From: Spirochaetota bacterium
Lineage (GTDB): Bacteria > Spirochaetota > Spirochaetia > SZUA-6
Direction: 5' to 3'
NCBI GenBank assembly: GCA_013151965.1
Contig: JAADHF010000131.1
Coordinates: forward strand, 1-64,000
Length of the DNA stretch: 64,000 nt
The notes under the pieces are model-generated. The model saw only the letters and a list, made by a program, of their open reading frames with translations. It was not told where the DNA came from and did not search any database. Positions 1 to 64,000 of the stretch are shown piece after piece (position 1 is the stretch's first letter; each line of letters opens with the position of its first letter). The position numbers and the translations under genes are program-made.

Positions 1-80
1 TTTCGAACACGGAAGTTAAGCCCTCCCACGCCGATGGTACTGTCCCTTGGTTGGGATGGGAGAGTAGGTAGTTGCCAGGC
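1..80 (+). rRNA. rrf: 5S ribosomal RNA, 3' part
   Basis: The window opens inside a 5S rRNA. The sequence begins with the conserved TTTCGAACACGGAAGTTAAG block and runs through the GGTACTG and GGGAGAGTAGG segments to the 3' strand of the terminal helix (GTTGCCAGGC, ending at 80). A run of seven T follows at 81-87. The 5' third of the molecule and the rest of the rRNA operon lie before base 1. Confidence 0.95.
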
Positions 81-139
81 TTTTTTTAAATTAAATATAA
101 TAAAAAATGAAGCAATACGTAACCAATTATACAAATAGT

Positions 140-148
140 TGTTATAAC
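140..148 (+). promoter_or_regulatory. Extended -10 promoter for a candidate small RNA
   Basis: A TG-N-TATAAC element lies at 140-148. The best -35 with a 17-base spacer, at 120-125, matches consensus only 3 of 6. Transcription would start near 155 and end at the terminator at 207-212. Independent initiation here is an inference; read-through from the rRNA operon is the alternative. Confidence 0.4.
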
Positions 149-154
149 TATAGA

Positions 155-212
155 GGCGGCCAAAATTGGATTTTAAGCGGGCAAGTTTCACCTCCTTTCC
201 TTGCCCTTTTTT
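155..212 (+). ncRNA. Candidate small RNA with an anti-Shine-Dalgarno loop
   Basis: A 7-bp perfect stem (GGGCAAG 179-185 with CTTGCCC 200-206) encloses a 14-base loop and is followed by six T (207-212), so it is a good intrinsic terminator. The loop contains TCACCTCCTTTC at 188-199, identical to the 3' end of bacterial 16S rRNA that carries the anti-Shine-Dalgarno. With the extended -10 at 140-148 this would give an RNA of about 58 nt. The hairpin and the match are seen directly; existence as a separate RNA and any role in binding ribosome-binding sites are inferred. Confidence 0.45.
179..212 (+). terminator. Intrinsic terminator downstream of 5S rRNA
   Basis: Stem 179-185/200-206 (7 bp, no mismatch), loop 186-199, T-run 207-212. 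It would end the rRNA operon or the small RNA described at 155-212. Confidence 0.8.
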
Positions 213-226
213 GCCTCAAAGAAGCG

Positions 227-260
227 CAGGGGATGGATGTAGGTCTATCCCCTGTTTTTT
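227..260 (+). terminator. Second intrinsic terminator after the rRNA operon
   Basis: CAGGGGAT (227-234) pairs perfectly with ATCCCCTG (247-254), followed by six T (255-260). It works in the plus direction as a backup terminator and protects the convergent gene that ends at 289. The minus direction lacks a T-run. Confidence 0.85.
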
Positions 261-288
261 ATTAATAGAGGTAAACCGCAGAGTTAAT

Positions 289-2079
289 TCATGTGCTGCC
301 CGATAGAATGTCGTCGATGCTTTCCGGATTTTCGCTGAAAGTTTCGAATAATTTTATTCTTTTAAAAACCTCTTCATTATCAAGAAAGATGTTTACAATA
401 TCAGGATCAAAGTGAGTCCCCTTTTCGGATAGAATGAGATTAACCGTTTCCCTGTGGGAGAGTGCATGTTTGTAATGCCTTTCCGATGTAAGGGCATCAT
501 AAACATCTGCAAGCGCGACTATGCGGGCGGATAAAGGTATTTCTTCTCCCTTTCTGCCTTCGGGATAGCCTGTACCGTCCCACCTTTCATGATGAAAGTA
601 TGCTATTTCTTTCCCAAGTGTAAGGAAAGATTCAAGTTCCAGTTCGGAATCAACTGCACTTAAAGCATCACCTCCTAATTTTGAATGCAGCTTTATTCTG
701 TTAAATTCTGTTGATGTCAGCCTGCCCGGTTTAAGAAGTATTGAGTCTTCGATACCGACTTTGCCGACATCATGAAGTACAGAGGAAAGGTAGATATCCT
801 CGATATAATCATCTGTGATATAGTTCTGATATTTGGCAAGTTTCTGTAAACCTCTGGCAAGAACACGTGTATATTCGCGTATTCTTTTAAGATGTTTTCC
901 CGTATCTTTGTCCCTGTATTCGGTAAGCCTTGCAAACCCGAGTATTGCTGCGGATTGAGTCTTTTTTACCTGATCTACAGACGATTTTAACTTTTTCTCT
1001 AATTTTATCCGTTCTGTGAGGTCTTTCTCTATTAGCATATATGCGATAGTTTCGCCCTCGGAATTCTTTAAGGTAGAGTAGGAAATAAAGAGGTACTTTA
1101 TAGTTCTGTCTTTACAGATACGGGGCACATCCTCTTCCAGATATCTGCCGTTATTGGTATCTACCAGATTTCGTATTTCTTTAAAGGATTTATGTTCTTT
1201 TTCTATTTTAAAAAGCTCATCGATATTACTCCCGACGATTTCGTTCCATTTATACCCGTAGGTAGTCTCTGCCGTATAGTTACAATTAAGTATAACACCA
1301 AAGGGATCCACAATAATAATTGAGGAAAGGATCGATTCGAAAAGCATTAAATAGCTTTTTTCCGATACGGCAAGTCTTTTTTCGAGTTTTTCCCGGTATG
1401 AAATATCCTTAAACTGTGTTGTATATCCCTTTATTGTTCCATTTTTGTCTTTCATCACCCAGGATGTGTCCAGTACACGGACAATTTTACGGTTTTTTGT
1501 ATATAGATGAGTCTCGAGATTAAAGACAGATCCATTCTTTGTCAGTTCGGCAAGTTTATCCTCAGCCGCAGCAGGATAGACGTAAAGCGAGGAGATGTCA
1601 TCAGGTATTTCGTCACGGTCATAACAGAGGAGTCTGTAAAAGCCGGTATTCGCTTTAATCACCTTCCCGTTTAGATCTACCTGCACTACCGGATCTCCTA
1701 TATTATTTAAAAACCGGTCATAATAGCTGAGGAAATATTCTTCTTCCGATTCTTTTTCATAAAGAGGCCGTAAGCGTATCAGGTAAAATATTCCATTTTC
1801 ATTATTAATCTTTACAAGAGAAGCCTTAAAAGCATGTTCTGTTCCATTCGGGGCAGGTACTGTTCTGAATTCTTCACTATTATTAAGATTGGTAAGGTCA
1901 AGACTCTGTAAAAATACTGTTTCCCGTTTAATAAAATCGATCCCTTTCCATCCGGTAATATTCTGAAGAGCGCTGTTAAAGAATATTATCCTCCTATTGG
2001 AATCGAGTATAAGAAAGCCGTCGGTAAACTCTTCTATGATGCTTAGAATTAATTCGGGAAACGAATATGATGTGTACAT
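289..2079 (-). CDS. PAS-domain HD-GYP cyclic-di-GMP phosphodiesterase
   Basis: 596 residues. Three PAS-like sensory modules precede the catalytic part (roughly 8-110, 115-225 and 235-355; the third ends in the usual DLTER signature). A C-terminal HD-GYP domain follows (about 375-590): HD pair in LHDVGKVG near residue 436, then HHERWDGTGYPEGRKGEEI near 495-513, which contains the GYP triad. Full-length HD-GYP domains hydrolyse c-di-GMP to pGpG or GMP, and the metal-binding residues look intact. There is no signal peptide or membrane segment, so it is probably a soluble cytoplasmic sensor. It follows the acyl-CoA synthetase gene by 25 bases and is likely cotranscribed. The PAS ligand cannot be told from sequence. 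Confidence 0.92.
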   Translation of the reverse strand: MYTSYSFPELILSIIEEFTDGFLILDSNRRIIFFNSALQNITGWKGIDFIKRETVFLQSLDLTNLNNSEEFRTVPAPNGTEHAFKASLVKINNENGIFYLIRLRPLYEKESEEEYFLSYYDRFLNNIGDPVVQVDLNGKVIKANTGFYRLLCYDRDEIPDDISSLYVYPAAAEDKLAELTKNGSVFNLETHLYTKNRKIVRVLDTSWVMKDKNGTIKGYTTQFKDISYREKLEKRLAVSEKSYLMLFESILSSIIIVDPFGVILNCNYTAETTYGYKWNEIVGSNIDELFKIEKEHKSFKEIRNLVDTNNGRYLEEDVPRICKDRTIKYLFISYSTLKNSEGETIAYMLIEKDLTERIKLEKKLKSSVDQVKKTQSAAILGFARLTEYRDKDTGKHLKRIREYTRVLARGLQKLAKYQNYITDDYIEDIYLSSVLHDVGKVGIEDSILLKPGRLTSTEFNRIKLHSKLGGDALSAVDSELELESFLTLGKEIAYFHHERWDGTGYPEGRKGEEIPLSARIVALADVYDALTSERHYKHALSHRETVNLILSEKGTHFDPDIVNIFLDNEEVFKRIKLFETFSENPESIDDILSGST

Positions 2080-2104
2080 TTCTTAGTGTTTAACATATAT
2101 GTAA

Positions 2105-4003
2105 TTATTTAAACAGTTCCTTTATCTCTTTTGAATATAGTTCGTTAATAACATTTCTTCGCATTTTTAGCGTATGTGTAAGTTCTCTGCCGACTTCGAA
2201 TGGTTTTATAAGGAGTTTTATTCTGTATATTCTCTCGAAAGCTTTAAAACCGTTCTGTATATTAACCCTGTTATGAATTTCGTCATTTATAAGTTCATTT
2301 ATTTCAGGTACATCTACAAGACTTTCCCTGTCTATATAGGAAATATCATTTTCCGCTGCATATTTTTCCAGTTCTTCGAAATTCGGGATAACCATGGCCG
2401 CTAGAAATTTCTGATCCTGTCCTAAAACGATGACCTGGTCCACATACCTGGATTCCAGAATGGCGCTTTCTATCGGGTCCGGCTCTATATTTTCTCCTCC
2501 TAAGAGTACAATAGTATCTTTAACCCGTCCTATTATCTTTAACTCGCCTTTATAAGTAATAATGCCGAGATCGCCTGTATTCAGCCACCCGTCTTCACCG
2601 AGCACCTTTTTTGTTTCTTCGGGTTTTTTATAGTAACCGCTCATTACCTGCGGTCCTTTTATCAGTACAACACCTTTATTGCCCGGAGGCAGGACATTCA
2701 TATTGTCATCTATTATTCTAATTTCCGTTCCGGCAAGCGGAGGCCCTACCGTGGACGGCACCGGAGTACGCTGGAGCCGCACACTTACAACCGGAGCTGT
2801 TTCCGTTAAGCCGTAACCCTCTAAAAGCAGTATTCCTGCAGCTCCGAAAAATTTATCCACATAAGCCGGCAAAGCACCGCCTCCGGAGATAGCGGCCTTA
2901 AATCTGCCCCCTAACATTTTTTGCAGCTTTCCGAATACAAGAAGATTTCCGAGTCCCCTTACCGGTGTTAAGAGTATCAAAGGAATAATACTTACAATAA
3001 TATCAACAGCCCGGTATCTTTTTTTAAACTGCGGCAGACGCCCTCTGAACATATTAAGAAACAATTCATGAATAACTGCTGCAGACACAAAAAAGTGAAA
3101 CAGAACCTTTTTGACCCCTCCTTCCGCATTGACTTTTCTATATATGGCTGCCCTGATGCCTTCCCATATTCTCGGCACGGAAGCCATAAATGCCGGTTTT
3201 AAAGCAGCCATATCGCCCAGCATAATTTTGCCTACAGGTTTCGAGTAAGCCTGCGCCGTTCCGGAACAGAGTACCACATATTCGATTATCCGTTCGAAGG
3301 AGTGCCATACAGGCAGTACTGACAACCATATATCACCGGGTGAAATAATGAGAATATTGGGTATCTGCTTTACCTGGTGCAGAAAATTATTATGGGTCAG
3401 CATTACGCCTTTGGGTTCGCCTGTTGTGCCTGATGTATATATGATCGTAGCAAGGTCGGAAGCACTGCCCTGCGATAGTTCCGTTTCGAAGATTTTAAGA
3501 TCCTCTTTTAATTTTTCCTTCCCTTTATTTAGTATTTCATTAAATGTCGTTATCTCTATATCTTTTTTCCCTTCCGGTTTTTTATACTGAGAATCCATGA
3601 CAATAATTCTTTTAAGTTCGGGCAGGTTTTTTTTCTTTGATATAATCTTTTCCAATTGTTTCTTGTTTTCCGCTAATGCAACATGGCAGTCACCATGATT
3701 AAGAATATATTCTATCTCATCTGCAGTAGAATCCGAGCCCCGCGGAACATCGACAGCGCCAATGCCTAATATGGCAAGGTCTGCAATAATCCATTCTTTT
3801 CGATTATCGGAAATTATTCCTATATGATCGTTTCTTTTAATACCGGATGCAAGTAAACCGGCTCCGAATTCGGATATCATGGTGTACAGTTCTCCATAGG
3901 TGACGCTTTTAAATGAGCCCTCCTGATCTTTGGAATACAATGCCGGTGCGTCATGATTCTTATCTGCAACCTCTTTGAAAAACTTTGGTATTGAATTCTG
4001 CAT
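2105..4003 (-). CDS. Long-chain acyl-CoA synthetase (AMP-forming)
   Basis: 632 residues, the normal size for FadD/ACSL-type enzymes. It would activate fatty acids with ATP and CoA via an acyl-adenylate. The AMP-binding signature YTSGTTGEPKGVMLTH lies near residues 190-205; GYGLTETAPV and the YKGELKIIGRVKDTIVLLGG hinge region follow in order. A hydrophobic stretch around 320-350 suggests membrane association, as in the eukaryotic-type long-chain synthetases common in spirochaetes. AAGGAG sits 7 bases before the ATG. It is first in a two-gene minus-strand unit with the HD-GYP gene. Chain-length preference is unknown. Confidence 0.93.
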   Translation of the reverse strand: MQNSIPKFFKEVADKNHDAPALYSKDQEGSFKSVTYGELYTMISEFGAGLLASGIKRNDHIGIISDNRKEWIIADLAILGIGAVDVPRGSDSTADEIEYILNHGDCHVALAENKKQLEKIISKKKNLPELKRIIVMDSQYKKPEGKKDIEITTFNEILNKGKEKLKEDLKIFETELSQGSASDLATIIYTSGTTGEPKGVMLTHNNFLHQVKQIPNILIISPGDIWLSVLPVWHSFERIIEYVVLCSGTAQAYSKPVGKIMLGDMAALKPAFMASVPRIWEGIRAAIYRKVNAEGGVKKVLFHFFVSAAVIHELFLNMFRGRLPQFKKRYRAVDIIVSIIPLILLTPVRGLGNLLVFGKLQKMLGGRFKAAISGGGALPAYVDKFFGAAGILLLEGYGLTETAPVVSVRLQRTPVPSTVGPPLAGTEIRIIDDNMNVLPPGNKGVVLIKGPQVMSGYYKKPEETKKVLGEDGWLNTGDLGIITYKGELKIIGRVKDTIVLLGGENIEPDPIESAILESRYVDQVIVLGQDQKFLAAMVIPNFEELEKYAAENDISYIDRESLVDVPEINELINDEIHNRVNIQNGFKAFERIYRIKLLIKPFEVGRELTHTLKMRRNVINELYSKEIKELFK

Positions 4004-4052
4004 ATTCTACTCCTTATCCGTGCCCGAAATACATAATTACACTTTAGTAAAA

Positions 4053-4079
4053 ATTATCATGGTGCGGATATACTGTCAA
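4053..4079 (-). promoter_or_regulatory. Promoter for the acyl-CoA synthetase operon
   Basis: On the minus strand TTGACA (4079-4074) is followed after 15 bases by GATAAT (4058-4053). The spacer is short. Leader length to the ATG at 4003 is about 45 bases, with a good Shine-Dalgarno. Confidence 0.4.
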
Positions 4080-4196
4080 TAAAATAAAATGAATTAAATA
4101 TTTATGTATCCTTTATTAAAGTGCAGTATTTGTTATATAGTTATAAAGAGGTTATGGCCGATACTTTCGGTAGAAAACTGTAAGGATTTTTTTAGG

Positions 4197-6155
4197 ATGA
4201 AAAGATTAATTTTATTTATACTTCTCCTTTTTATTCCGCTTGGCTTTGCCGTATCTGATTCGGAGAGTCTTAACGGCGAATGGTATTTTTTATTTTCCGG
4301 AATAAAAACAGAAATGCCTCCGTCAGGGGAATGGAAGGGTATTACGATTCCATCGGATTTTAAGAATTACATAGACCGGGCAGAGGGCTATATCTGGCTT
4401 AAAAAAACGATTAATGCTGTCCGGTCTCCATCTGCGATTATTATCGGTCCTGTGGGAATGTCTTTTTCCGTTTATTATAAAGGGGAACTTATCGGTGTTT
4501 CGGGAACGGATGGGGAAAAGTATCTTTCGCAGAATTCCCTTTTCAGCGGATTTATATTACCGTACAGTGTTTCTTCCAAAAAAACATCCGATACGATCTA
4601 TATAAGGATATATCATCGTTATAAATCCTGGGTAAAATCGGGAATAGAGATTGTTCCTGCGAAAGATTTAAACGGCACGCTGATAAGAGCAAATTTTTTC
4701 CATCTCTATGTCCAGATTTTCCTTATGCTTCTTCTCTTCCTTACCGCCCTGGCTTTTCTTCATATAACCATTTTTGAGGATAAAAAGGCTTTTATATATC
4801 TTTCGATTGCCGCCTTCTCAGGCGGGATATTTTACTTTTTCATATCTATAGGGAACTTTATTATTCCCTATATATGGGCATTAAAGCTCTCACTTTTTTC
4901 TGAAATGGTAATGATGGTTTCCCTTCTTCTTTTCCCCGTTTCATATCTTAAATCATTATCCCGCAAGGGAATGATCTTTCTGATAGTTCCGTTTCTGTTC
5001 TTCAGTTCCGCGGGATTATTTTTAACAAAACTGGATTATATACTTCTCTTTTCCAGAATATCCGCCTTTGTGATACTGGCTGCTGTTATTTTAAGTATCT
5101 ATATAATTGTAATTGCTGCTGCCCGGGGTATTCATGAAGCCGTAACTTACAGTGTATTCTATCTGTTCTTTCTCTTCAGTATTGCATACCTGCATTTTTA
5201 TGGTATCTTGTTCCCTTTAAGTATGATATTCCCTTCGGTTCTTGGAGTTCTCATTATACTGTTTTCATTTTATTCCGTTCGCCTTGAGAGAAAGAAGATA
5301 AAAGAATTACACTTAGAGACTACGGAGCAATTAATCGAACGCGTGGAGGAGGATTGGGAACTTATAGAAAAAATACGGGTTGGTAAAGAACGGCTCGAGA
5401 ACAGGAACAGGGAAAGTATTCAACTCGCCGACAGACTGACGAGAAGTTCGCAGACTCAGGCTTTAACAATAGGTCAGATTATGGGAACCATAGAGAATGC
5501 AGGCTCTGCTGAATCGCGTGTAATGGAGAAGGAGAAGGATATTTTAGGTTATACCGATAAAGTGGATAAAATGATCAGTAATTTTAACAAAAAAATTATT
5601 GAAACGGTAGAACAGCTGGAACAGTTAAACAGCAAGTCGAATATAATAAAAAAAGCTGTAAGCCAGATTATCGGTATAGCGGATAAGACAAATATGCTTT
5701 CTCTGAACGCGGCAATCGAAGCCTCGAAGGCGGGCACAAAAGGGAAGGGGTTTGCAGTTGTTGCCCATGAAATAAGGAAATTGGCTGATCTTACAAAAAC
5801 CGTATCGGATCAGGTAAATCTTCTCATTAAAGAATCGGGAGAAGAGGTGGAACAGGGTGTAACAAAGGTAAAAGGGCTTGGTGAAGGTTTTGCCGAGATA
5901 ATGAAGCACAGTGAATCGATCCGTGTAATGATCGAGGAAAATTCAAAAGCCCTGGAAGATGTTATGAGATCCCACCTGGAGATTAAAGACGGTCTGGCCG
6001 GTGTCGATATGGCGATACGTTCGGTACTGGATGTTTCCCATGATTTGCGCAGTATGACGGAAAAACTCGCCTCTGCATTTTCCTGGCTCGGAGAGGTACT
6101 GCAGATAGAGCAGGAAGTTCCCGAACTTCCCGAGCTTCCCGCTAAGGCCGATTAG
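4197..6155 (+). CDS. 7TM receptor fused to a methyl-accepting chemotaxis signalling domain
   Basis: 652 residues from the ATG at 4197, chosen because AAGGA lies about 10 bases upstream and a signal peptide starts there ([18 protein letters not shown]). Residues about 23-160 form an exported beta-rich domain resembling the sugar-binding jelly-roll of 7TMR-DISM receptors. About seven hydrophobic helices follow (roughly 165-385), then a coiled coil, then an MCP signalling domain (about 440-640) with the hairpin tip [20 protein letters not shown] near 499-518. No HAMP domain is visible. It probably couples extracellular carbohydrate sensing to CheA/CheW. Its 3' end overlaps the convergent fabZ by 4 bases. 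Confidence 0.88.
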
Positions 6156-6571
6156 GAGTTTTTGCCCACGAGACAGAGCCATTCGGCTTCTGCGGCAATT
6201 TCTCCGTTAACATATGCAATCCCGCTCTGGCGCAGCATTGCCTTTGAAATACGTTTATTTGTAATAACCATTCTTATTTCATCACCCGGGCGTACCTGCT
6301 TCCTGAATTTTGCTTTTGTAACGGAAGCAAGAAAGATCAGGGAATCATCTAAGACTCCCAGATTGCTAATGCCTGCACCTCCGCATTGGGCCAATGATTC
6401 TATAAGTATAACACCCGGCACTAAAGGATAACCGGGGAAATGGCCCTGAAAAAAGAATTCATCATTACTGAATATTTTATAGCCGACAATTTCTTTTTCA
6501 TCCGCTTTTTCTATTCTGTCCACGAATAGAAAAGGTTTTCGATGTGGTAACAGCTCCTTGATATCCTTCAT
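6152..6571 (-). CDS. fabZ: 3-hydroxyacyl-ACP dehydratase FabZ
   Basis: 139 residues, typical hot-dog fold length. It dehydrates 3-hydroxyacyl-ACP in type II fatty-acid elongation. [12 protein letters not shown] near the N-terminus and [20 protein letters not shown] near residues 43-62 carry the catalytic His (GHFPG) and Glu (PGVILIE). AAGGAAAG precedes the ATG. The gene lies 17 bases after the oxoamine synthase gene, suggesting a joint role in making a specialised lipid. The usual lpxD/lpxA neighbours of fabZ are absent here. Confidence 0.95.
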
Positions 6572-6588
6572 AATACTTTCCTTAACAT

Positions 6589-7794
6589 TCAGATTATTCC
6601 GAGTTTCCTGGCTTCTCTGCCTGAAATTTCGAGTACCTTATCAAGCTCCTCGTCCGTATGAATGGCCATAAATGATGTTCTGATAAGAGACCTGTCAGGA
6701 GGTACTGCCGGACTTATTACAGGGTTAGCATAAACACCGTTTTCGAACAGGGCCTTCCAGAAGAGAAAAGTTTTTTCGTTGTGGCCTATAATAAGGGGAA
6801 TAATGGGAGTTTCCGCAACACCGATATTAAAACCAAGAGATTTAAAGCCGTTAATCATCTTCCCTGCTATTTGCTGCAGCCTTTTAACATGCTCCGGTTC
6901 CGTTTCTATAATTTCCAGTGCTTTTGTAACGGATGCTATTGTTGCCGGAGGCATACTGGCACTGAATATAAGCGGCCTTGCAAAGTGTTTAATATAATCG
7001 ATGATTTCTTCGTCACCTGCTATAAAGCCTCCTAAAGACCCGAATGATTTGGAAAACGTACACATTACCAGGTCCGAACAGATGTTATTATAGTACTCTT
7101 CACAACCTCTGCCTGTATCTCCGATTACGCCGATGGCGTGAGCTTCATCTATATAGAGTGCAGCATTGTATCTGTCTGCTATCTTACGTAATTCAGGAAG
7201 TTTTACAATATCCCCCTCCATGCTGAAAACGCCGTCTGTGACAATAATTTTCGGTTCATCGATTGGCAGCCGGGAAATGACACTTTCCAGATTTTCGGGA
7301 TCATTGTGAAAATAGCGGTGTATTTTCACGGAACCTTTCATGCCGGAAGCCAAAAATATTCCGTCCATTATAGAGGCATGGTTATAGCGGTCGGTTAAAA
7401 TATGTTCATTCCTTCCCACAAGTGCGGATATTGCACCGAGATTTGTCTGATATCCGGTTGTAAAGCAGAGAGCGGATTTTTTGCCTGTAAAACGGGCCAG
7501 TTTTACTTCCAGATCTTCATGAAGAGCGAGTGTACCGTTTGCAAACCTGGAGCCTGAGCAGCTTGTTCCGAATTTCTTTATGGCATTGATCGAAGCTTCC
7601 ATTACACGCCGGTCCCATGACAATCCAAGGTAGTTGTTCGAACCAATCATAATCAGTTCTTTACCTTTCATGACTACCCTGCCGCCTCTGCTCTCCTCTA
7701 TGGGTATAAAAAACGGATATAGGCCTCTTCGTTGAGCATCCCGGGCTTCTGTAAAGTCACGACATTTTTGAAAAATATCCAAGGGGTCCTCCAT
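6589..7794 (-). CDS. PLP-dependent alpha-oxoamine synthase, serine palmitoyltransferase-like
   Basis: 401 residues. The family (BioF, KBL, HemA, SPT) condenses an amino acid with an acyl thioester. Visible signatures are SNNYLGL (52-58), GTSCSGSRFANGTLALHEDLE (76-96), the PLP-binding DEAH (216-219) and TFSKSFGSLGG with the Schiff-base Lys249. From memory, the SGSRFANGT stretch and the FIAGDEEIIDYIKHFARP region are closest to Bacteroidetes and Sphingomonas serine palmitoyltransferases, not to BioF. A neighbouring fabZ and no bio genes support a sphingolipid-like or other long-chain amino-ketone product. There is no Shine-Dalgarno; TACAAT ends 7 bases before the ATG, so the mRNA may be leaderless. 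The exact substrate is unproven. Confidence 0.85.
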   Translation of the reverse strand: MEDPLDIFQKCRDFTEARDAQRRGLYPFFIPIEESRGGRVVMKGKELIMIGSNNYLGLSWDRRVMEASINAIKKFGTSCSGSRFANGTLALHEDLEVKLARFTGKKSALCFTTGYQTNLGAISALVGRNEHILTDRYNHASIMDGIFLASGMKGSVKIHRYFHNDPENLESVISRLPIDEPKIIVTDGVFSMEGDIVKLPELRKIADRYNAALYIDEAHAIGVIGDTGRGCEEYYNNICSDLVMCTFSKSFGSLGGFIAGDEEIIDYIKHFARPLIFSASMPPATIASVTKALEIIETEPEHVKRLQQIAGKMINGFKSLGFNIGVAETPIIPLIIGHNEKTFLFWKALFENGVYANPVISPAVPPDRSLIRTSFMAIHTDEELDKVLEISGREARKLGII

Positions 7795-7941
7795 TTTATT
7801 AATTGTATTTCAGTACTATGTCTGATCAGTCTGCAGTCACTAAAAAAATAAGCCAGGCATTCGACTGTTATACATATTACAGCGCAGTTAAATCTATCGT
7901 AATAGTGTCATATTGTAAAGTGTACACTCCGTTATTTATTC

Positions 7942-8907
7942 TTAAATCCCCTGAAAGGTAATCCAGAATGTGACAATTTTTGATGTATCGATAATTCTTA
8001 GAAATGTAAGTAAGGCCGCAGCAAGAAAGAAAATTATAAAGAAAAGCCATAGAAGATGCGGACGGTTTTCTTTGGTTTCCCTGTTTCTGAATACATTACT
8101 GATATAAAAGAAAAGGAGGACCAGTCCGGGAATCAGAAATATGAATGCAAACAGATTTGCTATGTAAACCGGATTTTGAGTTTTTGCCTGTTCTATTAAA
8201 CCGGCAAGGTTAAAAAGAGCAATATTGAGTTTTTGAAGCCTTCCGAGAATAATAAGGATTCCAATAAAAATCAGGAATATTCCGCTTCCGGTTTTTATCG
8301 TTTTTAAGTAAGGTCTGATTTTCTGCATCTGTCTGGCAAACCCGTTAAAAAAAAGTCCTGCCAGTATAAAGGGAAGTCCGAGGCCGAGAGAATACGATGT
8401 TAACAGTAGAACCCCCTCGGCGAGTTTTCCTGTTGTTCCTGCGAGAAAGAGAATGCCGGCAAGTATAGGTCCTACACACGGGGTCCACCCCCCGGCAAAT
8501 GCCATTCCCAGAAGAATCGCTCCGGCATAACCTTTCGGGCTGTTCTGTATGTGGAATTTTTTCTCCACTTGTAATATTTTCCAGAAGTCAAAGATAAAAT
8601 TAAGTCCCAAAAGAACTACCAGAATACCTGCTGTTACATTAACTATCCGGGATATGCTGCCGAGAAAAACCCCTGTGCTGCTGAAAATAATACCGAGTAC
8701 GATAAATACGATGGTAAATCCGCTCACAAAAAAAATAGTTTTAACAAAAATCCCGGTTTTCCGTATGTCTCCTGTTTTTAATTCGTTGTACGATATACCC
8801 CCTATAAAAGAAAGATATGATGGTATAAGAGGCAGAATACAGGGTGAAAGGAAGGATAACAGGCCCGCGGCAAAGGCTATTATAAGATTTAGGTTGCTGC
8901 TTATCAT
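7942..8907 (-). CDS. CcdA/DsbD-type transmembrane thiol-disulfide electron carrier
   Basis: 321 residues, polytopic with about eight membrane helices. It moves reducing power from cytoplasmic thioredoxin to the periplasm. Two conserved membrane cysteines are present: FLSPCILPLIPSYLSF near residue 23 and AGGWTPCVGPILAG near residue 144. The protein extends about 80 residues beyond minimal CcdA. It overlaps the upstream TlpA-like gene by four bases (ATGA), so the two are translationally coupled and probably act as donor and acceptor in one thiol-reduction pathway. There are no cytochrome c maturation genes in the window. Confidence 0.92.
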   Translation of the reverse strand: MISSNLNLIIAFAAGLLSFLSPCILPLIPSYLSFIGGISYNELKTGDIRKTGIFVKTIFFVSGFTIVFIVLGIIFSSTGVFLGSISRIVNVTAGILVVLLGLNFIFDFWKILQVEKKFHIQNSPKGYAGAILLGMAFAGGWTPCVGPILAGILFLAGTTGKLAEGVLLLTSYSLGLGLPFILAGLFFNGFARQMQKIRPYLKTIKTGSGIFLIFIGILIILGRLQKLNIALFNLAGLIEQAKTQNPVYIANLFAFIFLIPGLVLLFFYISNVFRNRETKENRPHLLWLFFIIFFLAAALLTFLRIIDTSKIVTFWITFQGI

Positions 8908-9536
8908 TTCTTTAAGAGTGCATCAAAGAGTTCGTAGATACCAGGCTTATCCCATTCCCTTCCGCCTATTGTTCGTGCAAGGATAAATCCCTTTTTGTCG
9001 ATTATATACGAGGTTGGAATGCTCCTGGCACCGTATGCCCGGCCGGTCCGGCCGTCGGAATCGAGTAGAATGGGATATGTTAAGCTCTCTTTTTTAACAA
9101 AATCCTGTACTTTCTGTTTATCTTCCTGGAGATCAACCCCTAATATTACGAGACCCCTGTCCTTGAATTTTTCATATAATCTCTGCATGGATGGGACTTC
9201 CGCTCTGCACGGCGGACACCATGTTGCCCAGAAGTTGAGAAAAACAATACTTCCCTTAAGAGATTCAAGGCTGATCGATTTATCCTGCAGATTTTTAAGT
9301 TCGAAATTGATTGCAGGAAGTTCCCTGTCCGGGAGTTGAAAACCGAGTTTTGTAAACTTTTCATTTACGCCTTTAACAGTGTCGTTTTCCGGCTGTTCCG
9401 GGGTCTGTTTTTCTGTTGCCTTATTGGCAGTACCTGTATTTCCTGTTTTATCGATAGCTGTGCTGTATTTCCTGCTGCAGGAATAGAAGAGTAAAAACGA
9501 AGATACTATTAACACAAAAAGTATTGTCTTTTTCAT
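8904..9536 (-). CDS. TlpA/ResA-like thioredoxin-fold lipoprotein
   Basis: 210 residues. The N-terminus MKKTILFVLIVSSFLLFYSC gives a signal peptide with a relaxed spirochaetal lipobox (FYSC; lipidated Cys20), then a low-complexity linker to about residue 60. A redoxin domain follows, with the active site WATWCPPCRAEVP and the cis-proline loop RSIPTSY. Such proteins reduce periplasmic disulfides using electrons from CcdA, encoded directly downstream with a 4-base overlap. The target proteins are not identifiable here. Confidence 0.93.
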   Translation of the reverse strand: MKKTILFVLIVSSFLLFYSCSRKYSTAIDKTGNTGTANKATEKQTPEQPENDTVKGVNEKFTKLGFQLPDRELPAINFELKNLQDKSISLESLKGSIVFLNFWATWCPPCRAEVPSMQRLYEKFKDRGLVILGVDLQEDKQKVQDFVKKESLTYPILLDSDGRTGRAYGARSIPTSYIIDKKGFILARTIGGREWDKPGIYELFDALLKK

Positions 9537-9585
9537 ATATTCATAAATTCCTTTCTAGTTTTAAAATGATAACTATTACAGCATT

Positions 9586-10272
9586 TTATGACAAGGGGTT
9601 TATGACATAAAACGAGACGATAAGTACCGTAAAATTATAGAGGCTGTGTGCAATTGCAGTTAAATGCACATTTCTTTTTCTATGAAAAATAAAAGAGAAA
9701 TATATACCCTCTGCAAGGGCGACTATTAAACCCATGTAGCCCTGGTAAAGATGACCGACTGCGAACAGCAGAGAACTAACGGCGATTGCGGCATATACGG
9801 ATGCTCCGATTTGTTCGATGCGGGTCAAAAGATATGCCCTGAAAAAGATTTCTTCACTATATCCTGCAGTAATGCAGAAGGCTATTACAATAGGTATCTG
9901 AGATAAACGGTCCAGTTTCCATCTGAATCCTGAGGTGAGTATTTCTTTCGCCGAATAGGGAAGAGCTGTTGTCATTAGTCCCAGGGTAAAAACGAGCAGA
10001 AGCACCCCTGCGTAAACAACCAGTGCCGCCGGGATATCGGATATTCTTAACCTTATAATTCCAAAATCCCGGAATTTAAGCTTTTTCTGAATCCGGATTA
10101 TGTAGAGGACTAAAAAGGTCTGAGGAACTGCCACTGTAAGGTAGCGGAGTATATATAATGTTAAACCCGGAATTTCGCTCCCTGTAAAACCGGTCTGCCA
10201 TAACAGCCCCGGGAGATAAAAGGCCGAGTATAGAATGAGTATCTCTATCAGTACTGCGGCCATGGGTTCCAC
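9586..10272 (-). CDS. CPBP-family intramembrane metalloprotease
   Basis: 228 residues with about seven hydrophobic helices. CPBP (Abi/CAAX-protease) motifs are present: EEIFFR near residue 140 (motif EExxxR), then HLYQG and HSLYNF in later helices, which supply the metal-binding histidines. Family members cleave prenylated or other membrane proteins; some act in immunity or peptide modification. The start overlaps the end of the J-domain gene by 25 bases, so the pair is translationally coupled. The substrate is unknown. Confidence 0.88.
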   Translation of the reverse strand: MEPMAAVLIEILILYSAFYLPGLLWQTGFTGSEIPGLTLYILRYLTVAVPQTFLVLYIIRIQKKLKFRDFGIIRLRISDIPAALVVYAGVLLLVFTLGLMTTALPYSAKEILTSGFRWKLDRLSQIPIVIAFCITAGYSEEIFFRAYLLTRIEQIGASVYAAIAVSSLLFAVGHLYQGYMGLIVALAEGIYFSFIFHRKRNVHLTAIAHSLYNFTVLIVSFYVINPLS

Positions 10273-11096
10273 AGGTTTCTGTTTGTCGTCCGTACCTGAA
10301 AGAGTCTGGCCAGTTCGATTCTGGCTTTGATAATCTTCTGCATGGAGTTGTCTTTGCCTTCGGGTATTAAAAATGAGTATAACCGTATTGAATCGTCTAA
10401 AAATGACAGCGGTACATTGCGGTACTTCATCAGCCTGCCGGTTTCTCTGTAGCGGTAGAACTGCCGTACACCGGAATCCAGGTACCGGTTTGCAATGGTA
10501 AAATGCCTGAAGTATTTGGTAGTATTCCGGGCAGACGGGAAATGTCCCGGCCTCTTAAAATCCGTTGCCCTTAAAAATACGGAGAAAATTGTACTGAAAA
10601 AATCAATCTCTGCCGGTTTCTTATTACCTTTAAAGATATTATCTTTCTCTGCAGCCTGGAGGAGATTTACAATTCCCGCTATTCTGTTTCTTAAGCCCCT
10701 GGCAAAGTTGTCCCTGGGAGTTCGCTGAAGCCATCCGGTAAGTACGGAATTCTCCATTAACCTGTCGCATGCCGCATGTTCGGATTTAATTTCTTCGACG
10801 GATAGAGGAGAAAAATGGTCTGCCTGTTCCGTACTGCGGTGCGAAACGAAAGGGTCTCCGCTTTCGGCGTAAGTAACGGGCGGTTTAAGAATTGACGTCT
10901 GTTTCAGTATGCTGTAGGCTTCATTGATTTTCTGCATCATTGACGTACTCCATGAAAGAGCATTCGGATGTTTGTCGGGGTGGTAGAGTTTAATTAATTC
11001 TCTGTATCTTTTCTTTAATCTGAGGGCAGTGATGCCTGCGGGAAGAGAGAAAAAATTTAAACTTTTTTCTATATCTATCTTTTTTAAAAGTGACAT
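10248..11096 (-). CDS. J-domain protein (DnaJ-like co-chaperone)
   Basis: 282 residues. An N-terminal J domain (about 8-70) carries the HPD triad in IKLYHPDKHPNA, so it should stimulate an Hsp70 ATPase. No Gly/Phe region or zinc-finger domain is seen; the rest is a basic, mostly helical region of unknown family, so this is not canonical DnaJ. There is no Shine-Dalgarno. A promoter TTGACA-N17-TTTAAT ends 9 bases before the ATG, consistent with a leaderless message. It heads a minus-strand run that continues into the CPBP protease and the TlpA/CcdA pair. Confidence 0.85.
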   Translation of the reverse strand: MSLLKKIDIEKSLNFFSLPAGITALRLKKRYRELIKLYHPDKHPNALSWSTSMMQKINEAYSILKQTSILKPPVTYAESGDPFVSHRSTEQADHFSPLSVEEIKSEHAACDRLMENSVLTGWLQRTPRDNFARGLRNRIAGIVNLLQAAEKDNIFKGNKKPAEIDFFSTIFSVFLRATDFKRPGHFPSARNTTKYFRHFTIANRYLDSGVRQFYRYRETGRLMKYRNVPLSFLDDSIRLYSFLIPEGKDNSMQKIIKARIELARLFQVRTTNRNLWNPWPQY

Positions 11097-11105
11097 GTTA
11101 TAATT

Positions 11106-11134
11106 ATTAAAAAGTATTGATAAAACTATGTCAA
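11106..11134 (-). promoter_or_regulatory. Promoter of the J-domain gene
   Basis: On the minus strand TTGACA (11134-11129), 17-base spacer, TTTAAT (11111-11106). The start codon at 11096 begins 9 bases after the -10 box, leaving almost no leader. Confidence 0.6.
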
Positions 11135-11169
11135 TAAAGAATTAGCCAAGGAGAAACGATAATAAAGAT

Positions 11170-12207
11170 ATGTGGATTATATTGCTTGTCGCTGTCATTA
11201 TTATAGTTTCTGTTTTTATCATATTACGGAAAGCAGGCGGCGGCAGATTTCCATGGCTTCAGTTTTACACCCGAGGCAAAGAATCGGGGTTTAGTTTTCA
11301 GGAGATCAATCTTTTAAGAAGGGTAGCCGTCGAGAATAAGCTGGAAAACCCGACGGCGCTCTTCTGGTCTATTAAGCAGCTCGACAGATCGATTAAAGGC
11401 ATCATTCTTAAATTCAGGTCAAAGAAAACGGAGGGTGACGAAGAATCAAACATTATACTCTCCAAACTCTTCGACTTAAGAAAAAAGGTGGAATTCGAGC
11501 TTCCTAAATACAAGCTCGGCTTAAAGTCCTCCCGCAACATTGCTACCCAGCAGCGTATAAAAGTAATGCTGCCCGGCGAAGGACCGTTTTTATCGATGGT
11601 TGTTGAGAATCTTTCAAAGTATCTTGCCGTATCGTATCCACAGGGGCCGAGAATGCCGGAAGGATTTTCCTGGAAAGGACAGAGGGTAGGTATATATTTC
11701 TGGCGGAAAGACGATGCGGGATACTTCTTCCAGACGAAGGTCATAGAAGATTTCTTTGACAGAAAGTACCCCATACTTCATATTGCGCATTCCGGCAGGG
11801 TTATAAGAACTCAGAAAAGAAGATCCGTACGGGTGGAAACCGATCTGCCTGCTTTTATTTATCCCTTAAAAACTATCGATGGGGCAAATGAAATAGTTAA
11901 TACGGAGAAGGGCTTAAGAAGCAGACTGCTCGATATATCCGAGGATGGTGCAGCAATAATGATAGGCGGGCGCGCAAAAGTGGGACTGCCCATAAAGGTA
12001 CAGTTCCTCCTTAACGACCTGCCCGTTGTCATGTGCGGAGTTGTAAAGGGCGTTAATTTCGATGAAAAACGAAAACGCTCCACTCTTCATCTTCAGGCCG
12101 TGCCGTTGAGTCCTGTCTTAAGAAACAGGGTACTGACATATGTTTATAATCTATTCGGGGAAAGGGAAGTAAAAAATAAACGTAATATGCAGTCGATGAG
12201 AAAATAA
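11170..12207 (+). CDS. PilZ-domain c-di-GMP receptor with N-terminal membrane anchor
   Basis: 345 residues. A single N-terminal membrane helix (about 2-20) is followed by a cytoplasmic region of roughly 190 residues and a C-terminal PilZ domain. That domain has both c-di-GMP-binding motifs: the arginine motif KRRSVR near residue 216 and DISEDGAAI near 255. The region before PilZ resembles the YcgR/PlzA-type N-terminal domain, so a role in flagellar or motility control is plausible. The only Shine-Dalgarno-like AAGGAG is about 16 bases before the ATG, which is unusually far. It converges with pyruvate kinase, leaving 3 bases between stop codons. Confidence 0.88.
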   Translation: MWIILLVAVIIIVSVFIILRKAGGGRFPWLQFYTRGKESGFSFQEINLLRRVAVENKLENPTALFWSIKQLDRSIKGIILKFRSKKTEGDEESNIILSKLFDLRKKVEFELPKYKLGLKSSRNIATQQRIKVMLPGEGPFLSMVVENLSKYLAVSYPQGPRMPEGFSWKGQRVGIYFWRKDDAGYFFQTKVIEDFFDRKYPILHIAHSGRVIRTQKRRSVRVETDLPAFIYPLKTIDGANEIVNTEKGLRSRLLDISEDGAAIMIGGRAKVGLPIKVQFLLNDLPVVMCGVVKGVNFDEKRKRSTLHLQAVPLSPVLRNRVLTYVYNLFGEREVKNKRNMQSMRK

Positions 12208-12210
12208 TAT

Positions 12211-13635
12211 TCAGCTTCCTATTCTGTGAACCTTCATAAGGTTTGTGCCGCCTGCTTTTCCGGCGGGAAACCCTGCGGAAATAACGACGGTATCACCTTT
12301 TTTTACCATTCCTCTGTAGAGTAATTCTTCCTCCGTTTTCTTTACTGTCTTAAGGAAATCTTCTTCCATCCCTTCGATAAGAAGGGTCTGCACTCCCCAG
12401 ACGAGTGAAAGCTGGTTATATGTGGATTTTAGGGGAGTAATGGCAATTATGGGTGTTGCTGGCCTGTACATGGAAATTAATCTTGCCGTCTGTCCGGAAA
12501 TTGAATGGGCTATAATCATTTTAGCTCCGATTCTCTCCGCTGCTCTGCATACTGCGCTTGCAACTGCGGTTTCATTCGAAGATGCCAGATACTCTTCCTC
12601 GTTTCTTACCCAGTTTCTATCCACCCCCAGATTTTCTTCGACATGATTTGCAATTTTTCTCATCATCTTAGTGGTTTCGAGCGGATAACTGCCGGCAGCT
12701 GTTTCACCGGAAAGCATAATAGCGTCGCTGCCGTCGTATATGGCATTTGCAACATCCGTGACTTCCGCCCTGGTGGGAATCGGATTCCGTATCATACTGT
12801 CCAGCATCTGTGTTGCCGTTATAACGGGGATGCCCCTTATATTACTCTTTCTTATTATCTGTTTCTGATATATGGGAATCATCGATAGTTCCGTTTCTAT
12901 GCCGAGGTCCCCGCGTGCAACCATGACTCCGTCGGATGCCGCCAATATGGAATCGAGGTTCTTTAATGCAAGTCCCCGCTCCAGTTTGGAGATTACGGAA
13001 ACATTGCCGTGTAGTCCTGCTATCTCTGATTTGAGTGTCATTATATCGGAAGCACGCTGCACAAAGGAAAGGGCGACAAAATCCACGTTATTTTCTATTC
13101 CGAATTTCAGATCCTTAATATCCTTTTCTGTCGGGGCGCCTTCGGACAATGAATCGTCAGGGAAATTGACGCCCTTATGGCTCTTTAAAATTCCGCCGTG
13201 AACCACTCTGCATAGAAGTGCATTATCCTCTTTTTTTTCATTCTTAAGTTCAAGCATTCCGTCGTCGAGCAGTATTCTTCCCCCCTCTTTGATATCCTCA
13301 AGAAGAAGCGGGTAACTCACAGGAATTACGGGTATGCGGCTGTCTATAAAATCACCCTGCGGTGTTAAGCGCAATTCCGAACCATCCTCGAGCGAAAGAC
13401 CGTCTCCCTGCATATTTCCGACCCTGATTTTAGGTCCGCTTAAATCCTGAAGAATACCAATGTTGGCATGGAGCTGCCGGCGTATGATGTTAATCTGGTC
13501 GATAACAGCCTTGTGCTCTTCATAGGTCCCGTGAGAGAAGTTAAGCCGGGCAACATTCATCCCTGCGTTTACAAGCTCCCTGATCATATCCAGAGACGAT
13601 GAAGAGGGCCCTATTGTACAAATTATCTTTACCAT
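12211..13635 (-). CDS. pyk: Pyruvate kinase
   Basis: 474 residues, standard bacterial length. It converts phosphoenolpyruvate and ADP to pyruvate and ATP. Family signatures are present: KIICTIGPSS at the N-terminus, NFSHGTYEEH, ISKLERGLALKNLDSI with the catalytic Lys, MVARGDLGIE, TATQMLDSM and DGSDAIMLSGETAAG. The C-terminal allosteric domain is complete. There is no properly spaced Shine-Dalgarno; a TTGACC-N16-TATAAA promoter ends 6 bases before the ATG, so the mRNA is probably leaderless. Confidence 0.97.
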   Translation of the reverse strand: MVKIICTIGPSSSSLDMIRELVNAGMNVARLNFSHGTYEEHKAVIDQINIIRRQLHANIGILQDLSGPKIRVGNMQGDGLSLEDGSELRLTPQGDFIDSRIPVIPVSYPLLLEDIKEGGRILLDDGMLELKNEKKEDNALLCRVVHGGILKSHKGVNFPDDSLSEGAPTEKDIKDLKFGIENNVDFVALSFVQRASDIMTLKSEIAGLHGNVSVISKLERGLALKNLDSILAASDGVMVARGDLGIETELSMIPIYQKQIIRKSNIRGIPVITATQMLDSMIRNPIPTRAEVTDVANAIYDGSDAIMLSGETAAGSYPLETTKMMRKIANHVEENLGVDRNWVRNEEEYLASSNETAVASAVCRAAERIGAKMIIAHSISGQTARLISMYRPATPIIAITPLKSTYNQLSLVWGVQTLLIEGMEEDFLKTVKKTEEELLYRGMVKKGDTVVISAGFPAGKAGGTNLMKVHRIGS

Positions 13636-13641
13636 ACCTTC

Positions 13642-13669
13642 TTTATATACATTATAGAGGCGGGGTCAA
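13642..13669 (-). promoter_or_regulatory. Promoter of pyk
   Basis: On the minus strand TTGACC (13669-13664), 16-base spacer, TATAAA (13647-13642). The ATG at 13635 follows the -10 box by 6 bases. Confidence 0.55.
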
Positions 13670-13754
13670 GATTAAATTTATATAAAAATCGTTGATTTAA
13701 ATATAAAGTCCATATAGTATTATGTTATAAAGAATGATCTTAAGGAGCACAGAA

Positions 13755-14939
13755 ATGAGAAAAACTTTCTTGTTTATTATGATATTACTAACTGTATTTA
13801 CCGGATTATATGCTCAGGATAAGTCAAAGATAGTTGAATCCTTCAAGAGAAATTTCGCAATAGCCAGTCTTGATGTAAAAATACAGATACTGCAGGATGC
13901 CGCCAAATCCAAATCAGGGGATATGGGACCTCTGTATCTGCAGGCAATCGATTTTGTTCTGGATAACTCGAGTCTGATAACCACGGATCTGCGGTTTCGC
14001 CAGCTCTCGGTGATAGCCGCAGAGGAGATATCAAAGATAGATTATGAAAAAGCAAAATACTCAATATGGAAATTGTTTCAGATTGATAAGGAGACAACAG
14101 TTCGTATCCCGCTTATAACAGCTCTTGGTGTTACGGCCAAAGGAGATAAGGAACTTATCGAAAGTATAAATAAGTGGATGGAGGATGAAAATACTATTTT
14201 CAAAACCGGCAAAGTTCCCGATCTGCAGGTTATTGCCGCTGCAATAAGTGCCCTTGGTAAATTAGGAGATCCTTCATCGTTTCCCATTATTTTTAATGCC
14301 TTAAATCTCGGTTATTCGGATGTCATTAAAACCGCAGCAAAAACAGCCCTGTTCGAAATTAAGGGAAACTTTAAGGATATGCTTCTCGGTATTATTAAAA
14401 ACGAACCGCTCACCGAGAAGAAGCAGGCTCTGATTATGGCCATGGCAAGTGATAAACTTCAGGATGATGATAAGGGGGAAATAGCGGAACAGGCTCTCGA
14501 TATTGGTCTGCATACGGTTACACAGGATGCTCTGGAAAAGCAGGTAACCCGCGAGATCAGGTATATTGCCATACGTGCAATAAGCGAAAGAAAATGGTCC
14601 AAAGCGACTCCCCTGGCGATAGAACATTTAAATGCAACGATCGAAGAGTACGGACGCGGCATAGGCACCAAGGGTTATCTGCTCGAGGCGATAGCCTGCC
14701 TTGGGGATATGGGAACACATGAGGCCGCTGTAAGATTAACTCAGTATCTTGTACTGCTGAATTCTTATACGGAAAAGGGGAAGGGGTATGACAGTCAGAT
14801 TATTCTTGCGGTTTTGAATAACCTGGGCAAACTGGGAGATAAAGTAGCTTTCGATGATCTTATGTATACCCAGTATCTCAACTACGGTAATTCCATAAAG
14901 AAAACGGCAAAAAAGGCTTTAAATAACATTAAGTGGTAA
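13755..14939 (+). CDS. Exported HEAT-repeat protein
   Basis: 394 residues from the ATG at 13755, preferred because AAGGAG lies 7 bases upstream and the product then begins with a signal peptide (MRKTFLFIMILLTVFTGLYA, cut before QD). The rest is alpha-helical HEAT-like repeats (for example ISALGKLGDPSSFPIIFNAL and NNLGKLGDKVAFDDL), so it is probably a periplasmic scaffold. TTGATT-N17-TAGTAT at 13692-13720 is a weak promoter candidate. The stop overlaps the ComEC-like gene start. Function is unknown. Confidence 0.8.
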   Translation: MRKTFLFIMILLTVFTGLYAQDKSKIVESFKRNFAIASLDVKIQILQDAAKSKSGDMGPLYLQAIDFVLDNSSLITTDLRFRQLSVIAAEEISKIDYEKAKYSIWKLFQIDKETTVRIPLITALGVTAKGDKELIESINKWMEDENTIFKTGKVPDLQVIAAAISALGKLGDPSSFPIIFNALNLGYSDVIKTAAKTALFEIKGNFKDMLLGIIKNEPLTEKKQALIMAMASDKLQDDDKGEIAEQALDIGLHTVTQDALEKQVTREIRYIAIRAISERKWSKATPLAIEHLNATIEEYGRGIGTKGYLLEAIACLGDMGTHEAAVRLTQYLVLLNSYTEKGKGYDSQIILAVLNNLGKLGDKVAFDDLMYTQYLNYGNSIKKTAKKALNNIKW

Positions 14940-16465
14940 AAAGGAATTTATCCTTTGCATTTTTTCTTGCGCTTTTTCTTATAACGGGAATTGCCGCTTG
15001 TTCGGGATTGCCCGGGATAACCGGTTTGCTCCGGTTATCGGCCGTTACTCTTGTGTCTTTATCCATCCCTTTCCTGTCGGGATCATTTTATCGGGATCCT
15101 TCGCTGTGTAATTTAAAATTATCAAAGACCGGACTTTATCTTATGGGAGCAGCCGCAGGCCTTTTTCTGGCATATGTTCTTGTATTATTCCGGGGAGGCG
15201 GTACCGGAGAGAGTTATCTGGGCATTAACCCGGGGAAGGTAATTGAATTTTCCGGCACTGCTTCGGAGGACAGTTACAGATCGGCGGATGGTACTGTGAG
15301 GTTTAAGCTTCGTCTGGAACATGTATTATCGGCAGACAATATCCGCCCCGAAAGAGTCCGCGGGATTGTACTTGTCATGGTAAAGGGGTATGGAAATGCT
15401 GTGTCTGCTGCGGAAGGCAATGGGAGTATCGGGTATGGTGAAAGAATTGCAGTAACCGGAAAACTTAAAATCTCCGGCCGTCCCGGTATAAATTATACTT
15501 CATGGACAGTTCCGAAAGACATAATCCGGAACGGTTTTTCCGGCAGGATTATGACAGTCAGACAGATAATACGTAAAAAACTGGAACAGAAGATTAACCT
15601 TATCGGTTATCCCGAATCCGAATTGTTCAGGGCTCTTTTTCTCGGCATTAAAGAAGAGCTGCCTGCAGAGATGAAAAAGGGTTTTAGAAAGACCGGGACG
15701 CTGCATATCCTGGCGCTTTCCGGGCTTCATGCGGGAATAGTTTTTATGCTTATAAATATTATTCTTTTCTGGCTGCCGCACAGGATGGTACGGTTCGCCG
15801 CAGCTTCTGCTGTGTTGTTTATATACCTGTTTATTGTCGGATTTAAAATATCACTTATCAGAGCTTCGTTAATGCTTTTTATCGGAGGCCTTGTTTATAT
15901 AAAGGGCAGAGATCTTATGCCTGTAAATATCCTGTCCCTTGCAGCAATATGTGTGGTATTAATAGAGCCTTCGAATATTTTTACTCTTTCCTTTCAGCTT
16001 TCTTTTTTGGCCGTTTTCGGAATGGTTTCGATAGGAAGGATATTGTCCGTTTATACAGAATCGTTTGTGCCCGGATTTATCCGTTATCCTATCTGCTATT
16101 CGCTGGGAGCCCAGCTTGCAGTGGCACCATTGCTGCTTTATACCTTCGGCGAGTTCTACTTAATCGGATTTTTCGTTTCCCTTTTGTCCGTTCCTGTAAT
16201 AACTATTTTTATATGGCTGGGGATACTGTTTATCATCCTGCCTGCCGGGAGTCTGGTAGTCTTACAGAGGATTATTTCAGGGTTTTTAAGCATTTTGTAC
16301 GATACTGTAAATATTATTAACCGGAATTTCTCTGTAATACCCGGAATTGTTGTAACTTCTAAAAAAGGGTATATAATTATTTCCATGGCAGTAATTGTTA
16401 TAAGTTTTATCTTTTTGTTTCCACGTAAATATTCCAATAACAGGATAGGTGCCCATGAATTATGA
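14933..16465 (+). CDS. ComEC/Rec2-like DNA-uptake channel protein lacking the C-terminal nuclease domain
   Basis: 510 residues beginning at a GTG that overlaps the HEAT gene stop by seven bases. Hydrophobic helices at the N-terminus lead to a soluble OB-like domain (about 90-200). The competence domain follows, with the signature GTLHILALSGLHAGIVFML near residues 257-275 and many further helices. Full ComEC proteins of 700-800 residues end in a metallo-beta-lactamase domain; here the protein stops after the membrane part. It may form the DNA channel with a separate nuclease, or do something else. It overlaps rsmA. Confidence 0.83.
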   Translation: MVKRNLSFAFFLALFLITGIAACSGLPGITGLLRLSAVTLVSLSIPFLSGSFYRDPSLCNLKLSKTGLYLMGAAAGLFLAYVLVLFRGGGTGESYLGINPGKVIEFSGTASEDSYRSADGTVRFKLRLEHVLSADNIRPERVRGIVLVMVKGYGNAVSAAEGNGSIGYGERIAVTGKLKISGRPGINYTSWTVPKDIIRNGFSGRIMTVRQIIRKKLEQKINLIGYPESELFRALFLGIKEELPAEMKKGFRKTGTLHILALSGLHAGIVFMLINIILFWLPHRMVRFAAASAVLFIYLFIVGFKISLIRASLMLFIGGLVYIKGRDLMPVNILSLAAICVVLIEPSNIFTLSFQLSFLAVFGMVSIGRILSVYTESFVPGFIRYPICYSLGAQLAVAPLLLYTFGEFYLIGFFVSLLSVPVITIFIWLGILFIILPAGSLVVLQRIISGFLSILYDTVNIINRNFSVIPGIVVTSKKGYIIISMAVIVISFIFLFPRKYSNNRIGAHEL

Positions 16466-17345
16466 TTCTCCCGTAGATATCACCGCTGTATTAAAAGAAA
16501 GAAGTATCGGATTAAAAAAAAGATGGGGGCAGAATTTTCTCATAAACAGGGGTGCGCGGGAAAAGATTGCAGCTCTTGTGAATCCCCTGGCAGGAGAATC
16601 CATATGGGAAATCGGACCGGGGCTGGGAGCGATTACGGAACTTCTTCTGGAGAGCGGTGCCGATATATACGTTTTTGAAATTGATCACGGCCTGGCAAAC
16701 TACCTGGAAGAAACCTTTTCCGGAAGAAACAATTTTGCCCTTGTCCGCGGTGATGCGGCAAGGTCGTGGATAAAATTTCTTAAAGAAAATCCGGAAAAAG
16801 GCATGCCGAAGAAACTTGTCGGAAATCTCCCATACAGCTCCGCTTCTGCGATTATTATATCCTTTATAAAGGGCAGGCTTAAGCCGGATTTAATGATTTT
16901 TACGGTGCAGAAGGATATGGCAAAACGAATGCTTGCAAAACCCGGTACAAGGGATTATTCTTCCTTTTCTGTTTTATGTCAGTATGCCTATATCATAAAC
17001 GGCGAAGGTGATTTAAAGCCAGGTTCTTTTTTCCCTGCACCCGAGGTTGTTTCCACTGTTGTAAAACTTGTTCCCAGGACAGGGGGTATCCGGCCGGTTG
17101 ATGAAAAGTTTTTTCTTAACCTCGTTAAGTCCCTTTTCGAATCCAGGCGTAAGACCTTAAGGAACAACCTGTTAACAGGTTCCGGGCTTAAGAGATACTC
17201 AAAAGATCTGCTGCTTAAGGCGGTGGAGATGGAAGGGGTGGACGCCGGCGTAAGAAGCGAAGAGCTGTCCGTCGAGATATTCATAAGAATTGCAAACAGG
17301 ATCATCTCCTTAAGCGGCAGAAAGACAGCACCCGAATCAAAGTAA
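16455..17345 (+). CDS. rsmA: 16S rRNA dimethyladenosine transferase RsmA/KsgA
   Basis: About 296 residues from the ATG at 16455; a GTG at 16449 is a possible earlier start. It uses SAM to dimethylate two adjacent adenosines near the 3' end of 16S rRNA. Motifs seen: KKRWGQNFLIN, the SAM-binding IWEIGPGLGAITELLL and the catalytic NLPYSSAS (family NLPY). The gene overlaps the ComEC-like gene and converges with dapA. Confidence 0.96.
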   Translation: MNYDSPVDITAVLKERSIGLKKRWGQNFLINRGAREKIAALVNPLAGESIWEIGPGLGAITELLLESGADIYVFEIDHGLANYLEETFSGRNNFALVRGDAARSWIKFLKENPEKGMPKKLVGNLPYSSASAIIISFIKGRLKPDLMIFTVQKDMAKRMLAKPGTRDYSSFSVLCQYAYIINGEGDLKPGSFFPAPEVVSTVVKLVPRTGGIRPVDEKFFLNLVKSLFESRRKTLRNNLLTGSGLKRYSKDLLLKAVEMEGVDAGVRSEELSVEIFIRIANRIISLSGRKTAPESK

Positions 17346-17373
17346 TGATGGATTCCGGCTGTAATTCTCCGCT

Positions 17374-18249
17374 TCAGAGTATGGACAGTTCTTTCAGCAC
17401 CTTCTGCAATGCTTTACGGTGTTCTTCCGACATCCGGCACATAGGTAATCTGAAATTTTCCTTAATCATACCTTTCATTGCCAGGGAAGCCTTTATCGGA
17501 ATGGGATTTGTTTCGATGAATATCGCCCTGAAAAGAGGAAGAAGTTCGTAGTGCATCTTTCTCGCTTTATCCCAGTTTCCCTCAAGGGCCGACTGCACGA
17601 ATTCGTTCATTCTATCCGGTACAATATTGCTTGCTACCGAGATAACGCCTTTGCCCCCGAGAGCGAGGATGGGGAAAGCCAGGTTGTCGTCGCCGGAGAG
17701 TACGGTAAAGGAATCGGGCTTTTTCGAAATAAGATCCATAATCTGAGTAATATTGCCGCTCGCTTCTTTTACTGCAATGATATTTTTATGTTCCGCTAAT
17801 TTAAGCATTGTGGAGTTCTCTATGTTTTTGCCGGATCTTCCCGGAATATTATACACTATAACCGGAAGACCGACCGTGTCGGCGACAGCGGTGAAATGCC
17901 TGTAAAAACCTTCCTGTGTAGGTTTGTTGTAATACGGAGCCACCTGCAGGCTCGCCGCCGCACCTGCCTGTTTTGCCTTTTCCGTTAGGCGTATGGCTTC
18001 ATCTGTGCAGTTGGAGCCGGTGCCCGCTATGACAGGAACTCTTCCCTTCGCCTGGTCTATGACAATTTCTATAACCCTGTGATGCTCTTCGTGATCGAGG
18101 GTCGGACTTTCTCCCGTTGTTCCTACGGGCACGATGCCCTGTACCCCTTTTTCTATCTGAAAATCCGTGAGGTTCCTAAGAGTCTTCTCATCGATTTTAT
18201 TATCATCTGTAAACGGCGTTACAATTGCAGTATATACTCCCTTAAACAT
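17374..18249 (-). CDS. dapA: 4-hydroxy-tetrahydrodipicolinate synthase
   Basis: 291 residues. It condenses pyruvate with aspartate semialdehyde at the entry to the diaminopimelate/lysine branch. GTTGESPTL near residues 44-52, the YNIPGRSG tyrosine motif and the Schiff-base lysine in AVKEASGN are visible. AAGGAGG lies about 10 bases before the ATG. It follows dapB by 26 bases; the pair feeds peptidoglycan and lysine synthesis. Confidence 0.96.
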   Translation of the reverse strand: MFKGVYTAIVTPFTDDNKIDEKTLRNLTDFQIEKGVQGIVPVGTTGESPTLDHEEHHRVIEIVIDQAKGRVPVIAGTGSNCTDEAIRLTEKAKQAGAAASLQVAPYYNKPTQEGFYRHFTAVADTVGLPVIVYNIPGRSGKNIENSTMLKLAEHKNIIAVKEASGNITQIMDLISKKPDSFTVLSGDDNLAFPILALGGKGVISVASNIVPDRMNEFVQSALEGNWDKARKMHYELLPLFRAIFIETNPIPIKASLAMKGMIKENFRLPMCRMSEEHRKALQKVLKELSIL

Positions 18250-18275
18250 TTTATCACTCCTCCTTAAAATAATGG

Positions 18276-19022
18276 TTATTCCAGAATGCTGTCTATAAAG
18301 TTATCTACAGTATAGATTCCGCTTTTTCCTTTAAGCCACTCAGCAGCTAAAACGGCTCCCAGGGCAAATCCGCTTCTGTTCCGCGCCGAATGTGTAAGCT
18401 GAATGGTATCCGCTGCCGAATCTATAAGAACGGTGTGTATTCCGGGGATTTCTCCTCCCCGAACAGAAGCGAAATGAAGTTCTTCCTCCCGTACCGCCCT
18501 GTCCAATTTTTCCGTAACGATTTTCTTTTTTCGGCTGTTGTTGTTAAGTATGATTTCCGCAATCGAAAGCGCCGTACCGGACGGGGAGTCCTTTTTCCGC
18601 TTATGGTGAAGCTCATAACCCAGTATATCGTACTGAGGAAAAGGCTCAATGAGCCGGGATGCATATGCAACAATCTTAAAAAATATCCGGGCACCAATGG
18701 AAAAATTCGATCCGTACAGATAACCGGTACCGCTTCCGGTGAGAATATTTTTTAATTTTTCAATATCATCGTACCAGCCGGTAGTTCCTACAATGGCACT
18801 TAATCCCATTTTGCCGTACTTTTCGGCATTCGGCAGAACAGCATCAGCTGCGGAGAATTCTATTGCAATATCCGCTTTTTCCGCATCCTTTTCCGTGAGG
18901 AATTTTGCCGTACCTTCGGCACCGCTTGTATCTACCCTTGCTATAACAGTATGGCTGCGCTGAATAAGGATTTTTTCGACCTCTCTGCCCATACTTCCGT
19001 AACCGATTAATATTACTTTCAT
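18276..19022 (-). CDS. dapB: 4-hydroxy-tetrahydrodipicolinate reductase
   Basis: 248 residues starting at the ATG at 19022. A TTG at 19058 is in frame, but homologues begin with the NAD(P)-binding GYGSMGREV near the N-terminus, and the TTG lies in the likely -35 box. Other motifs are GTTGWYDD, the catalytic ELHHKRKKDSPSGTAL (His-His and the SGTA substrate loop) and a late TIQLTHSARNRSGFA. It carries out the second step after DapA. It has no Shine-Dalgarno; TATTAT ends 7 bases before the ATG. Confidence 0.94.
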   Translation of the reverse strand: MKVILIGYGSMGREVEKILIQRSHTVIARVDTSGAEGTAKFLTEKDAEKADIAIEFSAADAVLPNAEKYGKMGLSAIVGTTGWYDDIEKLKNILTGSGTGYLYGSNFSIGARIFFKIVAYASRLIEPFPQYDILGYELHHKRKKDSPSGTALSIAEIILNNNSRKKKIVTEKLDRAVREEELHFASVRGGEIPGIHTVLIDSAADTIQLTHSARNRSGFALGAVLAAEWLKGKSGIYTVDNFIDSILE

Positions 19023-19029
19023 GAGCCAT

Positions 19030-19058
19030 ATAATAATGTATAGGTCGCTTTCCCGCAA
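19030..19058 (-). promoter_or_regulatory. Promoter candidate for dapB-dapA
   Basis: On the minus strand TTGCGG (19058-19053), 17-base spacer, TATTAT (19035-19030), 7 bases before the dapB ATG. The -35 is weak, but the spacing matches the leaderless pattern seen at several other genes here. Confidence 0.4.
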
Positions 19059-19084
19059 GGGCCTGCTTATAAGATATTGCCGAA

Positions 19085-20083
19085 TTATTCCTGTGCCTGA
19101 ACAAGTGTTACTGCCGCGATATTAACGATATCGCTGACCGAGCACCCCCGTGATAAGTCACTGACCGGCCCGGCAAAACCCTGAAGGAAGGGTCCGTATG
19201 CTTCGGCGCCGGCGAATCTCTGTACAAGTTTATAGCCGATATTACCTGAATTTAAATCAGGGAAAACGAGTACATTCGCCTTTCCTGCAACCGCGGAGCC
19301 CGGGGCCTTCTTTTTGCCTATTCCGGGAATTAAAGCGGCATCCGCCTGTAGTTCTCCGTCTGCTGAAAGGTCCGGCCGTTTCCTGTGTATGATTTTCACC
19401 GCCTTTGCAACTTTATCCACGAGAGGATGTTTTGCACTTCCCTTTGTGGAGAAAGAGAGAAGGGCAACCTGGGGTTCCGCATGAAGTAATGTGCGGCAGG
19501 AATCTGCTGCCGCTATGGCTATTTCCGCAAGCTGTTCAGAATCCGGGTCAGGGACCGTAGCACAATCCGAGAAAATAAGATTTCCCTTAACTCCCCAATC
19601 GGAACCGGGCAGGTACATGACAAAGCATGATGAGGCAACCTTTGTTCCCGGTTTTGTTTTTATGATGGTTAAGGCAGCTCTTAAAAATTTCGCCGTGGTG
19701 TTTTCGGCACCTCCGACCATTGCATCGGCGGCTCCTTTCCTTACCATCATGGCACCCCAGTTTAAAGGTTCGGTAATCTTTGTTTTTGCTTCTTCTTCCG
19801 TGATGCCTTTATGTTTTCGCAGTAAATAGTACTCCCCGGAAAAGGCTTCCAGCATTTCCGATTCTACCGGGTTTTCGATGTTTATTCCCGAAAGATCCAC
19901 ATTAACATATTTGGCGGCTTTTTCCACTTCTTCCCTGGTTCCCAGCAATGTTACGGAGCCGGCTAATTTTTCGTCGATTAAGATCCGAGCAGCCTGAATT
20001 GTTCTGGGTTCCGTTCCTTCAGGGAGCACAAGCTTTCCAGGTTTAGACTGTGCACGTTTGCGCATTTCTTCCATAAAATTCAT
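19085..20083 (-). CDS. pta: Phosphate acetyltransferase
   Basis: 332 residues, the short Pta form without the N-terminal DRTGG region. It interconverts acetyl-CoA and acetyl phosphate; with an acetate kinase (not in this window) it makes ATP during fermentation to acetate. LVLPEGTEPRTIQAA, GGAENTTAKFLRAAL and the C-terminal FPDLNSGNIGYKLVQRFAGA are hallmarks. GGGAG lies 8 bases before the ATG. Confidence 0.95.
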   Translation of the reverse strand: MNFMEEMRKRAQSKPGKLVLPEGTEPRTIQAARILIDEKLAGSVTLLGTREEVEKAAKYVNVDLSGINIENPVESEMLEAFSGEYYLLRKHKGITEEEAKTKITEPLNWGAMMVRKGAADAMVGGAENTTAKFLRAALTIIKTKPGTKVASSCFVMYLPGSDWGVKGNLIFSDCATVPDPDSEQLAEIAIAAADSCRTLLHAEPQVALLSFSTKGSAKHPLVDKVAKAVKIIHRKRPDLSADGELQADAALIPGIGKKKAPGSAVAGKANVLVFPDLNSGNIGYKLVQRFAGAEAYGPFLQGFAGPVSDLSRGCSVSDIVNIAAVTLVQAQE

Positions 20084-20238
20084 TCTGTAACTCCCGGAAT
20101 ATAATTCTTGATTAAATTATGATTATAAACCCGCGAATAGTCAAATTTTTATCCGGATAGAAGGATAGATATGTATTACCGGTCTTTCGGGTACATGGGT
20201 TGAATAGAGTATTTGATTGCTGTAAACTTTCGGCAATC

Positions 20239-20982
20239 ATGGAAATAGGTATTTACGGGCTTGGAAGATTCGGATTTTTCTGGGCGGATATGTTGTCCAA
20301 TCACTTTAAAGTAAAGGGGTATTCGAGAAATCCGCTTCGCAGCACACCTGCCGGTGTTAAGCGTGTGGATGAGGATGAGGTTTTAAAGACTGATGCCCTG
20401 TTTCTATGTGTTTCAATATCTTCTTTCGCCGAGGTGTTAAAAAGAATCGGAGGAAAGATTAAGCCGGGCACGGTCGTTATTGATACCTGTTCGGTAAAGG
20501 TGTATCCGGTAAGAATAATGCGGAATATCCTGCCGGAAAAAAACAGAATAATAGCATCACACCCCATGTTCGGACCGGATTCGGCAAGGAATGGTGTTAA
20601 GGATCTTCCGATAATCCTCTGGCCGGTTCGAAAGGCGGAGGGAGAGTTTAAATTCTGGGCTGATTTTTTTAAGAGTATAGGCTTAAGAGTAATAAAAATG
20701 GAGCCTGACAGGCATGACAGGGAAGCGGCCTTTACTCAGGGAATAACGCACTATCTCGGCAGGGTTATAGCGGATTTGGATCTGCATGAATCGGAAATAG
20801 CGACTGTGGGCTACAAAAAGCTCCTGGAGATAATGAGCCAGACATGCAACGATCCCTGGCAGTTATTTGTGGATCTTCAGAGGTACAATCCGCATACAGG
20901 TGAAATGCGCGAAAAACTTCACAATTCGCTGGATAAAATAATGAGACTGCTCGATGATCAGCAAAAGCCGGAATTATGTTAA
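20239..20982 (+). CDS. Prephenate dehydrogenase-family protein
   Basis: 247 residues from the ATG at 20239. An NAD(P)-binding GIYGLGRFG is at the N-terminus, followed by DTCSVKVYP and SHPMFGPDSARNG, the TyrA-type substrate motifs. It probably oxidises prephenate or arogenate for tyrosine synthesis. It is slightly short for TyrA and has no ACT or chorismate mutase domain, so it could use a related substrate. There is no Shine-Dalgarno; TTGAAT-N17-TAAACT (20200-20228) lies just upstream. Confidence 0.82.
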   Translation: MEIGIYGLGRFGFFWADMLSNHFKVKGYSRNPLRSTPAGVKRVDEDEVLKTDALFLCVSISSFAEVLKRIGGKIKPGTVVIDTCSVKVYPVRIMRNILPEKNRIIASHPMFGPDSARNGVKDLPIILWPVRKAEGEFKFWADFFKSIGLRVIKMEPDRHDREAAFTQGITHYLGRVIADLDLHESEIATVGYKKLLEIMSQTCNDPWQLFVDLQRYNPHTGEMREKLHNSLDKIMRLLDDQQKPELC

Positions 20983-21078
20983 AAAAATCCCCGGCTGTGA
21001 GGTGATAAGGTATGCATAAAATTACAAACTGTGATGAATAAAGTGCAGGCCGTGATGCCTCATCTTAAGAAATCTAAC

Positions 21079-21107
21079 TTGACACATGAGAACCGGAAGG
21101 ATAACAT
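21079..21107 (+). promoter_or_regulatory. Promoter of the bactofilin-TPR-mtaB operon
   Basis: TTGACA (21079-21084), 17-base spacer, TAACAT (21102-21107). The ATG at 21115 starts 7 bases later, implying a nearly leaderless message. The GGAAGGA at 21094-21100 would lie upstream of the transcript start. Confidence 0.6.
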
Positions 21108-21114
21108 ACTATTT

Positions 21115-21486
21115 ATGCCGGAAATAAGAATTCGTGATATGGATGAAAATGAAATAGATACTATTTTGGCGGAGGACATAGATTTTTCAGGTGTTCTCGT
21201 ATTTAAGAAACCTCTTATGATAAAGGGAAAATTCAAGGGAGAAATAAAAGCTTCCGGAGATCTTTATGTGGGTACCGATGCGAATGTGGAGGCAAAAGTA
21301 GAGGCGGATCTTGTATCATCCAGAGGAAAGATCAAAGGTGATATAGTTGCTCATTCAAGGGTCGAGCTTTTCTCCGGAGCACAGGTGGAAGGTGATATTG
21401 CCACGCCTGATCTTGTAATAGAAAGCGGATGTGAATTTAACGGCCTCTGCAGTATGAAAATAAACAGGTCCGGGAAGACAAAATGA
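21115..21486 (+). CDS. Bactofilin (polymer-forming cytoskeletal protein)
   Basis: 123 residues from the ATG at 21115. The core is the right-handed beta-helix repeat typical of bactofilins, with regular hydrophobic/glycine spacing (IKGKFKGEIKASGDLYVG, then VEADLVSSRGKIKGDIV). Bactofilins polymerise without nucleotide at the inner membrane and organise cell shape or wall synthesis; a role in helical shape is plausible. Its stop overlaps the TPR gene by 4 bases. Confidence 0.88.
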   Translation: MPEIRIRDMDENEIDTILAEDIDFSGVLVFKKPLMIKGKFKGEIKASGDLYVGTDANVEAKVEADLVSSRGKIKGDIVAHSRVELFSGAQVEGDIATPDLVIESGCEFNGLCSMKINRSGKTK

Positions 21487-22112
21487 AACGCCGGGTTATT
21501 TTTATTTCCATTCTTATCTTTATGACAGTTTCATTTTTATATTCGGAAGAAAAACCCGATGCACTGGAACTTTACAGAACGGGAAAGTACAGCGAAGCGA
21601 TAAAGGTCTGCCAGGCGGAGCTTAAAGAGATGCCGGGCAGAATGGATTCGTATACGGTAATGGGCTGGAGTCTTATTGCCCTGAAGAAATACAAGGAGGC
21701 TCTTTCTACCGCACTGAAGGGTCTTAAAATATCCAGATATGATAATCGTGTTGTGGAAATTGCAGGGGAGGCACTGTTTTATTTGGGCAGAACAAAAGAA
21801 GCCCTGCAGTATTTCGAAAAGTATGCCGCTTTAGCCCCTACGGGTGCAAGGATCGAAAAGGTTTACTACTTTATGGGTGAGTGTTTTATTCTCTTAAAAC
21901 AGTACAACAATGCGGATATTGCATTTTCCACTGCACTGTACCTGCTCCCGAATATTGCATCGTGGTGGGCCCGGCTCGGATATGCAAGGGAAATGGCCGG
22001 GGATTATAAGTGGTCTTTGGATGCATACGATAAAGCTTTAAAGCTTAATCCGGGGTTGACAGAAGCGATAACCGGAAAATCCAGGGTTAAGAGGAAACTG
22101 CAGGGCGGATGA
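21483..22112 (+). CDS. Exported TPR-repeat protein
   Basis: 209 residues. Signal peptide MKRRVIFISILIFMTVSFLYS, then about four TPR units (for example YRTGKYSEAIKVCQAEL, FYLGRTKEALQYFEKYAAL and WARLGYAREMAGDYKWSLD). It is probably a periplasmic protein-interaction scaffold. It overlaps bactofilin upstream and mtaB downstream by 4 bases each, so the three are translationally coupled. No enzyme domain is seen. Confidence 0.85.
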   Translation: MKRRVIFISILIFMTVSFLYSEEKPDALELYRTGKYSEAIKVCQAELKEMPGRMDSYTVMGWSLIALKKYKEALSTALKGLKISRYDNRVVEIAGEALFYLGRTKEALQYFEKYAALAPTGARIEKVYYFMGECFILLKQYNNADIAFSTALYLLPNIASWWARLGYAREMAGDYKWSLDAYDKALKLNPGLTEAITGKSRVKRKLQGG

Positions 22113-23455
22113 AAGCTTCATTTTACACATTGGGGTGTAAATTAAACCAGCTGGAAACAGAAGCCCTGGCTTCCTCTTTTCGAGGACAGGGCTTTTTAAT
22201 TGTGGATTCGAAGGAAAACGCAGACCTGTTTCTCCTTAATTCATGTACTGTAACTTCCAGGAGCGATCAGAAGAGCAGAAAATGGCTGCGGCGTGTTTCT
22301 AAATTAAATCCGGATGCACTTATAATTGCCGCCGGGTGTTATGCTCATCTCGATCCTGAAATTCTTAAAAGAACCGGGGAGAATGTCTTTATAATCGATC
22401 AGCATCGAAAGGATCTGCTCCTTGATTTTCCCGTTTATATATCGGAGACAGCAGGATGCGGAGATTTTTCCGGTCTGTCTATAAAGGATAAAAGAGAACT
22501 GCTTAAGATATTCCTTCGGAATAATGAGGATAAAAAAGAAAATAGATTCAGGTACGAAATTAAAAGGTATAATTTTCACAGCAGGGCATTCTTAAAAATA
22601 CAGGACGGGTGCAGCTACAGATGTACATACTGCAGGGTCCCGCTTGCCAGAGGGGATTCGGTGAGCCTTTCTGCGGACAGGATTGTAAAACATATACTTA
22701 AGCTCGAGGAAAACGGATACAGAGAGGTTGTTCTTACGGGTGTTAATATTGCTTCCTACTGCAGTGACGGTTGTGATTTTTTATGCCTCCTCGATAAAAT
22801 ACTTACAAGCAGGGTTTCCATAAGAATACGGCTGTCTTCTATAGAGCCGGAGAGAATAGATAAGAAACTCTGCAGTATTATATCCGATTCCAGAGTCTGT
22901 TCCCATTTTCATATTCCTGTTCAGTCGGGTTCCGACAGAATTCTTTCCATGATGAAGCGCCGCTACAATAGGGATAGAATTTATGACGCTGTTAAAATGC
23001 TTAAAAGTATAAAGGCGGATCCCTTTATGGCGGCAGATATTATTGCCGGTTTTCCCGGGGAAACCGAAGAAGATCATACGCAGAGTTTTAATCTTTTAAA
23101 GGAGCTTTCCTTTTCGAAGCTTCATGTATTTCCTTACTCTCCGCGGCCCGGTACGGCTGCATTATCCTTAAAGCCGGGTGTTCCCGAAAGGGTAAGAGAT
23201 GACAGGGTACAGAATTTGCTCGGTCTTTCAGAAGAACTTTTTTCCTCTTATCTGGAACAATGGGAAAACAGGGAAACAGAGGTTGTAATCGAGTCCGTCG
23301 GGGAAGAAAGTATAACCGGCCTGTCCTCCAACTACCTTAAGATTGAGGCTGGCCTCGATGATTGTCATAAAAAAGATAAAAGGATTCGAAAAGGCGGTCT
23401 TGTTCCTGTCAGGATCATAAAAACAGGAAATGTTTGTAAAGGCGAGCTGCTGTAA
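22109..23455 (+). CDS. mtaB: tRNA t6A37 methylthiotransferase MtaB
   Basis: 448 residues. It is a radical-SAM methylthiotransferase that converts t6A to ms2t6A at position 37 of ANN-decoding tRNAs. The N-terminal UPF0004 domain begins YTLGCKLNQLETEA and carries cysteines for one cluster (GCKLN, NSCTVT, AGCYAH). The radical-SAM CxxxCxxC is in DGCSYRCTYCRVP near residue 170. The GCKLN start distinguishes MtaB from MiaB. It is last in the bactofilin operon. Confidence 0.93.
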   Translation: MKASFYTLGCKLNQLETEALASSFRGQGFLIVDSKENADLFLLNSCTVTSRSDQKSRKWLRRVSKLNPDALIIAAGCYAHLDPEILKRTGENVFIIDQHRKDLLLDFPVYISETAGCGDFSGLSIKDKRELLKIFLRNNEDKKENRFRYEIKRYNFHSRAFLKIQDGCSYRCTYCRVPLARGDSVSLSADRIVKHILKLEENGYREVVLTGVNIASYCSDGCDFLCLLDKILTSRVSIRIRLSSIEPERIDKKLCSIISDSRVCSHFHIPVQSGSDRILSMMKRRYNRDRIYDAVKMLKSIKADPFMAADIIAGFPGETEEDHTQSFNLLKELSFSKLHVFPYSPRPGTAALSLKPGVPERVRDDRVQNLLGLSEELFSSYLEQWENRETEVVIESVGEESITGLSSNYLKIEAGLDDCHKKDKRIRKGGLVPVRIIKTGNVCKGELL

Positions 23456-23504
23456 AAGAACAGCTGTAAAGGAACAGCTGCGGAAGTTAAATAAATTTGT
23501 TTTT

Positions 23505-23534
23505 TTGTCGAAGAGGTATATATTTTAATATGAT
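23505..23534 (+). promoter_or_regulatory. Promoter candidate for the lipoprotein/outer-membrane cluster
   Basis: TTGTCG (23505-23510), 18-base spacer, TATGAT (23529-23534). This gives a leader of about 57 bases before the ATG at 23598, which has a good AGGAGG Shine-Dalgarno. Confidence 0.45.
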
Positions 23535-23597
23535 ATACCCGGAAGATTATTTTAAAAATCTGCACAGCAGATAGTTTTTAGATCCAGGAGGATTTAT

Positions 23598-24374
23598 ATG
23601 TCCAGAATAAAGGTGTTTTTAACGGCTGCGGTTCTTACAGTGTCACTGTTGGGATGTACACAGATGTTTGATTTTAATCTTTTTGCAGGGATGGATAAGG
23701 CGTCCGTACCGAAGGTTAGTGATTTAACGGCAATGGGGACGGATAAAGCACTTACGTATCTCGAGGACGAAGCCGGTTCGGATGCGTTTTTTGACGCGCT
23801 TAATGATGATTCTGCAGGTAAATCCGATCTGGAGGGTTTTTTGCAGGATACCTGGACCGACCCTGATGCATCCGATGACCAGTCTCAAAGGGCGGCTCTT
23901 CTGTACTCCGATATAGAGCTTAAAACGACGGGAGCCGATGAAATTATTAATAATCTGGTAAATGTACTCGACACTTCGGGTACCGGCGGTATGGACAGTT
24001 ATACGAGTTTTGATGATTTCTGGAATGCAGTGGCGCCGGGCAATAGTGATCCGGGAACAATTTTCGACGGTCTTAATAACGCGTACACGGGGTATGATGT
24101 GCTGGGCGGTTTATTGCCGGATACCGGCGGATCAGGACCTGAGGGTACCAATATGGGCGAAGCCGCTCAGAATGCAGTTGTTGCATTTGTGATACATGAG
24201 GTTATGGATGCAAATGGTTTTACTAAAGGTTCGGAACTTGCGGAAGCTTTAGACGCCGGTTTGCCCGTCTTAACCATGCCGGATCTTTCCTCTTCCAATC
24301 CGGATTTTACCAATATCAACAATATTATCGGGGCCGCATCTCCCGAGCTTGCAGGCCTTCTTGGTGTACAATAG
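23598..24374 (+). CDS. Lipoprotein of unknown function (cluster gene 1)
   Basis: 258 residues. Signal peptide MSRIKVFLTAAVLTVSLLGC with lipobox LLGC, so Cys20 is lipidated. The mature part is acidic, Asp/Ala/Gly-rich and apparently helical, with no family I recognise. Its gene is 12 bases before an outer-membrane beta-barrel gene, and a second lipoprotein/barrel pair follows, so the lipoprotein may be a partner of the barrel. Confidence 0.85.
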   Translation: MSRIKVFLTAAVLTVSLLGCTQMFDFNLFAGMDKASVPKVSDLTAMGTDKALTYLEDEAGSDAFFDALNDDSAGKSDLEGFLQDTWTDPDASDDQSQRAALLYSDIELKTTGADEIINNLVNVLDTSGTGGMDSYTSFDDFWNAVAPGNSDPGTIFDGLNNAYTGYDVLGGLLPDTGGSGPEGTNMGEAAQNAVVAFVIHEVMDANGFTKGSELAEALDAGLPVLTMPDLSSSNPDFTNINNIIGAASPELAGLLGVQ

Positions 24375-24386
24375 GGAGATTTACAA

Positions 24387-25580
24387 ATGAGAAGAATAAC
24401 AACATTACTGCCGATACTGATTTTTACTTTTGCGGTTTTTAATTTATCGGCGGAACCTAAGAGAATCATCGAAAGTCCGTTTGTTCCGATGAGTCCCGAA
24501 GTGATGGCACAGGGCGGTTCGTTTGTGGCCGCTGCACACGGATATAATTCACTCTTCTACAATCCCGCCGGTTTTGCGGAGAAGGGCGGTTCCGTAACAT
24601 TGGCTTCTGTAAATACATGGATATATGCGAATCCGGCCCGGGTTTATCAATTGCTGAAGGATATGTCGAACCCGGCTGCTGCTGCGGGACTGCTTGGGCT
24701 TATAAATGATCAGGTAACATCCGGCGGTTTCGGAGTAGGAACGGCAATGGGTATAGGAATAACGGGGAGAGGTCTCGGCCTCGGTGCGGTCGTTATGATG
24801 GATTCCTATCTTTACGGACCGACTATACTCGGCATAGAGGGAGATATTACGGCAACGATAGGGTTTATCGGAGGGCTTGCCCTGCCTGTAAACCTCTTCG
24901 GTTTAAATTTTAAAATCGGTGCGGATGTCCGTCCTATGGTCCGGGTTCACGCTCCTCTTCCGAACAGTGATGCTCTGGGACTTATAATGTCGCTTGCCGG
25001 CGGCGGAGATGTAATGGCGGCTTTAAACAATGCGGATGCATTCCACGGATTCGGTCTGGGGCTCGACTTCGGCACTACAGTTGCAATCGGACCTGTAAAA
25101 GCGGCACTTGCAGTAAGGGACTTAGGGGGAACAAGGTTCTACTACACCAAGAATACTTTTAAGGAAGTTGCGGAAGCGTTCGGCAGCGGAGGAGATTTTC
25201 CTCCCGGGGAAGAAGTTTCACAGACGGATTATGAATTTGTCATTCCCATGAATGTCAGCGGAGGCGTGGAATTCCACCCGGACCTCGGTATTCTAAAATT
25301 CATCATCGATCCGTCCGTTCATGCGGATATTCAGGATTTAATCGGTGTAATACGGGATAAACGCACACTATGGACACTGCTGCACATCGGCTCGGAAGTA
25401 AGACTGCTGCACATTTTTAAGGTAAGAGCCGGTTTTAATCAGGGTTATATTACCATGGGCGGAGGAATAAAATTATTATTCCTGGATTTTAATTTTGCAT
25501 TATTTACAAGAGAGCTCGGGAGACATCTCGGAGACAGGCCGAACTCCGGAGCGACGGTTGAATTTGCTTTAAGGTTTTAG
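24387..25580 (+). CDS. UPF0164-like outer-membrane beta-barrel protein (cluster gene 2)
   Basis: 397 residues. It has a signal peptide (to about residue 22, ...LSAEP). The mature N-terminus PEVMAQGGSFVAAAHGYNSLFYNPAGFA is the FadL-like signature seen in treponemal UPF0164 proteins. Gly-rich alternating strands continue to a C-terminal ATVEFALRF, ending in Phe as barrels do. It probably transports hydrophobic or small molecules across the outer membrane. A strong terminator follows at 25598-25634. Confidence 0.85.
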   Translation: MRRITTLLPILIFTFAVFNLSAEPKRIIESPFVPMSPEVMAQGGSFVAAAHGYNSLFYNPAGFAEKGGSVTLASVNTWIYANPARVYQLLKDMSNPAAAAGLLGLINDQVTSGGFGVGTAMGIGITGRGLGLGAVVMMDSYLYGPTILGIEGDITATIGFIGGLALPVNLFGLNFKIGADVRPMVRVHAPLPNSDALGLIMSLAGGGDVMAALNNADAFHGFGLGLDFGTTVAIGPVKAALAVRDLGGTRFYYTKNTFKEVAEAFGSGGDFPPGEEVSQTDYEFVIPMNVSGGVEFHPDLGILKFIIDPSVHADIQDLIGVIRDKRTLWTLLHIGSEVRLLHIFKVRAGFNQGYITMGGGIKLLFLDFNFALFTRELGRHLGDRPNSGATVEFALRF

Positions 25581-25597
25581 CGGGAAAAAATTACAAT

Positions 25598-25634
25598 ACG
25601 CTCGAGAGTTATGTTACTCCCGGGCGTTTTTTTT
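25598..25634 (+). terminator. Intrinsic terminator after the first lipoprotein/OMP pair
   Basis: Eleven-position stem (25598-25608 with 25617-25627, one mismatch and one G-T pair), 8-base loop, and a run of eight T ending at 25634. It separates the first pair from the second. Confidence 0.85.
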
Positions 25635-25668
25635 CCGATTATTAAGTATACACAGGACGGATAAAAAA

Positions 25669-26361
25669 ATGGAAAAAAGAAAAGGATATGCAGTTGCCGG
25701 GATTATTACATTATTGATTTTGATGTTGTTTATGTGGGGCTGTCAGGCCGTATTCACATACAGTCCTCTGTCCATTCTGCAGCGTGACCCATCCAGTCTA
25801 CCCGCCAGTGCACAGAAAACCTATGCCGAGGATGCTCTTGCAAGCGGCGATTCGGAAGCGATAGCAAAGGCATACAGCTCGATTACGGCATTGCTTGCCG
25901 ATAACCCGGACGATCCGGGGCTTAATCTCCTTGCGGCGAAGTTGGGTGTGGAGGTATCCGGTGTTCCGAAACTTATCGATCAGATTGTACAGGGTGAGCT
26001 GGATTTGTCCGATCCTAATGCTGTAAGTACTATTTCCGATTTTATAAGTGCAGGCGGTGTGGATCCTCAGGTTATGGTGCAGGCAGGTGAATACTACAAG
26101 GCGGCCGATGCAAACGGCGGAGAACTTTCATCTACCGATTATATAATGGGTTCACTCGGTATTCTATTAGGCGCTGCCGAGGATGCCAATGGGAATTTTA
26201 ACAGCCTGGAAACACCCGGTACGTGGAGCAGTACGGCTCAGAGCAAGGCTCAGTCTGCCGCTGATTTCTTAAATGAGGGTCTTACGGGCCTTCCGGCAGA
26301 TGATCCTGCGCGCAGTATACTCGAAGGATTTTCCGGTTATATCGGAAATTTTACCTCATAA
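25669..26361 (+). CDS. Lipoprotein of unknown function (cluster gene 3)
   Basis: 230 residues. Signal peptide with lipobox MWGC (Cys25). The mature part begins with a helical, TPR-like stretch (AEDALASGDSEAIAKAYSSI, then ITALLADNPDDPGLNLLAAKL) and is otherwise low in charge. An AGGACGG ribosome-binding site is present. It sits between the two barrel genes and mirrors gene 1 in its organisation, but I see no clear sequence match between the two lipoproteins. Confidence 0.85.
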   Translation: MEKRKGYAVAGIITLLILMLFMWGCQAVFTYSPLSILQRDPSSLPASAQKTYAEDALASGDSEAIAKAYSSITALLADNPDDPGLNLLAAKLGVEVSGVPKLIDQIVQGELDLSDPNAVSTISDFISAGGVDPQVMVQAGEYYKAADANGGELSSTDYIMGSLGILLGAAEDANGNFNSLETPGTWSSTAQSKAQSAADFLNEGLTGLPADDPARSILEGFSGYIGNFTS

Positions 26362-26366
26362 AATAG

Positions 26367-26387
26367 CCGTGCTGCTACACGGTTTTT
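26367..26387 (+). terminator. Weak terminator after the second lipoprotein gene
   Basis: CCGTG (26367-26371) pairs with CACGG (26378-26382), followed by five T. With only five base pairs it may act as an attenuator, letting some transcription reach the next barrel gene. Confidence 0.45.
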
Positions 26388-26426
26388 ATATTACAATGTA
26401 TTTTTAAGGTGTTCAGGAACCGATAT

Positions 26427-27611
26427 ATGGAGTTAAGATTGAGAAAGAGTATATTCCCCGCTTTAAGTCTGGTTTTTTTCTGTACCGTCTTTCCCTCATT
26501 TTCACAGGAAAGTCCCGTAAATATTGAATCCGCGCGTTCCACTGCAATGGGCGGCACCCATGTTGCTCTGGCTGATGATATTACATCGCTTTTCAGTAAT
26601 CCCGCAGGGTTTAAACAGGCGGGGCCCGAGTTATACTTGGCCGGAATTACTCTGGGACTGGCAGGGCCGATATTCGATATGGCAAGTGTTATTATTGAGA
26701 GTTCGAGCAGCGGGAATCCATCGGATATTCTCTTAACTTCTAATGTGCAGGAAATGCTTAAGAGCCTCTATGCTTCCATGAAGTTGGTAGGCCCCCTGGC
26801 ATTCGGATATGTGGGACAGGGGCTGGGATTCGGATTTTTCAGCAACAGTAATGTTGAATTCTCTTCATCAGGGACGGTTCCGACAATTACCGCAGCAGCG
26901 GAGGAAGATTTTCTTTTTGCAGGGGGTTATGCCTTTCGAATTCCGCTGCCTGCAGAATGGAACAGTACGCTCGATATCGGGGTTATGCTGAAGGCCTTTG
27001 TCCGGGGCGAGCTGAGCCTGTCGAGTTCTATTATAGACCTTCTTTCTCTTTTTCAGTCACCCAGTATGGATATTATCTATGATCAGCCATTTCGTTTAGG
27101 GATTGGCGTCGGCGTAGATTCGGGTGTTCTCTATTCATGGAATAAGCTCCTCTCCTTCGGGATAGTGGGAAGGAATCTTTATGCACCTACGCTCGAGAAC
27201 AGCTACAGTACATTTACATCCTTTCTGCAGTCCGAAACGCCTGTCGAATCTTATGGTCTTGTGCCAATAGATCTCTCTGCGGGTGTTATGTTTTCTCCCG
27301 ATCTGGGAAAAGTTGAGCGTTATATCAGTAATTTAAAGATTTTTCTCGATTATAGTGATATTCTCGATTTTTTAACGCATCCTGCAACGGCAACGAATCC
27401 TGTACTCCACGTCGGTTTTGGAACAGAAATTGTTCTTCTGGAAATACTGTCCATCAGAGCCGGGTTCGATGAAGGGCTCCTGTCTGCAGGTCTCGGCATA
27501 GACTTAACGCTGTTTACACTTAGTGTTTCGATGTTCGGAAGGGAATTATCTCCGGAGCCCGGTTTAAGGCCGGTTTATAACCTCCTGATCGGACTGGATT
27601 TTAGTCTTTAA
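26427..27611 (+). CDS. UPF0164-like outer-membrane beta-barrel protein (cluster gene 4)
   Basis: 394 residues from the ATG at 26427, which has AGGAA upstream; a GTG at 26409 is an in-frame alternative. A signal peptide is followed by SARSTAMGGTHVALADDITSLFSNPAGF, the same FadL/UPF0164 N-terminal signature as the barrel gene at 24387. Amphipathic Gly/Ser-rich strands continue to LLIGLDFSL. The two barrels look like diverged paralogues. Confidence 0.85.
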   Translation: MELRLRKSIFPALSLVFFCTVFPSFSQESPVNIESARSTAMGGTHVALADDITSLFSNPAGFKQAGPELYLAGITLGLAGPIFDMASVIIESSSSGNPSDILLTSNVQEMLKSLYASMKLVGPLAFGYVGQGLGFGFFSNSNVEFSSSGTVPTITAAAEEDFLFAGGYAFRIPLPAEWNSTLDIGVMLKAFVRGELSLSSSIIDLLSLFQSPSMDIIYDQPFRLGIGVGVDSGVLYSWNKLLSFGIVGRNLYAPTLENSYSTFTSFLQSETPVESYGLVPIDLSAGVMFSPDLGKVERYISNLKIFLDYSDILDFLTHPATATNPVLHVGFGTEIVLLEILSIRAGFDEGLLSAGLGIDLTLFTLSVSMFGRELSPEPGLRPVYNLLIGLDFSL

Positions 27612-27642
27612 ATTAAAGACGGAATATCTTTGCTGATAAATA

Positions 27643-27670
27643 TTGACATTAAGCTGTGGAATTGTTAAAT
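27643..27670 (+). promoter_or_regulatory. Possible tRNA promoter
   Basis: TTGACA (27643-27648), 16-base spacer, TTAAAT (27665-27670). It lies about 75 bases before tRNA-Lys. Other AT-rich -10 candidates lie closer, so the assignment is tentative. Confidence 0.35.
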
Positions 27671-27745
27671 TACCAACGCAAAAAAAATAAGTGGAATATT
27701 GTATAAAGAGTTTTTATGGACTATAACTTGTACAACATTCAAAAA

Positions 27746-27818
27746 GGGCCGCTAGCTCAGGTGGTAGAGCAACAGCCTTTTAAGCTGTGGGTCACAGGTT
27801 CGAATCCTGTGCGGCTCA
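27746..27818 (+). tRNA. tRNA-Lys (anticodon TTT)
   Basis: Acceptor stem GGGCCGC (27746-27752) pairs with GCGGCTC (27811-27817, one G-T), discriminator A. The D-arm AGCTCAGGTGGTAGAGC, anticodon loop CTTTTAA and T-arm with GGTTCGAATCC are all present. The 3' CCA is not encoded. Confidence 0.97.
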
Positions 27819-27826
27819 GGATTTAT

Positions 27827-27898
27827 GTCTCCTTCGTCTAGTGGTTAGGACACCGGGTTTTCATCCCGGCAGCAGGGGTTCAACTCCCCTAGGAGATG
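27827..27898 (+). tRNA. tRNA-Glu (anticodon TTC)
   Basis: Acceptor GTCTCCT (27827-27833) pairs with AGGAGAT (27891-27897), discriminator G. The anticodon arm CCGGG-TTTTCAT-CCCGG gives anticodon TTC, and the T-arm AGGGGTTCAACTCCCCT is present. It lies 8 bases after tRNA-Lys, so the two are cotranscribed. CCA is not encoded. Confidence 0.97.
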
Positions 27899-27901
27899 TG
27901 T

Positions 27902-27938
27902 GCTGGAATCTTTTTTAAAAGATTCCAGCTATTTTTTT
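27902..27938 (+). terminator. Terminator of the tRNA operon
   Basis: A perfect 13-bp stem (27902-27914 with 27917-27929) followed by a T-rich tract. The A-rich side upstream means it can also stop transcription of the convergent nfo gene. Confidence 0.9.
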
Positions 27939-27941
27939 ATT

Positions 27942-28802
27942 TTACCGTTCAAGTTCCGGTTCGGAACGCAAGTCTCTTAATGCGGCAAGATTTACGGTAT
28001 CTTCGTGCATATCTTTTCCTTTCGGTGTTTCAAGACACATCGGAATATTTCGTAAACGGGGATCGGTCAGAAAATGTTTAAAACCATTTAATCCTATCAT
28101 TCCTTTGCCTATATGTTCATGCCTGTCTATACGGGACCCGCATGTTTTTTTGGAATCGTTTAAGTGTACCGCTTTTAATTTTGTTAAGCCGATTATATTG
28201 TTAAATTTATCCGTCAATTTATTATAAAGGGATAAGCCGGAGAAGCTGCAGCCTGCAGCAAATATATGACAGGTATCGATACAGATGCCTATTTTACTGC
28301 TGTATTTTCCTGTTTCCGCCAGGATGTCCCTTAAGTGTTCGAATCTGTACCCGATAGAAGTACCCTGGCCGGCTGTTGTTTCCAGAAGTATCGATACTTC
28401 CTGATTCTTCGATCTGTCATACACCTTTATCAGGGATTCTGCTATCCTTCGGATTCCTTCTGTTTCGGTTCCGGTTATATAACTTCCCGGATGAACAACC
28501 AGCATTGTAATTCCAAGTTTTCCGCACCTTGCCATTTCATCAGTCAGCGCATCTATCGATTTTAACGACAGATCGATGTCCGGTGATGCAAGGTTGATCA
28601 GATAGGATGCATGTGCGAATACGGAAAAGAAATTACCTTTTAACTCTAAAAATTTCTCTGCCGTATCTTCTTTAAGCGGAGGTGAAGACCATCTCGTCTG
28701 ATTCTTTGTAAAGATCTGGACAACATTGCAGCCTGCTTGTTTTCCCCGTTCCAGTGCGAGATGTACTCCTCCTGCAATCGACATATGTGCACCAAGATTC
28801 AT
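27942..28802 (-). CDS. nfo: Endonuclease IV (AP endonuclease)
   Basis: 286 residues. It is a TIM-barrel tri-zinc enzyme that cuts 5' to abasic sites in base-excision repair. Signatures: GAHMSIAGGV at the start, LLETTAGQGTSIG, ICIDTCHIFAAG, HLNDSKKTCGSRIDRHEHIGKG and LETPKG, supplying the zinc ligands. AGGAAG lies about 9 bases before the ATG. It is divergent from murC, with 58 bases between the start codons. Confidence 0.97.
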   Translation of the reverse strand: MNLGAHMSIAGGVHLALERGKQAGCNVVQIFTKNQTRWSSPPLKEDTAEKFLELKGNFFSVFAHASYLINLASPDIDLSLKSIDALTDEMARCGKLGITMLVVHPGSYITGTETEGIRRIAESLIKVYDRSKNQEVSILLETTAGQGTSIGYRFEHLRDILAETGKYSSKIGICIDTCHIFAAGCSFSGLSLYNKLTDKFNNIIGLTKLKAVHLNDSKKTCGSRIDRHEHIGKGMIGLNGFKHFLTDPRLRNIPMCLETPKGKDMHEDTVNLAALRDLRSEPELER

Positions 28803-28823
28803 GCAGTTATCTTCCTGATATCC

Positions 28824-28852
28824 TTGAAAAATATGAATTCTTTACCTATGAT
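28824..28852 (+). promoter_or_regulatory. Promoter of the murC operon
   Basis: TTGAAA (28824-28829), 17-base spacer, TATGAT (28847-28852). The ATG at 28861 follows by 8 bases and there is no Shine-Dalgarno, so the transcript is probably leaderless. Confidence 0.6.
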
Positions 28853-28860
28853 ACACAACT

Positions 28861-30309
28861 ATGGCAAAGAAATCCATCGCTACTTCTTTAAAGGGATTAA
28901 ATGTCTTTATGGTGGGAATCAAAGGCACCGGAATGACTGCACTTGCAGAGGTTCTAAAAGAATCAGGCGCCAATGTATCCGGTTCCGACAGTGATGAGAT
29001 TTTTTATACCGACAGTATTCTTAAACGAAAGGGAATCCCTTATTTTGAAGAGTTTTCTAAGAATAACCTTAAGGATAAGACCGATATTGTAGTATATTCA
29101 ACTGCATATTCCAGAGAGAGTAATCCGGAACTAAGAATTGCCGCGGAAAGAGGTATACCGGTGTATTCTTATCCTGAGATGTTAGGAATCCTTTCGGCAA
29201 AATCGGATTCTGCCGGAATATCAGGCATGCATGGGAAGACCACAACAACAGCTATTGCCGGTACAATTGTGAAATTTCTGAATCTGGATGCAACGGTTAT
29301 TGCCGGTTCGGAAGTAAGCAGTTTCGGGAACAGCTGTTCTTTAATTCTCGGAAACAGGTTTTTAATTGCCGAAACATGTGAGTACAGAAGACATTTTCTT
29401 AAATTTCATGCGGAAAGAATTGTAATTACCAATGTGGAAGAAGATCACATGGATTATTATAAGGATGTCGAAGATATCTATGAGGCCTTCGAAAGTTACG
29501 GAAGAGCTCTTCCTTTTCAGGGAGAGGTTGTCTTTAACAAGGACGATCCGGGTGCCTGTGAAGTCTGCAGAAGGATTTCGAAGAGGAGGGATGATCTTAA
29601 GTTTATACCGTACGGCTTATCCGCAGAGGGAGATTTTAAGATTCTGGATGTGCATGAAAATCCCGGGGAGATTAGTTTTAAGTTAAAAGGAATGGAGCAG
29701 GTTTTTAAAATACATCTGCCGGGTATTCATTCCGCAGGTAATGCGGCGGCAGCCATAGCAGTTGTTTCTCTTATTATGAAAAAAGCCGGTCTGGAATTTA
29801 ACGGGAAGGCGGAGTCCGTCATAGCTTCTGCGGTTTCCTCGTTCAGCGGGAGCAGGAGAAGGAGCGAGATTGTGGGAGAAGCTTCGGGAGTGCTCTTTAT
29901 AGATGACTACGGTCACCATCCCACCGAGATAAAAAAAACATTAGCCGGAATAAGACGTTTCTACCCCGGAAGAAAAATAATTGCGGACTTTATGCCGCAT
30001 ACCTATTCGCGTACAAAAGCTTTTCTTCATGATTTCGGGAAAGCCTTCGATAGTGCTTCTCTTGTAATACTGCATGGGATATATGCATCGGCACGTGAGG
30101 AAAACATCGGTGAGATAACCGGTGTCGACCTTTTTAACGAAGTGGAAAAGCATCACGGTTCCGTAAAGTACTTCGAAGAGGTCATGGAAGCATTTGATTA
30201 TTTAAAGGAAACATTAAAACGGGGTGATCTGTTTATTACCATGGGTGCCGGAGATAACTGGCATCTGTGCAGGGAGTTGTATAAATATTTTAAGGAAGGC
30301 AGGGAGTAA
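28861..30309 (+). CDS. murC: UDP-N-acetylmuramate-L-alanine ligase
   Basis: 482 residues. It adds L-alanine to UDP-MurNAc in peptidoglycan synthesis. N-terminal MVGIKGTGMTALAEVL (nucleotide-sugar fold), ATP loop GMHGKTTTT near residue 122, AETCEYRRHFLKF, NVEEDHMDYY, the DDYGHHPTEI motif of the Mur family and a final GAGDNW are all visible. The related recycling ligase Mpl is the main alternative, but length and motifs favour MurC. It leads the run murC-yicC-cmk. Confidence 0.92.
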   Translation: MAKKSIATSLKGLNVFMVGIKGTGMTALAEVLKESGANVSGSDSDEIFYTDSILKRKGIPYFEEFSKNNLKDKTDIVVYSTAYSRESNPELRIAAERGIPVYSYPEMLGILSAKSDSAGISGMHGKTTTTAIAGTIVKFLNLDATVIAGSEVSSFGNSCSLILGNRFLIAETCEYRRHFLKFHAERIVITNVEEDHMDYYKDVEDIYEAFESYGRALPFQGEVVFNKDDPGACEVCRRISKRRDDLKFIPYGLSAEGDFKILDVHENPGEISFKLKGMEQVFKIHLPGIHSAGNAAAAIAVVSLIMKKAGLEFNGKAESVIASAVSSFSGSRRRSEIVGEASGVLFIDDYGHHPTEIKKTLAGIRRFYPGRKIIADFMPHTYSRTKAFLHDFGKAFDSASLVILHGIYASAREENIGEITGVDLFNEVEKHHGSVKYFEEVMEAFDYLKETLKRGDLFITMGAGDNWHLCRELYKYFKEGRE

Positions 30310-30312
30310 AGA

Positions 30313-31185
30313 GTGAAAAGCATGACAGGCTACGGTTCCGCGGAGTACCGGGACAGTAATTATCATATCTCGGTGGATATAAAATCGTACAACAATCGAT
30401 ACTGTGATATATATATTAAATCGCCGGCATATCTATCGCCGCTCGAACAGAGGATAAACAAAATAGTATCCGGGTATGTTAAACGCGGGAAGGTGGAGTT
30501 GTACATCAATATTCTTGAGCTTTCTGAGGAGTTTAACATTATTCTCGATGAAAACCTCGTAAAAGGGTATGTGAAAACTCTGCATAACCTCATAAATCTG
30601 GCGGGGACGAATGAAAAAATACGGCTGTCGCATCTTTTAAGAATGGATGGAATATTTAAAACAGAGAAAAGCAGAGATGTCGACTATATATGGGAATTTT
30701 TAAAGCCCCCTCTATGCAAAGCTCTGAAAGATTTCGATGAATCGAGGATAACCGAAGGTACTGCTACGGAGGATAATATAAATTATCTTATTTCATTGGT
30801 AGATCGTGATGTATCCCTTATAGAGACATATGTTCCCCGAATCGAGGAAAAGATAAAAGAAACGATTAATGAAAGATTTAAAGAGGTTATCGATAGTGAG
30901 GTCGAATTGGATAACAGCAGGATACTATCCGAAACCGCACTTCTCCTTGTTAAATTTGATATTAACGAGGAAATCATAAGGATGAAAACCCACATAAAAC
31001 ATTTTAATGAAATTGTTAAAAATGAAGTTGTGGTAGGGAAGAAACTGGATTTTGTATGTCAGGAACTTAACCGCGAGATTAATACTATCGGTTCGAAGAA
31101 TATTCTTGTGGAACTGGATAAACTGGTAATCTCGGTAAAAGATTCTCTGGAGAAAATACGGGAGCAGATTCGAAATGTCGAATAA
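30313..31185 (+). CDS. YicC-family protein (endoribonuclease-like)
   Basis: 290 residues, GTG start three bases after murC. MKSMTGYGSAEYRDSNY at the N-terminus and the C-terminal FVCQELNREINTIGSK are diagnostic of the YicC/DUF1732 family, which includes an E. coli protein reported to act as an endoribonuclease. The rest is long helices. It overlaps cmk by 11 bases. The target in this organism is unknown. Confidence 0.93.
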   Translation: MKSMTGYGSAEYRDSNYHISVDIKSYNNRYCDIYIKSPAYLSPLEQRINKIVSGYVKRGKVELYINILELSEEFNIILDENLVKGYVKTLHNLINLAGTNEKIRLSHLLRMDGIFKTEKSRDVDYIWEFLKPPLCKALKDFDESRITEGTATEDNINYLISLVDRDVSLIETYVPRIEEKIKETINERFKEVIDSEVELDNSRILSETALLLVKFDINEEIIRMKTHIKHFNEIVKNEVVVGKKLDFVCQELNREINTIGSKNILVELDKLVISVKDSLEKIREQIRNVE

Positions 31186-31705
31186 TTTACGGATAGCGAT
31201 TTCAGGAAAGAGCGGCTGCGGTAATTCAACGGTGTCGAGGATAATTGCTGAAAAACTAAATCTAAAACTGATAAACTATACATTTCATGATATTGCAAGG
31301 GAAAGAGGTATTCCTTTTAATGAACTCTGGATGCTTGCCCAGAATGATCCTCAGTATGATCTGGAGCTGGACAGAATTCAGGTACAGATGGCTTCCGAGG
31401 GAAACTGTGTTTTAGGTTCGAGGCTTGCAATCTGGCTTCTTAAAGATGCGGATTTAAAAGTGTATCTGGATGCACCGGCCGGGGTCAGGGCGAAGAGGAT
31501 TGCAGAGCGGGAAGGTTTAAGCTATGAGAAGACATTTAAAGATACACTGGAGCGTGACAGAGGGGACAGAGAGCGGTATATAAAGCTGTACAATATAGAT
31601 ATCGATAATTTTAAGTTTGCAGATGTTATTATAGACACGGAAGAGGGCGATCAATTTTATGTGGCGGAAAGAATTATTGATTCTCTTCCTTTACATTTAA
31701 ACTAA
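31175..31705 (+). CDS. cmk: Cytidylate kinase, short type
   Basis: 176 residues. The P-loop GKSGCGNSTVS is near residue 10, with a lid/base region RLAIWLLKDADLKVYLDAP and the AERE...ERDRGDRERY stretch typical of CMP kinases. The protein is about 40 residues shorter than E. coli Cmk and resembles the archaeal/Thermotogales compact form. It would phosphorylate CMP and dCMP. The fifth P-loop position is Asn (GCGNST), an uncommon variant. Confidence 0.85.
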   Translation: MSNNLRIAISGKSGCGNSTVSRIIAEKLNLKLINYTFHDIARERGIPFNELWMLAQNDPQYDLELDRIQVQMASEGNCVLGSRLAIWLLKDADLKVYLDAPAGVRAKRIAEREGLSYEKTFKDTLERDRGDRERYIKLYNIDIDNFKFADVIIDTEEGDQFYVAERIIDSLPLHLN

Positions 31706-31746
31706 AATCAGTTATCTTAAAACTATACTGACAAGAGGGTAATATT

Positions 31747-31938
31747 ATGATCATTCCTATTGATAAATTGATAAGCTACCAGGACAATGTTTATCAGCTT
31801 ACGACGGCTGCGATAAAAAGAGCCATACAGATAAATTTAGCCGGTGATGAGGAATTGGAAAAAAATAAGGGGAAGGTCGTTTCTACTGCGCTAAAGCAGA
31901 TACTTAACGAAAAGGTAAAATATCACATCGACTCCTGA
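31747..31938 (+). CDS. rpoZ: RNA polymerase omega subunit
   Basis: 63 residues. PIDKLISYQDNVYQLTTAAIKRA followed by GKVVSTALKQILNEKVKY matches the RpoZ/Rpb6 pattern of an N-terminal helix with conserved AAxxRA-like residues and a later KxVxxAL helix. Omega promotes assembly and stability of RNA polymerase. The protein is short, as in other spirochaetes. It is tightly packed between cmk and miaA. Confidence 0.85.
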   Translation: MIIPIDKLISYQDNVYQLTTAAIKRAIQINLAGDEELEKNKGKVVSTALKQILNEKVKYHIDS

Positions 31939-31939
31939 T

Positions 31940-32860
31940 ATGGGGTATCCTGTGGTTCTTCTTTTCGGACCGACCGCAGCCGGGAAAACAGAACTTATAG
32001 TAAAAGTATTTAAGAATAATTATGAAATCATAAATGCCGACTCCATGCAGGTTTATAAGTATATGAATATCGGCACTGCCAAACCCTCAGGAGAAATCCG
32101 CAGTCTAATTCCCCACCACCTGATAGATATTGCAGAACCATCCGAACAGTTTAATGCGGGTAAATTTGTAAAGAGTGCCGATTCTCTTGTTCCCGGGATT
32201 ATAAAACGCGGCAGAATACCGGTGATAAGCGGCGGTACCGCCTTTTATTTAAAAACTTTTATGTACGGATTGCCGGAGACCCCGGCGGGAGATCCCGGTA
32301 TTCGTAAAGTTTTACATGATATTCTCTGCAAAAGTGGAGTCGATTATCTTTATGATAGATTAAAGCGTGTAGATCCGGAAATAGCCGGAAGAATAAACAG
32401 CAGGGATCATTATAGAATTATCAGGGCCCTGGAGGTATATAGAAAGACAGGAAAACCTCTTTCATCCTGCGCTCCGGGTGATAAAAAGAGAGATTTATAC
32501 AGATTTCTCTTTATCGGGCTTACAAGAGAAAGAACTGAACTTTACGAATCGATTAATAAGCGTGTGGATGAGATGTTCGAAAAAGGGTTAAAGGATGAGG
32601 TTTCCGGCCTTCTGGAAATGGGCTATAATCGGAATGATCCGGGGATGAAAGGTATCGGCTATCGTGAGTTTTTGTCGATGCAGCAGGGATGTTTTACCCT
32701 GCAGACTGTTAAGGAAGCGATAAAGAGAAATTCCCGAAGATATGCGAAAAGACAGATGACATTTTTAAGAAAATGGAAGACGATCAAATGGTTTTATCCG
32801 GATGAAACTGAGCATATTTATTCAAGTGTAGCGGAATTTCTGAATAGAAAGGGATACTGA
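31940..32860 (+). CDS. miaA: tRNA dimethylallyltransferase
   Basis: 306 residues. It transfers the dimethylallyl group to A37 of UNN-decoding tRNAs. The P-loop LFGPTAAGKTEL near residues 8-19, NADSMQVYKYMNIGTAKP, PHHLIDI, SGGTAFYLKTFMYG and a C-terminal RYAKRQMTFLRKWK are all family hallmarks. It starts 1 base after the rpoZ stop codon. Confidence 0.97.
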   Translation: MGYPVVLLFGPTAAGKTELIVKVFKNNYEIINADSMQVYKYMNIGTAKPSGEIRSLIPHHLIDIAEPSEQFNAGKFVKSADSLVPGIIKRGRIPVISGGTAFYLKTFMYGLPETPAGDPGIRKVLHDILCKSGVDYLYDRLKRVDPEIAGRINSRDHYRIIRALEVYRKTGKPLSSCAPGDKKRDLYRFLFIGLTRERTELYESINKRVDEMFEKGLKDEVSGLLEMGYNRNDPGMKGIGYREFLSMQQGCFTLQTVKEAIKRNSRRYAKRQMTFLRKWKTIKWFYPDETEHIYSSVAEFLNRKGY

Positions 32861-32877
32861 TACTTCAATTACGGCCC

Positions 32878-32906
32878 TTGACTTATGCCCTGTATATAAG
32901 CATAAT
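32878..32906 (+). promoter_or_regulatory. Promoter of the DUF1844 gene
   Basis: TTGACT (32878-32883), 17-base spacer, CATAAT (32901-32906). Transcription should start near 32913, just before the GAGGAGG ribosome-binding site. Confidence 0.6.
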
Positions 32907-32937
32907 CAATCTATACCTGTAGATGAGGAGGATAATG

Positions 32938-33315
32938 ATGGTTTCTTCAAATGGTATTGATTTTTCTCTTTATATTGCTATATTAGGACAGAGTGCAATG
33001 ATGCAGCTTGGAAAGATAATGAATCCTGCGACCGGTAAACTTGAAAAAGATCTCGTCCAGGCTAAATTTACAATAGATGTGCTGGGAATTATAGAAAAGA
33101 AAACAGAGGGGAATCTTACAAAGGAAGAATCCGAGCTTCTTAAGTCCACACTCACTAATTTAAGACTCAACTATGTGGAGGAAGTAAGAGAAATGCAGGA
33201 AAAGGATAAGAAATCCGGAAAAAGCAGCGGAAAATCCGAAGATAATAAAGAACCGAAAGAACCGGATAAAAATAAAGATACAGCTAAAAACGATAAGAAG
33301 GATAAGAAGGAGTAG
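32938..33315 (+). CDS. DUF1844-family protein
   Basis: 125 residues from the ATG at 32938; GAGGAGG (32925-32931) is better spaced for it than for the ATG at 32935. Residues 5-85 match the DUF1844 pattern (IDFSLYIAILGQSAMMQLGK, NPATGKLEKDLVQAKFTID, KTEGNLTKEESELLKSTL). The C-terminal 40 residues are a highly charged Lys/Glu/Asp tail. The family role is unknown. The 29-codon ribosomal-type gene follows by 6 bases. Confidence 0.85.
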   Translation: MVSSNGIDFSLYIAILGQSAMMQLGKIMNPATGKLEKDLVQAKFTIDVLGIIEKKTEGNLTKEESELLKSTLTNLRLNYVEEVREMQEKDKKSGKSSGKSEDNKEPKEPDKNKDTAKNDKKDKKE

Positions 33316-33321
33316 AGCAAA

Positions 33322-33411
33322 GTGCCCTGTGGAAGAAAGAAAAAGAGACACAAAATCGCGACACACAAAAGAAAAAAGAAACTGAGAAAAAACAGACATA
33401 AAAAGAAGTAA
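33322..33411 (+). CDS. 29-residue basic protein, AURKAIP1/COX24 (bS22) type
   Basis: A GTG-started reading frame of 29 codons translates to MPCGRKKKRHKIATHKRKKK followed by LRKNRHKKK. About 60 percent of residues are Lys, Arg or His. AAGGAG at 33307-33312 overlaps the end of the DUF1844 gene and serves as its Shine-Dalgarno. The pattern of two basic clusters around HKxxTHKRKK resembles the AURKAIP1/COX24 family, whose mycobacterial member is the small-subunit ribosomal protein bS22. I infer a ribosome-associated peptide. Confidence 0.75.
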   Translation: MPCGRKKKRHKIATHKRKKKLRKNRHKKK

Positions 33412-33424
33412 AGAATACCCTCAT

Positions 33425-33444
33425 CCTACGATAATCATTGTAGG
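33425..33444 (+). promoter_or_regulatory. Hairpin covering the ribosome-binding site of the FlgH-like gene
   Basis: CCTACGAT (33425-33432) pairs with ATTGTAGG (33437-33444) through 8 pairs (one G-T) with loop AATC. The 3' arm overlaps the AGGAG Shine-Dalgarno (33442-33446) of the ATG at 33453. The following GTGTTTT is a poor T-run, so it looks more like translation control than a terminator. Confidence 0.45.
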
Positions 33445-33452
33445 AGTGTTTT

Positions 33453-34223
33453 ATGGTTAAATATTTTTCTTCATTATTATTTCTCCTTATGGTTGTCCAT
33501 GGCCTGGTGGGTGAGACTCTGTGGAATCCTGATTTTAAGGGATACATCGGTACTTCACCTGTCGTCGCTGCAGGTGATGTTATTTTAGTGGAAATTAATC
33601 TGGGGTCATCATTGTCATTTTCTGCGTCGCGTCAGGATTCAAGGCAGATAACGTTAGAGTTTACAGGCGGCGAAACAGGTAACCTTTTTTCATTTCTTCC
33701 CGATATTCGATCCGGTGATACGTTAAGCGGGAAGGGGAAAGACTCGTACAGTTTAAAGACCGTTATGGCTGCGAGAGTAATGAATACGGATAATAATGGC
33801 AAAGCGCTGATTAAAGGGACCCGAAGCATGATGATAGACGGAAGGGTCGAGAGCATTACTCTTTCCGGATGGATAGATCCCGGAAACCTCGGCAAGGGTA
33901 ATAAAATTCCCTTTTCACGAATAGCGGATTCTAAAATGGTGTACACAACTGTTCTGGAAGCCAATAAAGGTACTCTGACCGATAAAGATATCAGGGAAAT
34001 CATCACAAAGTCTGCCGGGGCACCGGGTACGCAGAGCGGCGGGACAGTGCCTGCGAATACTAAAGGAGCACCTGCAGCCGGCGGCGCTGCCGGAACAAAT
34101 ACGCCGGGCAGCACATCTGCGGCAAACTCAGCTGCTTCCGGGAAAAAGTACCGTATTACGGATGCAAAAAAACGCGAACTCCTGCTCTTTTATATAAACA
34201 GGATGATCGGCCTTATTTTTTAA
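33453..34223 (+). CDS. FlgH-like flagellar L-ring family protein
   Basis: 256 residues. Signal peptide to about residue 21 (...GLVGETLW). The region SPVVAAGDVILVEINLGSSLSFSAS and the later IKGTRSMMIDGRVESITLSGWIDPGNL match the FlgH pattern of a ring-forming beta domain. A Pro/Ala/Gly/Thr-rich linker (about 188-227) and a helical end KKRELLLFYINRMIGLIF are extra. There is no lipobox, unlike typical FlgH. Spirochaete periplasmic flagella generally lack an L-ring, so the role may be modified. No other flagellar gene is nearby. Confidence 0.68.
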   Translation: MVKYFSSLLFLLMVVHGLVGETLWNPDFKGYIGTSPVVAAGDVILVEINLGSSLSFSASRQDSRQITLEFTGGETGNLFSFLPDIRSGDTLSGKGKDSYSLKTVMAARVMNTDNNGKALIKGTRSMMIDGRVESITLSGWIDPGNLGKGNKIPFSRIADSKMVYTTVLEANKGTLTDKDIREIITKSAGAPGTQSGGTVPANTKGAPAAGGAAGTNTPGSTSAANSAASGKKYRITDAKKRELLLFYINRMIGLIF

Positions 34224-34332
34224 AAGAAGGAACCCCGGCAGGTACACCTGTTTACTATGCTTCTGCAGCAATGTGTTTTCTCGATTGACACTGACAAGAA
34301 TAGATTGATAGTATTGCACGATAGGATAATAT

Positions 34333-35547
34333 ATGTATAACCGGTCGGAACTCTACAATGTACGCTTTATAGAAATGAAAAATGAATACGATATTAACGA
34401 TCAGCTGAACTCCATAGGGGTCGATCCGGAAAATGTCGGTAATCTTATCGATAAATTTCGTTTCTATTCGATGAAAGTAGAAAACGTAGATACAAGAGGC
34501 GCCAACCTGGTAGAACAGTGTATAAATCAGCTTGGCGGAGTTGTTGCAATGAACAGTGAAGCAAAGGCTTTTACCGTTCGTTTTACAGATCTGCTTTTAA
34601 GCGGAAGCAGGCATATGTTCTCGCTTCTTGTTATCCGGTTAAAGAAAGAACCCTTCGGATTGGATGAGCTGGCGGGAGAAATAAAAAAATGTATCGAATC
34701 CGATAACGGGGTCATGATGTGGAACGGCCGGGTGCTCGATTTCCATAAAAAGACATATGTGATGGGAATACTTAACAGCACTCCCGATTCGTTTTTTGAC
34801 GAGAGCAGGATTGCTTCGGTGCATGAAGCGGTAGAGCGGGCAGAGAAGATGATTAAGGCCGGTGTGGATATTATTGATATCGGGGGTGAATCATCGAGGC
34901 CCGGTTCGGATTCTGTTTCGGAGGAGGAGGAGATAAGGCGGGTTATTCCTGTTGTGCAGGCAATACGGGAAAAGTCCGATATTATAATCTCGGTAGATAC
35001 GAGAAAGAAAAATGTGGCTGAAAGAGCCCTCGATTCGGGTGCGGATATTATTAACGATATCTCCGGTCTGCAGAATAACATGGAAATGGCAAAATTGATT
35101 GCGAAGAGAAAAACGCCCGTTATTTTGATGCATATACGAGGTATCCCGAAAAATATGCAGAAGAACCCCTACTATAAGAATACGGTAAGTGAGATTTTAA
35201 GAGAACTGCAGTCATCGATTTCCAAGGCCATGGGAGCGGGAATCTCTCATGATAAAATAATAATAGACCCCGGAATAGGTTTCGGTAAGCGGGTGGAGGA
35301 TAATCTGAAAATAATCAGGGAACTCCAGTCTTTTAAAAGTCTCAATTTTCCCGTATTAATAGGGTTGTCAAGAAAATCATTTATCGGCCAGATTCTGGAT
35401 AAGCCGGTAGAGAAAAGGTTAATCGGAACAATAGTGGCAAATACCGTGGCAATACTGAACGGTGCTAATATCATACGTGTACATGATGTGGATCAGACCG
35501 TCGAGATGGTAAAAATTATTGAATCCATACGGAATATAGAATTATAG
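34333..35547 (+). CDS. folP: Dihydropteroate synthase with N-terminal extension
   Basis: 404 residues. The catalytic TIM barrel (about 138-404) has MGILNSTPDSFFDES, DIGGESSRPGSDSVSEEEEIRRV, SVDTRK, NDISG and DPGIGFGKRVEDNL. It joins p-aminobenzoate to 6-hydroxymethyl-dihydropterin pyrophosphate for folate. An extra N-terminal domain of about 135 residues (a small alpha/beta module) is not part of the E. coli enzyme but occurs in some anaerobes. AGGA lies 6 bases before the ATG. It is followed after 15 bases by cdaA. Confidence 0.94.
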   Translation: MYNRSELYNVRFIEMKNEYDINDQLNSIGVDPENVGNLIDKFRFYSMKVENVDTRGANLVEQCINQLGGVVAMNSEAKAFTVRFTDLLLSGSRHMFSLLVIRLKKEPFGLDELAGEIKKCIESDNGVMMWNGRVLDFHKKTYVMGILNSTPDSFFDESRIASVHEAVERAEKMIKAGVDIIDIGGESSRPGSDSVSEEEEIRRVIPVVQAIREKSDIIISVDTRKKNVAERALDSGADIINDISGLQNNMEMAKLIAKRKTPVILMHIRGIPKNMQKNPYYKNTVSEILRELQSSISKAMGAGISHDKIIIDPGIGFGKRVEDNLKIIRELQSFKSLNFPVLIGLSRKSFIGQILDKPVEKRLIGTIVANTVAILNGANIIRVHDVDQTVEMVKIIESIRNIEL

Positions 35548-35562
35548 TTTGGAGAGTATCAA

Positions 35563-36357
35563 TTGGATTGGCTATCTAAGTCCTGGCTCTTCCGTGAAAT
35601 AATAAGACCTCTTTTAGATGTTTCCCTCCTCGCATTTATTATATACAGGAGTTATCAGATACTTGTAAAGACAAGGGCTGTACAGCTCATAAAGGGAGCC
35701 TCCTTTATGGTTCTGGTCTATGTATTGGCTTTTTTCCTTAAATTGAATACACTCCTATGGATTTTAAATTTACTTGTTCCCGGACTTGTTATCGGTATTG
35801 CTATTATATTTCAGCCGGAGCTCAGAAAAATATTTACACAGATAGGGCAGGGAGAGTGGTTTAAGTTATCACAGAGAAGGGTAAAGATTAATGTCGAATC
35901 CATAGTAAATTCCGCAGAGGTTATGTCGGAGAGAAAATGGGGATGTTTAATAGTACTTGCAAGGAATGTCGGTTTAAAAAACATAATAGAGAGCGGGACC
36001 ATACTTAATGCGGAACTTTCATCCAGTCTTCTCCTGACAATATTCAGTGAGAATGCCGCCCTTCATGACGGAGCTGTTGTTATTCGTGATGGAAAAGTTG
36101 CTGCAGCCGGATGTTTTTTACCTCTCTCCGATCAGGCGGATATAAGACGGGCTTTCGGAACAAGACATAGGGCTGCGCTTGGCCTGGCGGAAGAAACGGA
36201 TGCCGTTATTATTATTGTATCCGAAGAAACAGGTGCAATGTCTCTGGCTTTTAATGCAAATCTAATCTATGATCTTCCGGCTGCCGAGATTACGCGCCGG
36301 CTGCATATACTGCTTGAATACCGGGAAGAGGAAGAAGAGTTGGAAATTGAAAAGTAG
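35563..36357 (+). CDS. cdaA: Diadenylate cyclase CdaA
   Basis: 264 residues from a TTG start with GGAGAG upstream. Three N-terminal membrane helices (about 12-95) precede a DAC (DisA_N) domain. The catalytic motifs are ALHDGAVVI with DGA near residue 169 and FGTRHRAALG with RHR near 202. It makes cyclic di-AMP from two ATP at the membrane, controlling potassium and osmotic balance in other bacteria. The order cdaA-cdaR-acpS mirrors the usual cdaA-cdaR-glmM arrangement, but glmM is not present here. Confidence 0.96.
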   Translation: MDWLSKSWLFREIIRPLLDVSLLAFIIYRSYQILVKTRAVQLIKGASFMVLVYVLAFFLKLNTLLWILNLLVPGLVIGIAIIFQPELRKIFTQIGQGEWFKLSQRRVKINVESIVNSAEVMSERKWGCLIVLARNVGLKNIIESGTILNAELSSSLLLTIFSENAALHDGAVVIRDGKVAAAGCFLPLSDQADIRRAFGTRHRAALGLAEETDAVIIIVSEETGAMSLAFNANLIYDLPAAEITRRLHILLEYREEEEELEIEK

Positions 36358-37339
36358 AGGGTTTTTTTACAATCTGTTTTCTAACTGGCCGGCAAAAGTA
36401 CTGTCGCTTGCCGCTGCCGTTATTATCTTTCTTTTTTATCGGATGAATACCATGGATGAACGTTTTTTCGGTATTCCCCTTCATGTCGAACTTCCGTCCG
36501 GTTTTGCCGTTTCGGCGGACTATCCGAAAAGTGTGCGGGTAACCTTGAGAGGGGAAGGGAAAAAAATCTATCCTATCCTTGAAGAGGATATAGTTGCATA
36601 TGCGGATTTAAGAAAGCATAAAAGTGAAGGACTGTATAAGATACCGGTAAGGATTACAAAAAAAGGCACGGCGGCAGGAGTCGAATCGCTGGAAATAAAA
36701 GTGGAGCCTGAGGAAATTAAATTCACCCTGGAGAAGATAATTCAAAAAAGGGTAAAGGTTGTCCCGATCTTACGCGGCGTCCCGGCTCATGGGTATGAAC
36801 TTACACAGTTTACCGTAAGGCCGTCGATGATAATGGTTCAGGGACCGAGAACACACATAGAATCTATAAAACAGATTTCCACCTCAGAGATCAGCCTTAC
36901 CGGCAGGATAAAGGATTTTACTTCGATTATCAGGCTGAAGAGTAGTGATCCGTATGTACATTTTGTGGATGAAGATCGTGTTGAATTCCATGCCTCGATT
37001 GAAAAAGCAGTAATACTGAAAACATTTGCCGATGTTGATATTATCAGTATCGATTTACAGTCAGGTCTTACTCTTGCTAAAAATCTCCCCAAGGGCTCCA
37101 TTAAGGTGCAGGGTCCTCAGCTTCTCATAGAATCGTTAAAACCGGGACAGTTCGGATTAACCGTCGACTGCTCGGAGGTAAGGGAAGCCGGAAGCACGAC
37201 TTTGGCGGTTAAGCCCGAGGTGCCCGACGGTGTGATTGTTCTTTCGTACGAACCTGAAAGTGTGGTTCTGGATTTTGTCAGAGTAAATAATGTAAATGCG
37301 GCGGATGAAATAAACAGAGGAGGAATTAAACGGCAATGA
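36347..37339 (+). CDS. cdaR: CdaR-like YbbR-domain protein
   Basis: About 330 residues from a TTG at 36347, overlapping cdaA by 11 bases. One N-terminal membrane helix (WPAKVLSLAAAVIIFLFY) is followed by repeated YbbR domains of about 80-90 residues on the outer side, for example ADYPKSVRVTLRGEGKKIY, then FTVRPSMIMVQGPRTHIESI and LAKNLPKGSIKVQGPQLLIE. CdaR binds and modulates CdaA, so it should tune c-di-AMP synthesis. The start is uncertain because no clear ribosome-binding site is seen. Confidence 0.88.
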   Translation: MKSRGFFYNLFSNWPAKVLSLAAAVIIFLFYRMNTMDERFFGIPLHVELPSGFAVSADYPKSVRVTLRGEGKKIYPILEEDIVAYADLRKHKSEGLYKIPVRITKKGTAAGVESLEIKVEPEEIKFTLEKIIQKRVKVVPILRGVPAHGYELTQFTVRPSMIMVQGPRTHIESIKQISTSEISLTGRIKDFTSIIRLKSSDPYVHFVDEDRVEFHASIEKAVILKTFADVDIISIDLQSGLTLAKNLPKGSIKVQGPQLLIESLKPGQFGLTVDCSEVREAGSTTLAVKPEVPDGVIVLSYEPESVVLDFVRVNNVNAADEINRGGIKRQ

Positions 37340-37707
37340 TTTTAGGTATAGGGCTGGATGTTGTCAGTGTAGCAAGACTGCGAAGATGGAAGGATTATCC
37401 CGGATTGTTTAAAAGGTTTTTTAATCCCGAGGAGCTGAAGGTAGCATTGCCGCGCGGAAAAGCGGGTATACTCTCTCTGGCAGCACGTTTTGCAGCCAAA
37501 GAAGCTTTCGGAAAGGCACTCGGCGGCGGAATATGGGGATTTTCTTTAAAAGAAATTGCCGTGATGAATGATCCGTACGGTAAACCCTATATGGTTCTGT
37601 CGGGGAATGCGGAAAAAGCTTTTAAAGCGTCCGGTGCTTCCAAAATATTTGTATCATTAACCCATGAACATGATAATGCACTTGCTGTGGTTATTATAGA
37701 GAGGTAA
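37336..37707 (+). CDS. acpS: Holo-[acyl-carrier-protein] synthase
   Basis: 123 residues. It transfers 4'-phosphopantetheine from CoA to acyl carrier protein. GIGLDVVSVARL at the N-terminus supplies the metal-binding Asp; ARFAAKEAFGKALG is the second catalytic motif with Glu and Lys. SLTHEHDNALAVVI ends the protein. It overlaps cdaR by 4 bases. Confidence 0.96.
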   Translation: MILGIGLDVVSVARLRRWKDYPGLFKRFFNPEELKVALPRGKAGILSLAARFAAKEAFGKALGGGIWGFSLKEIAVMNDPYGKPYMVLSGNAEKAFKASGASKIFVSLTHEHDNALAVVIIER

Positions 37708-37709
37708 AT

Positions 37710-38570
37710 ATGCCCAATGTGCAAAGAATAACGTACTTTTCCAAAGAACCGTTAATCTGTCCTGTCTGCGGATCGAAGTTCTTCAGGGAGGACCTTCTCT
37801 CCGGACGGGGACGGCTTATTGCCGGGGAATTGACGGATGAGCTTAAAAGAATGTATGAGCCGACACAGAAGTACGGAGAACTGTATCCTATTGTATATTC
37901 TGTAAGCGTATGTCCTGTCTGCTACTATTCGGCTTATCCTCAGGATTTTTTAAGCATAGACGAAAAGATTAAAGAACAGCTGTTAAACGAAAAAGATAAG
38001 AGGCGTGAGTCCATTGTTCTGGTATTCGATGAGGTTAATTTTGAGGAGCCGCGTACCTTAATAGAAGGAGCTGTTTCTTATCTCCTGGCAATTATGTGCT
38101 ATGACAGTTTTACGTCATTATTCTGCCCTGCATTTAAACAGGCATTATCTTCGTTAAGGTGTGCATGGCTTTTTAGCAGCCTTCATTCCCACTATCCGGG
38201 CGGACATTATGATTACCTTGCAAAATTACTGTACAGGAAAGCCCACTTTTTTTATTCGCTTGCAGTGGAAAAAGACCAGAGCGGGGAAGAAAATCTGTTC
38301 GGAATTAAAAATTTCGGACCTGATACGGATAATAACTACGGATATGACGGTTTTCTCTACATAACGGCACTTCTGCAGTACAAATATGGTCAGCGGTCGG
38401 ATATTGCAAGACGCATCACTTCTCTCGAAGAATCCAAGAGGCTTCTTTCGAAGATATTCGGTACGGGAAAGGCTTCCAGGGATAAACCTTCACCGATGCT
38501 GGAAAAGGCTAAGGTAATATTCGAAAGGATTAAAGAAGATATAAAAGATTTAAAGGAGAAATCCGCCTGA
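37710..38570 (+). CDS. DUF2225-family protein
   Basis: 286 residues. Two CPVC motifs (LICPVCGSKFF near residue 16 and SVCPVCYYSAYP near 70) form a probable zinc site, followed by a helical, TPR-like region. The family is known from spirochaetes and some Firmicutes and Cyanobacteria, without a defined function. It lies between acpS (2 bases before) and truA (2 bases after), so it belongs to the operon. Confidence 0.88.
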   Translation: MPNVQRITYFSKEPLICPVCGSKFFREDLLSGRGRLIAGELTDELKRMYEPTQKYGELYPIVYSVSVCPVCYYSAYPQDFLSIDEKIKEQLLNEKDKRRESIVLVFDEVNFEEPRTLIEGAVSYLLAIMCYDSFTSLFCPAFKQALSSLRCAWLFSSLHSHYPGGHYDYLAKLLYRKAHFFYSLAVEKDQSGEENLFGIKNFGPDTDNNYGYDGFLYITALLQYKYGQRSDIARRITSLEESKRLLSKIFGTGKASRDKPSPMLEKAKVIFERIKEDIKDLKEKSA

Positions 38571-38572
38571 TT

Positions 38573-39334
38573 ATGGCAGAGAGAAATATAAAACTTCTTG
38601 TGGCTTATGACGGGACGAAATTTGCGGGATGGCAGATCCAGAAAAATCAGCGGTCGGTACAGGGAGTACTGGAAGAAAGTCTTGCAAGGATACATGGACA
38701 CGGGGTAAGTATCAGGGGTGCCGGGAGAACGGATTCGGGTGTTCATGCCTCCGGACAGACTGCAAATTTTTATACGGATATAAATTCCATTGCAGCGGAG
38801 AAATTTGCGTATGCGATTAATTCGCATCTCCCCGAAGATGTAAGGGTTATTGCAGGCGAGGAAGTCGATGCCTCTTTCGATGCCAGACATTCTGCCATGG
38901 CGCGTGTATACCGGTACTATATATATGTTTCTCCGATCGGTCTTCCTCATTACCGTCATTTTTGTTTTAAGATACGAAGAAGACCCGATATTATAAGGCT
39001 GAATGAACTGGCCTCCGTACTTGTCGGAGAACAGGACTTTACGACGTTTACGGCTGCCGGAGATAAGAGTAAAAGCCGGATTAGAAATGTCTATAATTCC
39101 GTATTCTATGTTAAAGGCGATTTTCTGATTTATCAGATAACCGCAAATGCTTTTCTGTGGAAGATGATTCGTTCAATTGTGGGTACTCTGCTTGAGTGCG
39201 AGAAAAACGGCATAAAAAAAAAGGACTTTCTGGCTATTCTGGAAAACAGGGACCGTAACCGTGCAGGAACTACCGCTCCGGCACGGGGACTTTTTTTAGA
39301 GAGGGTTATATATTCTGATGAAGAACTATACTAA
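38573..39334 (+). CDS. truA: tRNA pseudouridine(38-40) synthase
   Basis: 253 residues. It isomerises uridines at positions 38-40 of the anticodon stem. YDGTKFAGWQIQKNQRSVQG near the start, the catalytic aspartate in GAGRTDSGVHASGQ (near residue 57), FDARHSAMARVYRY and NAFLWKMIRSIVGTLL are hallmarks. It overlaps the uracil-DNA glycosylase gene by 17 bases. Confidence 0.96.
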   Translation: MAERNIKLLVAYDGTKFAGWQIQKNQRSVQGVLEESLARIHGHGVSIRGAGRTDSGVHASGQTANFYTDINSIAAEKFAYAINSHLPEDVRVIAGEEVDASFDARHSAMARVYRYYIYVSPIGLPHYRHFCFKIRRRPDIIRLNELASVLVGEQDFTTFTAAGDKSKSRIRNVYNSVFYVKGDFLIYQITANAFLWKMIRSIVGTLLECEKNGIKKKDFLAILENRDRNRAGTTAPARGLFLERVIYSDEELY

Positions 39335-39992
39335 GAAATTCTGGGATATTCTGAATTTGATAGAGGATTATGAGAAGTACGGTTTCGAAGATACCCATTC
39401 CGAAGTATCCTTTTCAGAAGGGACAGCCGACTCGAAGGATGAAATGCTTAAAAGTGTAAGGGAAAAAGTAAAGGCATGCCGCCTCTGCGGTTTATCCGGA
39501 TTAAGGACAAATTCTGTACCCGGAGAAGGGGCTGTAAATCCTCTTGTTATGGTTATCGGTGAAGGTCCGGGCGCGGAAGAAGACAAAACCGGCCGGCCGT
39601 TTGTAGGCAGAGCAGGCAGATATCTGGATAAATGGCTTGATGCAGTAGGCTTATCGCGTGAAAAGAACTGTTTTATCGGAAATATCGTAAAATGCCGTCC
39701 GCCTAATAACAGGGACCCGAAACCGGAAGAATCTTTTACCTGCTTCCCCTATCTGGAAAAACAGATAGAGATTCTGAAGCCTGAGGTTATTCTGACTGTC
39801 GGGCGTATAGCTTCGCAGATTATGACAGGCAGATCGATCGGAATCGGAGCTTTAAGGGGGAAACTGTACCATTATAAGGATATTCCTCTTGTTACTACCT
39901 ATCATCCGAGCGGTGTATTAAGAAATCCTTCTCTGCGTCCCCGTGTGTGGGATGATCTTAAGCTTCTAAAGACTGTGATTAATAATGGATAA
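39318..39992 (+). CDS. Type-4 uracil-DNA glycosylase (iron-sulfur)
   Basis: 224 residues. It removes uracil from DNA. The glycosylase domain starts near residue 50 with the first two cluster cysteines in KACRLCGLSGLR, then GEGPGAEEDKTGRPFVGRAG, NIVKCRPPNNRDP and SFTCFPYL supplying the remaining Cys of the 4Fe-4S cluster, and YHPSGVLRNP near the end. The first 45 residues are an acidic extension. It overlaps priA by 8 bases, in a repair/replication stretch. Confidence 0.94.
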   Translation: MKNYTKKFWDILNLIEDYEKYGFEDTHSEVSFSEGTADSKDEMLKSVREKVKACRLCGLSGLRTNSVPGEGAVNPLVMVIGEGPGAEEDKTGRPFVGRAGRYLDKWLDAVGLSREKNCFIGNIVKCRPPNNRDPKPEESFTCFPYLEKQIEILKPEVILTVGRIASQIMTGRSIGIGALRGKLYHYKDIPLVTTYHPSGVLRNPSLRPRVWDDLKLLKTVINNG

Positions 39993-41934
39993 GTATCCCG
40001 AAGTAGTTTTTAATCTGCCTGTTGACAAAGCTTTTTTTTACCGGATAGATAAAAAGCTTAAACTAGAAACAGGCATGCGTGTAATGGTGCCCTTCGGGAG
40101 CAGGAGGATGACAGGCTATGTACTGGCGGTACATGATGAACCGCCGGTATCTGTCCCTTATCTTAAAGAGGTGCAGAGGGTTGTAGATTCGGAGCCGTTG
40201 TTTAATAAGATCACTCTTGAGCTTGCACAATGGGTTTCCGGTATGTATCTCTGCAGCCTGGGGGAAGCTCTCTCCACGATGCTGCCCGGAGGCAGAAGAG
40301 AGGCTGATGCCGATTATTATTCTTCTGAAAAAATAGAAATAAAGAGTTTTTCTCTGGACTCTCAACAGAAGAATGCAATAGAAAAGATTCTAAAAAAGGA
40401 CAGCAGATTTTATTACCTGCACGGAGTCACGGGCTCGGGGAAGACCGAAGTCTTCTTAAGGGTAACCGAAAAAATGGTCGAAAACGGGAGAGGAGTTATA
40501 TACCTTGTTCCCGAAATTTCGCTTACGCATCAGGTCATAGAGTTGTTTTCTCAAGAATTCAGCGGAAATATTTCTGTGCTTCATTCGGGATTATCTCCTT
40601 CTCAGCGGCTGAAAGAATGGATGAAACTGATTAGGGGAGAAACGATTATTGCAATTGGAGCCAGAAGTGCTGTTTTCGCGCCTGTTAAAAACCTCGGAGC
40701 CGTCATTATCGATGAGGAACATGAAGGTACGTATAAATCCAATTCTACACCCCGGTATCATGCACGGCAGATTGCCATGCACAGAAGCAGGGAGGAAAAT
40801 GCCGTTCTGCTTATGGGCAGCGCCACTCCTTCAGTGGAAGCTTATCATTATATGAAGAACGGAATTATTACAGAGCTAAGCCTGCCGAGGAGGCTGAGCG
40901 GAGGCAGAATGCCCGGCATCGAAATTGTTGACATGCGGAAGGAGCAGTCTCTGCTGTCCGGCCGCCTTGTCGAAGCTGTCCGTAATACGGTAAACAAAGG
41001 GAAACAGGTAATCCTCTTTTTAAACAGGAGGGGGTTTGCATACTACTTTCATTGCAGGTCATGCGGTTATGAGATGAAATGCAGAAACTGTTCCGTGCCC
41101 ATGACATACCATAAATCGAAAAATCTTATGGTCTGCCACTATTGCGGGTATAAGACAAAACCCATTATGCAATGTCCGGCGTGTCGTTCCCTCGATGTGG
41201 GATATTCCGGTTTCGGTACGGAAAGGGTCGAGGAGGAGATAAGTTCCATCTTTCCGGAATACAGAATGGAAAGAGTCGATACGGATTCGGTAAGAAAGAA
41301 AAAAAGGTTAAAGGAAATATTATCAAATTTCAGAAAAGGAGAAACGGATATCCTGTTAGGGACTCAGATGGTAGCGAAGGGATTAAATTTTCCGGGAGTT
41401 AAACTTGTCGGAATAGTTCTCGCCGATACAGATTTGCAGTTGCCGGATTTTCGTTCGCAGGAGAAAACTTTCCAGTTGATTACGCAGGTTGCAGGCAGAG
41501 CAGGAAGAATTGTTCCCGACGGTCATGTGATAATTCAGACGTATAAACCGGATAACGATGTAATAAGGCTGGCGGCGGCAGGTGAACAGGATAATTTTTA
41601 TGGTTTCGAGATAAAGCAGAGGGCAGAGCTTAAATTTCCTCCCTTTTACAGATTGATACGGCTTGTGTTCCGGGGAAAAAAGAAAGATTCCGCCGAATCG
41701 GCTGCGGAGAGTTTCCGGCATAAGGCAGAGGATTATTTATCGGAGGGCATGGAAGTTCTCGGTCCTGTGGAATGTCCTCTGGCTGTGATTGCCCACAATC
41801 ACAGGTATCAGCTGCTTTTCCGGTCTGCGGATTTCTCGTTACTGCACGGTGTTATACGGGAATCACTAAATGATTTTTCCATTACTTCCGGTATTTATGT
41901 GGAGATCGATGTGGATCCTGTGTCATTGCTTTAA
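39985..41934 (+). CDS. priA: Primosomal protein N' (replication restart helicase)
   Basis: 649 residues. It remodels stalled forks and reloads the replicative helicase. The N-terminal DNA-binding domain is shorter than in E. coli. Helicase motifs: GVTGSGKTEVF (Walker A), DEEHEGTYKS (DEEH box), GSATPSVEAY. The zinc-binding cysteines (HCRSCGYEMKCRNCSVPM and CHYCGYKTKPIMQCPACRS) are present. QVAGRAGR is motif VI. Confidence 0.96.
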   Translation: MDKYPEVVFNLPVDKAFFYRIDKKLKLETGMRVMVPFGSRRMTGYVLAVHDEPPVSVPYLKEVQRVVDSEPLFNKITLELAQWVSGMYLCSLGEALSTMLPGGRREADADYYSSEKIEIKSFSLDSQQKNAIEKILKKDSRFYYLHGVTGSGKTEVFLRVTEKMVENGRGVIYLVPEISLTHQVIELFSQEFSGNISVLHSGLSPSQRLKEWMKLIRGETIIAIGARSAVFAPVKNLGAVIIDEEHEGTYKSNSTPRYHARQIAMHRSREENAVLLMGSATPSVEAYHYMKNGIITELSLPRRLSGGRMPGIEIVDMRKEQSLLSGRLVEAVRNTVNKGKQVILFLNRRGFAYYFHCRSCGYEMKCRNCSVPMTYHKSKNLMVCHYCGYKTKPIMQCPACRSLDVGYSGFGTERVEEEISSIFPEYRMERVDTDSVRKKKRLKEILSNFRKGETDILLGTQMVAKGLNFPGVKLVGIVLADTDLQLPDFRSQEKTFQLITQVAGRAGRIVPDGHVIIQTYKPDNDVIRLAAAGEQDNFYGFEIKQRAELKFPPFYRLIRLVFRGKKKDSAESAAESFRHKAEDYLSEGMEVLGPVECPLAVIAHNHRYQLLFRSADFSLLHGVIRESLNDFSITSGIYVEIDVDPVSLL

Positions 41935-41943
41935 TCTGTATTA

Positions 41944-41972
41944 TTGACAATCCTTCCGCTATTTCTTATTTT
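41944..41972 (+). promoter_or_regulatory. Internal promoter before def
   Basis: TTGACA (41944-41949), 17-base spacer, TATTTT (41967-41972), in the 55-base gap between priA and def. It could let def, fmt and the PASTA gene be transcribed separately. Confidence 0.5.
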
Positions 41973-41989
41973 AACGTAGGGAAATTACT

Positions 41990-42478
41990 ATGTATAAGAT
42001 TGTTACTTTAGGCGAACCGGTTCTTAATAAAAATTCTATCATGATCCCCGAAATAGATGATGAAATAAAGCATTTTATAGAGGGGATGTTCGAGACTATG
42101 TACGAAAGAAAGGGGATAGGTCTTGCGGCTGTACAGATCGGCAGACCCATACGGGTTTTTATTTCCCATTCTCCTAAAGATATGCCGCGGGTATTTATTA
42201 ACCCGGAGATTATAGAGACTGCAGTAGAAGAAGATATCTACGAGGAGGGCTGTTTGAGTATACCCGGAATTAATGCTGATATCACACGCCCTTACGCCGT
42301 TAAAATACAGGCATGGAATGAAAGCGGCAGACCCTTTACCCTGGATGCCGACGGGCTTCTGGCAAGGGTTATCCAGCACGAATATGACCATTTAAACGGA
42401 ATTCTTTTTATAGACAGGTTAAAAGGAAAAAAGAAAGAAAGACTTTTAAAAAACTATACAAGGAAAGCCGGGGCTTAA
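41990..42478 (+). CDS. def: Peptide deformylase
   Basis: 162 residues. It removes the formyl group from the N-terminal Met of new proteins. The three conserved motifs are present: GIGLAAVQIG, EEGCLSIPG with the metal-binding Cys, and QHEYDHLNGILF with the HExxH-type zinc/iron site. Its stop overlaps the fmt start by one base, the usual def-fmt pairing. Confidence 0.97.
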   Translation: MYKIVTLGEPVLNKNSIMIPEIDDEIKHFIEGMFETMYERKGIGLAAVQIGRPIRVFISHSPKDMPRVFINPEIIETAVEEDIYEEGCLSIPGINADITRPYAVKIQAWNESGRPFTLDADGLLARVIQHEYDHLNGILFIDRLKGKKKERLLKNYTRKAGA

Positions 42479-43416
42479 TGAGAATTCTCTTTGCAGGTAC
42501 ACCTTCTTTCGCTGTAACCCCTCTGGAAAGAATAAACGGGAAACACAGGATATGCGGAGTTCTGACAGCCCCTGATATGCCTGTCGGCAGAAAGCATCGT
42601 CTTAAGCCTACGCCCGTTAAAGTAAAAGCGGAAGAGTTAAAATTGAATGTTCTGCAGCCTGACAGACTCGATAAAAATGCGGAACTGATGATTGCAGATT
42701 TAAAACCTGAAATCCTTGTCGTTGCGGCATACGGGAAGATTTTTAAGGAATCCTTTCTGCAGATTTTTCCGAAAGGAGGCATCAATCTCCATCCTTCCCT
42801 TCTTCCGAAGTACAGGGGGCCATCCCCGATTCCCGCTGCAATACTCGGCGGTGACTCCGAGACAGGCGTAACAGTACAGAAACTGAGTTTAAAAGTTGAC
42901 AGCGGAGAGATTCTCGGGCAGACTGTATATAAGCTTAACGGAAGGGAAACTACTTTTTTACTTACATCCGTGCTGTCCGGTCTGGGAAGCGGTCTGCTCA
43001 TAGACGTTCTTGATAGTATGGAGAGGGGTACTATACGGCCGGAAGCTCAGGATGAAAGTAAAGCAACTTACTGTAAAAAGATCAGAAAACAGGATGGTTT
43101 TATACATTGGGAAAAGAGTGCGGTTGATATAGACAGAATGGTACGTGCGTATAATCCGTGGCCCGGAGGGAACACCTCTATGGAACGAAAAGGACTTACA
43201 ATAAAAAGCGGATGTATTCATCCGTCGGAAGTAGAAAGAATCGATGAACTTCCCGGAAAAGTACTGGCAGCCGATAAAAAATATGGTTTTCTTGTCAATA
43301 CCGGCAGGGGAGTTTATTGTATACAGGAAGTGCAGCCGGAGTATCGGAAGGCAATGCTCTGGAAAGAATTTTTAAACGGACACCCTGAGATAATAGGTGC
43401 TGTGCTTGGAGGATAG
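42478..43416 (+). CDS. fmt: Methionyl-tRNA formyltransferase
   Basis: 312 residues. It formylates initiator Met-tRNA. FAGTPSFAVTPLERI at the N-terminus, the catalytic segment INLHPSLLPKYRGPSPIPAA with Asn and His, and the later DSGEIL are visible. The C-terminal OB-like tRNA-binding domain is complete. Confidence 0.97.
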   Translation: MRILFAGTPSFAVTPLERINGKHRICGVLTAPDMPVGRKHRLKPTPVKVKAEELKLNVLQPDRLDKNAELMIADLKPEILVVAAYGKIFKESFLQIFPKGGINLHPSLLPKYRGPSPIPAAILGGDSETGVTVQKLSLKVDSGEILGQTVYKLNGRETTFLLTSVLSGLGSGLLIDVLDSMERGTIRPEAQDESKATYCKKIRKQDGFIHWEKSAVDIDRMVRAYNPWPGGNTSMERKGLTIKSGCIHPSEVERIDELPGKVLAADKKYGFLVNTGRGVYCIQEVQPEYRKAMLWKEFLNGHPEIIGAVLGG

Positions 43417-43418
43417 AA

Positions 43419-44450
43419 ATGAAGCAGTTTGTTAATCGTGTAAAAAGAATATTGCCTAACGAGTCGGATTCGCGTGAAACAAAAAATCTGAAAATAACGA
43501 TTTTTCTCTTTGTGAGCATCTTTACGTTAATGGTAGTTGCGGGTGTAGTAGCATTTTCTCTTTCGGTAAAAGGTACGGAAGAAACACTGGTTCCGAATGT
43601 TGTCGGAAAAGATATTGTTACCGCTTTAGTTGACCTCCAGGATAAGGAATTGTACTCCAAAGTACAGGTGCGTTATTCTTCGGACTATGGCAAAGGAATT
43701 ATTATGCAGCAGGTTCCGAATCCCGGATCCGCTGTAAAGGCGGGCAGAAAGGTGACCCTTATCGTCAGTAAAGGTCCTATAGTTGACAGGGTCGAGAATT
43801 TTATCGGTCAGAATGTCAATGATGTGCGGATTCATCTCCAGACCCTTTTTGCCTCTCACAAAGCAATGCTTAAAATTAAAGAAGATGCCGTTATGTATAA
43901 ATTCGATGATAAGAGCCCGGCAGGTACAATACTGGAACAGAAACCGGAACCCGGCACGCCGATAAGCGATGTTACTTATCTTGAATTTGTTGTAAGCAAG
44001 GGTCCTAAGGGCGAGCTTATAGAGATCCCCGATTATAAGGACATGCCCTTTCAGCAGGTAGTGGAGGATCTGGCTAAAAAGAATATGCCTTTTGTTTTTA
44101 CTGTAAGGGATGCGGAAAAAAATGAAGGAAGAGGTATAGTGGTTTCTCAGAATCCGAAAGCAAAAAGCGAGGTTCCGTACGGAACGGTTGTTCAGCTGGA
44201 AATGACAAAACCGACAGTACTGGGAAAGAATAATGTATTCGGTGTTTTTAAATATATACTGCCCGATTATCCTATTCTTGTGGATATAAGGCTCGATGCG
44301 GTTTCACCGGAGGGTACGACAACGCTGCTCAAAATGAAACATCCCGGCGGACCTATCTCCGTACCGTATATTGTTTCTAATGATACCGAACTTATACTGT
44401 ATATTTTTAACAGGGAAGAAATACGCCAGCAGGCTATATCGGGAAGTTAG
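43419..44450 (+). CDS. PASTA-domain membrane protein without kinase domain
   Basis: 343 residues. A cytoplasmic N-terminus of about 25 residues, one membrane helix (about 26-48) and three consecutive PASTA repeats outside (about 55-115, 122-195, 198-265): VPNVVGKDIVTALVDLQDKE, IVSKGP spacers, and GILVSQNP-like turns. A beta-rich tail follows. PASTA domains bind peptidoglycan fragments or muropeptides in Ser/Thr kinases and PBPs; here no catalytic domain is attached. Its position after fmt suggests housekeeping expression. Partner unknown. Confidence 0.88.
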   Translation: MKQFVNRVKRILPNESDSRETKNLKITIFLFVSIFTLMVVAGVVAFSLSVKGTEETLVPNVVGKDIVTALVDLQDKELYSKVQVRYSSDYGKGIIMQQVPNPGSAVKAGRKVTLIVSKGPIVDRVENFIGQNVNDVRIHLQTLFASHKAMLKIKEDAVMYKFDDKSPAGTILEQKPEPGTPISDVTYLEFVVSKGPKGELIEIPDYKDMPFQQVVEDLAKKNMPFVFTVRDAEKNEGRGIVVSQNPKAKSEVPYGTVVQLEMTKPTVLGKNNVFGVFKYILPDYPILVDIRLDAVSPEGTTTLLKMKHPGGPISVPYIVSNDTELILYIFNREEIRQQAISGS

Positions 44451-44471
44451 GCATTTCATGATCAGGTACAA

Positions 44472-44500
44472 TTGACAATGCCGGGAGGCTTTGCTATATT
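44472..44500 (+). promoter_or_regulatory. Promoter of tRNA-Gly
   Basis: TTGACA (44472-44477), 17-base spacer, TATATT (44495-44500), one of the best matches in the window. Transcription should start near 44507, 6 bases before the tRNA. Confidence 0.75.
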
Positions 44501-44512
44501 CAAAATAGATAA

Positions 44513-44583
44513 GCGAGCGTCGTATAATGGTAATACCCGAGCTTCCCAAGCTCGTGCCGGGGGTTCAATTCCCCTCGCTCGCT
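44513..44583 (+). tRNA. tRNA-Gly (anticodon CCC)
   Basis: Acceptor GCGAGCG (44513-44519) pairs perfectly with CGCTCGC (44576-44582), with T as discriminator, as in bacterial tRNA-Gly. Anticodon arm CGAGC-TTCCCAA-GCTCG gives CCC; the T-arm contains GGTTCAATTCC. CCA is not encoded. An ATG for the next gene begins 7 bases after the tRNA end. Confidence 0.95.
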
Positions 44584-44590
44584 GTAAATA

Positions 44591-45361
44591 ATGATGGCTG
44601 AGAAAGAAGTAAAATATATATTCCATATAACACGCAAGGACGGGAGTTTTATGATTCTGCATCCCTTTGCCGTTCCTGAAAAATTCCTCTATGCACTGGA
44701 ACATTGTAAGATAAAAGGCCGGTACGGGGGGGAACCAAGGGTAGAAACACTTACAATGTTCAGGAATAAACTTTACAGACTTGTGGAAGCAGCGGTAAAG
44801 AATTGGATTTTTGATAAACGTTTTATTTCCAAGTTCCTTATTTCGACAGGTGTTTTCCTTGTAACATACTTCTTTTTCTCCTATGTAGTAAGGGATCCGA
44901 TACCAATGATCGATGAGACGGTTTTAGGCCTTGGGGCGGGTATATTCTCGTATATTATGTTGGGCAGAAAAGATATGAATTCCGATGGTGCAATGAAAAA
45001 GAGAGTCGAGCTTCGGTCGAAAGTGGACAGGATAGAATTTACAGAGAGTGATTTTTTAAAAAAGGTGGAAACGATTCTTTATGAAAATGAATCGGGAAAG
45101 TTGGACGATGTGATAAAGCAGATAATTGCTCCCGAATATAAATACAAATTCTCAGGGTTAGAGGACAGGGAAGAGGTAGTACAATTTTTGCGTCTTCTGG
45201 AAAACAGATTTAATTTCAGGCGCCTTAAACGGGAGGAAAAACACTTTAAGAGGTTCGTAGACGGCAGGACCGGGAAGGGATTTATAGAATCTAAAAATCT
45301 TGATTATCCTCTTTATGCAGTTTACAAATTATTCAAAAAGAATATTTCGAGTTTTAAGTAA
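44591..45361 (+). CDS. Unknown membrane protein cotranscribed with tRNA-Gly
   Basis: 256 residues. The N-terminal 70 residues are soluble; two hydrophobic segments (about 81-98 and 106-122: FLISTGVFLVTYFFFSYV and TVLGLGAGIFSYIML) are followed by a charged cytoplasmic helical domain. I do not recognise the family. The start codon is 7 bases after tRNA-Gly and no Shine-Dalgarno fits (bases upstream belong to the tRNA). Tandem ATG codons (44591 and 44594) make the exact start uncertain. It converges with the rex-like gene. Confidence 0.75.
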   Translation: MMAEKEVKYIFHITRKDGSFMILHPFAVPEKFLYALEHCKIKGRYGGEPRVETLTMFRNKLYRLVEAAVKNWIFDKRFISKFLISTGVFLVTYFFFSYVVRDPIPMIDETVLGLGAGIFSYIMLGRKDMNSDGAMKKRVELRSKVDRIEFTESDFLKKVETILYENESGKLDDVIKQIIAPEYKYKFSGLEDREEVVQFLRLLENRFNFRRLKREEKHFKRFVDGRTGKGFIESKNLDYPLYAVYKLFKKNISSFK

Positions 45362-45372
45362 CTTAAAACCTT

Positions 45373-46554
45373 TCAGGCAGAAGTTTTATCAGCGACAGCG
45401 GAACTCCCCTTTTTTAACAGATCACCTATTATTTTGCTGACCTGACCTACATGAATTTTCTTGTAGATTGTGTCATTTATGGTTACAACAGGACTTTCCG
45501 AACAGATTCCCGGGCACGGTACTGCCTCTAATGAGAACAAACCTGATTTTGTTGATTCTCCCGCTCCGATATTGAGTTGTTTTGAAACTGATTCCAGAAT
45601 TTCTATTGCTTCCTTTCTCTGGCATGTATCCCCTATGCATATCTTAATCTGATACTTTGCCGGGGGAATAAGTTTAAAATTACTGTAAAATCTTATGGTC
45701 TGGATAAGACTGCTGATAGGAATATTTAAGAAATCAGCAATAAATTCTAAAATATCCTCCGGAAGATAGCTGTATATCTTCTGTGCTTCTTCCAGGATAG
45801 GAATAAGATATTCCCGTTTCGGCTGATATTTGTTAAAAATCTCTATCACTTTTTTCGGCGGCACTTTATTCTTCTCACGTTCTTTCCGGCTTCTATGTGT
45901 CCTCTTGTGTGTTTTTAAATAGTGCGAAAGAAGTGCAATCCCTGTTGCTATATTTTCATTACGAACAGTAACATTCTCAGGGACGGACAGCTGTGTGGGT
46001 GCAAAATTCCAGATAGCCTTAATTCCAAGCGATACGATACGGTTGCAGACAGATTGAGCCGCTTCTTTGGGGACCGTAATAATAGCTATCCCGATATCGT
46101 AACTTCTCACTACCCGCTGAAGTGCTTCCAGTGGGAGAATGGTAAAAGAACCGAGTACATTACCGGCTTTGGATGGGTCATTATCAAAAACGGCTATCAG
46201 TTTTAACCCGTACTCACCCATACCCGGGTACTGAGCCAGTGCGGAACCAAGATGCCCTGCACCGACCAGGATCGCAGTATTCTGGTAATTGATTCCCAGA
46301 AATTCTTCTATCGCATTTTTTAAGCCTTTGACCGAATAACCGGATTTGGGTTTTCCCTTATAGCCGATAATGGCAACATCTTTCCGCACCTGTGTATCGT
46401 CCACCTGGAAAAATTGTGCAAGATGTTTGGAAGAAACATGCTCGTCACCCTGTCTTTCCATTTCCGCGAGTATTTGATGATACAGAGGTATCCTCCGCAA
46501 TGTCTGCTCGGGAATGGATTTTTCCGGTTGTTTATTACTATTATTACCTTCCAC
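45373..46554 (-). CDS. Rex redox repressor fused to a NuoE-like [2Fe-2S] domain
   Basis: 393 residues, GTG start. Residues about 18-85 form a winged helix (SSKHLAQFFQVDDTQVRKDV) and about 90-215 the NAD(H)-binding Rossmann domain (VGAGHLGSALAQYPG), together a complete Rex. A basic linker (KRTHRSRKEREKNK, 217-230) leads to a thioredoxin-like domain (about 233-385) like the 24-kDa NuoE/HydA-partner subunit. It has four cysteines at 306, 311, 347 and 351, in C-x4-C and C-x3-C pairs, as in [2Fe-2S] NuoE. Rex senses NADH/NAD ratio and represses fermentation genes; the extra domain suggests an added iron-sulfur redox input. No Shine-Dalgarno is present. Confidence 0.9.
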   Translation of the reverse strand: MEGNNSNKQPEKSIPEQTLRRIPLYHQILAEMERQGDEHVSSKHLAQFFQVDDTQVRKDVAIIGYKGKPKSGYSVKGLKNAIEEFLGINYQNTAILVGAGHLGSALAQYPGMGEYGLKLIAVFDNDPSKAGNVLGSFTILPLEALQRVVRSYDIGIAIITVPKEAAQSVCNRIVSLGIKAIWNFAPTQLSVPENVTVRNENIATGIALLSHYLKTHKRTHRSRKEREKNKVPPKKVIEIFNKYQPKREYLIPILEEAQKIYSYLPEDILEFIADFLNIPISSLIQTIRFYSNFKLIPPAKYQIKICIGDTCQRKEAIEILESVSKQLNIGAGESTKSGLFSLEAVPCPGICSESPVVTINDTIYKKIHVGQVSKIIGDLLKKGSSAVADKTSA

Positions 46555-46561
46555 GTTAATT

Positions 46562-46590
46562 AAGGATAAGTTTTCGTGAAAGAAATGTCA
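46562..46590 (-). promoter_or_regulatory. Promoter of the rex-nuoE fusion gene
   Basis: On the minus strand TTGACA (46590-46585), 17-base spacer, TATCCT (46567-46562). The GTG at 46554 follows the -10 box by 7 bases, implying a leaderless transcript. Confidence 0.5.
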
Positions 46591-46594
46591 ATAT

Positions 46595-47827
46595 TTATTC
46601 TCCGACCCGCTGTTTTTCTTCCATCTGTTTCTGAAGTTCAAGAGCTTTCTTCGCTGTCTCGATATTTTCCCGTGCCGGGAGATATTTCGGGTCAATTTCG
46701 AGAACCTGTTCCCAGTATTTTATCGCCTCGGCATTATTGCCGTGTGCATAGGCTTCTATTCCGTTAAGATACAATTTGTCCGTTTTATCCTGCCTTGCAG
46801 CTCTTCCCCTGTCCCCTAAGTTAAGCCTGGCTTCCACACTGAATTTGTCAAGCGGATTAAGTCTTCCGCTTAAATCGATATTATAATTGGTAACAAAACT
46901 AACGGAATCTAAATTTAACATGCTTCCGATACTGATACTCGGATTGTCCCCTTTAAAATGGAAGCCTCCCTGGACGGATAAAAAATCGGTAATATTTACA
47001 TTTATTCCGCCTGCTACGTTCCATTTTTCAGCGGGATAATCTGCAGGATCGAAACTTATGGGGTAGTTTAAATCAAAAGACATGATCAGAGGACGTATGG
47101 GAGAGTATGCTATTCCTGCTGTCGCTATGGTAGGAAGAGGTTCCGTCAGGACAAAGGGCCCCAGATTTTTAATTACAAGGCCTATAGAGAAGTTCTTTGA
47201 TCTTGCGAAGAAGAATTTGAGAAAATTTAAACGGGTAAGCAGACCTAAATCAGCCATAATACTGAATGCTGATTGTCCTGGATATATTGCAGCAGGGATG
47301 TTTCTATAGGCTATTTTCAGGTTGGCACCGGCGGACAGGCCGTAGAAGTAATAGTTCGAAAAGAAATTATACGATACATTTAATGTTCCGACTGTTTCGG
47401 ATATAGTGCCTTTGCCGGATCTTTCCGCCCAGTCATTGTATTCGGTAAAGGGCAGATAGAGAAATTTGCCTCCGAAACCAATCCCCAGATCGTTAATACG
47501 AACACTGTACAGTACACCTTCCAGGTTCGAATCTGCAATCCAGCTGTGGTGAAGAAAGGCAAGTTCTGTATATTTGAGTGTAGAGCTGCCGGAAGGGTTG
47601 GATTCCAGGAATCCTAAATCATCTGCAACAGCGGCAAAGGCGGTACCCATTCCTTCATATTTCCCGCCAAGTGGTATTTCCAGAGTCGGAAAAACCGTAA
47701 GGCCTGTATTGGAGTCGGCATTATTACTGAATAGATCTTGTAATTTATAGTATAAACTACTATCCTCTCCCATAAGGGGTGGTATTGCTGTTAAGAGAAA
47801 AATTATGAATAGATAAATATTTTTCAT
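46595..47827 (-). CDS. Outer-membrane UPF0164-like protein with C-terminal TPR
   Basis: 410 residues from the ATG at 47827 (AGCAGG upstream); signal peptide MKNIYLFIIFLLTAIPPLMG. An FadL/UPF0164-like start (GGKYEGMGTAFAAVADDLGFLESNP) and Gly/aromatic-rich strands form a probable barrel to about residue 345. A cytoplasm- or periplasm-facing TPR-like tail follows (LYLNGIEAYAHGNNAEAIKYWEQVLEIDP near 360-390). The combination of barrel and TPR is known from treponemal proteins. Precise role unknown. It lies 40 bases upstream of the rex-like gene. Confidence 0.82.
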   Translation of the reverse strand: MKNIYLFIIFLLTAIPPLMGEDSSLYYKLQDLFSNNADSNTGLTVFPTLEIPLGGKYEGMGTAFAAVADDLGFLESNPSGSSTLKYTELAFLHHSWIADSNLEGVLYSVRINDLGIGFGGKFLYLPFTEYNDWAERSGKGTISETVGTLNVSYNFFSNYYFYGLSAGANLKIAYRNIPAAIYPGQSAFSIMADLGLLTRLNFLKFFFARSKNFSIGLVIKNLGPFVLTEPLPTIATAGIAYSPIRPLIMSFDLNYPISFDPADYPAEKWNVAGGINVNITDFLSVQGGFHFKGDNPSISIGSMLNLDSVSFVTNYNIDLSGRLNPLDKFSVEARLNLGDRGRAARQDKTDKLYLNGIEAYAHGNNAEAIKYWEQVLEIDPKYLPARENIETAKKALELQKQMEEKQRVGE

Positions 47828-48004
47828 TACCTGCTTTAAATATACTACTAATGCATCTGCTTTTCTATGTTTCTCCCCAATTATTTTATCGGTTTTAATG
47901 ATAGGATTTATCATACTAAATAGTGTAACCTCTGTTTTTTGTCGATAATAGTATAAAATAGTAGTCAGATGCAGTTGTGATAGGGATTATAAGGAGATTA
48001 AAAA

Positions 48005-51000
48005 CTGCTTAGAATAAACAGGATAACGATACTATTAATTATCCTTTCTGCTTCAGTGCTTTATCATGTTTCCGCAGGCGGTCAGAGAGAAAAACCCTTT
48101 GATGCCGTGGATAAACTGATGGCTGAGAAACAGTACAATGATGCCCTCTCGAAGTTAACCGAGATAGCCAGGCTGCATCCCGAGATGATGGATGAAGTGG
48201 AAAAGAGAATCGGAGAGGTAAGAAGTATTTTAGATAACTATAACAGCAGATACGCTGAACTTATCAAGGTTCTGTTCGAACAGCACAATGTCGGAAAGGC
48301 TTTAAAAATAATTAAAGAACTGGAGGATCTTAATCCTCATCCTAATATATCAACATTGGGGTCCCTGGTTAAAGCTAAAAGGGGAGCTGAAGTTGTATAT
48401 AATCTTAACCGCTTTGAAGAAATTATGAATAAAGGTCTTAAAGAACTTAAGGACGGGCTATACTTCGATGCTATGAAAACGTATATCCAGGGGTTTGCCC
48501 TTCACAGGGAAGAATTCCAGAAGGCATCTTACGGGAACATCGTAAAAAACTCCGTAGAAAAGGCTTTATCCGGACTTCGGAAAGCTGTTGATGATTTCAT
48601 GAAATCAGGTCCCGAAATCGACAGGCAGTATACTTCTGCTGCACTGCTGGTTTCCGGCCGGGAACCTGATAAATTTTCCATGGAAGCCGGCAGACTTATT
48701 GCAGAATTAAGAAAAGTTGCCGTATTGAGAAACATAATATATAACTCCGCCCTGGTTTTTGATAATGAGAATAAATATATCAAAGAACATTCGGGTAAGA
48801 ATCAGGATGATTACTTCCTCTACTATGCATATTCGGTTACAACAGGTAGAAAAACCCGGACGGAAAGGGAAGGCATCCTTGCAGCTATAGAGATATACTG
48901 GGAAGAAATGCTTGGAACTCTTACAGAAAAGGTTAAAGAAAGCGCCGCTCTGTTTTTGGCCAGAGGAAAGGATTCTTTTGACACAGCCGGATATACAGCC
49001 GCCGATACCCAGTTTAAAAATGCGTATATATTTTATTATATTTATTCGGAACTTACAGCACTATGGGAAGCAAGAATATCAACAGGAAAGGACCTTTCCG
49101 TTGACCGGGGGAGCCTGAAAATCATCGAAGAAAAGCTGCCGGTCTATCTTTTTGCACAGGAAAAAATAAGAGAAACGGAAACGTACAGAAAGTTAGGTAA
49201 ACTGCTGCTCTCCCTGCCTACAACAGGAAGAGTCGATACGGCATCCAAAGATATCATTCTCGCATCGAGAGAGAAATTATCGGAAATAAAGGGTGAACTT
49301 GCAAAGGATAAGGAGCTCTGGAAAAGCTATGAGGGGTATTATAAAAACGTGGATAATCTTAAGTTCGATATGAATATTCACATCAGTGATGCATCTTCGA
49401 TGATACACCGTCTTGATACCATTCTATCCGAAGTAAAACAGGAGGATGTCCGGTTTGTAAATGCATACAATTTTATTCAATACAATGAACTTAAAGAGAA
49501 AGTTAAAAATTACAGCTCGCAGTATAAAGACGCGAAGAAACTCAGCGATGGTTACGATATTATTGTGGAAACAATCAAGGATGAAAAGGGAAAAGAGGTT
49601 AACATAACACGTCATGTTCAATTTCCTTCATTGGCTTTGCAGCATTTTAATACTCTCGGCAGGAGTATAAATGAACTCCGGGGAGAAGGAGATAAATTCC
49701 TTAATTCGATCATAGAGAATGAGGAGCTTAGGGTTAACGAAACCGAATATAAAAAATGGGTGGGGAATGGAACGGAAATAATGGATAATGTTGATTCTCT
49801 GCTGAAAGAACTTAACGGAGCTGTTTCGAAAGCAAAAGAACTTATTCTGCAGGCGGAGAGATATAAGAATGAAGGCATGCTTCGTCTTACACAGGCCCGC
49901 TCGGAACTTAAGGCCGAAAAATTCAGTAATGCCAAAGAGCATATCAAACTTTCCGGACGTGCATTCGAAACGTCTCTTACCTACGAAGAGAACGGTAAAA
50001 TCAGGGATATACTGGATAAAACTCTGCCCGAACTCTCACGGGAAATCGTAAAGCAGGAGAATCTGTTTGTGGTCCGCGAAGTCCGGCGGTTTATTAATAA
50101 AGGGCGGAGATTTTACGGATTGGGAGACTTTGTTAATGCGGAGGCATCTTTTCTAAAGGCAAAGGCGAGATGGGCGGATACGAATCCGACAGAAAATAAA
50201 GAGATAACGAACTGGCTTACCATTGTCAGGTCTGCTCTTTCTATTAAATCCGGGCGTGAAATATCGGACAATAATCCGCTCTATACGGAAATGACACAGC
50301 TTATAAACCTGGCGACAGAAGATTTTTTAAGAGGAAAAGAACTTCTGTCAAAGGGCAGGAAGGTGGAAGCTTTAAAAAAACTGAAAAGCGCAACGGATAA
50401 ACTCGAACGTGTACGGCTTTCATTTCCATACAACCGTGAAGCAAGAGTATTGACATTAAAAATACAGGAATTGAGTGATCCTGAAAATTTTTCTACTTCA
50501 CTGACCAAATTTTATAATGATGCTGTTAAGAACTTCCGCACTAAACCACAGGAGGCGTATGCTGATCTTAAGGATATCGAAGAGATAAAGCCGGACTATC
50601 CGGGTTTAAAAAGATCTATATATAATCTCGAAATTACCCTTAAAATAAGAATACCTCCTCCGGATCCGAAAAAGATTGCAGAATCAAACAGGCTCTATGC
50701 GGCGGCATATCGGATAGTTATTAAAAACCAGGTGGATCTCTTCCCTTCGGCTCTTGCCCAGCTGAATAAGGCAATAGAATTGAATCCTGATAACCGCAAG
50801 GCAGCCGGCTTAAAGGATAGAATTCAGATTGCAGCAGGGGGCACGGTACAGGCGGTCCTTTCGAGTATTGCACAGGAACAGTATAAAATTGCAGAGGATA
50901 AGTATCTGGCCGGGAAATACTTCGAAGCGCTTGTTATCGTGGAAAGACTGCTCAAAAACAAGAGGAATCAGGGTTATCCTCCTCTTCTCGAATTAAAAAG

Positions 51001-51022
51001 GAGAATAAAAGCGAAGATCTGA
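48005..51022 (+). CDS. Large exported helical/TPR-like protein, apparent CTG start
   Basis: 1005 residues if translation starts at the CTG at 48005. AAGGAG (47991-47996) is 8 bases before that codon, and the resulting N-terminus is a good signal peptide (LLRINRITILLIILSASVLY, cut after HVSA). The first conventional start, GTG at 48056, would cut the signal peptide and has no ribosome-binding site. The rest is mostly alpha-helical with TPR-like and coiled-coil segments (for example AEKQYNDALSKLTEIARLHP near the start and the last 130 residues). The stop overlaps the phosphatase gene start by one base, so the two are coupled. It may be a periplasmic partner of that phosphatase. Confidence 0.72.
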   Translation: MLRINRITILLIILSASVLYHVSAGGQREKPFDAVDKLMAEKQYNDALSKLTEIARLHPEMMDEVEKRIGEVRSILDNYNSRYAELIKVLFEQHNVGKALKIIKELEDLNPHPNISTLGSLVKAKRGAEVVYNLNRFEEIMNKGLKELKDGLYFDAMKTYIQGFALHREEFQKASYGNIVKNSVEKALSGLRKAVDDFMKSGPEIDRQYTSAALLVSGREPDKFSMEAGRLIAELRKVAVLRNIIYNSALVFDNENKYIKEHSGKNQDDYFLYYAYSVTTGRKTRTEREGILAAIEIYWEEMLGTLTEKVKESAALFLARGKDSFDTAGYTAADTQFKNAYIFYYIYSELTALWEARISTGKDLSVDRGSLKIIEEKLPVYLFAQEKIRETETYRKLGKLLLSLPTTGRVDTASKDIILASREKLSEIKGELAKDKELWKSYEGYYKNVDNLKFDMNIHISDASSMIHRLDTILSEVKQEDVRFVNAYNFIQYNELKEKVKNYSSQYKDAKKLSDGYDIIVETIKDEKGKEVNITRHVQFPSLALQHFNTLGRSINELRGEGDKFLNSIIENEELRVNETEYKKWVGNGTEIMDNVDSLLKELNGAVSKAKELILQAERYKNEGMLRLTQARSELKAEKFSNAKEHIKLSGRAFETSLTYEENGKIRDILDKTLPELSREIVKQENLFVVREVRRFINKGRRFYGLGDFVNAEASFLKAKARWADTNPTENKEITNWLTIVRSALSIKSGREISDNNPLYTEMTQLINLATEDFLRGKELLSKGRKVEALKKLKSATDKLERVRLSFPYNREARVLTLKIQELSDPENFSTSLTKFYNDAVKNFRTKPQEAYADLKDIEEIKPDYPGLKRSIYNLEITLKIRIPPPDPKKIAESNRLYAAAYRIVIKNQVDLFPSALAQLNKAIELNPDNRKAAGLKDRIQIAAGGTVQAVLSSIAQEQYKIAEDKYLAGKYFEALVIVERLLKNKRNQGYPPLLELKRRIKAKI

Positions 51023-54000
51023 TGCGAAATATAAAAATATTATCTACCGTATCTGTTTTCCTCTTTTTATTAACAGCATTAAATGCACAGGATATCTACT
51101 GGGAATTGCCGAAAGCATTTGTTCCCTCCGAAGCAAGATTTCCGATTTCCGCATCAGGCGGAAAAACCGCCGCTGTTCTCTGGCATGAATTTATACCTTC
51201 TAAAAAAGGCGGAGGTAAAGTTTATCTGTCTATCAGTACCAGAACGGAGAAAAGATCATGGAAAAATCATCTGCGTTTTGCCGGACCTTTTGTTTATGAG
51301 AGGAACCAGGCGCCTATCAGTTCCCTGGCTGTAAACAGCAGGGGGGAGATTTATATTGCAGTTGCTGTTAATGAGAATATAACAAGAATATTTTATTCCG
51401 CAGACGGCGGTGAACATTTTAAAATTCTTGCCGATATACAGGCTGTCTCTGTTACGGTAGCTCCGAGATTATTTGTAAAGCGGGACGGCGGGCTTATCCT
51501 GTTTGTAACACATGAAACCGCCGATTCTCTATCGATCTACTATTCGGTTTCTGCAAACGGCAGAAGCTGGACGAATTTCCAACCCTTTGTAAGAGAAGAA
51601 AAACTGTTTATAAACTTTTTGCCCTATCATGTATCCTTTAAGAACAATGAATATGTCGTGTTTCAATCCGTTACAACGCAAACAATTCGAAATTACCGGT
51701 ACCAGCTTTACCTTAAAATCAGCAGGGACGGCGGGAAAACATGGAGCGGTGCGAAACTTCTCGAATTCAAAGAGCATAAGGACGGTAAATTACAGAAACA
51801 GGATCAATTCTCCAATCAGAGGCCGAATCTAAAGGTTTTCGGAAACAGAATTCTTATGACATGGGAGCGCCAGTACAGGAACCAGCCTCCTCAGATTTAT
51901 TTTGCAAAGCTGGATGAACAGGGAAATCTGGCAGGAGAACCGGAAAAGGTTACAGAGGGTTTAAATTCCTGCCATTTCCCGCAGATTATTATCTATAAAA
52001 ACGAACCTTTTATTCTATGGTTCGATAACAGGCGGGGTGAAGATCATATTATAATTGCAGGCAAACGGGGATTTAGATGGGAGGATCGTGATATAAGCAG
52101 AATTCCCGGAGAATCGTCGTTCGGAAGGCCTGTGCTGTTAAATAATACCTTATATATATTCTGGGAGAATAAAAGAGGAAAACAGTACAGGGTTTTTTTC
52201 CTGGAACCGGACAAAACGGTTCTCCCGCCTAAAATTATTGCCGAGAATTTTAAACCGGGAAGTATCAGCAACAGAAGTGATTTACGCATAAGATGGATTC
52301 TGCCTAAGGATTCTTCCGGAATTGCCGGTATCGATTATTCATGGAATCCGGGAGCAGAACATCTGATTAAAGATGTATTAAAAATAACCTCCAATAAGAA
52401 ACAGTCGATTACTCTTTATGCGGATAAAGACGGACTGTGGACCTTTAGTATTTCCGCCATGGATTATGCGGGCAATTGGTCGAAGCCCGTATCTGTTTCC
52501 TTCATCAGAGATACTGTTCCGCCGTCTCCGGTAACCTTTGACAGCCTTAAGGTTGATGAAAATGGATTTTTAACGGCCAATACATTTAAAATCGGATGGA
52601 AGCCTCCGAAAAAAGATACTATCAAAGGTTATACATATGTGCTGCAGTACATTGGTTTAAAAGATGAAAATGTCAATCAGGCAAAAATAAAATTTTTATC
52701 TCCGCCTTCCCGCCTCATTACAAGGGAAACCGGTATTTCGTATCGTAATATCGATAATGGTGTATATGCTCTAATGGTATCGGCAATAGATTCCGCAGGA
52801 AATATAGGCAGACCGAATAAACTGATATTTAAACTGAATAAATATATTCCTGTTACATACATAACATATGTAAAAGCGAAAAAAGACGAATTCGATAATG
52901 TAAATATATCGATAACAGGCAGAGGATTTGCAGAGGGAGGCCTTGTCAGCGAAGTTATACTGGACCGCGATGGGAAAAAACCATACGACTACACCTTTTT
53001 AAGATCCTCCGGGGCATTTAAGGTCGAGAATGACAGGCTTATCGATAAGCTGACTCTGTCTGATATAGAAGAAGGCCTGTACCGTATAGGAGTTATTCAT
53101 CCCGAACGCGGACTCTATTTTACGGGCCGTGAATTAAAACTCGAGCCGCAGGGAACGGTTAAATTCGGTTATTTTAATTATAAATATAAATCTCCATGGA
53201 CCGGGATAACACGTATATTATATTTCATCACTTTAAACGAGGTTATTGTCTGGATAATAGTGTTCTTCCTCGCCGCATTAATTATAATTGCGTTTAGAAA
53301 ATTAATCCTGATCTTTAATGAAGGGAAACTTCTCAAAAGAGAAATCGGTTTTATTCTATATGAACAGGCTATGCCTGGGAGAAAGGAAAAGAAGATGGCA
53401 GAACTCAAACGAAAAGGGATGGGGTTACGGTTTAAATTCGTATCTTTGATTATGATTCTGGTTTTTCTCATAGTCCTCATAGTTGCGGTACCCCTCGGAT
53501 ATTATATGATAGAAACTCAACGGAAGGATTTAACAACAGGGCTGACTCAGCGTGTCGAGGTTCTCTTAAACAGTCTGGATTCCGGAAGCGCTCCGTATCT
53601 GGTTCTAAAGGATAAGCTGGAACTTGCGAATCTGCCTGATCTTATAAAAGGAATGCCCGAGGCAAAATATGCAACGATAACGGATATGGATGATAAGGTC
53701 TGGGCGACTAACGATCCGGATATTTCTTCCAGGGTAGAGGGCGGCGAGTACAGACAGTCGGAATCGGTCATTAAAGATGATATATCTCCTTTAGTGCCTG
53801 AGTTAGCTAAGAAAATTAACCGTGAAGCAAGGGATAAAATAACGGCTATTGTAACTGAGATCGACAAATTATCAACGGAAGCGAGGATTTATGCATTAAA
53901 GAATGATACGGCTTCCAGGCAGAAACTGCTGCAGCTTCAGGATGCAATCGGAATACTCTCTGCAAAAGTTAACAGGGAGCTTCGAACAATAGGAGCAAGG

Positions 54001-55536
54001 ATCAGCAGTACCCCGAAATTTAATCCGCAGCATTTAAAATCTTTTTATATCTTTTATAAACCGATTGTACTTCGTCAGCCCAGAGAGGATTTTTACTACC
54101 ACGGTCTTGTAAGGCTGGCTATTTCCACGGAGAAGATAACCAATGAAATAATCAGTTCCAGAAATACCCTTGTTATTCAGACAGGAATAATTGCATTGAT
54201 TGCCACTCTTTTAGGTATAATCGGAGCCATAATCCTTTCAAGTATTATAATCATGCCGATTAAGAAACTGGCACTGGGTGTGGCTGAAATAAGAGACACA
54301 GAGGATAAGGAGAAGCTTAAAACACACCATATAGACATAAAATCAGGTGATGAAATCGGTACATTAGCCGATACCGTTAATCAAATGACCCAGGCTCTTG
54401 TAAAGGCTGCAATAGCAAATAAGGATCTTATTATCGGCAAGGAAATCCAGAAAATGTTTATCCCCCTGGATAAGGATGAATCCGGCAGAAAAACCAGTAC
54501 CGGAGGAGTAATAAGTGATACGGTAGAGATATTCGGTTATTATGAGGGGGCGAAAGGGGTATCCGGCGATTATTTCGATTTTACAAAGGTAGATGATAAT
54601 CAATACGCAATCATAAAGTGTGATGTGGCGGGGAAGGGAGTTTCCGCTTCTCTCATAATGGTAGAGGTAGCAACTATCTTTTCCACATTCTTTAAGAGCT
54701 GGGATGGTAAAAACCCGGGCCAGAGTACCGTGGATCTGGTATATCTTATTAATGATATGCTGGAAGAACGCGGATTTAAAGGCAGGTTTGCAGCACTTAC
54801 CGTTTGCATTCTGAACAGTAAAACGGGAAACAGTTACTTCTGTAATGCAGGAGATAATATACTCCATATCTACGACGGTACGGAACGAAAGATGAAACAG
54901 CTTTTACTGCCGGAGGCTCCGGCAGCCGGTGTTTTCCCGTCCATGCTGGTAGAAGCACAGTCCAGTTTTAAGAAGATTATGAACCGGTTAAACAGCGGCG
55001 ATATACTGTTTCTCTTTACAGACGGACTTGAAGAAGCAAAGAGGCATTTCAGAAATCAGCAGTTCTCTGTTTCCGTGTGTGATGAGCCGGGGCTTAAAGA
55101 AGGAGAACTGCACGGCGGGACACATACAGCAGGAAGCGATAATGAAGAGTTCGGAATACCAAGAATACACGATATTATCAACTCGATGCTTAACCGCGGA
55201 AAATACAGGCTCTATAAATATCACAACCCGATAGCGGATGAAGAGCTGAGTTTTGATTTTACCGGATGTGAGGGTAATATAAGAGAAGCCGTATCGGCGC
55301 TTATTGCAATAGAGAGAATATTCAGGATCTATCCTGATCCCGGTGCAGGAACAGGCGATAGAATTTCCATAGACAGGGGAATTAATGATTTTCTTATGGA
55401 GCATTTTGATCAATACTCCTTATATTTTACTCACAGGGTAGAGGGAGACGAAAGGGATCAATACGTAACATTTTCGCACTTAAAGGAAGAAGAACAGTAC
55501 GATGACCTGACGCTCCTTGCCGTTAAAAAAAAGTAG
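51022..55536 (+). CDS. Transmembrane SpoIIE-type PP2C phosphatase with beta-propeller sensor
   Basis: 1504 residues. Signal peptide (to about 22), then a BNR/sialidase-like propeller (about 30-410) with Asp-box repeats such as SRDGGKTWSG near 234, immunoglobulin/Fn3-like segments (about 420-660), and a further beta domain. Membrane helices lie near 738-755, 805-825 and 1053-1078. A HAMP domain follows (about 1080-1130), then a PP2C/SpoIIE phosphatase (about 1138-1370) with GVSGDYFDF (near 1179), DVAGKGVSASL (near 1200) and FTDGLEEA (near 1328), the metal-binding aspartates. It probably dephosphorylates an anti-sigma-factor antagonist in response to an outside ligand. The helical gene just upstream is coupled. 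Confidence 0.9.
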   Translation: MRNIKILSTVSVFLFLLTALNAQDIYWELPKAFVPSEARFPISASGGKTAAVLWHEFIPSKKGGGKVYLSISTRTEKRSWKNHLRFAGPFVYERNQAPISSLAVNSRGEIYIAVAVNENITRIFYSADGGEHFKILADIQAVSVTVAPRLFVKRDGGLILFVTHETADSLSIYYSVSANGRSWTNFQPFVREEKLFINFLPYHVSFKNNEYVVFQSVTTQTIRNYRYQLYLKISRDGGKTWSGAKLLEFKEHKDGKLQKQDQFSNQRPNLKVFGNRILMTWERQYRNQPPQIYFAKLDEQGNLAGEPEKVTEGLNSCHFPQIIIYKNEPFILWFDNRRGEDHIIIAGKRGFRWEDRDISRIPGESSFGRPVLLNNTLYIFWENKRGKQYRVFFLEPDKTVLPPKIIAENFKPGSISNRSDLRIRWILPKDSSGIAGIDYSWNPGAEHLIKDVLKITSNKKQSITLYADKDGLWTFSISAMDYAGNWSKPVSVSFIRDTVPPSPVTFDSLKVDENGFLTANTFKIGWKPPKKDTIKGYTYVLQYIGLKDENVNQAKIKFLSPPSRLITRETGISYRNIDNGVYALMVSAIDSAGNIGRPNKLIFKLNKYIPVTYITYVKAKKDEFDNVNISITGRGFAEGGLVSEVILDRDGKKPYDYTFLRSSGAFKVENDRLIDKLTLSDIEEGLYRIGVIHPERGLYFTGRELKLEPQGTVKFGYFNYKYKSPWTGITRILYFITLNEVIVWIIVFFLAALIIIAFRKLILIFNEGKLLKREIGFILYEQAMPGRKEKKMAELKRKGMGLRFKFVSLIMILVFLIVLIVAVPLGYYMIETQRKDLTTGLTQRVEVLLNSLDSGSAPYLVLKDKLELANLPDLIKGMPEAKYATITDMDDKVWATNDPDISSRVEGGEYRQSESVIKDDISPLVPELAKKINREARDKITAIVTEIDKLSTEARIYALKNDTASRQKLLQLQDAIGILSAKVNRELRTIGARISSTPKFNPQHLKSFYIFYKPIVLRQPREDFYYHGLVRLAISTEKITNEIISSRNTLVIQTGIIALIATLLGIIGAIILSSIIIMPIKKLALGVAEIRDTEDKEKLKTHHIDIKSGDEIGTLADTVNQMTQALVKAAIANKDLIIGKEIQKMFIPLDKDESGRKTSTGGVISDTVEIFGYYEGAKGVSGDYFDFTKVDDNQYAIIKCDVAGKGVSASLIMVEVATIFSTFFKSWDGKNPGQSTVDLVYLINDMLEERGFKGRFAALTVCILNSKTGNSYFCNAGDNILHIYDGTERKMKQLLLPEAPAAGVFPSMLVEAQSSFKKIMNRLNSGDILFLFTDGLEEAKRHFRNQQFSVSVCDEPGLKEGELHGGTHTAGSDNEEFGIPRIHDIINSMLNRGKYRLYKYHNPIADEELSFDFTGCEGNIREAVSALIAIERIFRIYPDPGAGTGDRISIDRGINDFLMEHFDQYSLYFTHRVEGDERDQYVTFSHLKEEEQYDDLTLLAVKKK

Positions 55537-55587
55537 ACCGATGTTAAAAAATGTAAACCGGGATGGATCTTCAGGGAGTGATTAAAT

Positions 55588-56181
55588 ATGAAGAACGGTT
55601 ATGACTGCATTATATTGGCTGCCGGAGTGTCTGCAAGAATGGGTGCATGGAAACTGACAATGCCGTTTATGGACTCAACTATTGTTGAGCGTTCCGTAGG
55701 TAATGCGCTTAAAGCGTGCAGGCGGGTGATACTTGTCGGCGGCTACAGATTCGGCGAACTTAAAGATTTGTTTTCCGGATACAAAGATGTAGTGGTAGTG
55801 GAGAACAAACTGTACAGAAGAGGGATGTTCTCATCCGTAAAGGCGGGCGTTCCTTTTGTGGAAACGGAACGGTTCTTTATTTCTCTCGGAGATATGCCGA
55901 TGATAGCCCCTGAAGTCTACAGTTATCTTAATAATTTTACCGAAATCGATGTAGTGATACCCCAGTACAGGGGGAAAAAAGGGCACCCCGTATTCCTCTC
56001 TTTAAAAGTGATGAAGAGAATATTACAGTTTTCCGATGAAAGTACTATGCGGGATGTTCTTCAGGAATATTGCAATCTTCTTATACCTGTCGGGAATGAA
56101 AATATTTTACACGATATCGATACTGCGGAAGAATATAAAACTTTTTTAGAAAAAATAGAGCATTCTACCGATATTGAATAG
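55588..56181 (+). CDS. MobA-like nucleotidyltransferase
   Basis: 197 residues. N-terminal LAAGVSARMGAWKLTMPF is the nucleotide-binding GxSxRMG motif of the NTP_transf_3 family; SLGDMPMIAPEVY supplies the catalytic aspartate, and GKKGHPVFL is typical of MocA/MobA cytidylyl- or guanylyltransferases. It may finish a molybdenum cofactor, but no molybdoenzyme genes are nearby, so another sugar or cofactor is possible. AGGGAG lies 9 bases before the ATG. Confidence 0.83.
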   Translation: MKNGYDCIILAAGVSARMGAWKLTMPFMDSTIVERSVGNALKACRRVILVGGYRFGELKDLFSGYKDVVVVENKLYRRGMFSSVKAGVPFVETERFFISLGDMPMIAPEVYSYLNNFTEIDVVIPQYRGKKGHPVFLSLKVMKRILQFSDESTMRDVLQEYCNLLIPVGNENILHDIDTAEEYKTFLEKIEHSTDIE

Positions 56182-56195
56182 GGGTTTAAAGCAAG

Positions 56196-57197
56196 GTGAA
56201 AAAATATATAACGATTATTTTTATTTTTTTAAGTCTTTTTCCTTTATCTGCTGAAAACAAAAGTATAACTATTACTAATTCAGAACTCAGTCCGTTTTAT
56301 TTTGTAGTTGATCCGGAAGAATTGGCGGATATAAATCCGGCAGGTCCGGTACCGATATACGGATTGATTTCGAAATTTTTCGGCAGCACGGACAGAAGTA
56401 TTGTATTCAGCAGGATCGATCCTGGAGAAACACAAACTATCAGGAACCTGTATCCCGGCGACCATTTAATAGTGGGCTTTTTTAAAAAGGAGAATGCATT
56501 AAGATATCCCGCAGGTGTATTCGGGATTACCGTCAGGTACGGAACATCCGGAGTAAATTACATTCTGCATGAAAAACCGGTACTGTTAACCGTGAGCAGT
56601 AACAGAGGAATCCTTAAGAATTATTTTATAAGCAGAGAGAATGAGTTTCCGGTTGCAGCCTCTGCTGAAGCTATGGCTGCCGCTTCTTTTACCGCAGGTT
56701 CTAAACCGTCATATTTTACATTAAATTACAGAGGCACAGATAGAGTCCATGCTATTTCGGATTCCGGATTCTGGGGAAAAGGAGGCACTAATTTACATTT
56801 TTTCAGGATACTGGCTGTTAAGAGAGGCATTATTCCTCTTCGTCTCGAGTCCTATACGGGTTTTCTGGATAATGTATCCTATTTTTTATACTTCTATACT
56901 GTTCGGAATACTAAAGAAACGAACAGATATACCATCGAGATTAAACCATTATTCAAGGGTTCTCCGAAGGGATTTATCGTACTATGGAGAAAGGGGATTA
57001 AGAATCCCGATATAATCGGGTTTACCAGAACAAACGGTTTAAATATGTACGGCGAAATCGATATTAAAAAGATTCCTGCAGGGTTATTTGATTTCCCTTC
57101 GAAAACCCTGTCCTTCGACCTGACATCCTGTTACTTCGATGAAGAAGAAGGGACTTACGAGGAGTTTTTTTTAGCTTCCATCCGGCTTACGAATTAG
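56196..57197 (+). CDS. Exported protein of unknown function
   Basis: 333 residues, GTG start with AAGG upstream. It has a signal peptide (MKKYITIIFIFLSLFPLSAE) and a beta-rich mature part with no family I recognise. No cysteine forms a lipobox. It lies 14 bases after the MobA-like gene and converges with the YchF-like gene. Spirochaete-restricted is a guess. Confidence 0.75.
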   Translation: MKKYITIIFIFLSLFPLSAENKSITITNSELSPFYFVVDPEELADINPAGPVPIYGLISKFFGSTDRSIVFSRIDPGETQTIRNLYPGDHLIVGFFKKENALRYPAGVFGITVRYGTSGVNYILHEKPVLLTVSSNRGILKNYFISRENEFPVAASAEAMAAASFTAGSKPSYFTLNYRGTDRVHAISDSGFWGKGGTNLHFFRILAVKRGIIPLRLESYTGFLDNVSYFLYFYTVRNTKETNRYTIEIKPLFKGSPKGFIVLWRKGIKNPDIIGFTRTNGLNMYGEIDIKKIPAGLFDFPSKTLSFDLTSCYFDEEEGTYEEFFLASIRLTN

Positions 57198-57230
57198 AAA
57201 GATATTATCCGGAGCCGGTGATGTCTCCTT

Positions 57231-58292
57231 TTATACATTGAACCTGATTACGACAACATCTCCGTCCTGCACTGTGTATGTTTTGCCTTCGAGCCGTATG
57301 GCGCCTTCTTTTTTTGCCTGCGAAAAACCGCCTGCTTTTAAGAGCTCTTCCCATTGAATTACCTCTGCGCGGATAAAACCCTTTTCCATATCGGAATGAA
57401 TTTTCCCTGCCGCTTTCCGAATACTGCTTCCCCTGCTTACACTCCATGCTCTTACCTCGTCCTCGCCTGCTGTAAAAAAGCTTATAAGGTTAAGGGTTTT
57501 GTAGAGGTGGCGGATAAAGCGGTTTACTGCGGGTTCGGACAATCCGAGATCTGTTAAAAATTCCTGCTGATCCCCGGAAGCGAGCTGAGCAATATCCATC
57601 TCCAATTGTCCGCTGATAGTAAACAGAGACAGGCCTATGGATTCCGCTTTTGTTTTTAATCCGCTTATATCAGCTTTATTTTCTCCTGTATTTGCAATAA
57701 TAATAACGGGCTTAACGGTTAAAAAACGGAAGCCCGATAGAACATTAAGCTCGTCGGGCGTAAGAAAGTCAGTCCCTAAAAACTCACCTTCGCTCAGTCT
57801 GTCATATATCTTTTTTAAGATAAGATACTCTCTGTCTGCCTTTTTACCTTCACGTGCTATTCTATCCATTCTTTTCTCTACGATTTCATAGTCGCTGAAG
57901 ATTAAAGAATCGAGGATTTTCTGCAGGTCCCGTGGCGGATCGACTGTATCCAGCGGATGAGGAACCGCCCTGTCTTCGAAGGCACGAATGACAATTGTAA
58001 CTGCATCGGCATTTCGAATTTCGCCCAGAGATTCAGGAAGAATGCCTTTTTGAGTATCAAACTGTACAGGGATATCCTTGACAAGTACCGATGCATGAAC
58101 CTTCTTTTTCGGATGAAATAAATCGGTAAGTTTTTCTATCCTTTCGTCCGGTACTGCAACCTCCGACAGATTAACCTGTTTTTTACCCCCGGAGTATGAG
58201 GTTGTGGCGGCGGCAAGCCCTGTTAATGAATTAAATATTGTTGTTTTGCCCGATAAAGGCAGGCCGATTATTCCTGTTTCCATGCTCCCCAT
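57231..58292 (-). CDS. Divergent YchF-like GTPase/ATPase (DUF933)
   Basis: 353 residues. The P-loop IIGLPLSGKTTIFNSLTG is followed by a variant region where YchF has DIAGLV (here VKDIPVQFD), then RAFEDRAVPHP. A coiled coil, IIIANTGENK (variant G4), and a C-terminal TGS/ubiquitin-like domain (DUF933: TLNLISFFTAGEDEVRAWSV, HSDMEKGFIRAEVI) complete it. The switch motif is degenerate, so hydrolysis may be altered. Genuine YchF may be encoded elsewhere. Start could be the ATG at 58283 instead. Confidence 0.85.
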   Translation of the reverse strand: MGSMETGIIGLPLSGKTTIFNSLTGLAAATTSYSGGKKQVNLSEVAVPDERIEKLTDLFHPKKKVHASVLVKDIPVQFDTQKGILPESLGEIRNADAVTIVIRAFEDRAVPHPLDTVDPPRDLQKILDSLIFSDYEIVEKRMDRIAREGKKADREYLILKKIYDRLSEGEFLGTDFLTPDELNVLSGFRFLTVKPVIIIANTGENKADISGLKTKAESIGLSLFTISGQLEMDIAQLASGDQQEFLTDLGLSEPAVNRFIRHLYKTLNLISFFTAGEDEVRAWSVSRGSSIRKAAGKIHSDMEKGFIRAEVIQWEELLKAGGFSQAKKEGAIRLEGKTYTVQDGDVVVIRFNV

Positions 58293-58361
58293 TTTAACTT
58301 TTATTATTTAGACTTACAATCCCGTATGGAATATAAGATGCGGGGAAAGAAAAAAAATAGT

Positions 58362-58391
58362 TTTACACGATAAAAAAATTAAGTGTATAAT
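58362..58391 (+). promoter_or_regulatory. Promoter of the sugar operon
   Basis: TTTACA (58362-58367), 18-base spacer, TATAAT (58386-58391). A GGAGG Shine-Dalgarno (58412-58416) precedes the ATG at 58421. Confidence 0.65.
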
Positions 58392-58420
58392 ACGGCGGAT
58401 AACTATCGCCTGGAGGTACT

Positions 58421-59287
58421 ATGTTAAAGGGAATAAATTACTGGGCTTTCCCTCCGGATAACCGGGGGAAGCCGATAGATCCTCTGGAAGCCTTAAAAAA
58501 GGCAAAGGATCTGGAGTATGATTGTTTTGAATTTACTGTAGAGGAGAAGGGTGCTGTTTCCCTCGATATGTCGGAAGGTGATGCCGAAAAAATAAGAGGC
58601 GCGGCAGAGGCAGCCGGAATAAGGTTGCTTACAGTAGCCTCGGGACTTTCCTGGATTTTTTCACCGACCGATCCGGAACAAGCGGTCCGCGAACAAGCGG
58701 TAAAAAACAGTAAAAGGATACTTGAAATAGCGTCGTGGCTTGGTGCGGAATCGATTCTGTATGTGCCCGGTATGGTTTCTGCGGTTTTTATTCCGGATTT
58801 CGAACCTCAGCTGTACGATAATGTCGATAAGAGGGCCAAAGAATCCTTAAAACAGATTATTCCTCTTGCAGAGAAGTTACAGGTAAAAATAGGGATAGAA
58901 AATGTATGGAACAGGTTTCTTTTAAGTCCCGCGGAAATGAGGGGCTTTATAGATTATTTTGATTCTGAGTATTTAGGGTCATATTTCGATGTCGGCAATG
59001 TCCTGTTGTACGGACATCCTGAGCATTGGATTGAGATGCTGGGGAAGAGGATTTTTGCGGTTCATCTTAAGGATTTTCGTGTAAATACCGGAAACCTGGA
59101 TGGTTTTGTGGATCTCCTCGACGGAGATGTGAACTACCGGTCGGTTATGGCTGAGTTTGTAAAACTCGGATATAATGGTCCCTTTACTGCCGAAATAGTT
59201 CCCGGCAGAGAGGGTGCGGCGGAAAAAGCTATCGTTTCGATGAAGATAATAGAGAAGATGAGGGGGGAGGGAAAACGTAATGGTTAA
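58421..59287 (+). CDS. Sugar phosphate isomerase/epimerase (TIM barrel)
   Basis: 288 residues of the xylose-isomerase-like family. Metal ligands are visible in IGIENVWNRF (Glu), SYFDVGNVLLYGHPEHW (Asp, His), HLKDFRVN and FTAEIVPG (Glu). Such enzymes epimerise or isomerise ketoses, inositols or sugar acids. It is first in an operon with a Gfo/Idh/MocA oxidoreductase (overlap 8 bases), a PIG-L deacetylase and a NagB-like protein. The substrate is probably an unusual amino sugar or its oxidised derivative. Confidence 0.88.
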   Translation: MLKGINYWAFPPDNRGKPIDPLEALKKAKDLEYDCFEFTVEEKGAVSLDMSEGDAEKIRGAAEAAGIRLLTVASGLSWIFSPTDPEQAVREQAVKNSKRILEIASWLGAESILYVPGMVSAVFIPDFEPQLYDNVDKRAKESLKQIIPLAEKLQVKIGIENVWNRFLLSPAEMRGFIDYFDSEYLGSYFDVGNVLLYGHPEHWIEMLGKRIFAVHLKDFRVNTGNLDGFVDLLDGDVNYRSVMAEFVKLGYNGPFTAEIVPGREGAAEKAIVSMKIIEKMRGEGKRNG

Positions 59288-60299
59288 AGTTGCACTTGCC
59301 GGTCTCGGATTTATGGGGAAAATGCATCTTGGTATTTACCTGAACAAATTGGAGGGTGTGGAAGTTGCCGCCCTGTGTGATGTAAATAACGGGGCGCTTA
59401 ATATAAAAAGCCTCGATGCCGGGGGAAATATAGAAACGGATGGTGCGGAAATAGACCTTTCCGGCATAAGGAAGTACCCGGATTATAAGGAGATGCTTAA
59501 GGACGGCGGATTCGATTTTGTCGATATCTGTCTTCCAACGTATTTGCACGCGGATGCGGCTGTAGATGCCATGGATGCGGGTTTTCATGTTTTCTGTGAA
59601 AAACCTATGGCAATTTCTGTTAAGGAAGCGGAGAGGATTGTTGATAAGGTTCATGAAACCGGAAAACTTTTCAGCGTGGGGCAATGCTTAAGATACTGGC
59701 CTGCCTATACCGAGATAAAACGGCTCATCGACAGCGGGAAATACGGTAAGGTAAGGTATGCGGAGTTTGCACGCTTTTCCATGACCCCCACGTGGACACG
59801 GGATAACTGGATATTAGACGGCAGACTTTCCGGGAATGCCGCACTGGATCTGCATATACACGATGTGGATATGATCCTGTTTCTCTTCGGAAAACCTGAA
59901 GGATTAAAGTCGAACGGGATAGCGGAAAAAGACGGAAGCATTTCTCATATTACAACACTCTATCAGTACCGGGACAAAGTGGTAACTTCTTCCGGCGGCT
60001 GGATATGTTCCGGCAGTTTCGGATTTAATATGCGTGCCATGTATATACTGGAAAAGGCAACTGTAGAGCTGGATTTTTCCAGAAATCCGGTTGTAATGGT
60101 ATATCCCGGCGAGGGAGAAAAATATCCTCTGCCGCTTGCAGAAGGCGACGGCTATTACTATGAACTGCGTAATTTCGCGGAGAATGTGGCAGCAGGCAGT
60201 TTTTCGGGCACTGTAACGCCGGAATCCGCGCTGGAATCCGTTCGTGTCTGTTTTGCAGAGATCGATTCTGCAAAGAGGAATAAAGAAACCAGGATTTAA
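59280..60299 (+). CDS. Gfo/Idh/MocA-family oxidoreductase
   Basis: 339 residues. NAD(P)-binding VALAGLGFMGKMHLGIY at the N-terminus and CEKPMAISVKEAER near residue 105 (the EKP motif) are diagnostic. ALDLHIHDVDMILFLFG carries the usual catalytic His-Asp region. It oxidises or reduces a sugar or cyclitol hydroxyl. It overlaps the epimerase gene, and likely the two enzymes act on the same compound in turn. Confidence 0.92.
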   Translation: MVKVALAGLGFMGKMHLGIYLNKLEGVEVAALCDVNNGALNIKSLDAGGNIETDGAEIDLSGIRKYPDYKEMLKDGGFDFVDICLPTYLHADAAVDAMDAGFHVFCEKPMAISVKEAERIVDKVHETGKLFSVGQCLRYWPAYTEIKRLIDSGKYGKVRYAEFARFSMTPTWTRDNWILDGRLSGNAALDLHIHDVDMILFLFGKPEGLKSNGIAEKDGSISHITTLYQYRDKVVTSSGGWICSGSFGFNMRAMYILEKATVELDFSRNPVVMVYPGEGEKYPLPLAEGDGYYYELRNFAENVAAGSFSGTVTPESALESVRVCFAEIDSAKRNKETRI

Positions 60300-60317
60300 A
60301 GAAACAAGGAGAATTCC

Positions 60318-61019
60318 ATGAGAATAATGGCAGTCGGGGCGCATCCGGATGACCTGGAGATCCTCTGCAGCGGAACGCTGGCGAGGTTTGTGCGGGAAGG
60401 GCATGAGCTTGTTATGTGCCATGCATTAAACGGGAATTTAGGTCATACGGAAATACCAAGAGATGAACTAAGAGATATAAGAAGGGAGGAAGCTGAGAAT
60501 GCAGCTTCTGTTATAGGGGCGGAATCGATAACGCTGGATATAGATGATCTGGATATATATCCTGTTAAGGATGCCAGATATAAAATGATAGAGGCCGTCA
60601 GAAAAGCAAAGCCGGATATTATTATCCTTCCCGATCCGGCCGACTACATGCCCGATCATACGATTACTTCCGCTGTCGGATTTGATGCAAGTTTTATGGC
60701 GACATTACCGCAGCTTATTACCAGGTCGCCTGCGCACCGGAAACTGACGCCTATATACTATATGGATACTCTTGCGGGATTTAATTTTAATCCTGAAGAG
60801 TTTGTAGATATTTCGGAGACGGAAGGAATTAAAAGAGAAATGATTGCATGTCATAAGAGCCAGGCGCAATGGCTCAAAGAACATGATAATATCGATTACG
60901 TCGAGTTTGCCATGGTGCAGTCCGCATTCAGGGGTATGCAGTGCGGTGTAAAATATGCGGAGGCTTTTAGACAGATGAGGGTATGGGGCAGGGTTACAAC
61001 CAGGCGTTATCTGCCCTGA
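60318..61019 (+). CDS. PIG-L/LmbE-family deacetylase
   Basis: 233 residues. The zinc motif GAHPDDLEILCSGTLARF starts the protein (AHPDD), and a later MPDHTITSAV supplies the His ligand. Family members remove acetyl groups from N-acetylglucosaminyl compounds (mycothiol, bacillithiol, GPI and chitobiose-type substrates). In this operon it would free the amine of an N-acetylated sugar before the NagB-like step. Confidence 0.9.
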   Translation: MRIMAVGAHPDDLEILCSGTLARFVREGHELVMCHALNGNLGHTEIPRDELRDIRREEAENAASVIGAESITLDIDDLDIYPVKDARYKMIEAVRKAKPDIIILPDPADYMPDHTITSAVGFDASFMATLPQLITRSPAHRKLTPIYYMDTLAGFNFNPEEFVDISETEGIKREMIACHKSQAQWLKEHDNIDYVEFAMVQSAFRGMQCGVKYAEAFRQMRVWGRVTTRRYLP

Positions 61020-61059
61020 CTGGTGCGGAGAATAAAAATTGTAAGGGGAGTTAAAAAAA

Positions 61060-62016
61060 ATGGAATATAATCTGCTTAATACTATAAACGGTTCATTACT
61101 GGAAAATTTCTTTCCCGGGGGATGGGATTTAAAAAAAATAGATCGCTGTATATCGGATAAACCCGGTGACATCTTTGCGCCTCAGAATTGGTGGAACAGG
61201 GATTTTGCACCTGTAAGCTGTAATACGCTTGCGGATTTTAATACGTTTATGGGGCATGAAATTGCGATGAATATTCGACGTTCCAAAGAAGCCGGACGGC
61301 AGCTTGTAATGATTCTGCCTGTAGGGCCGATGGGTATGTACCGCTGGGCTATATTTTTCCTGAAGGAATGGGGTATATCCGCTGAACATGTTTTCGGTTT
61401 TAATATGGACGAATGGTCAGATGCGGAGGGTAATACGCTGCCTCCGTCCAATCCGGCTTCGTTCAAGTATGCCATGGAAAATGCATTTTACGGACCTCTG
61501 GGTCAGTACACGATCCCGGAAGCCCATAGAAATTTCGCTACAAGAGATAATCTTCCCCGATATCCGGAAAAAATTCAAAATCTACTCGATAAAGGAGCGG
61601 AACTTACCGTTGTTTTCGGTGTCGGAAGAGTTTTTCATATTGCTTTCTGGGAGCCGCACTTTGCCGCCCTGTTTTCTTCGGAAGAAGAATGGAAAAAACA
61701 GACTCACAGGCTCGGAGCAAAGCTGCATCCGCTGACAATCGAGCAGAATGCATTTACAAGTTTTAAGAGCAGAACGACATTGGTTCCGGCCTATGCAAAT
61801 ACGATAGGCCCCGGGATTTTTCTAAAGGCCGGCTGGATAATCGGGGGATGTGATGGCGCTTTCGGCCGGGGAATGCAGTGGCAGGGTTTAAGTTTATGGG
61901 TAACACTCCGTTACGGGCCTGATATGTGGGTGCCTTCGAGTTTTATGCCCACTCTTCCCGGCAAGCTCTTTTTCTTAAAGGAACTGGCAGGTCCGCTAGA
62001 GGCTGAGTGTAATTAG
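61060..62016 (+). CDS. NagB-like glucosamine-6-phosphate deaminase homologue, altered active site
   Basis: 318 residues. The fold family is recognised from [14 protein letters not shown] (Asp117, matching the NLDEY motif of NagB) and [14 protein letters not shown] (187-199), matching GVGNDGHIAFNEP. In that second motif the residue aligned with E. coli Asp141 is Val191, whereas His193 and Glu198 (His143, Glu148) are kept. The protein is about 50 residues longer than NagB. It may catalyse a variant isomerisation, use a different substrate, or bind sugar without deaminating. It ends the sugar operon. Confidence 0.82.
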
Positions 62017-62024
62017 AAGAGGTT

Positions 62025-62387
62025 TTGAAAACACGTTTTTACTGTGAAAATTGCGGCGGAGAGGTGCCCTTTAATGCTGAAGTCTGCCCTTACTGCGGCA
62101 GGCTGTTCAGCGGTGTTAAATGTCCTATCTGCGGATTCGAAGAGAAACCCGCACTCTTTACCGAAGGGTGTCCCCAATGCGGTTATATGAGTGTTAATCT
62201 TAAAGACCTGGAACAGGGTAAGGGTGTAAAGGAAAAACTTTCCGGAAAACATTCCGGAAAAAACGGAAAGCCTGCGTCGAAATTTAATAAAAAGCACCCG
62301 TTTATTTCTCCGGTTCTTTTTAAGGCAGCTCTGTTGATTCTGGGCTTTCTCCTGATTTTTTTTATTTTTTTGCTCTTTAAGGTTTGA
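62025..62387 (+). CDS. Zinc-ribbon membrane protein
   Basis: 120 residues from a TTG with AGAAGAGG upstream. Four CxxC pairs (CENCGG, CPYCGR, CPICGF, CPQCGY) in the first 50 residues form two zinc ribbons. A Lys/Gly-rich linker leads to a single C-terminal membrane helix (about 97-118). It lies 8 bases after the NagB-like gene. No specific function can be assigned. Confidence 0.8.
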   Translation: MKTRFYCENCGGEVPFNAEVCPYCGRLFSGVKCPICGFEEKPALFTEGCPQCGYMSVNLKDLEQGKGVKEKLSGKHSGKNGKPASKFNKKHPFISPVLFKAALLILGFLLIFFIFLLFKV

Positions 62388-62435
62388 AAGAGGTACATAA
62401 AATCTGTTATAGTCAGGGTAAGGAAAGGAGGCGCT

Positions 62436-63575
62436 ATGACCGAAAAAGAAAGAATTATACCCGGTCTTGATGGAGTACCTATTGCGAAGTCGACAATATC
62501 TTTTATTGACGGAGAGAAGGGAATCCTGGAGTATCGGGGGTTCCCGATTCAGGAGCTTGTGGAAAAAAGTTCTTTTGAGGAGAATTCATTCCTGCTTCTG
62601 AAGGGGAGACTTCCTACAAAATCGGAACTGAAAGAATTTGATGAACAGCTCAAGGAGAACAGGGAGCTTAAGTTCCGCTTTATCGATATCTTAAAAGCTT
62701 TTCCCGAGGCCGGCCATCCTATGAATGTTCTGCAGGCAAGCGTTGCAATCCTGGGTATGTATTATCCCATTAACGATGTGGAAGATGAAAAAGAGGTAGA
62801 ACGGGCAATTATCATACTGCTTGCAAAAATACCGACAATTATTGCAGCATGGAACAGGATACGTCATGGTTTTGAGCCATTGGCTCCGAGAAATGATCTG
62901 TCTCATTCCGCCAATTTCCTCTATATGATTCTTGGCAAAGAGCCTGATGTTAAAATGACAAATGTTATGGATGCTTCGCTTATATGCCATGCAGATCATA
63001 CAATGAATGCCTCCACCTTTACGGCACGGGTTGTTACCTCGACACAGGCAAAGCCGCATGCTGTTATATCTTCTGCAATCGGTGCTCTATCCGGCCCGCT
63101 GCACGGCGGTGCAAATGAACATGTGGTAAAAATGCTGCGGTCCATAGGTTCGGTGGAAAATGTACGTCCCTATATTCAAAATATGATACGTTCGGGAAGC
63201 AAGATAATGGGGCTGGGGCACAGGGTTTACAAGGTAAAGGACCCGAGGGCCAAAATTCTGCAGAAACTTGCCGAACTGTACTTTGCCACACACAACTCCA
63301 CGCCTCTCTTTGATGTTGCGAAGGAGGTGGAAAAATATGCGGTAAGTATTCTTAAAGATAAAAAGATATACCCTAATGTGGATTTTTACTCCGGAATAGT
63401 CTATGAAAGAATGGGAATACCTACGGACTTCTATACACCCATCTTTGTCATGGCCCGAACCGTCGGCTGGCTTGCTCACTGGAGAGAACAGCTTGCAGGC
63501 AACAGGATATTCAGACCGACGCAAATTTATATAGGCGAGCACGGGAAAAAGTACATTCCTGTGGATCAGCGATAA
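62436..63575 (+). CDS. gltA: Citrate synthase
   Basis: 379 residues, the short two-domain form related to methylcitrate synthases. It condenses acetyl-CoA with oxaloacetate. Catalytic residues are visible: His in ICHADHTMNAS, His in MGLGHRVYKVKDPRA and Asp in YPNVDFYSG. A GGAGG Shine-Dalgarno precedes the ATG. Its GPLHGGANEHV motif is conserved. Propionyl-CoA use (2-methylcitrate synthase) is possible but no prp genes are present. Confidence 0.94.
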   Translation: MTEKERIIPGLDGVPIAKSTISFIDGEKGILEYRGFPIQELVEKSSFEENSFLLLKGRLPTKSELKEFDEQLKENRELKFRFIDILKAFPEAGHPMNVLQASVAILGMYYPINDVEDEKEVERAIIILLAKIPTIIAAWNRIRHGFEPLAPRNDLSHSANFLYMILGKEPDVKMTNVMDASLICHADHTMNASTFTARVVTSTQAKPHAVISSAIGALSGPLHGGANEHVVKMLRSIGSVENVRPYIQNMIRSGSKIMGLGHRVYKVKDPRAKILQKLAELYFATHNSTPLFDVAKEVEKYAVSILKDKKIYPNVDFYSGIVYERMGIPTDFYTPIFVMARTVGWLAHWREQLAGNRIFRPTQIYIGEHGKKYIPVDQR

Positions 63576-63596
63576 TTCTAATAAGAGAGCAGAGTT

Positions 63597-63614
63597 CCAC
63601 GGGCTTGCCCGTGG
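63597..63614 (+). terminator. Hairpin between citrate synthase and the convergent gene
   Basis: A perfect 7-bp stem CCACGGG (63597-63603) with CCCGTGG (63608-63614), loop CTTG. There is no T-run on either side, so it may be a rho-type or processing hairpin and not a classical terminator. Confidence 0.4.
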
Positions 63615-63626
63615 GGTATCCGGATC

Positions 63627-64000
63627 TTAATAGACAAAAGAAATACCGCCTCCGGAGAAGAGGTAGAAATTCTGTATCGATTCGAATTCCCCTGCAGCAA
63701 TAAACGAAAGGAAGAGCCGTGTGCCGGGAAGCATCCAGTTTATCTCTGCTCCTGCCTGGAGGGGCAAGTCTGCAAATTTAAATGCAGTAAACGGAGCCGA
63801 CCGCAGAGAAGCTGATATTCCGGCTGTCAGTGAGCCGAAGTCGAGCAGGATGCCTGCCTGTTGATAGAGCCATGAGAATAGCCCTGCAGTACCTGTGATA
63901 TTTTTATCATCGGGATAAATAACAGGAAAAGGGGCAAGTATTATTCCGGGGGAATAGACCAGGTTAAAAAATCCTGCGGATAACTGAAGCGGTATTCCTG
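63627..64000 (-). CDS. Outer-membrane beta-barrel protein, C-terminal part (cut by the window edge)
   Basis: An open frame runs on the minus strand from the window end to a TAA at 63629-63627, giving at least 123 residues. The translation has alternating hydrophobic strands and ends FYLFSGGGISFVY, with aromatic residues near the C-terminus as in outer-membrane barrels. Internal parts include LQAGAEINWMLPGTRLFLSF. The start codon lies beyond base 64000. Family is uncertain, perhaps another UPF0164-like barrel. Confidence 0.72.
   Translation of the reverse strand, partial: GIPLQLSAGFFNLVYSPGIILAPFPVIYPDDKNITGTAGLFSWLYQQAGILLDFGSLTAGISASLRSAPFTAFKFADLPLQAGAEINWMLPGTRLFLSFIAAGEFESIQNFYLFSGGGISFVY

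Follow-up and report, generated by a model that had tools for sequence, protein, structure and literature searches.

Rex is the standard NADH/NAD sensor in many anaerobes, and the locus examined here raises the question of what such a repressor would do with a second, iron-sulfur redox domain on the same polypeptide. The gene lies in a 64,000-nucleotide stretch of a Spirochaetota genome that was analyzed as a whole (hereafter, the window) and forms an uninterrupted open reading frame on the minus strand (45373-46554; GTG start at 46554, stop at 45373) encoding 393 amino acids. The first-pass annotation had described it as a complete Rex joined to a full NuoE-like fold, and profile searches bore this out. 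Specifically, the Pfam matches from the N- to the C-terminus were PF06971 (59.1 bits, cut-off 27), PF02629 (59.4, cut-off 22.3), and PF01257 (128.7, cut-off 24.8), and the NCBIfam Rex model NF003994 scored 250.7 bits (cut-off 130). The Rex part (residues 8-218; 45901-46533, minus strand), covered by NF003994, PF06971, and PF02629 and matching the PDB Rex structure 1xcb (E = 5.8e-37), comprises a winged helix (DNA-binding domain at residues 14-62; 46369-46515, minus strand; PF06971), an NAD-binding Rossmann domain, and a C-terminal helix.

Beyond a linker at residues 219-232 (45859-45900, minus strand) comes a NuoE/HydC-type thioredoxin-like [2Fe-2S] domain that includes a helical N-terminal part (residues 233-385; 45400-45858, minus strand). 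Its PF01257 match spans residues 238-378 and profile positions 3-143 of 145, and the nearest solved structures are NfnC (9n5u) and HydC (8a6t). Both halves are homologous to solved structures at E ≤1e-29, which excludes chance resemblance. The four cluster cysteines were found at positions 306, 311, 347, and 351, just where the first reading of the sequence had placed them, and form two pairs, C306-x4-C311 (45622-45639, minus strand) and C347-x3-C351 (45502-45516, minus strand), that are invariant in five fusions of this kind, introduced below, and in 50 compared subunits. That reading had also called the linker basic, which holds for the window's protein but not for the group, since the linker varies among the five fusions and is their stretch of lowest conservation. 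The added domain rose above none of the subunit models tried, namely TIGR01958 nuoE_fam (95.4, cut-off 142.4), HoxE (97.1, cut-off 224), and the NuoE and FdhG equivalogs. In an AlphaFold model of the fusion, for which the alignment was thin, only the winged-helix part and most of the NuoE part were confident; the Rossmann part and the linker were poor (confidence <50 at residues 206-230), so that no interdomain contact can be claimed from it.

The same fusion is encoded as a single open reading frame in four relatives, with identities to the window's protein of 94% (G002), 73% (G003), 63% (G015), and 60% (G005). Together with the window's genome (G000), these represent two families of one spirochaete order, and in all five the junction is homologous and falls just after the Rex C-terminal helix. 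Immediately upstream of the fusion gene is a gene for a UPF0164 protein (46595-47914, minus strand; PF03687, 154 bits), which adjoins rex in relatives both with and without the fusion. On the other side, a convergent gene (44591-45361, plus strand), whose best match is a sub-threshold DUF6116, is likewise the neighbor of rex in G002 and G003, which have the fusion, and in G024 and G025, which do not; between these same two neighbors, the Rex of G024 and G025 stops at 224 amino acids and has no added domain. Adjoining the UPF0164 gene, at 48056-55536 of the window, are a 988-aa TPR protein and a 1504-aa BNR-repeat/HAMP/SpoIIE phosphatase protein, and a similar pair occupies the same place in G003, G005, and G025. 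A sigma-70-like promoter (TTGACA-17-TATCCT; 46563-46591, minus strand) precedes the fusion gene, and its spacer holds a sequence resembling a Rex half-site, TTCACGA (46574-46580), common to G000, G002, and G003. The match of this promoter to the full Rex operator is weak, with four mismatches, so autoregulation through the degenerate site is only a suggestion.

Comparison of the five fusions with 50 stand-alone HydC/NuoE sequences revealed two classes of residues in the added domain. All five retained C306, G308, C311, C347, G349, C351, and P355, as well as F289, Y290, and F293. In contrast, G299 and T309, present in 50 of the 50 subunits, occurred in none of the fusions, and A310, V313, G285, T288, L353, Q255, and L348 were also uniformly lost, while the stand-alone HydC of sister lineages retained the subunit motifs. 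Such a pattern is what would be expected if cluster binding were still under selection and service as an enzyme subunit were not. Within Rex, the motif DDTQVRKDV was invariant in the five fusions and present in most non-fused sister proteins, and the NAD-pocket residues A105 and Y109, mapped by alignment to Ala94 and Tyr98 of the Thermus aquaticus protein (PMC8063818), were invariant in the fusions. Ratios of dN/dS (NG86) were 0.04 for Rex and 0.12 for the added domain between G000 and G002, and 0.03 and 0.20, respectively, between G005 and G015, where dS exceeds 1 and the values are rough. Being well below 1, they indicate that purifying selection constrains both halves, the added domain less so, at 3 to 6 times the Rex value.

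In phylogenetic reconstructions, the fused cluster domains formed one clade (100/100) that was sister to HydC sequences from G005, G015, G010, and G026 (92/89 under LG, with 92 the bootstrap value; 86 under LG+C20), a relation with moderate support and a long branch. The HydC concerned heads a hydC-hydB-hydA operon, encoding an [FeFe]-hydrogenase, in G005 and G010, where the G010 operon is split over two contigs that share an overlap of 141 identical bases; in G026, hydC and rex are divergently arranged. The Rex tree placed the unfused protein of G010, a member of the same family, with the fused proteins of G005 and G015 (99 SH-aLRT), for which a single gain followed by one loss in G010 would be the simplest account. 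Because the G010 Rex lacks the domain, the latter is dispensable. An origin from the tandem hydC genes of other phyla was considered and rejected, as neither tree supported it and the tandem pairs fell elsewhere in both.

The search for Rex operators (TTGTGAA-N4-TTCACAA) bears on the same question. In G005, G015, and G010, an operator with one or two mismatches ends 13-15 bp upstream of the hydC start codon, and shuffling the region before hydC gave an equally good match in 0-0.2% of cases. Taken with the HydC sister relation, these operators make it most likely that the domain came from a subunit of a Rex-controlled enzyme. In Caldicellulosiruptor, Rex binds and represses [FeFe]-hydrogenase promoters (PMC6391272). 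In the window's own genome, 16 sites were found versus 18 for a reversed-pattern control, showing no enrichment and lying nearly all within genes; G000, G002, and G003 yielded no canonical site that was both conserved and located in a promoter. Among the unfused relatives, G025 has an operator-like sequence, TAGTGAATCAGTTCACAA (G025:C1:1196917-1196934), just upstream of a 168-aa open reading frame that is followed, on the same strand, by rnfC; in that genome, Rex may thus control the rnf-hydC operon.

We prefer to read the fusion as a Rex that has captured a cluster domain and repurposed it to provide a second redox input, a reading we hold tentatively, at somewhat less than an even chance. 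That the second input is linked to iron-sulfur or ferredoxin chemistry is plausible. A copy of hydC, encoding the [2Fe-2S] subunit of an electron-bifurcating hydrogenase apparently under Rex control in relatives, would have become fused to the C-terminus of the genome's only Rex. The product has most likely retained dimeric DNA binding in the manner of Rex, with release on NADH. A [2Fe-2S] cluster in the HydC-derived domain would trade electrons with a low-potential pool, through ferredoxin or a flavoenzyme, and the state of the cluster would modulate the repressor by a signal passing through the C-terminal helix. In Rex, the two subunits exchange this helix, whose first part touches the NADH nicotinamide (PMC8063818). 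As the added domain follows directly on the helix, a change in the domain could be passed on to the DNA-binding state. For HoxE in isolation, a protein related to the added domain, the Em is -424 mV (PMC11647496), which is close to the ferredoxin couple and is the reason that a second, low-potential input is preferred. A more specific form of this proposal, a repressor that compares the NADH/NAD couple at its Rossmann domain with a ferredoxin-level couple at the captured HydC cluster, is possible, and we would put it at appreciably less than an even chance.

Several alternatives have to be weighed against the content of the genome. A single Rex per genome exceeds the family cut-off, the fusion being the only rex in the window's genome; in G001, of the same genus, no Rex above the cut-off was found in a genome 81% complete, reflecting either loss or an assembly gap. 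No Fe_hyd_lg_C match, and hence no [FeFe]-hydrogenase, was found in G000, G002, or G003. The window's genome encodes two HydB-type proteins, each with its own HydC in its own cluster, and its other 51K-family proteins are RnfC. The first cluster (L157, 2738-13724; G000:C104) contains rnfC-D-G-E-A followed by genes for a 2Fe-2S protein, hydC, DRTGG, CBS, DRTGG, and PHP proteins, a small ATPase-like protein, a thioredoxin-like 2Fe-2S protein, hydB, and a ferredoxin-domain protein; having no hydrogenase catalytic subunit, it is possibly an Rnf-linked bifurcating module. The second (L158, 2415-7935; G000:C105) consists of hydC, hydB, and an NfnB-like gene whose 1092-aa product has Fer2, Fer4_20, pyridine nucleotide-disulphide oxidoreductase, and Molybdop_Fe4S4 domains, and is predicted to encode an NfnABC- or formate-dehydrogenase-like bifurcating enzyme.

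Of the alternatives, the one that survives best, unlikely as we consider it, is that the HydC-like domain docks onto one of the HydB-type flavoproteins, that of the Rnf-linked or of the NfnABC-like enzyme, as a docking repressor or moonlighting subunit, with Rex sequestered or released according to how much of the enzyme is free or to the redox state of the free enzyme. The domain does include the helical N-terminal part of HydC, retains F289, Y290, F293, and P355, and has a relative in the HydC of an operon apparently under Rex control, and two HydB proteins are there to be bound. Against this, nine positions kept by subunits, among them G299 and T309, are lost in all five fusions, no NuoF/HydB partner gene was found at the fusion locus, and both HydB proteins are already paired, so that, the remaining 51K proteins being RnfC, no orphan partner is visible in an assembly 94% complete. 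The proposal that the fusion is the structural subunit of an orphan NuoF was dropped on the last of these grounds. The absence of an [FeFe]-hydrogenase, the paired HydB proteins, and the loss of subunit-constant residues together disfavor a purely enzymatic role for the fusion, and they weaken the earlier suggestion that the repressor docks onto an NADH dehydrogenase or hydrogenase.

Distinctly unlikely, in our estimation, is that the cluster reports by being lost or damaged under oxygen, oxidants, NO, or iron limitation, instead of by one-electron redox change. Some other Fe-S regulators signal in this way, the ligands are invariant while adjacent subunit-constant positions have changed, and the genome encodes several Fe-S-rich bifurcating enzymes. 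However, thioredoxin-like [2Fe-2S] clusters are usually fairly stable, and all four ligands have been retained. We assign a similarly low probability to the domain being a passenger, joined to Rex by accident, folded, and tolerated without a signaling role. Its weaker constraint relative to Rex, its narrow distribution, and its absence from G010 would fit this history, but it has been retained in two families with dN/dS well below 1 and with the four cysteines, G308, G349, and P355 invariant, and has been kept in the window's family despite the lack of an [FeFe]-hydrogenase there.

The fusion is confined to five of the 26 genomes of the order. A profile built from the five proteins gave no further full-length match among approximately 395 genomes of the class, and no additional fusion was found in 393 genomes of the phylum. 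When 84,980 species genomes were scanned with sequence patterns, seemingly full-length matches appeared in Elusimicrobiota, Omnitrophota, Bacteroidota, Ignavibacteriota, Lentisphaerota, and Bacillota. Analysis of their open reading frames resolved these into separate tandem rex and hydC genes, and the idea of a fusion widespread across phyla was dropped; as the scan relied on short peptide patterns, rare distant fusions may have escaped it. Tandem rex and hydC genes 5-60 bp apart were observed in many distant phyla (L034, L035, L036, L037, L039, L040, L050, L054, L085, L090, L092, and L097). Although such pairs show how an assembly or annotation error might join two genes, this explanation has almost no probability left, because five separately assembled genomes share a single frame, a homologous junction, and no internal stops. 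The papers searched, including those on HydABC, Hydrogenedentota, and Rex regulons, contained no description of a Rex with an added [2Fe-2S] domain, and the first-pass statement that no protein of this architecture has been characterized therefore stands within that literature.

Returning to the second-input reading, its interest lies in the fact that anaerobic energy metabolism draws on the gap that separates NADH from ferredoxin, and that the means by which cells monitor their ferredoxin are poorly known. Having taken an electron-transfer subunit from the operon it regulates, such a Rex would be a tangible candidate for a ferredoxin-pool sensor, and the unfused orthologs at the same locus are natural controls. 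If the fusion does compare both couples, it would read at the promoter the very potential gap that bifurcating enzymes exploit, with a sensor domain borrowed from its own target enzyme.

Set beside known systems, the fusion is a new, lineage-restricted variant of Rex, of which each half is ordinary, and not a categorically new system. Like members of the Rex family (Thermus 1xcb and 2vt2), it has a complete winged helix, an NAD-binding Rossmann domain, and conserved NAD-pocket residues, and its relatives bear the canonical operator ahead of hydrogenase genes; solved Rex chains, however, are approximately 207-224 amino acids long and end at the C-terminal helix, whereas the fusion continues for a further 175 with the [2Fe-2S] domain. 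With HydC, NuoE, and NfnC (8a6t, 7p5h, and 9n5u), the subunits of bifurcating enzymes and complex I, it shares a full-length match and the four cluster cysteines, but here the domain sits on a DNA-binding protein, away from any NuoF/HydB gene, and has shed subunit-constant residues. The tandem pairs of Elusimicrobiota, Omnitrophota, Bacteroidota, Ignavibacteriota, and others encode the same two types of proteins in adjacent, codirectional genes, yet these are separate, usually 5-60 bp apart, and do not appear to be ancestors of the fusion. Finally, by analogy with SoxR and other Fe-S transcription factors, a [2Fe-2S] cluster on a DNA-binding dimer would confer redox-dependent DNA activity (PMC8063818), while the DNA-binding and cluster folds of SoxR are unrelated to those of the fusion, in which, unlike in SoxR, an NAD domain accompanies them.
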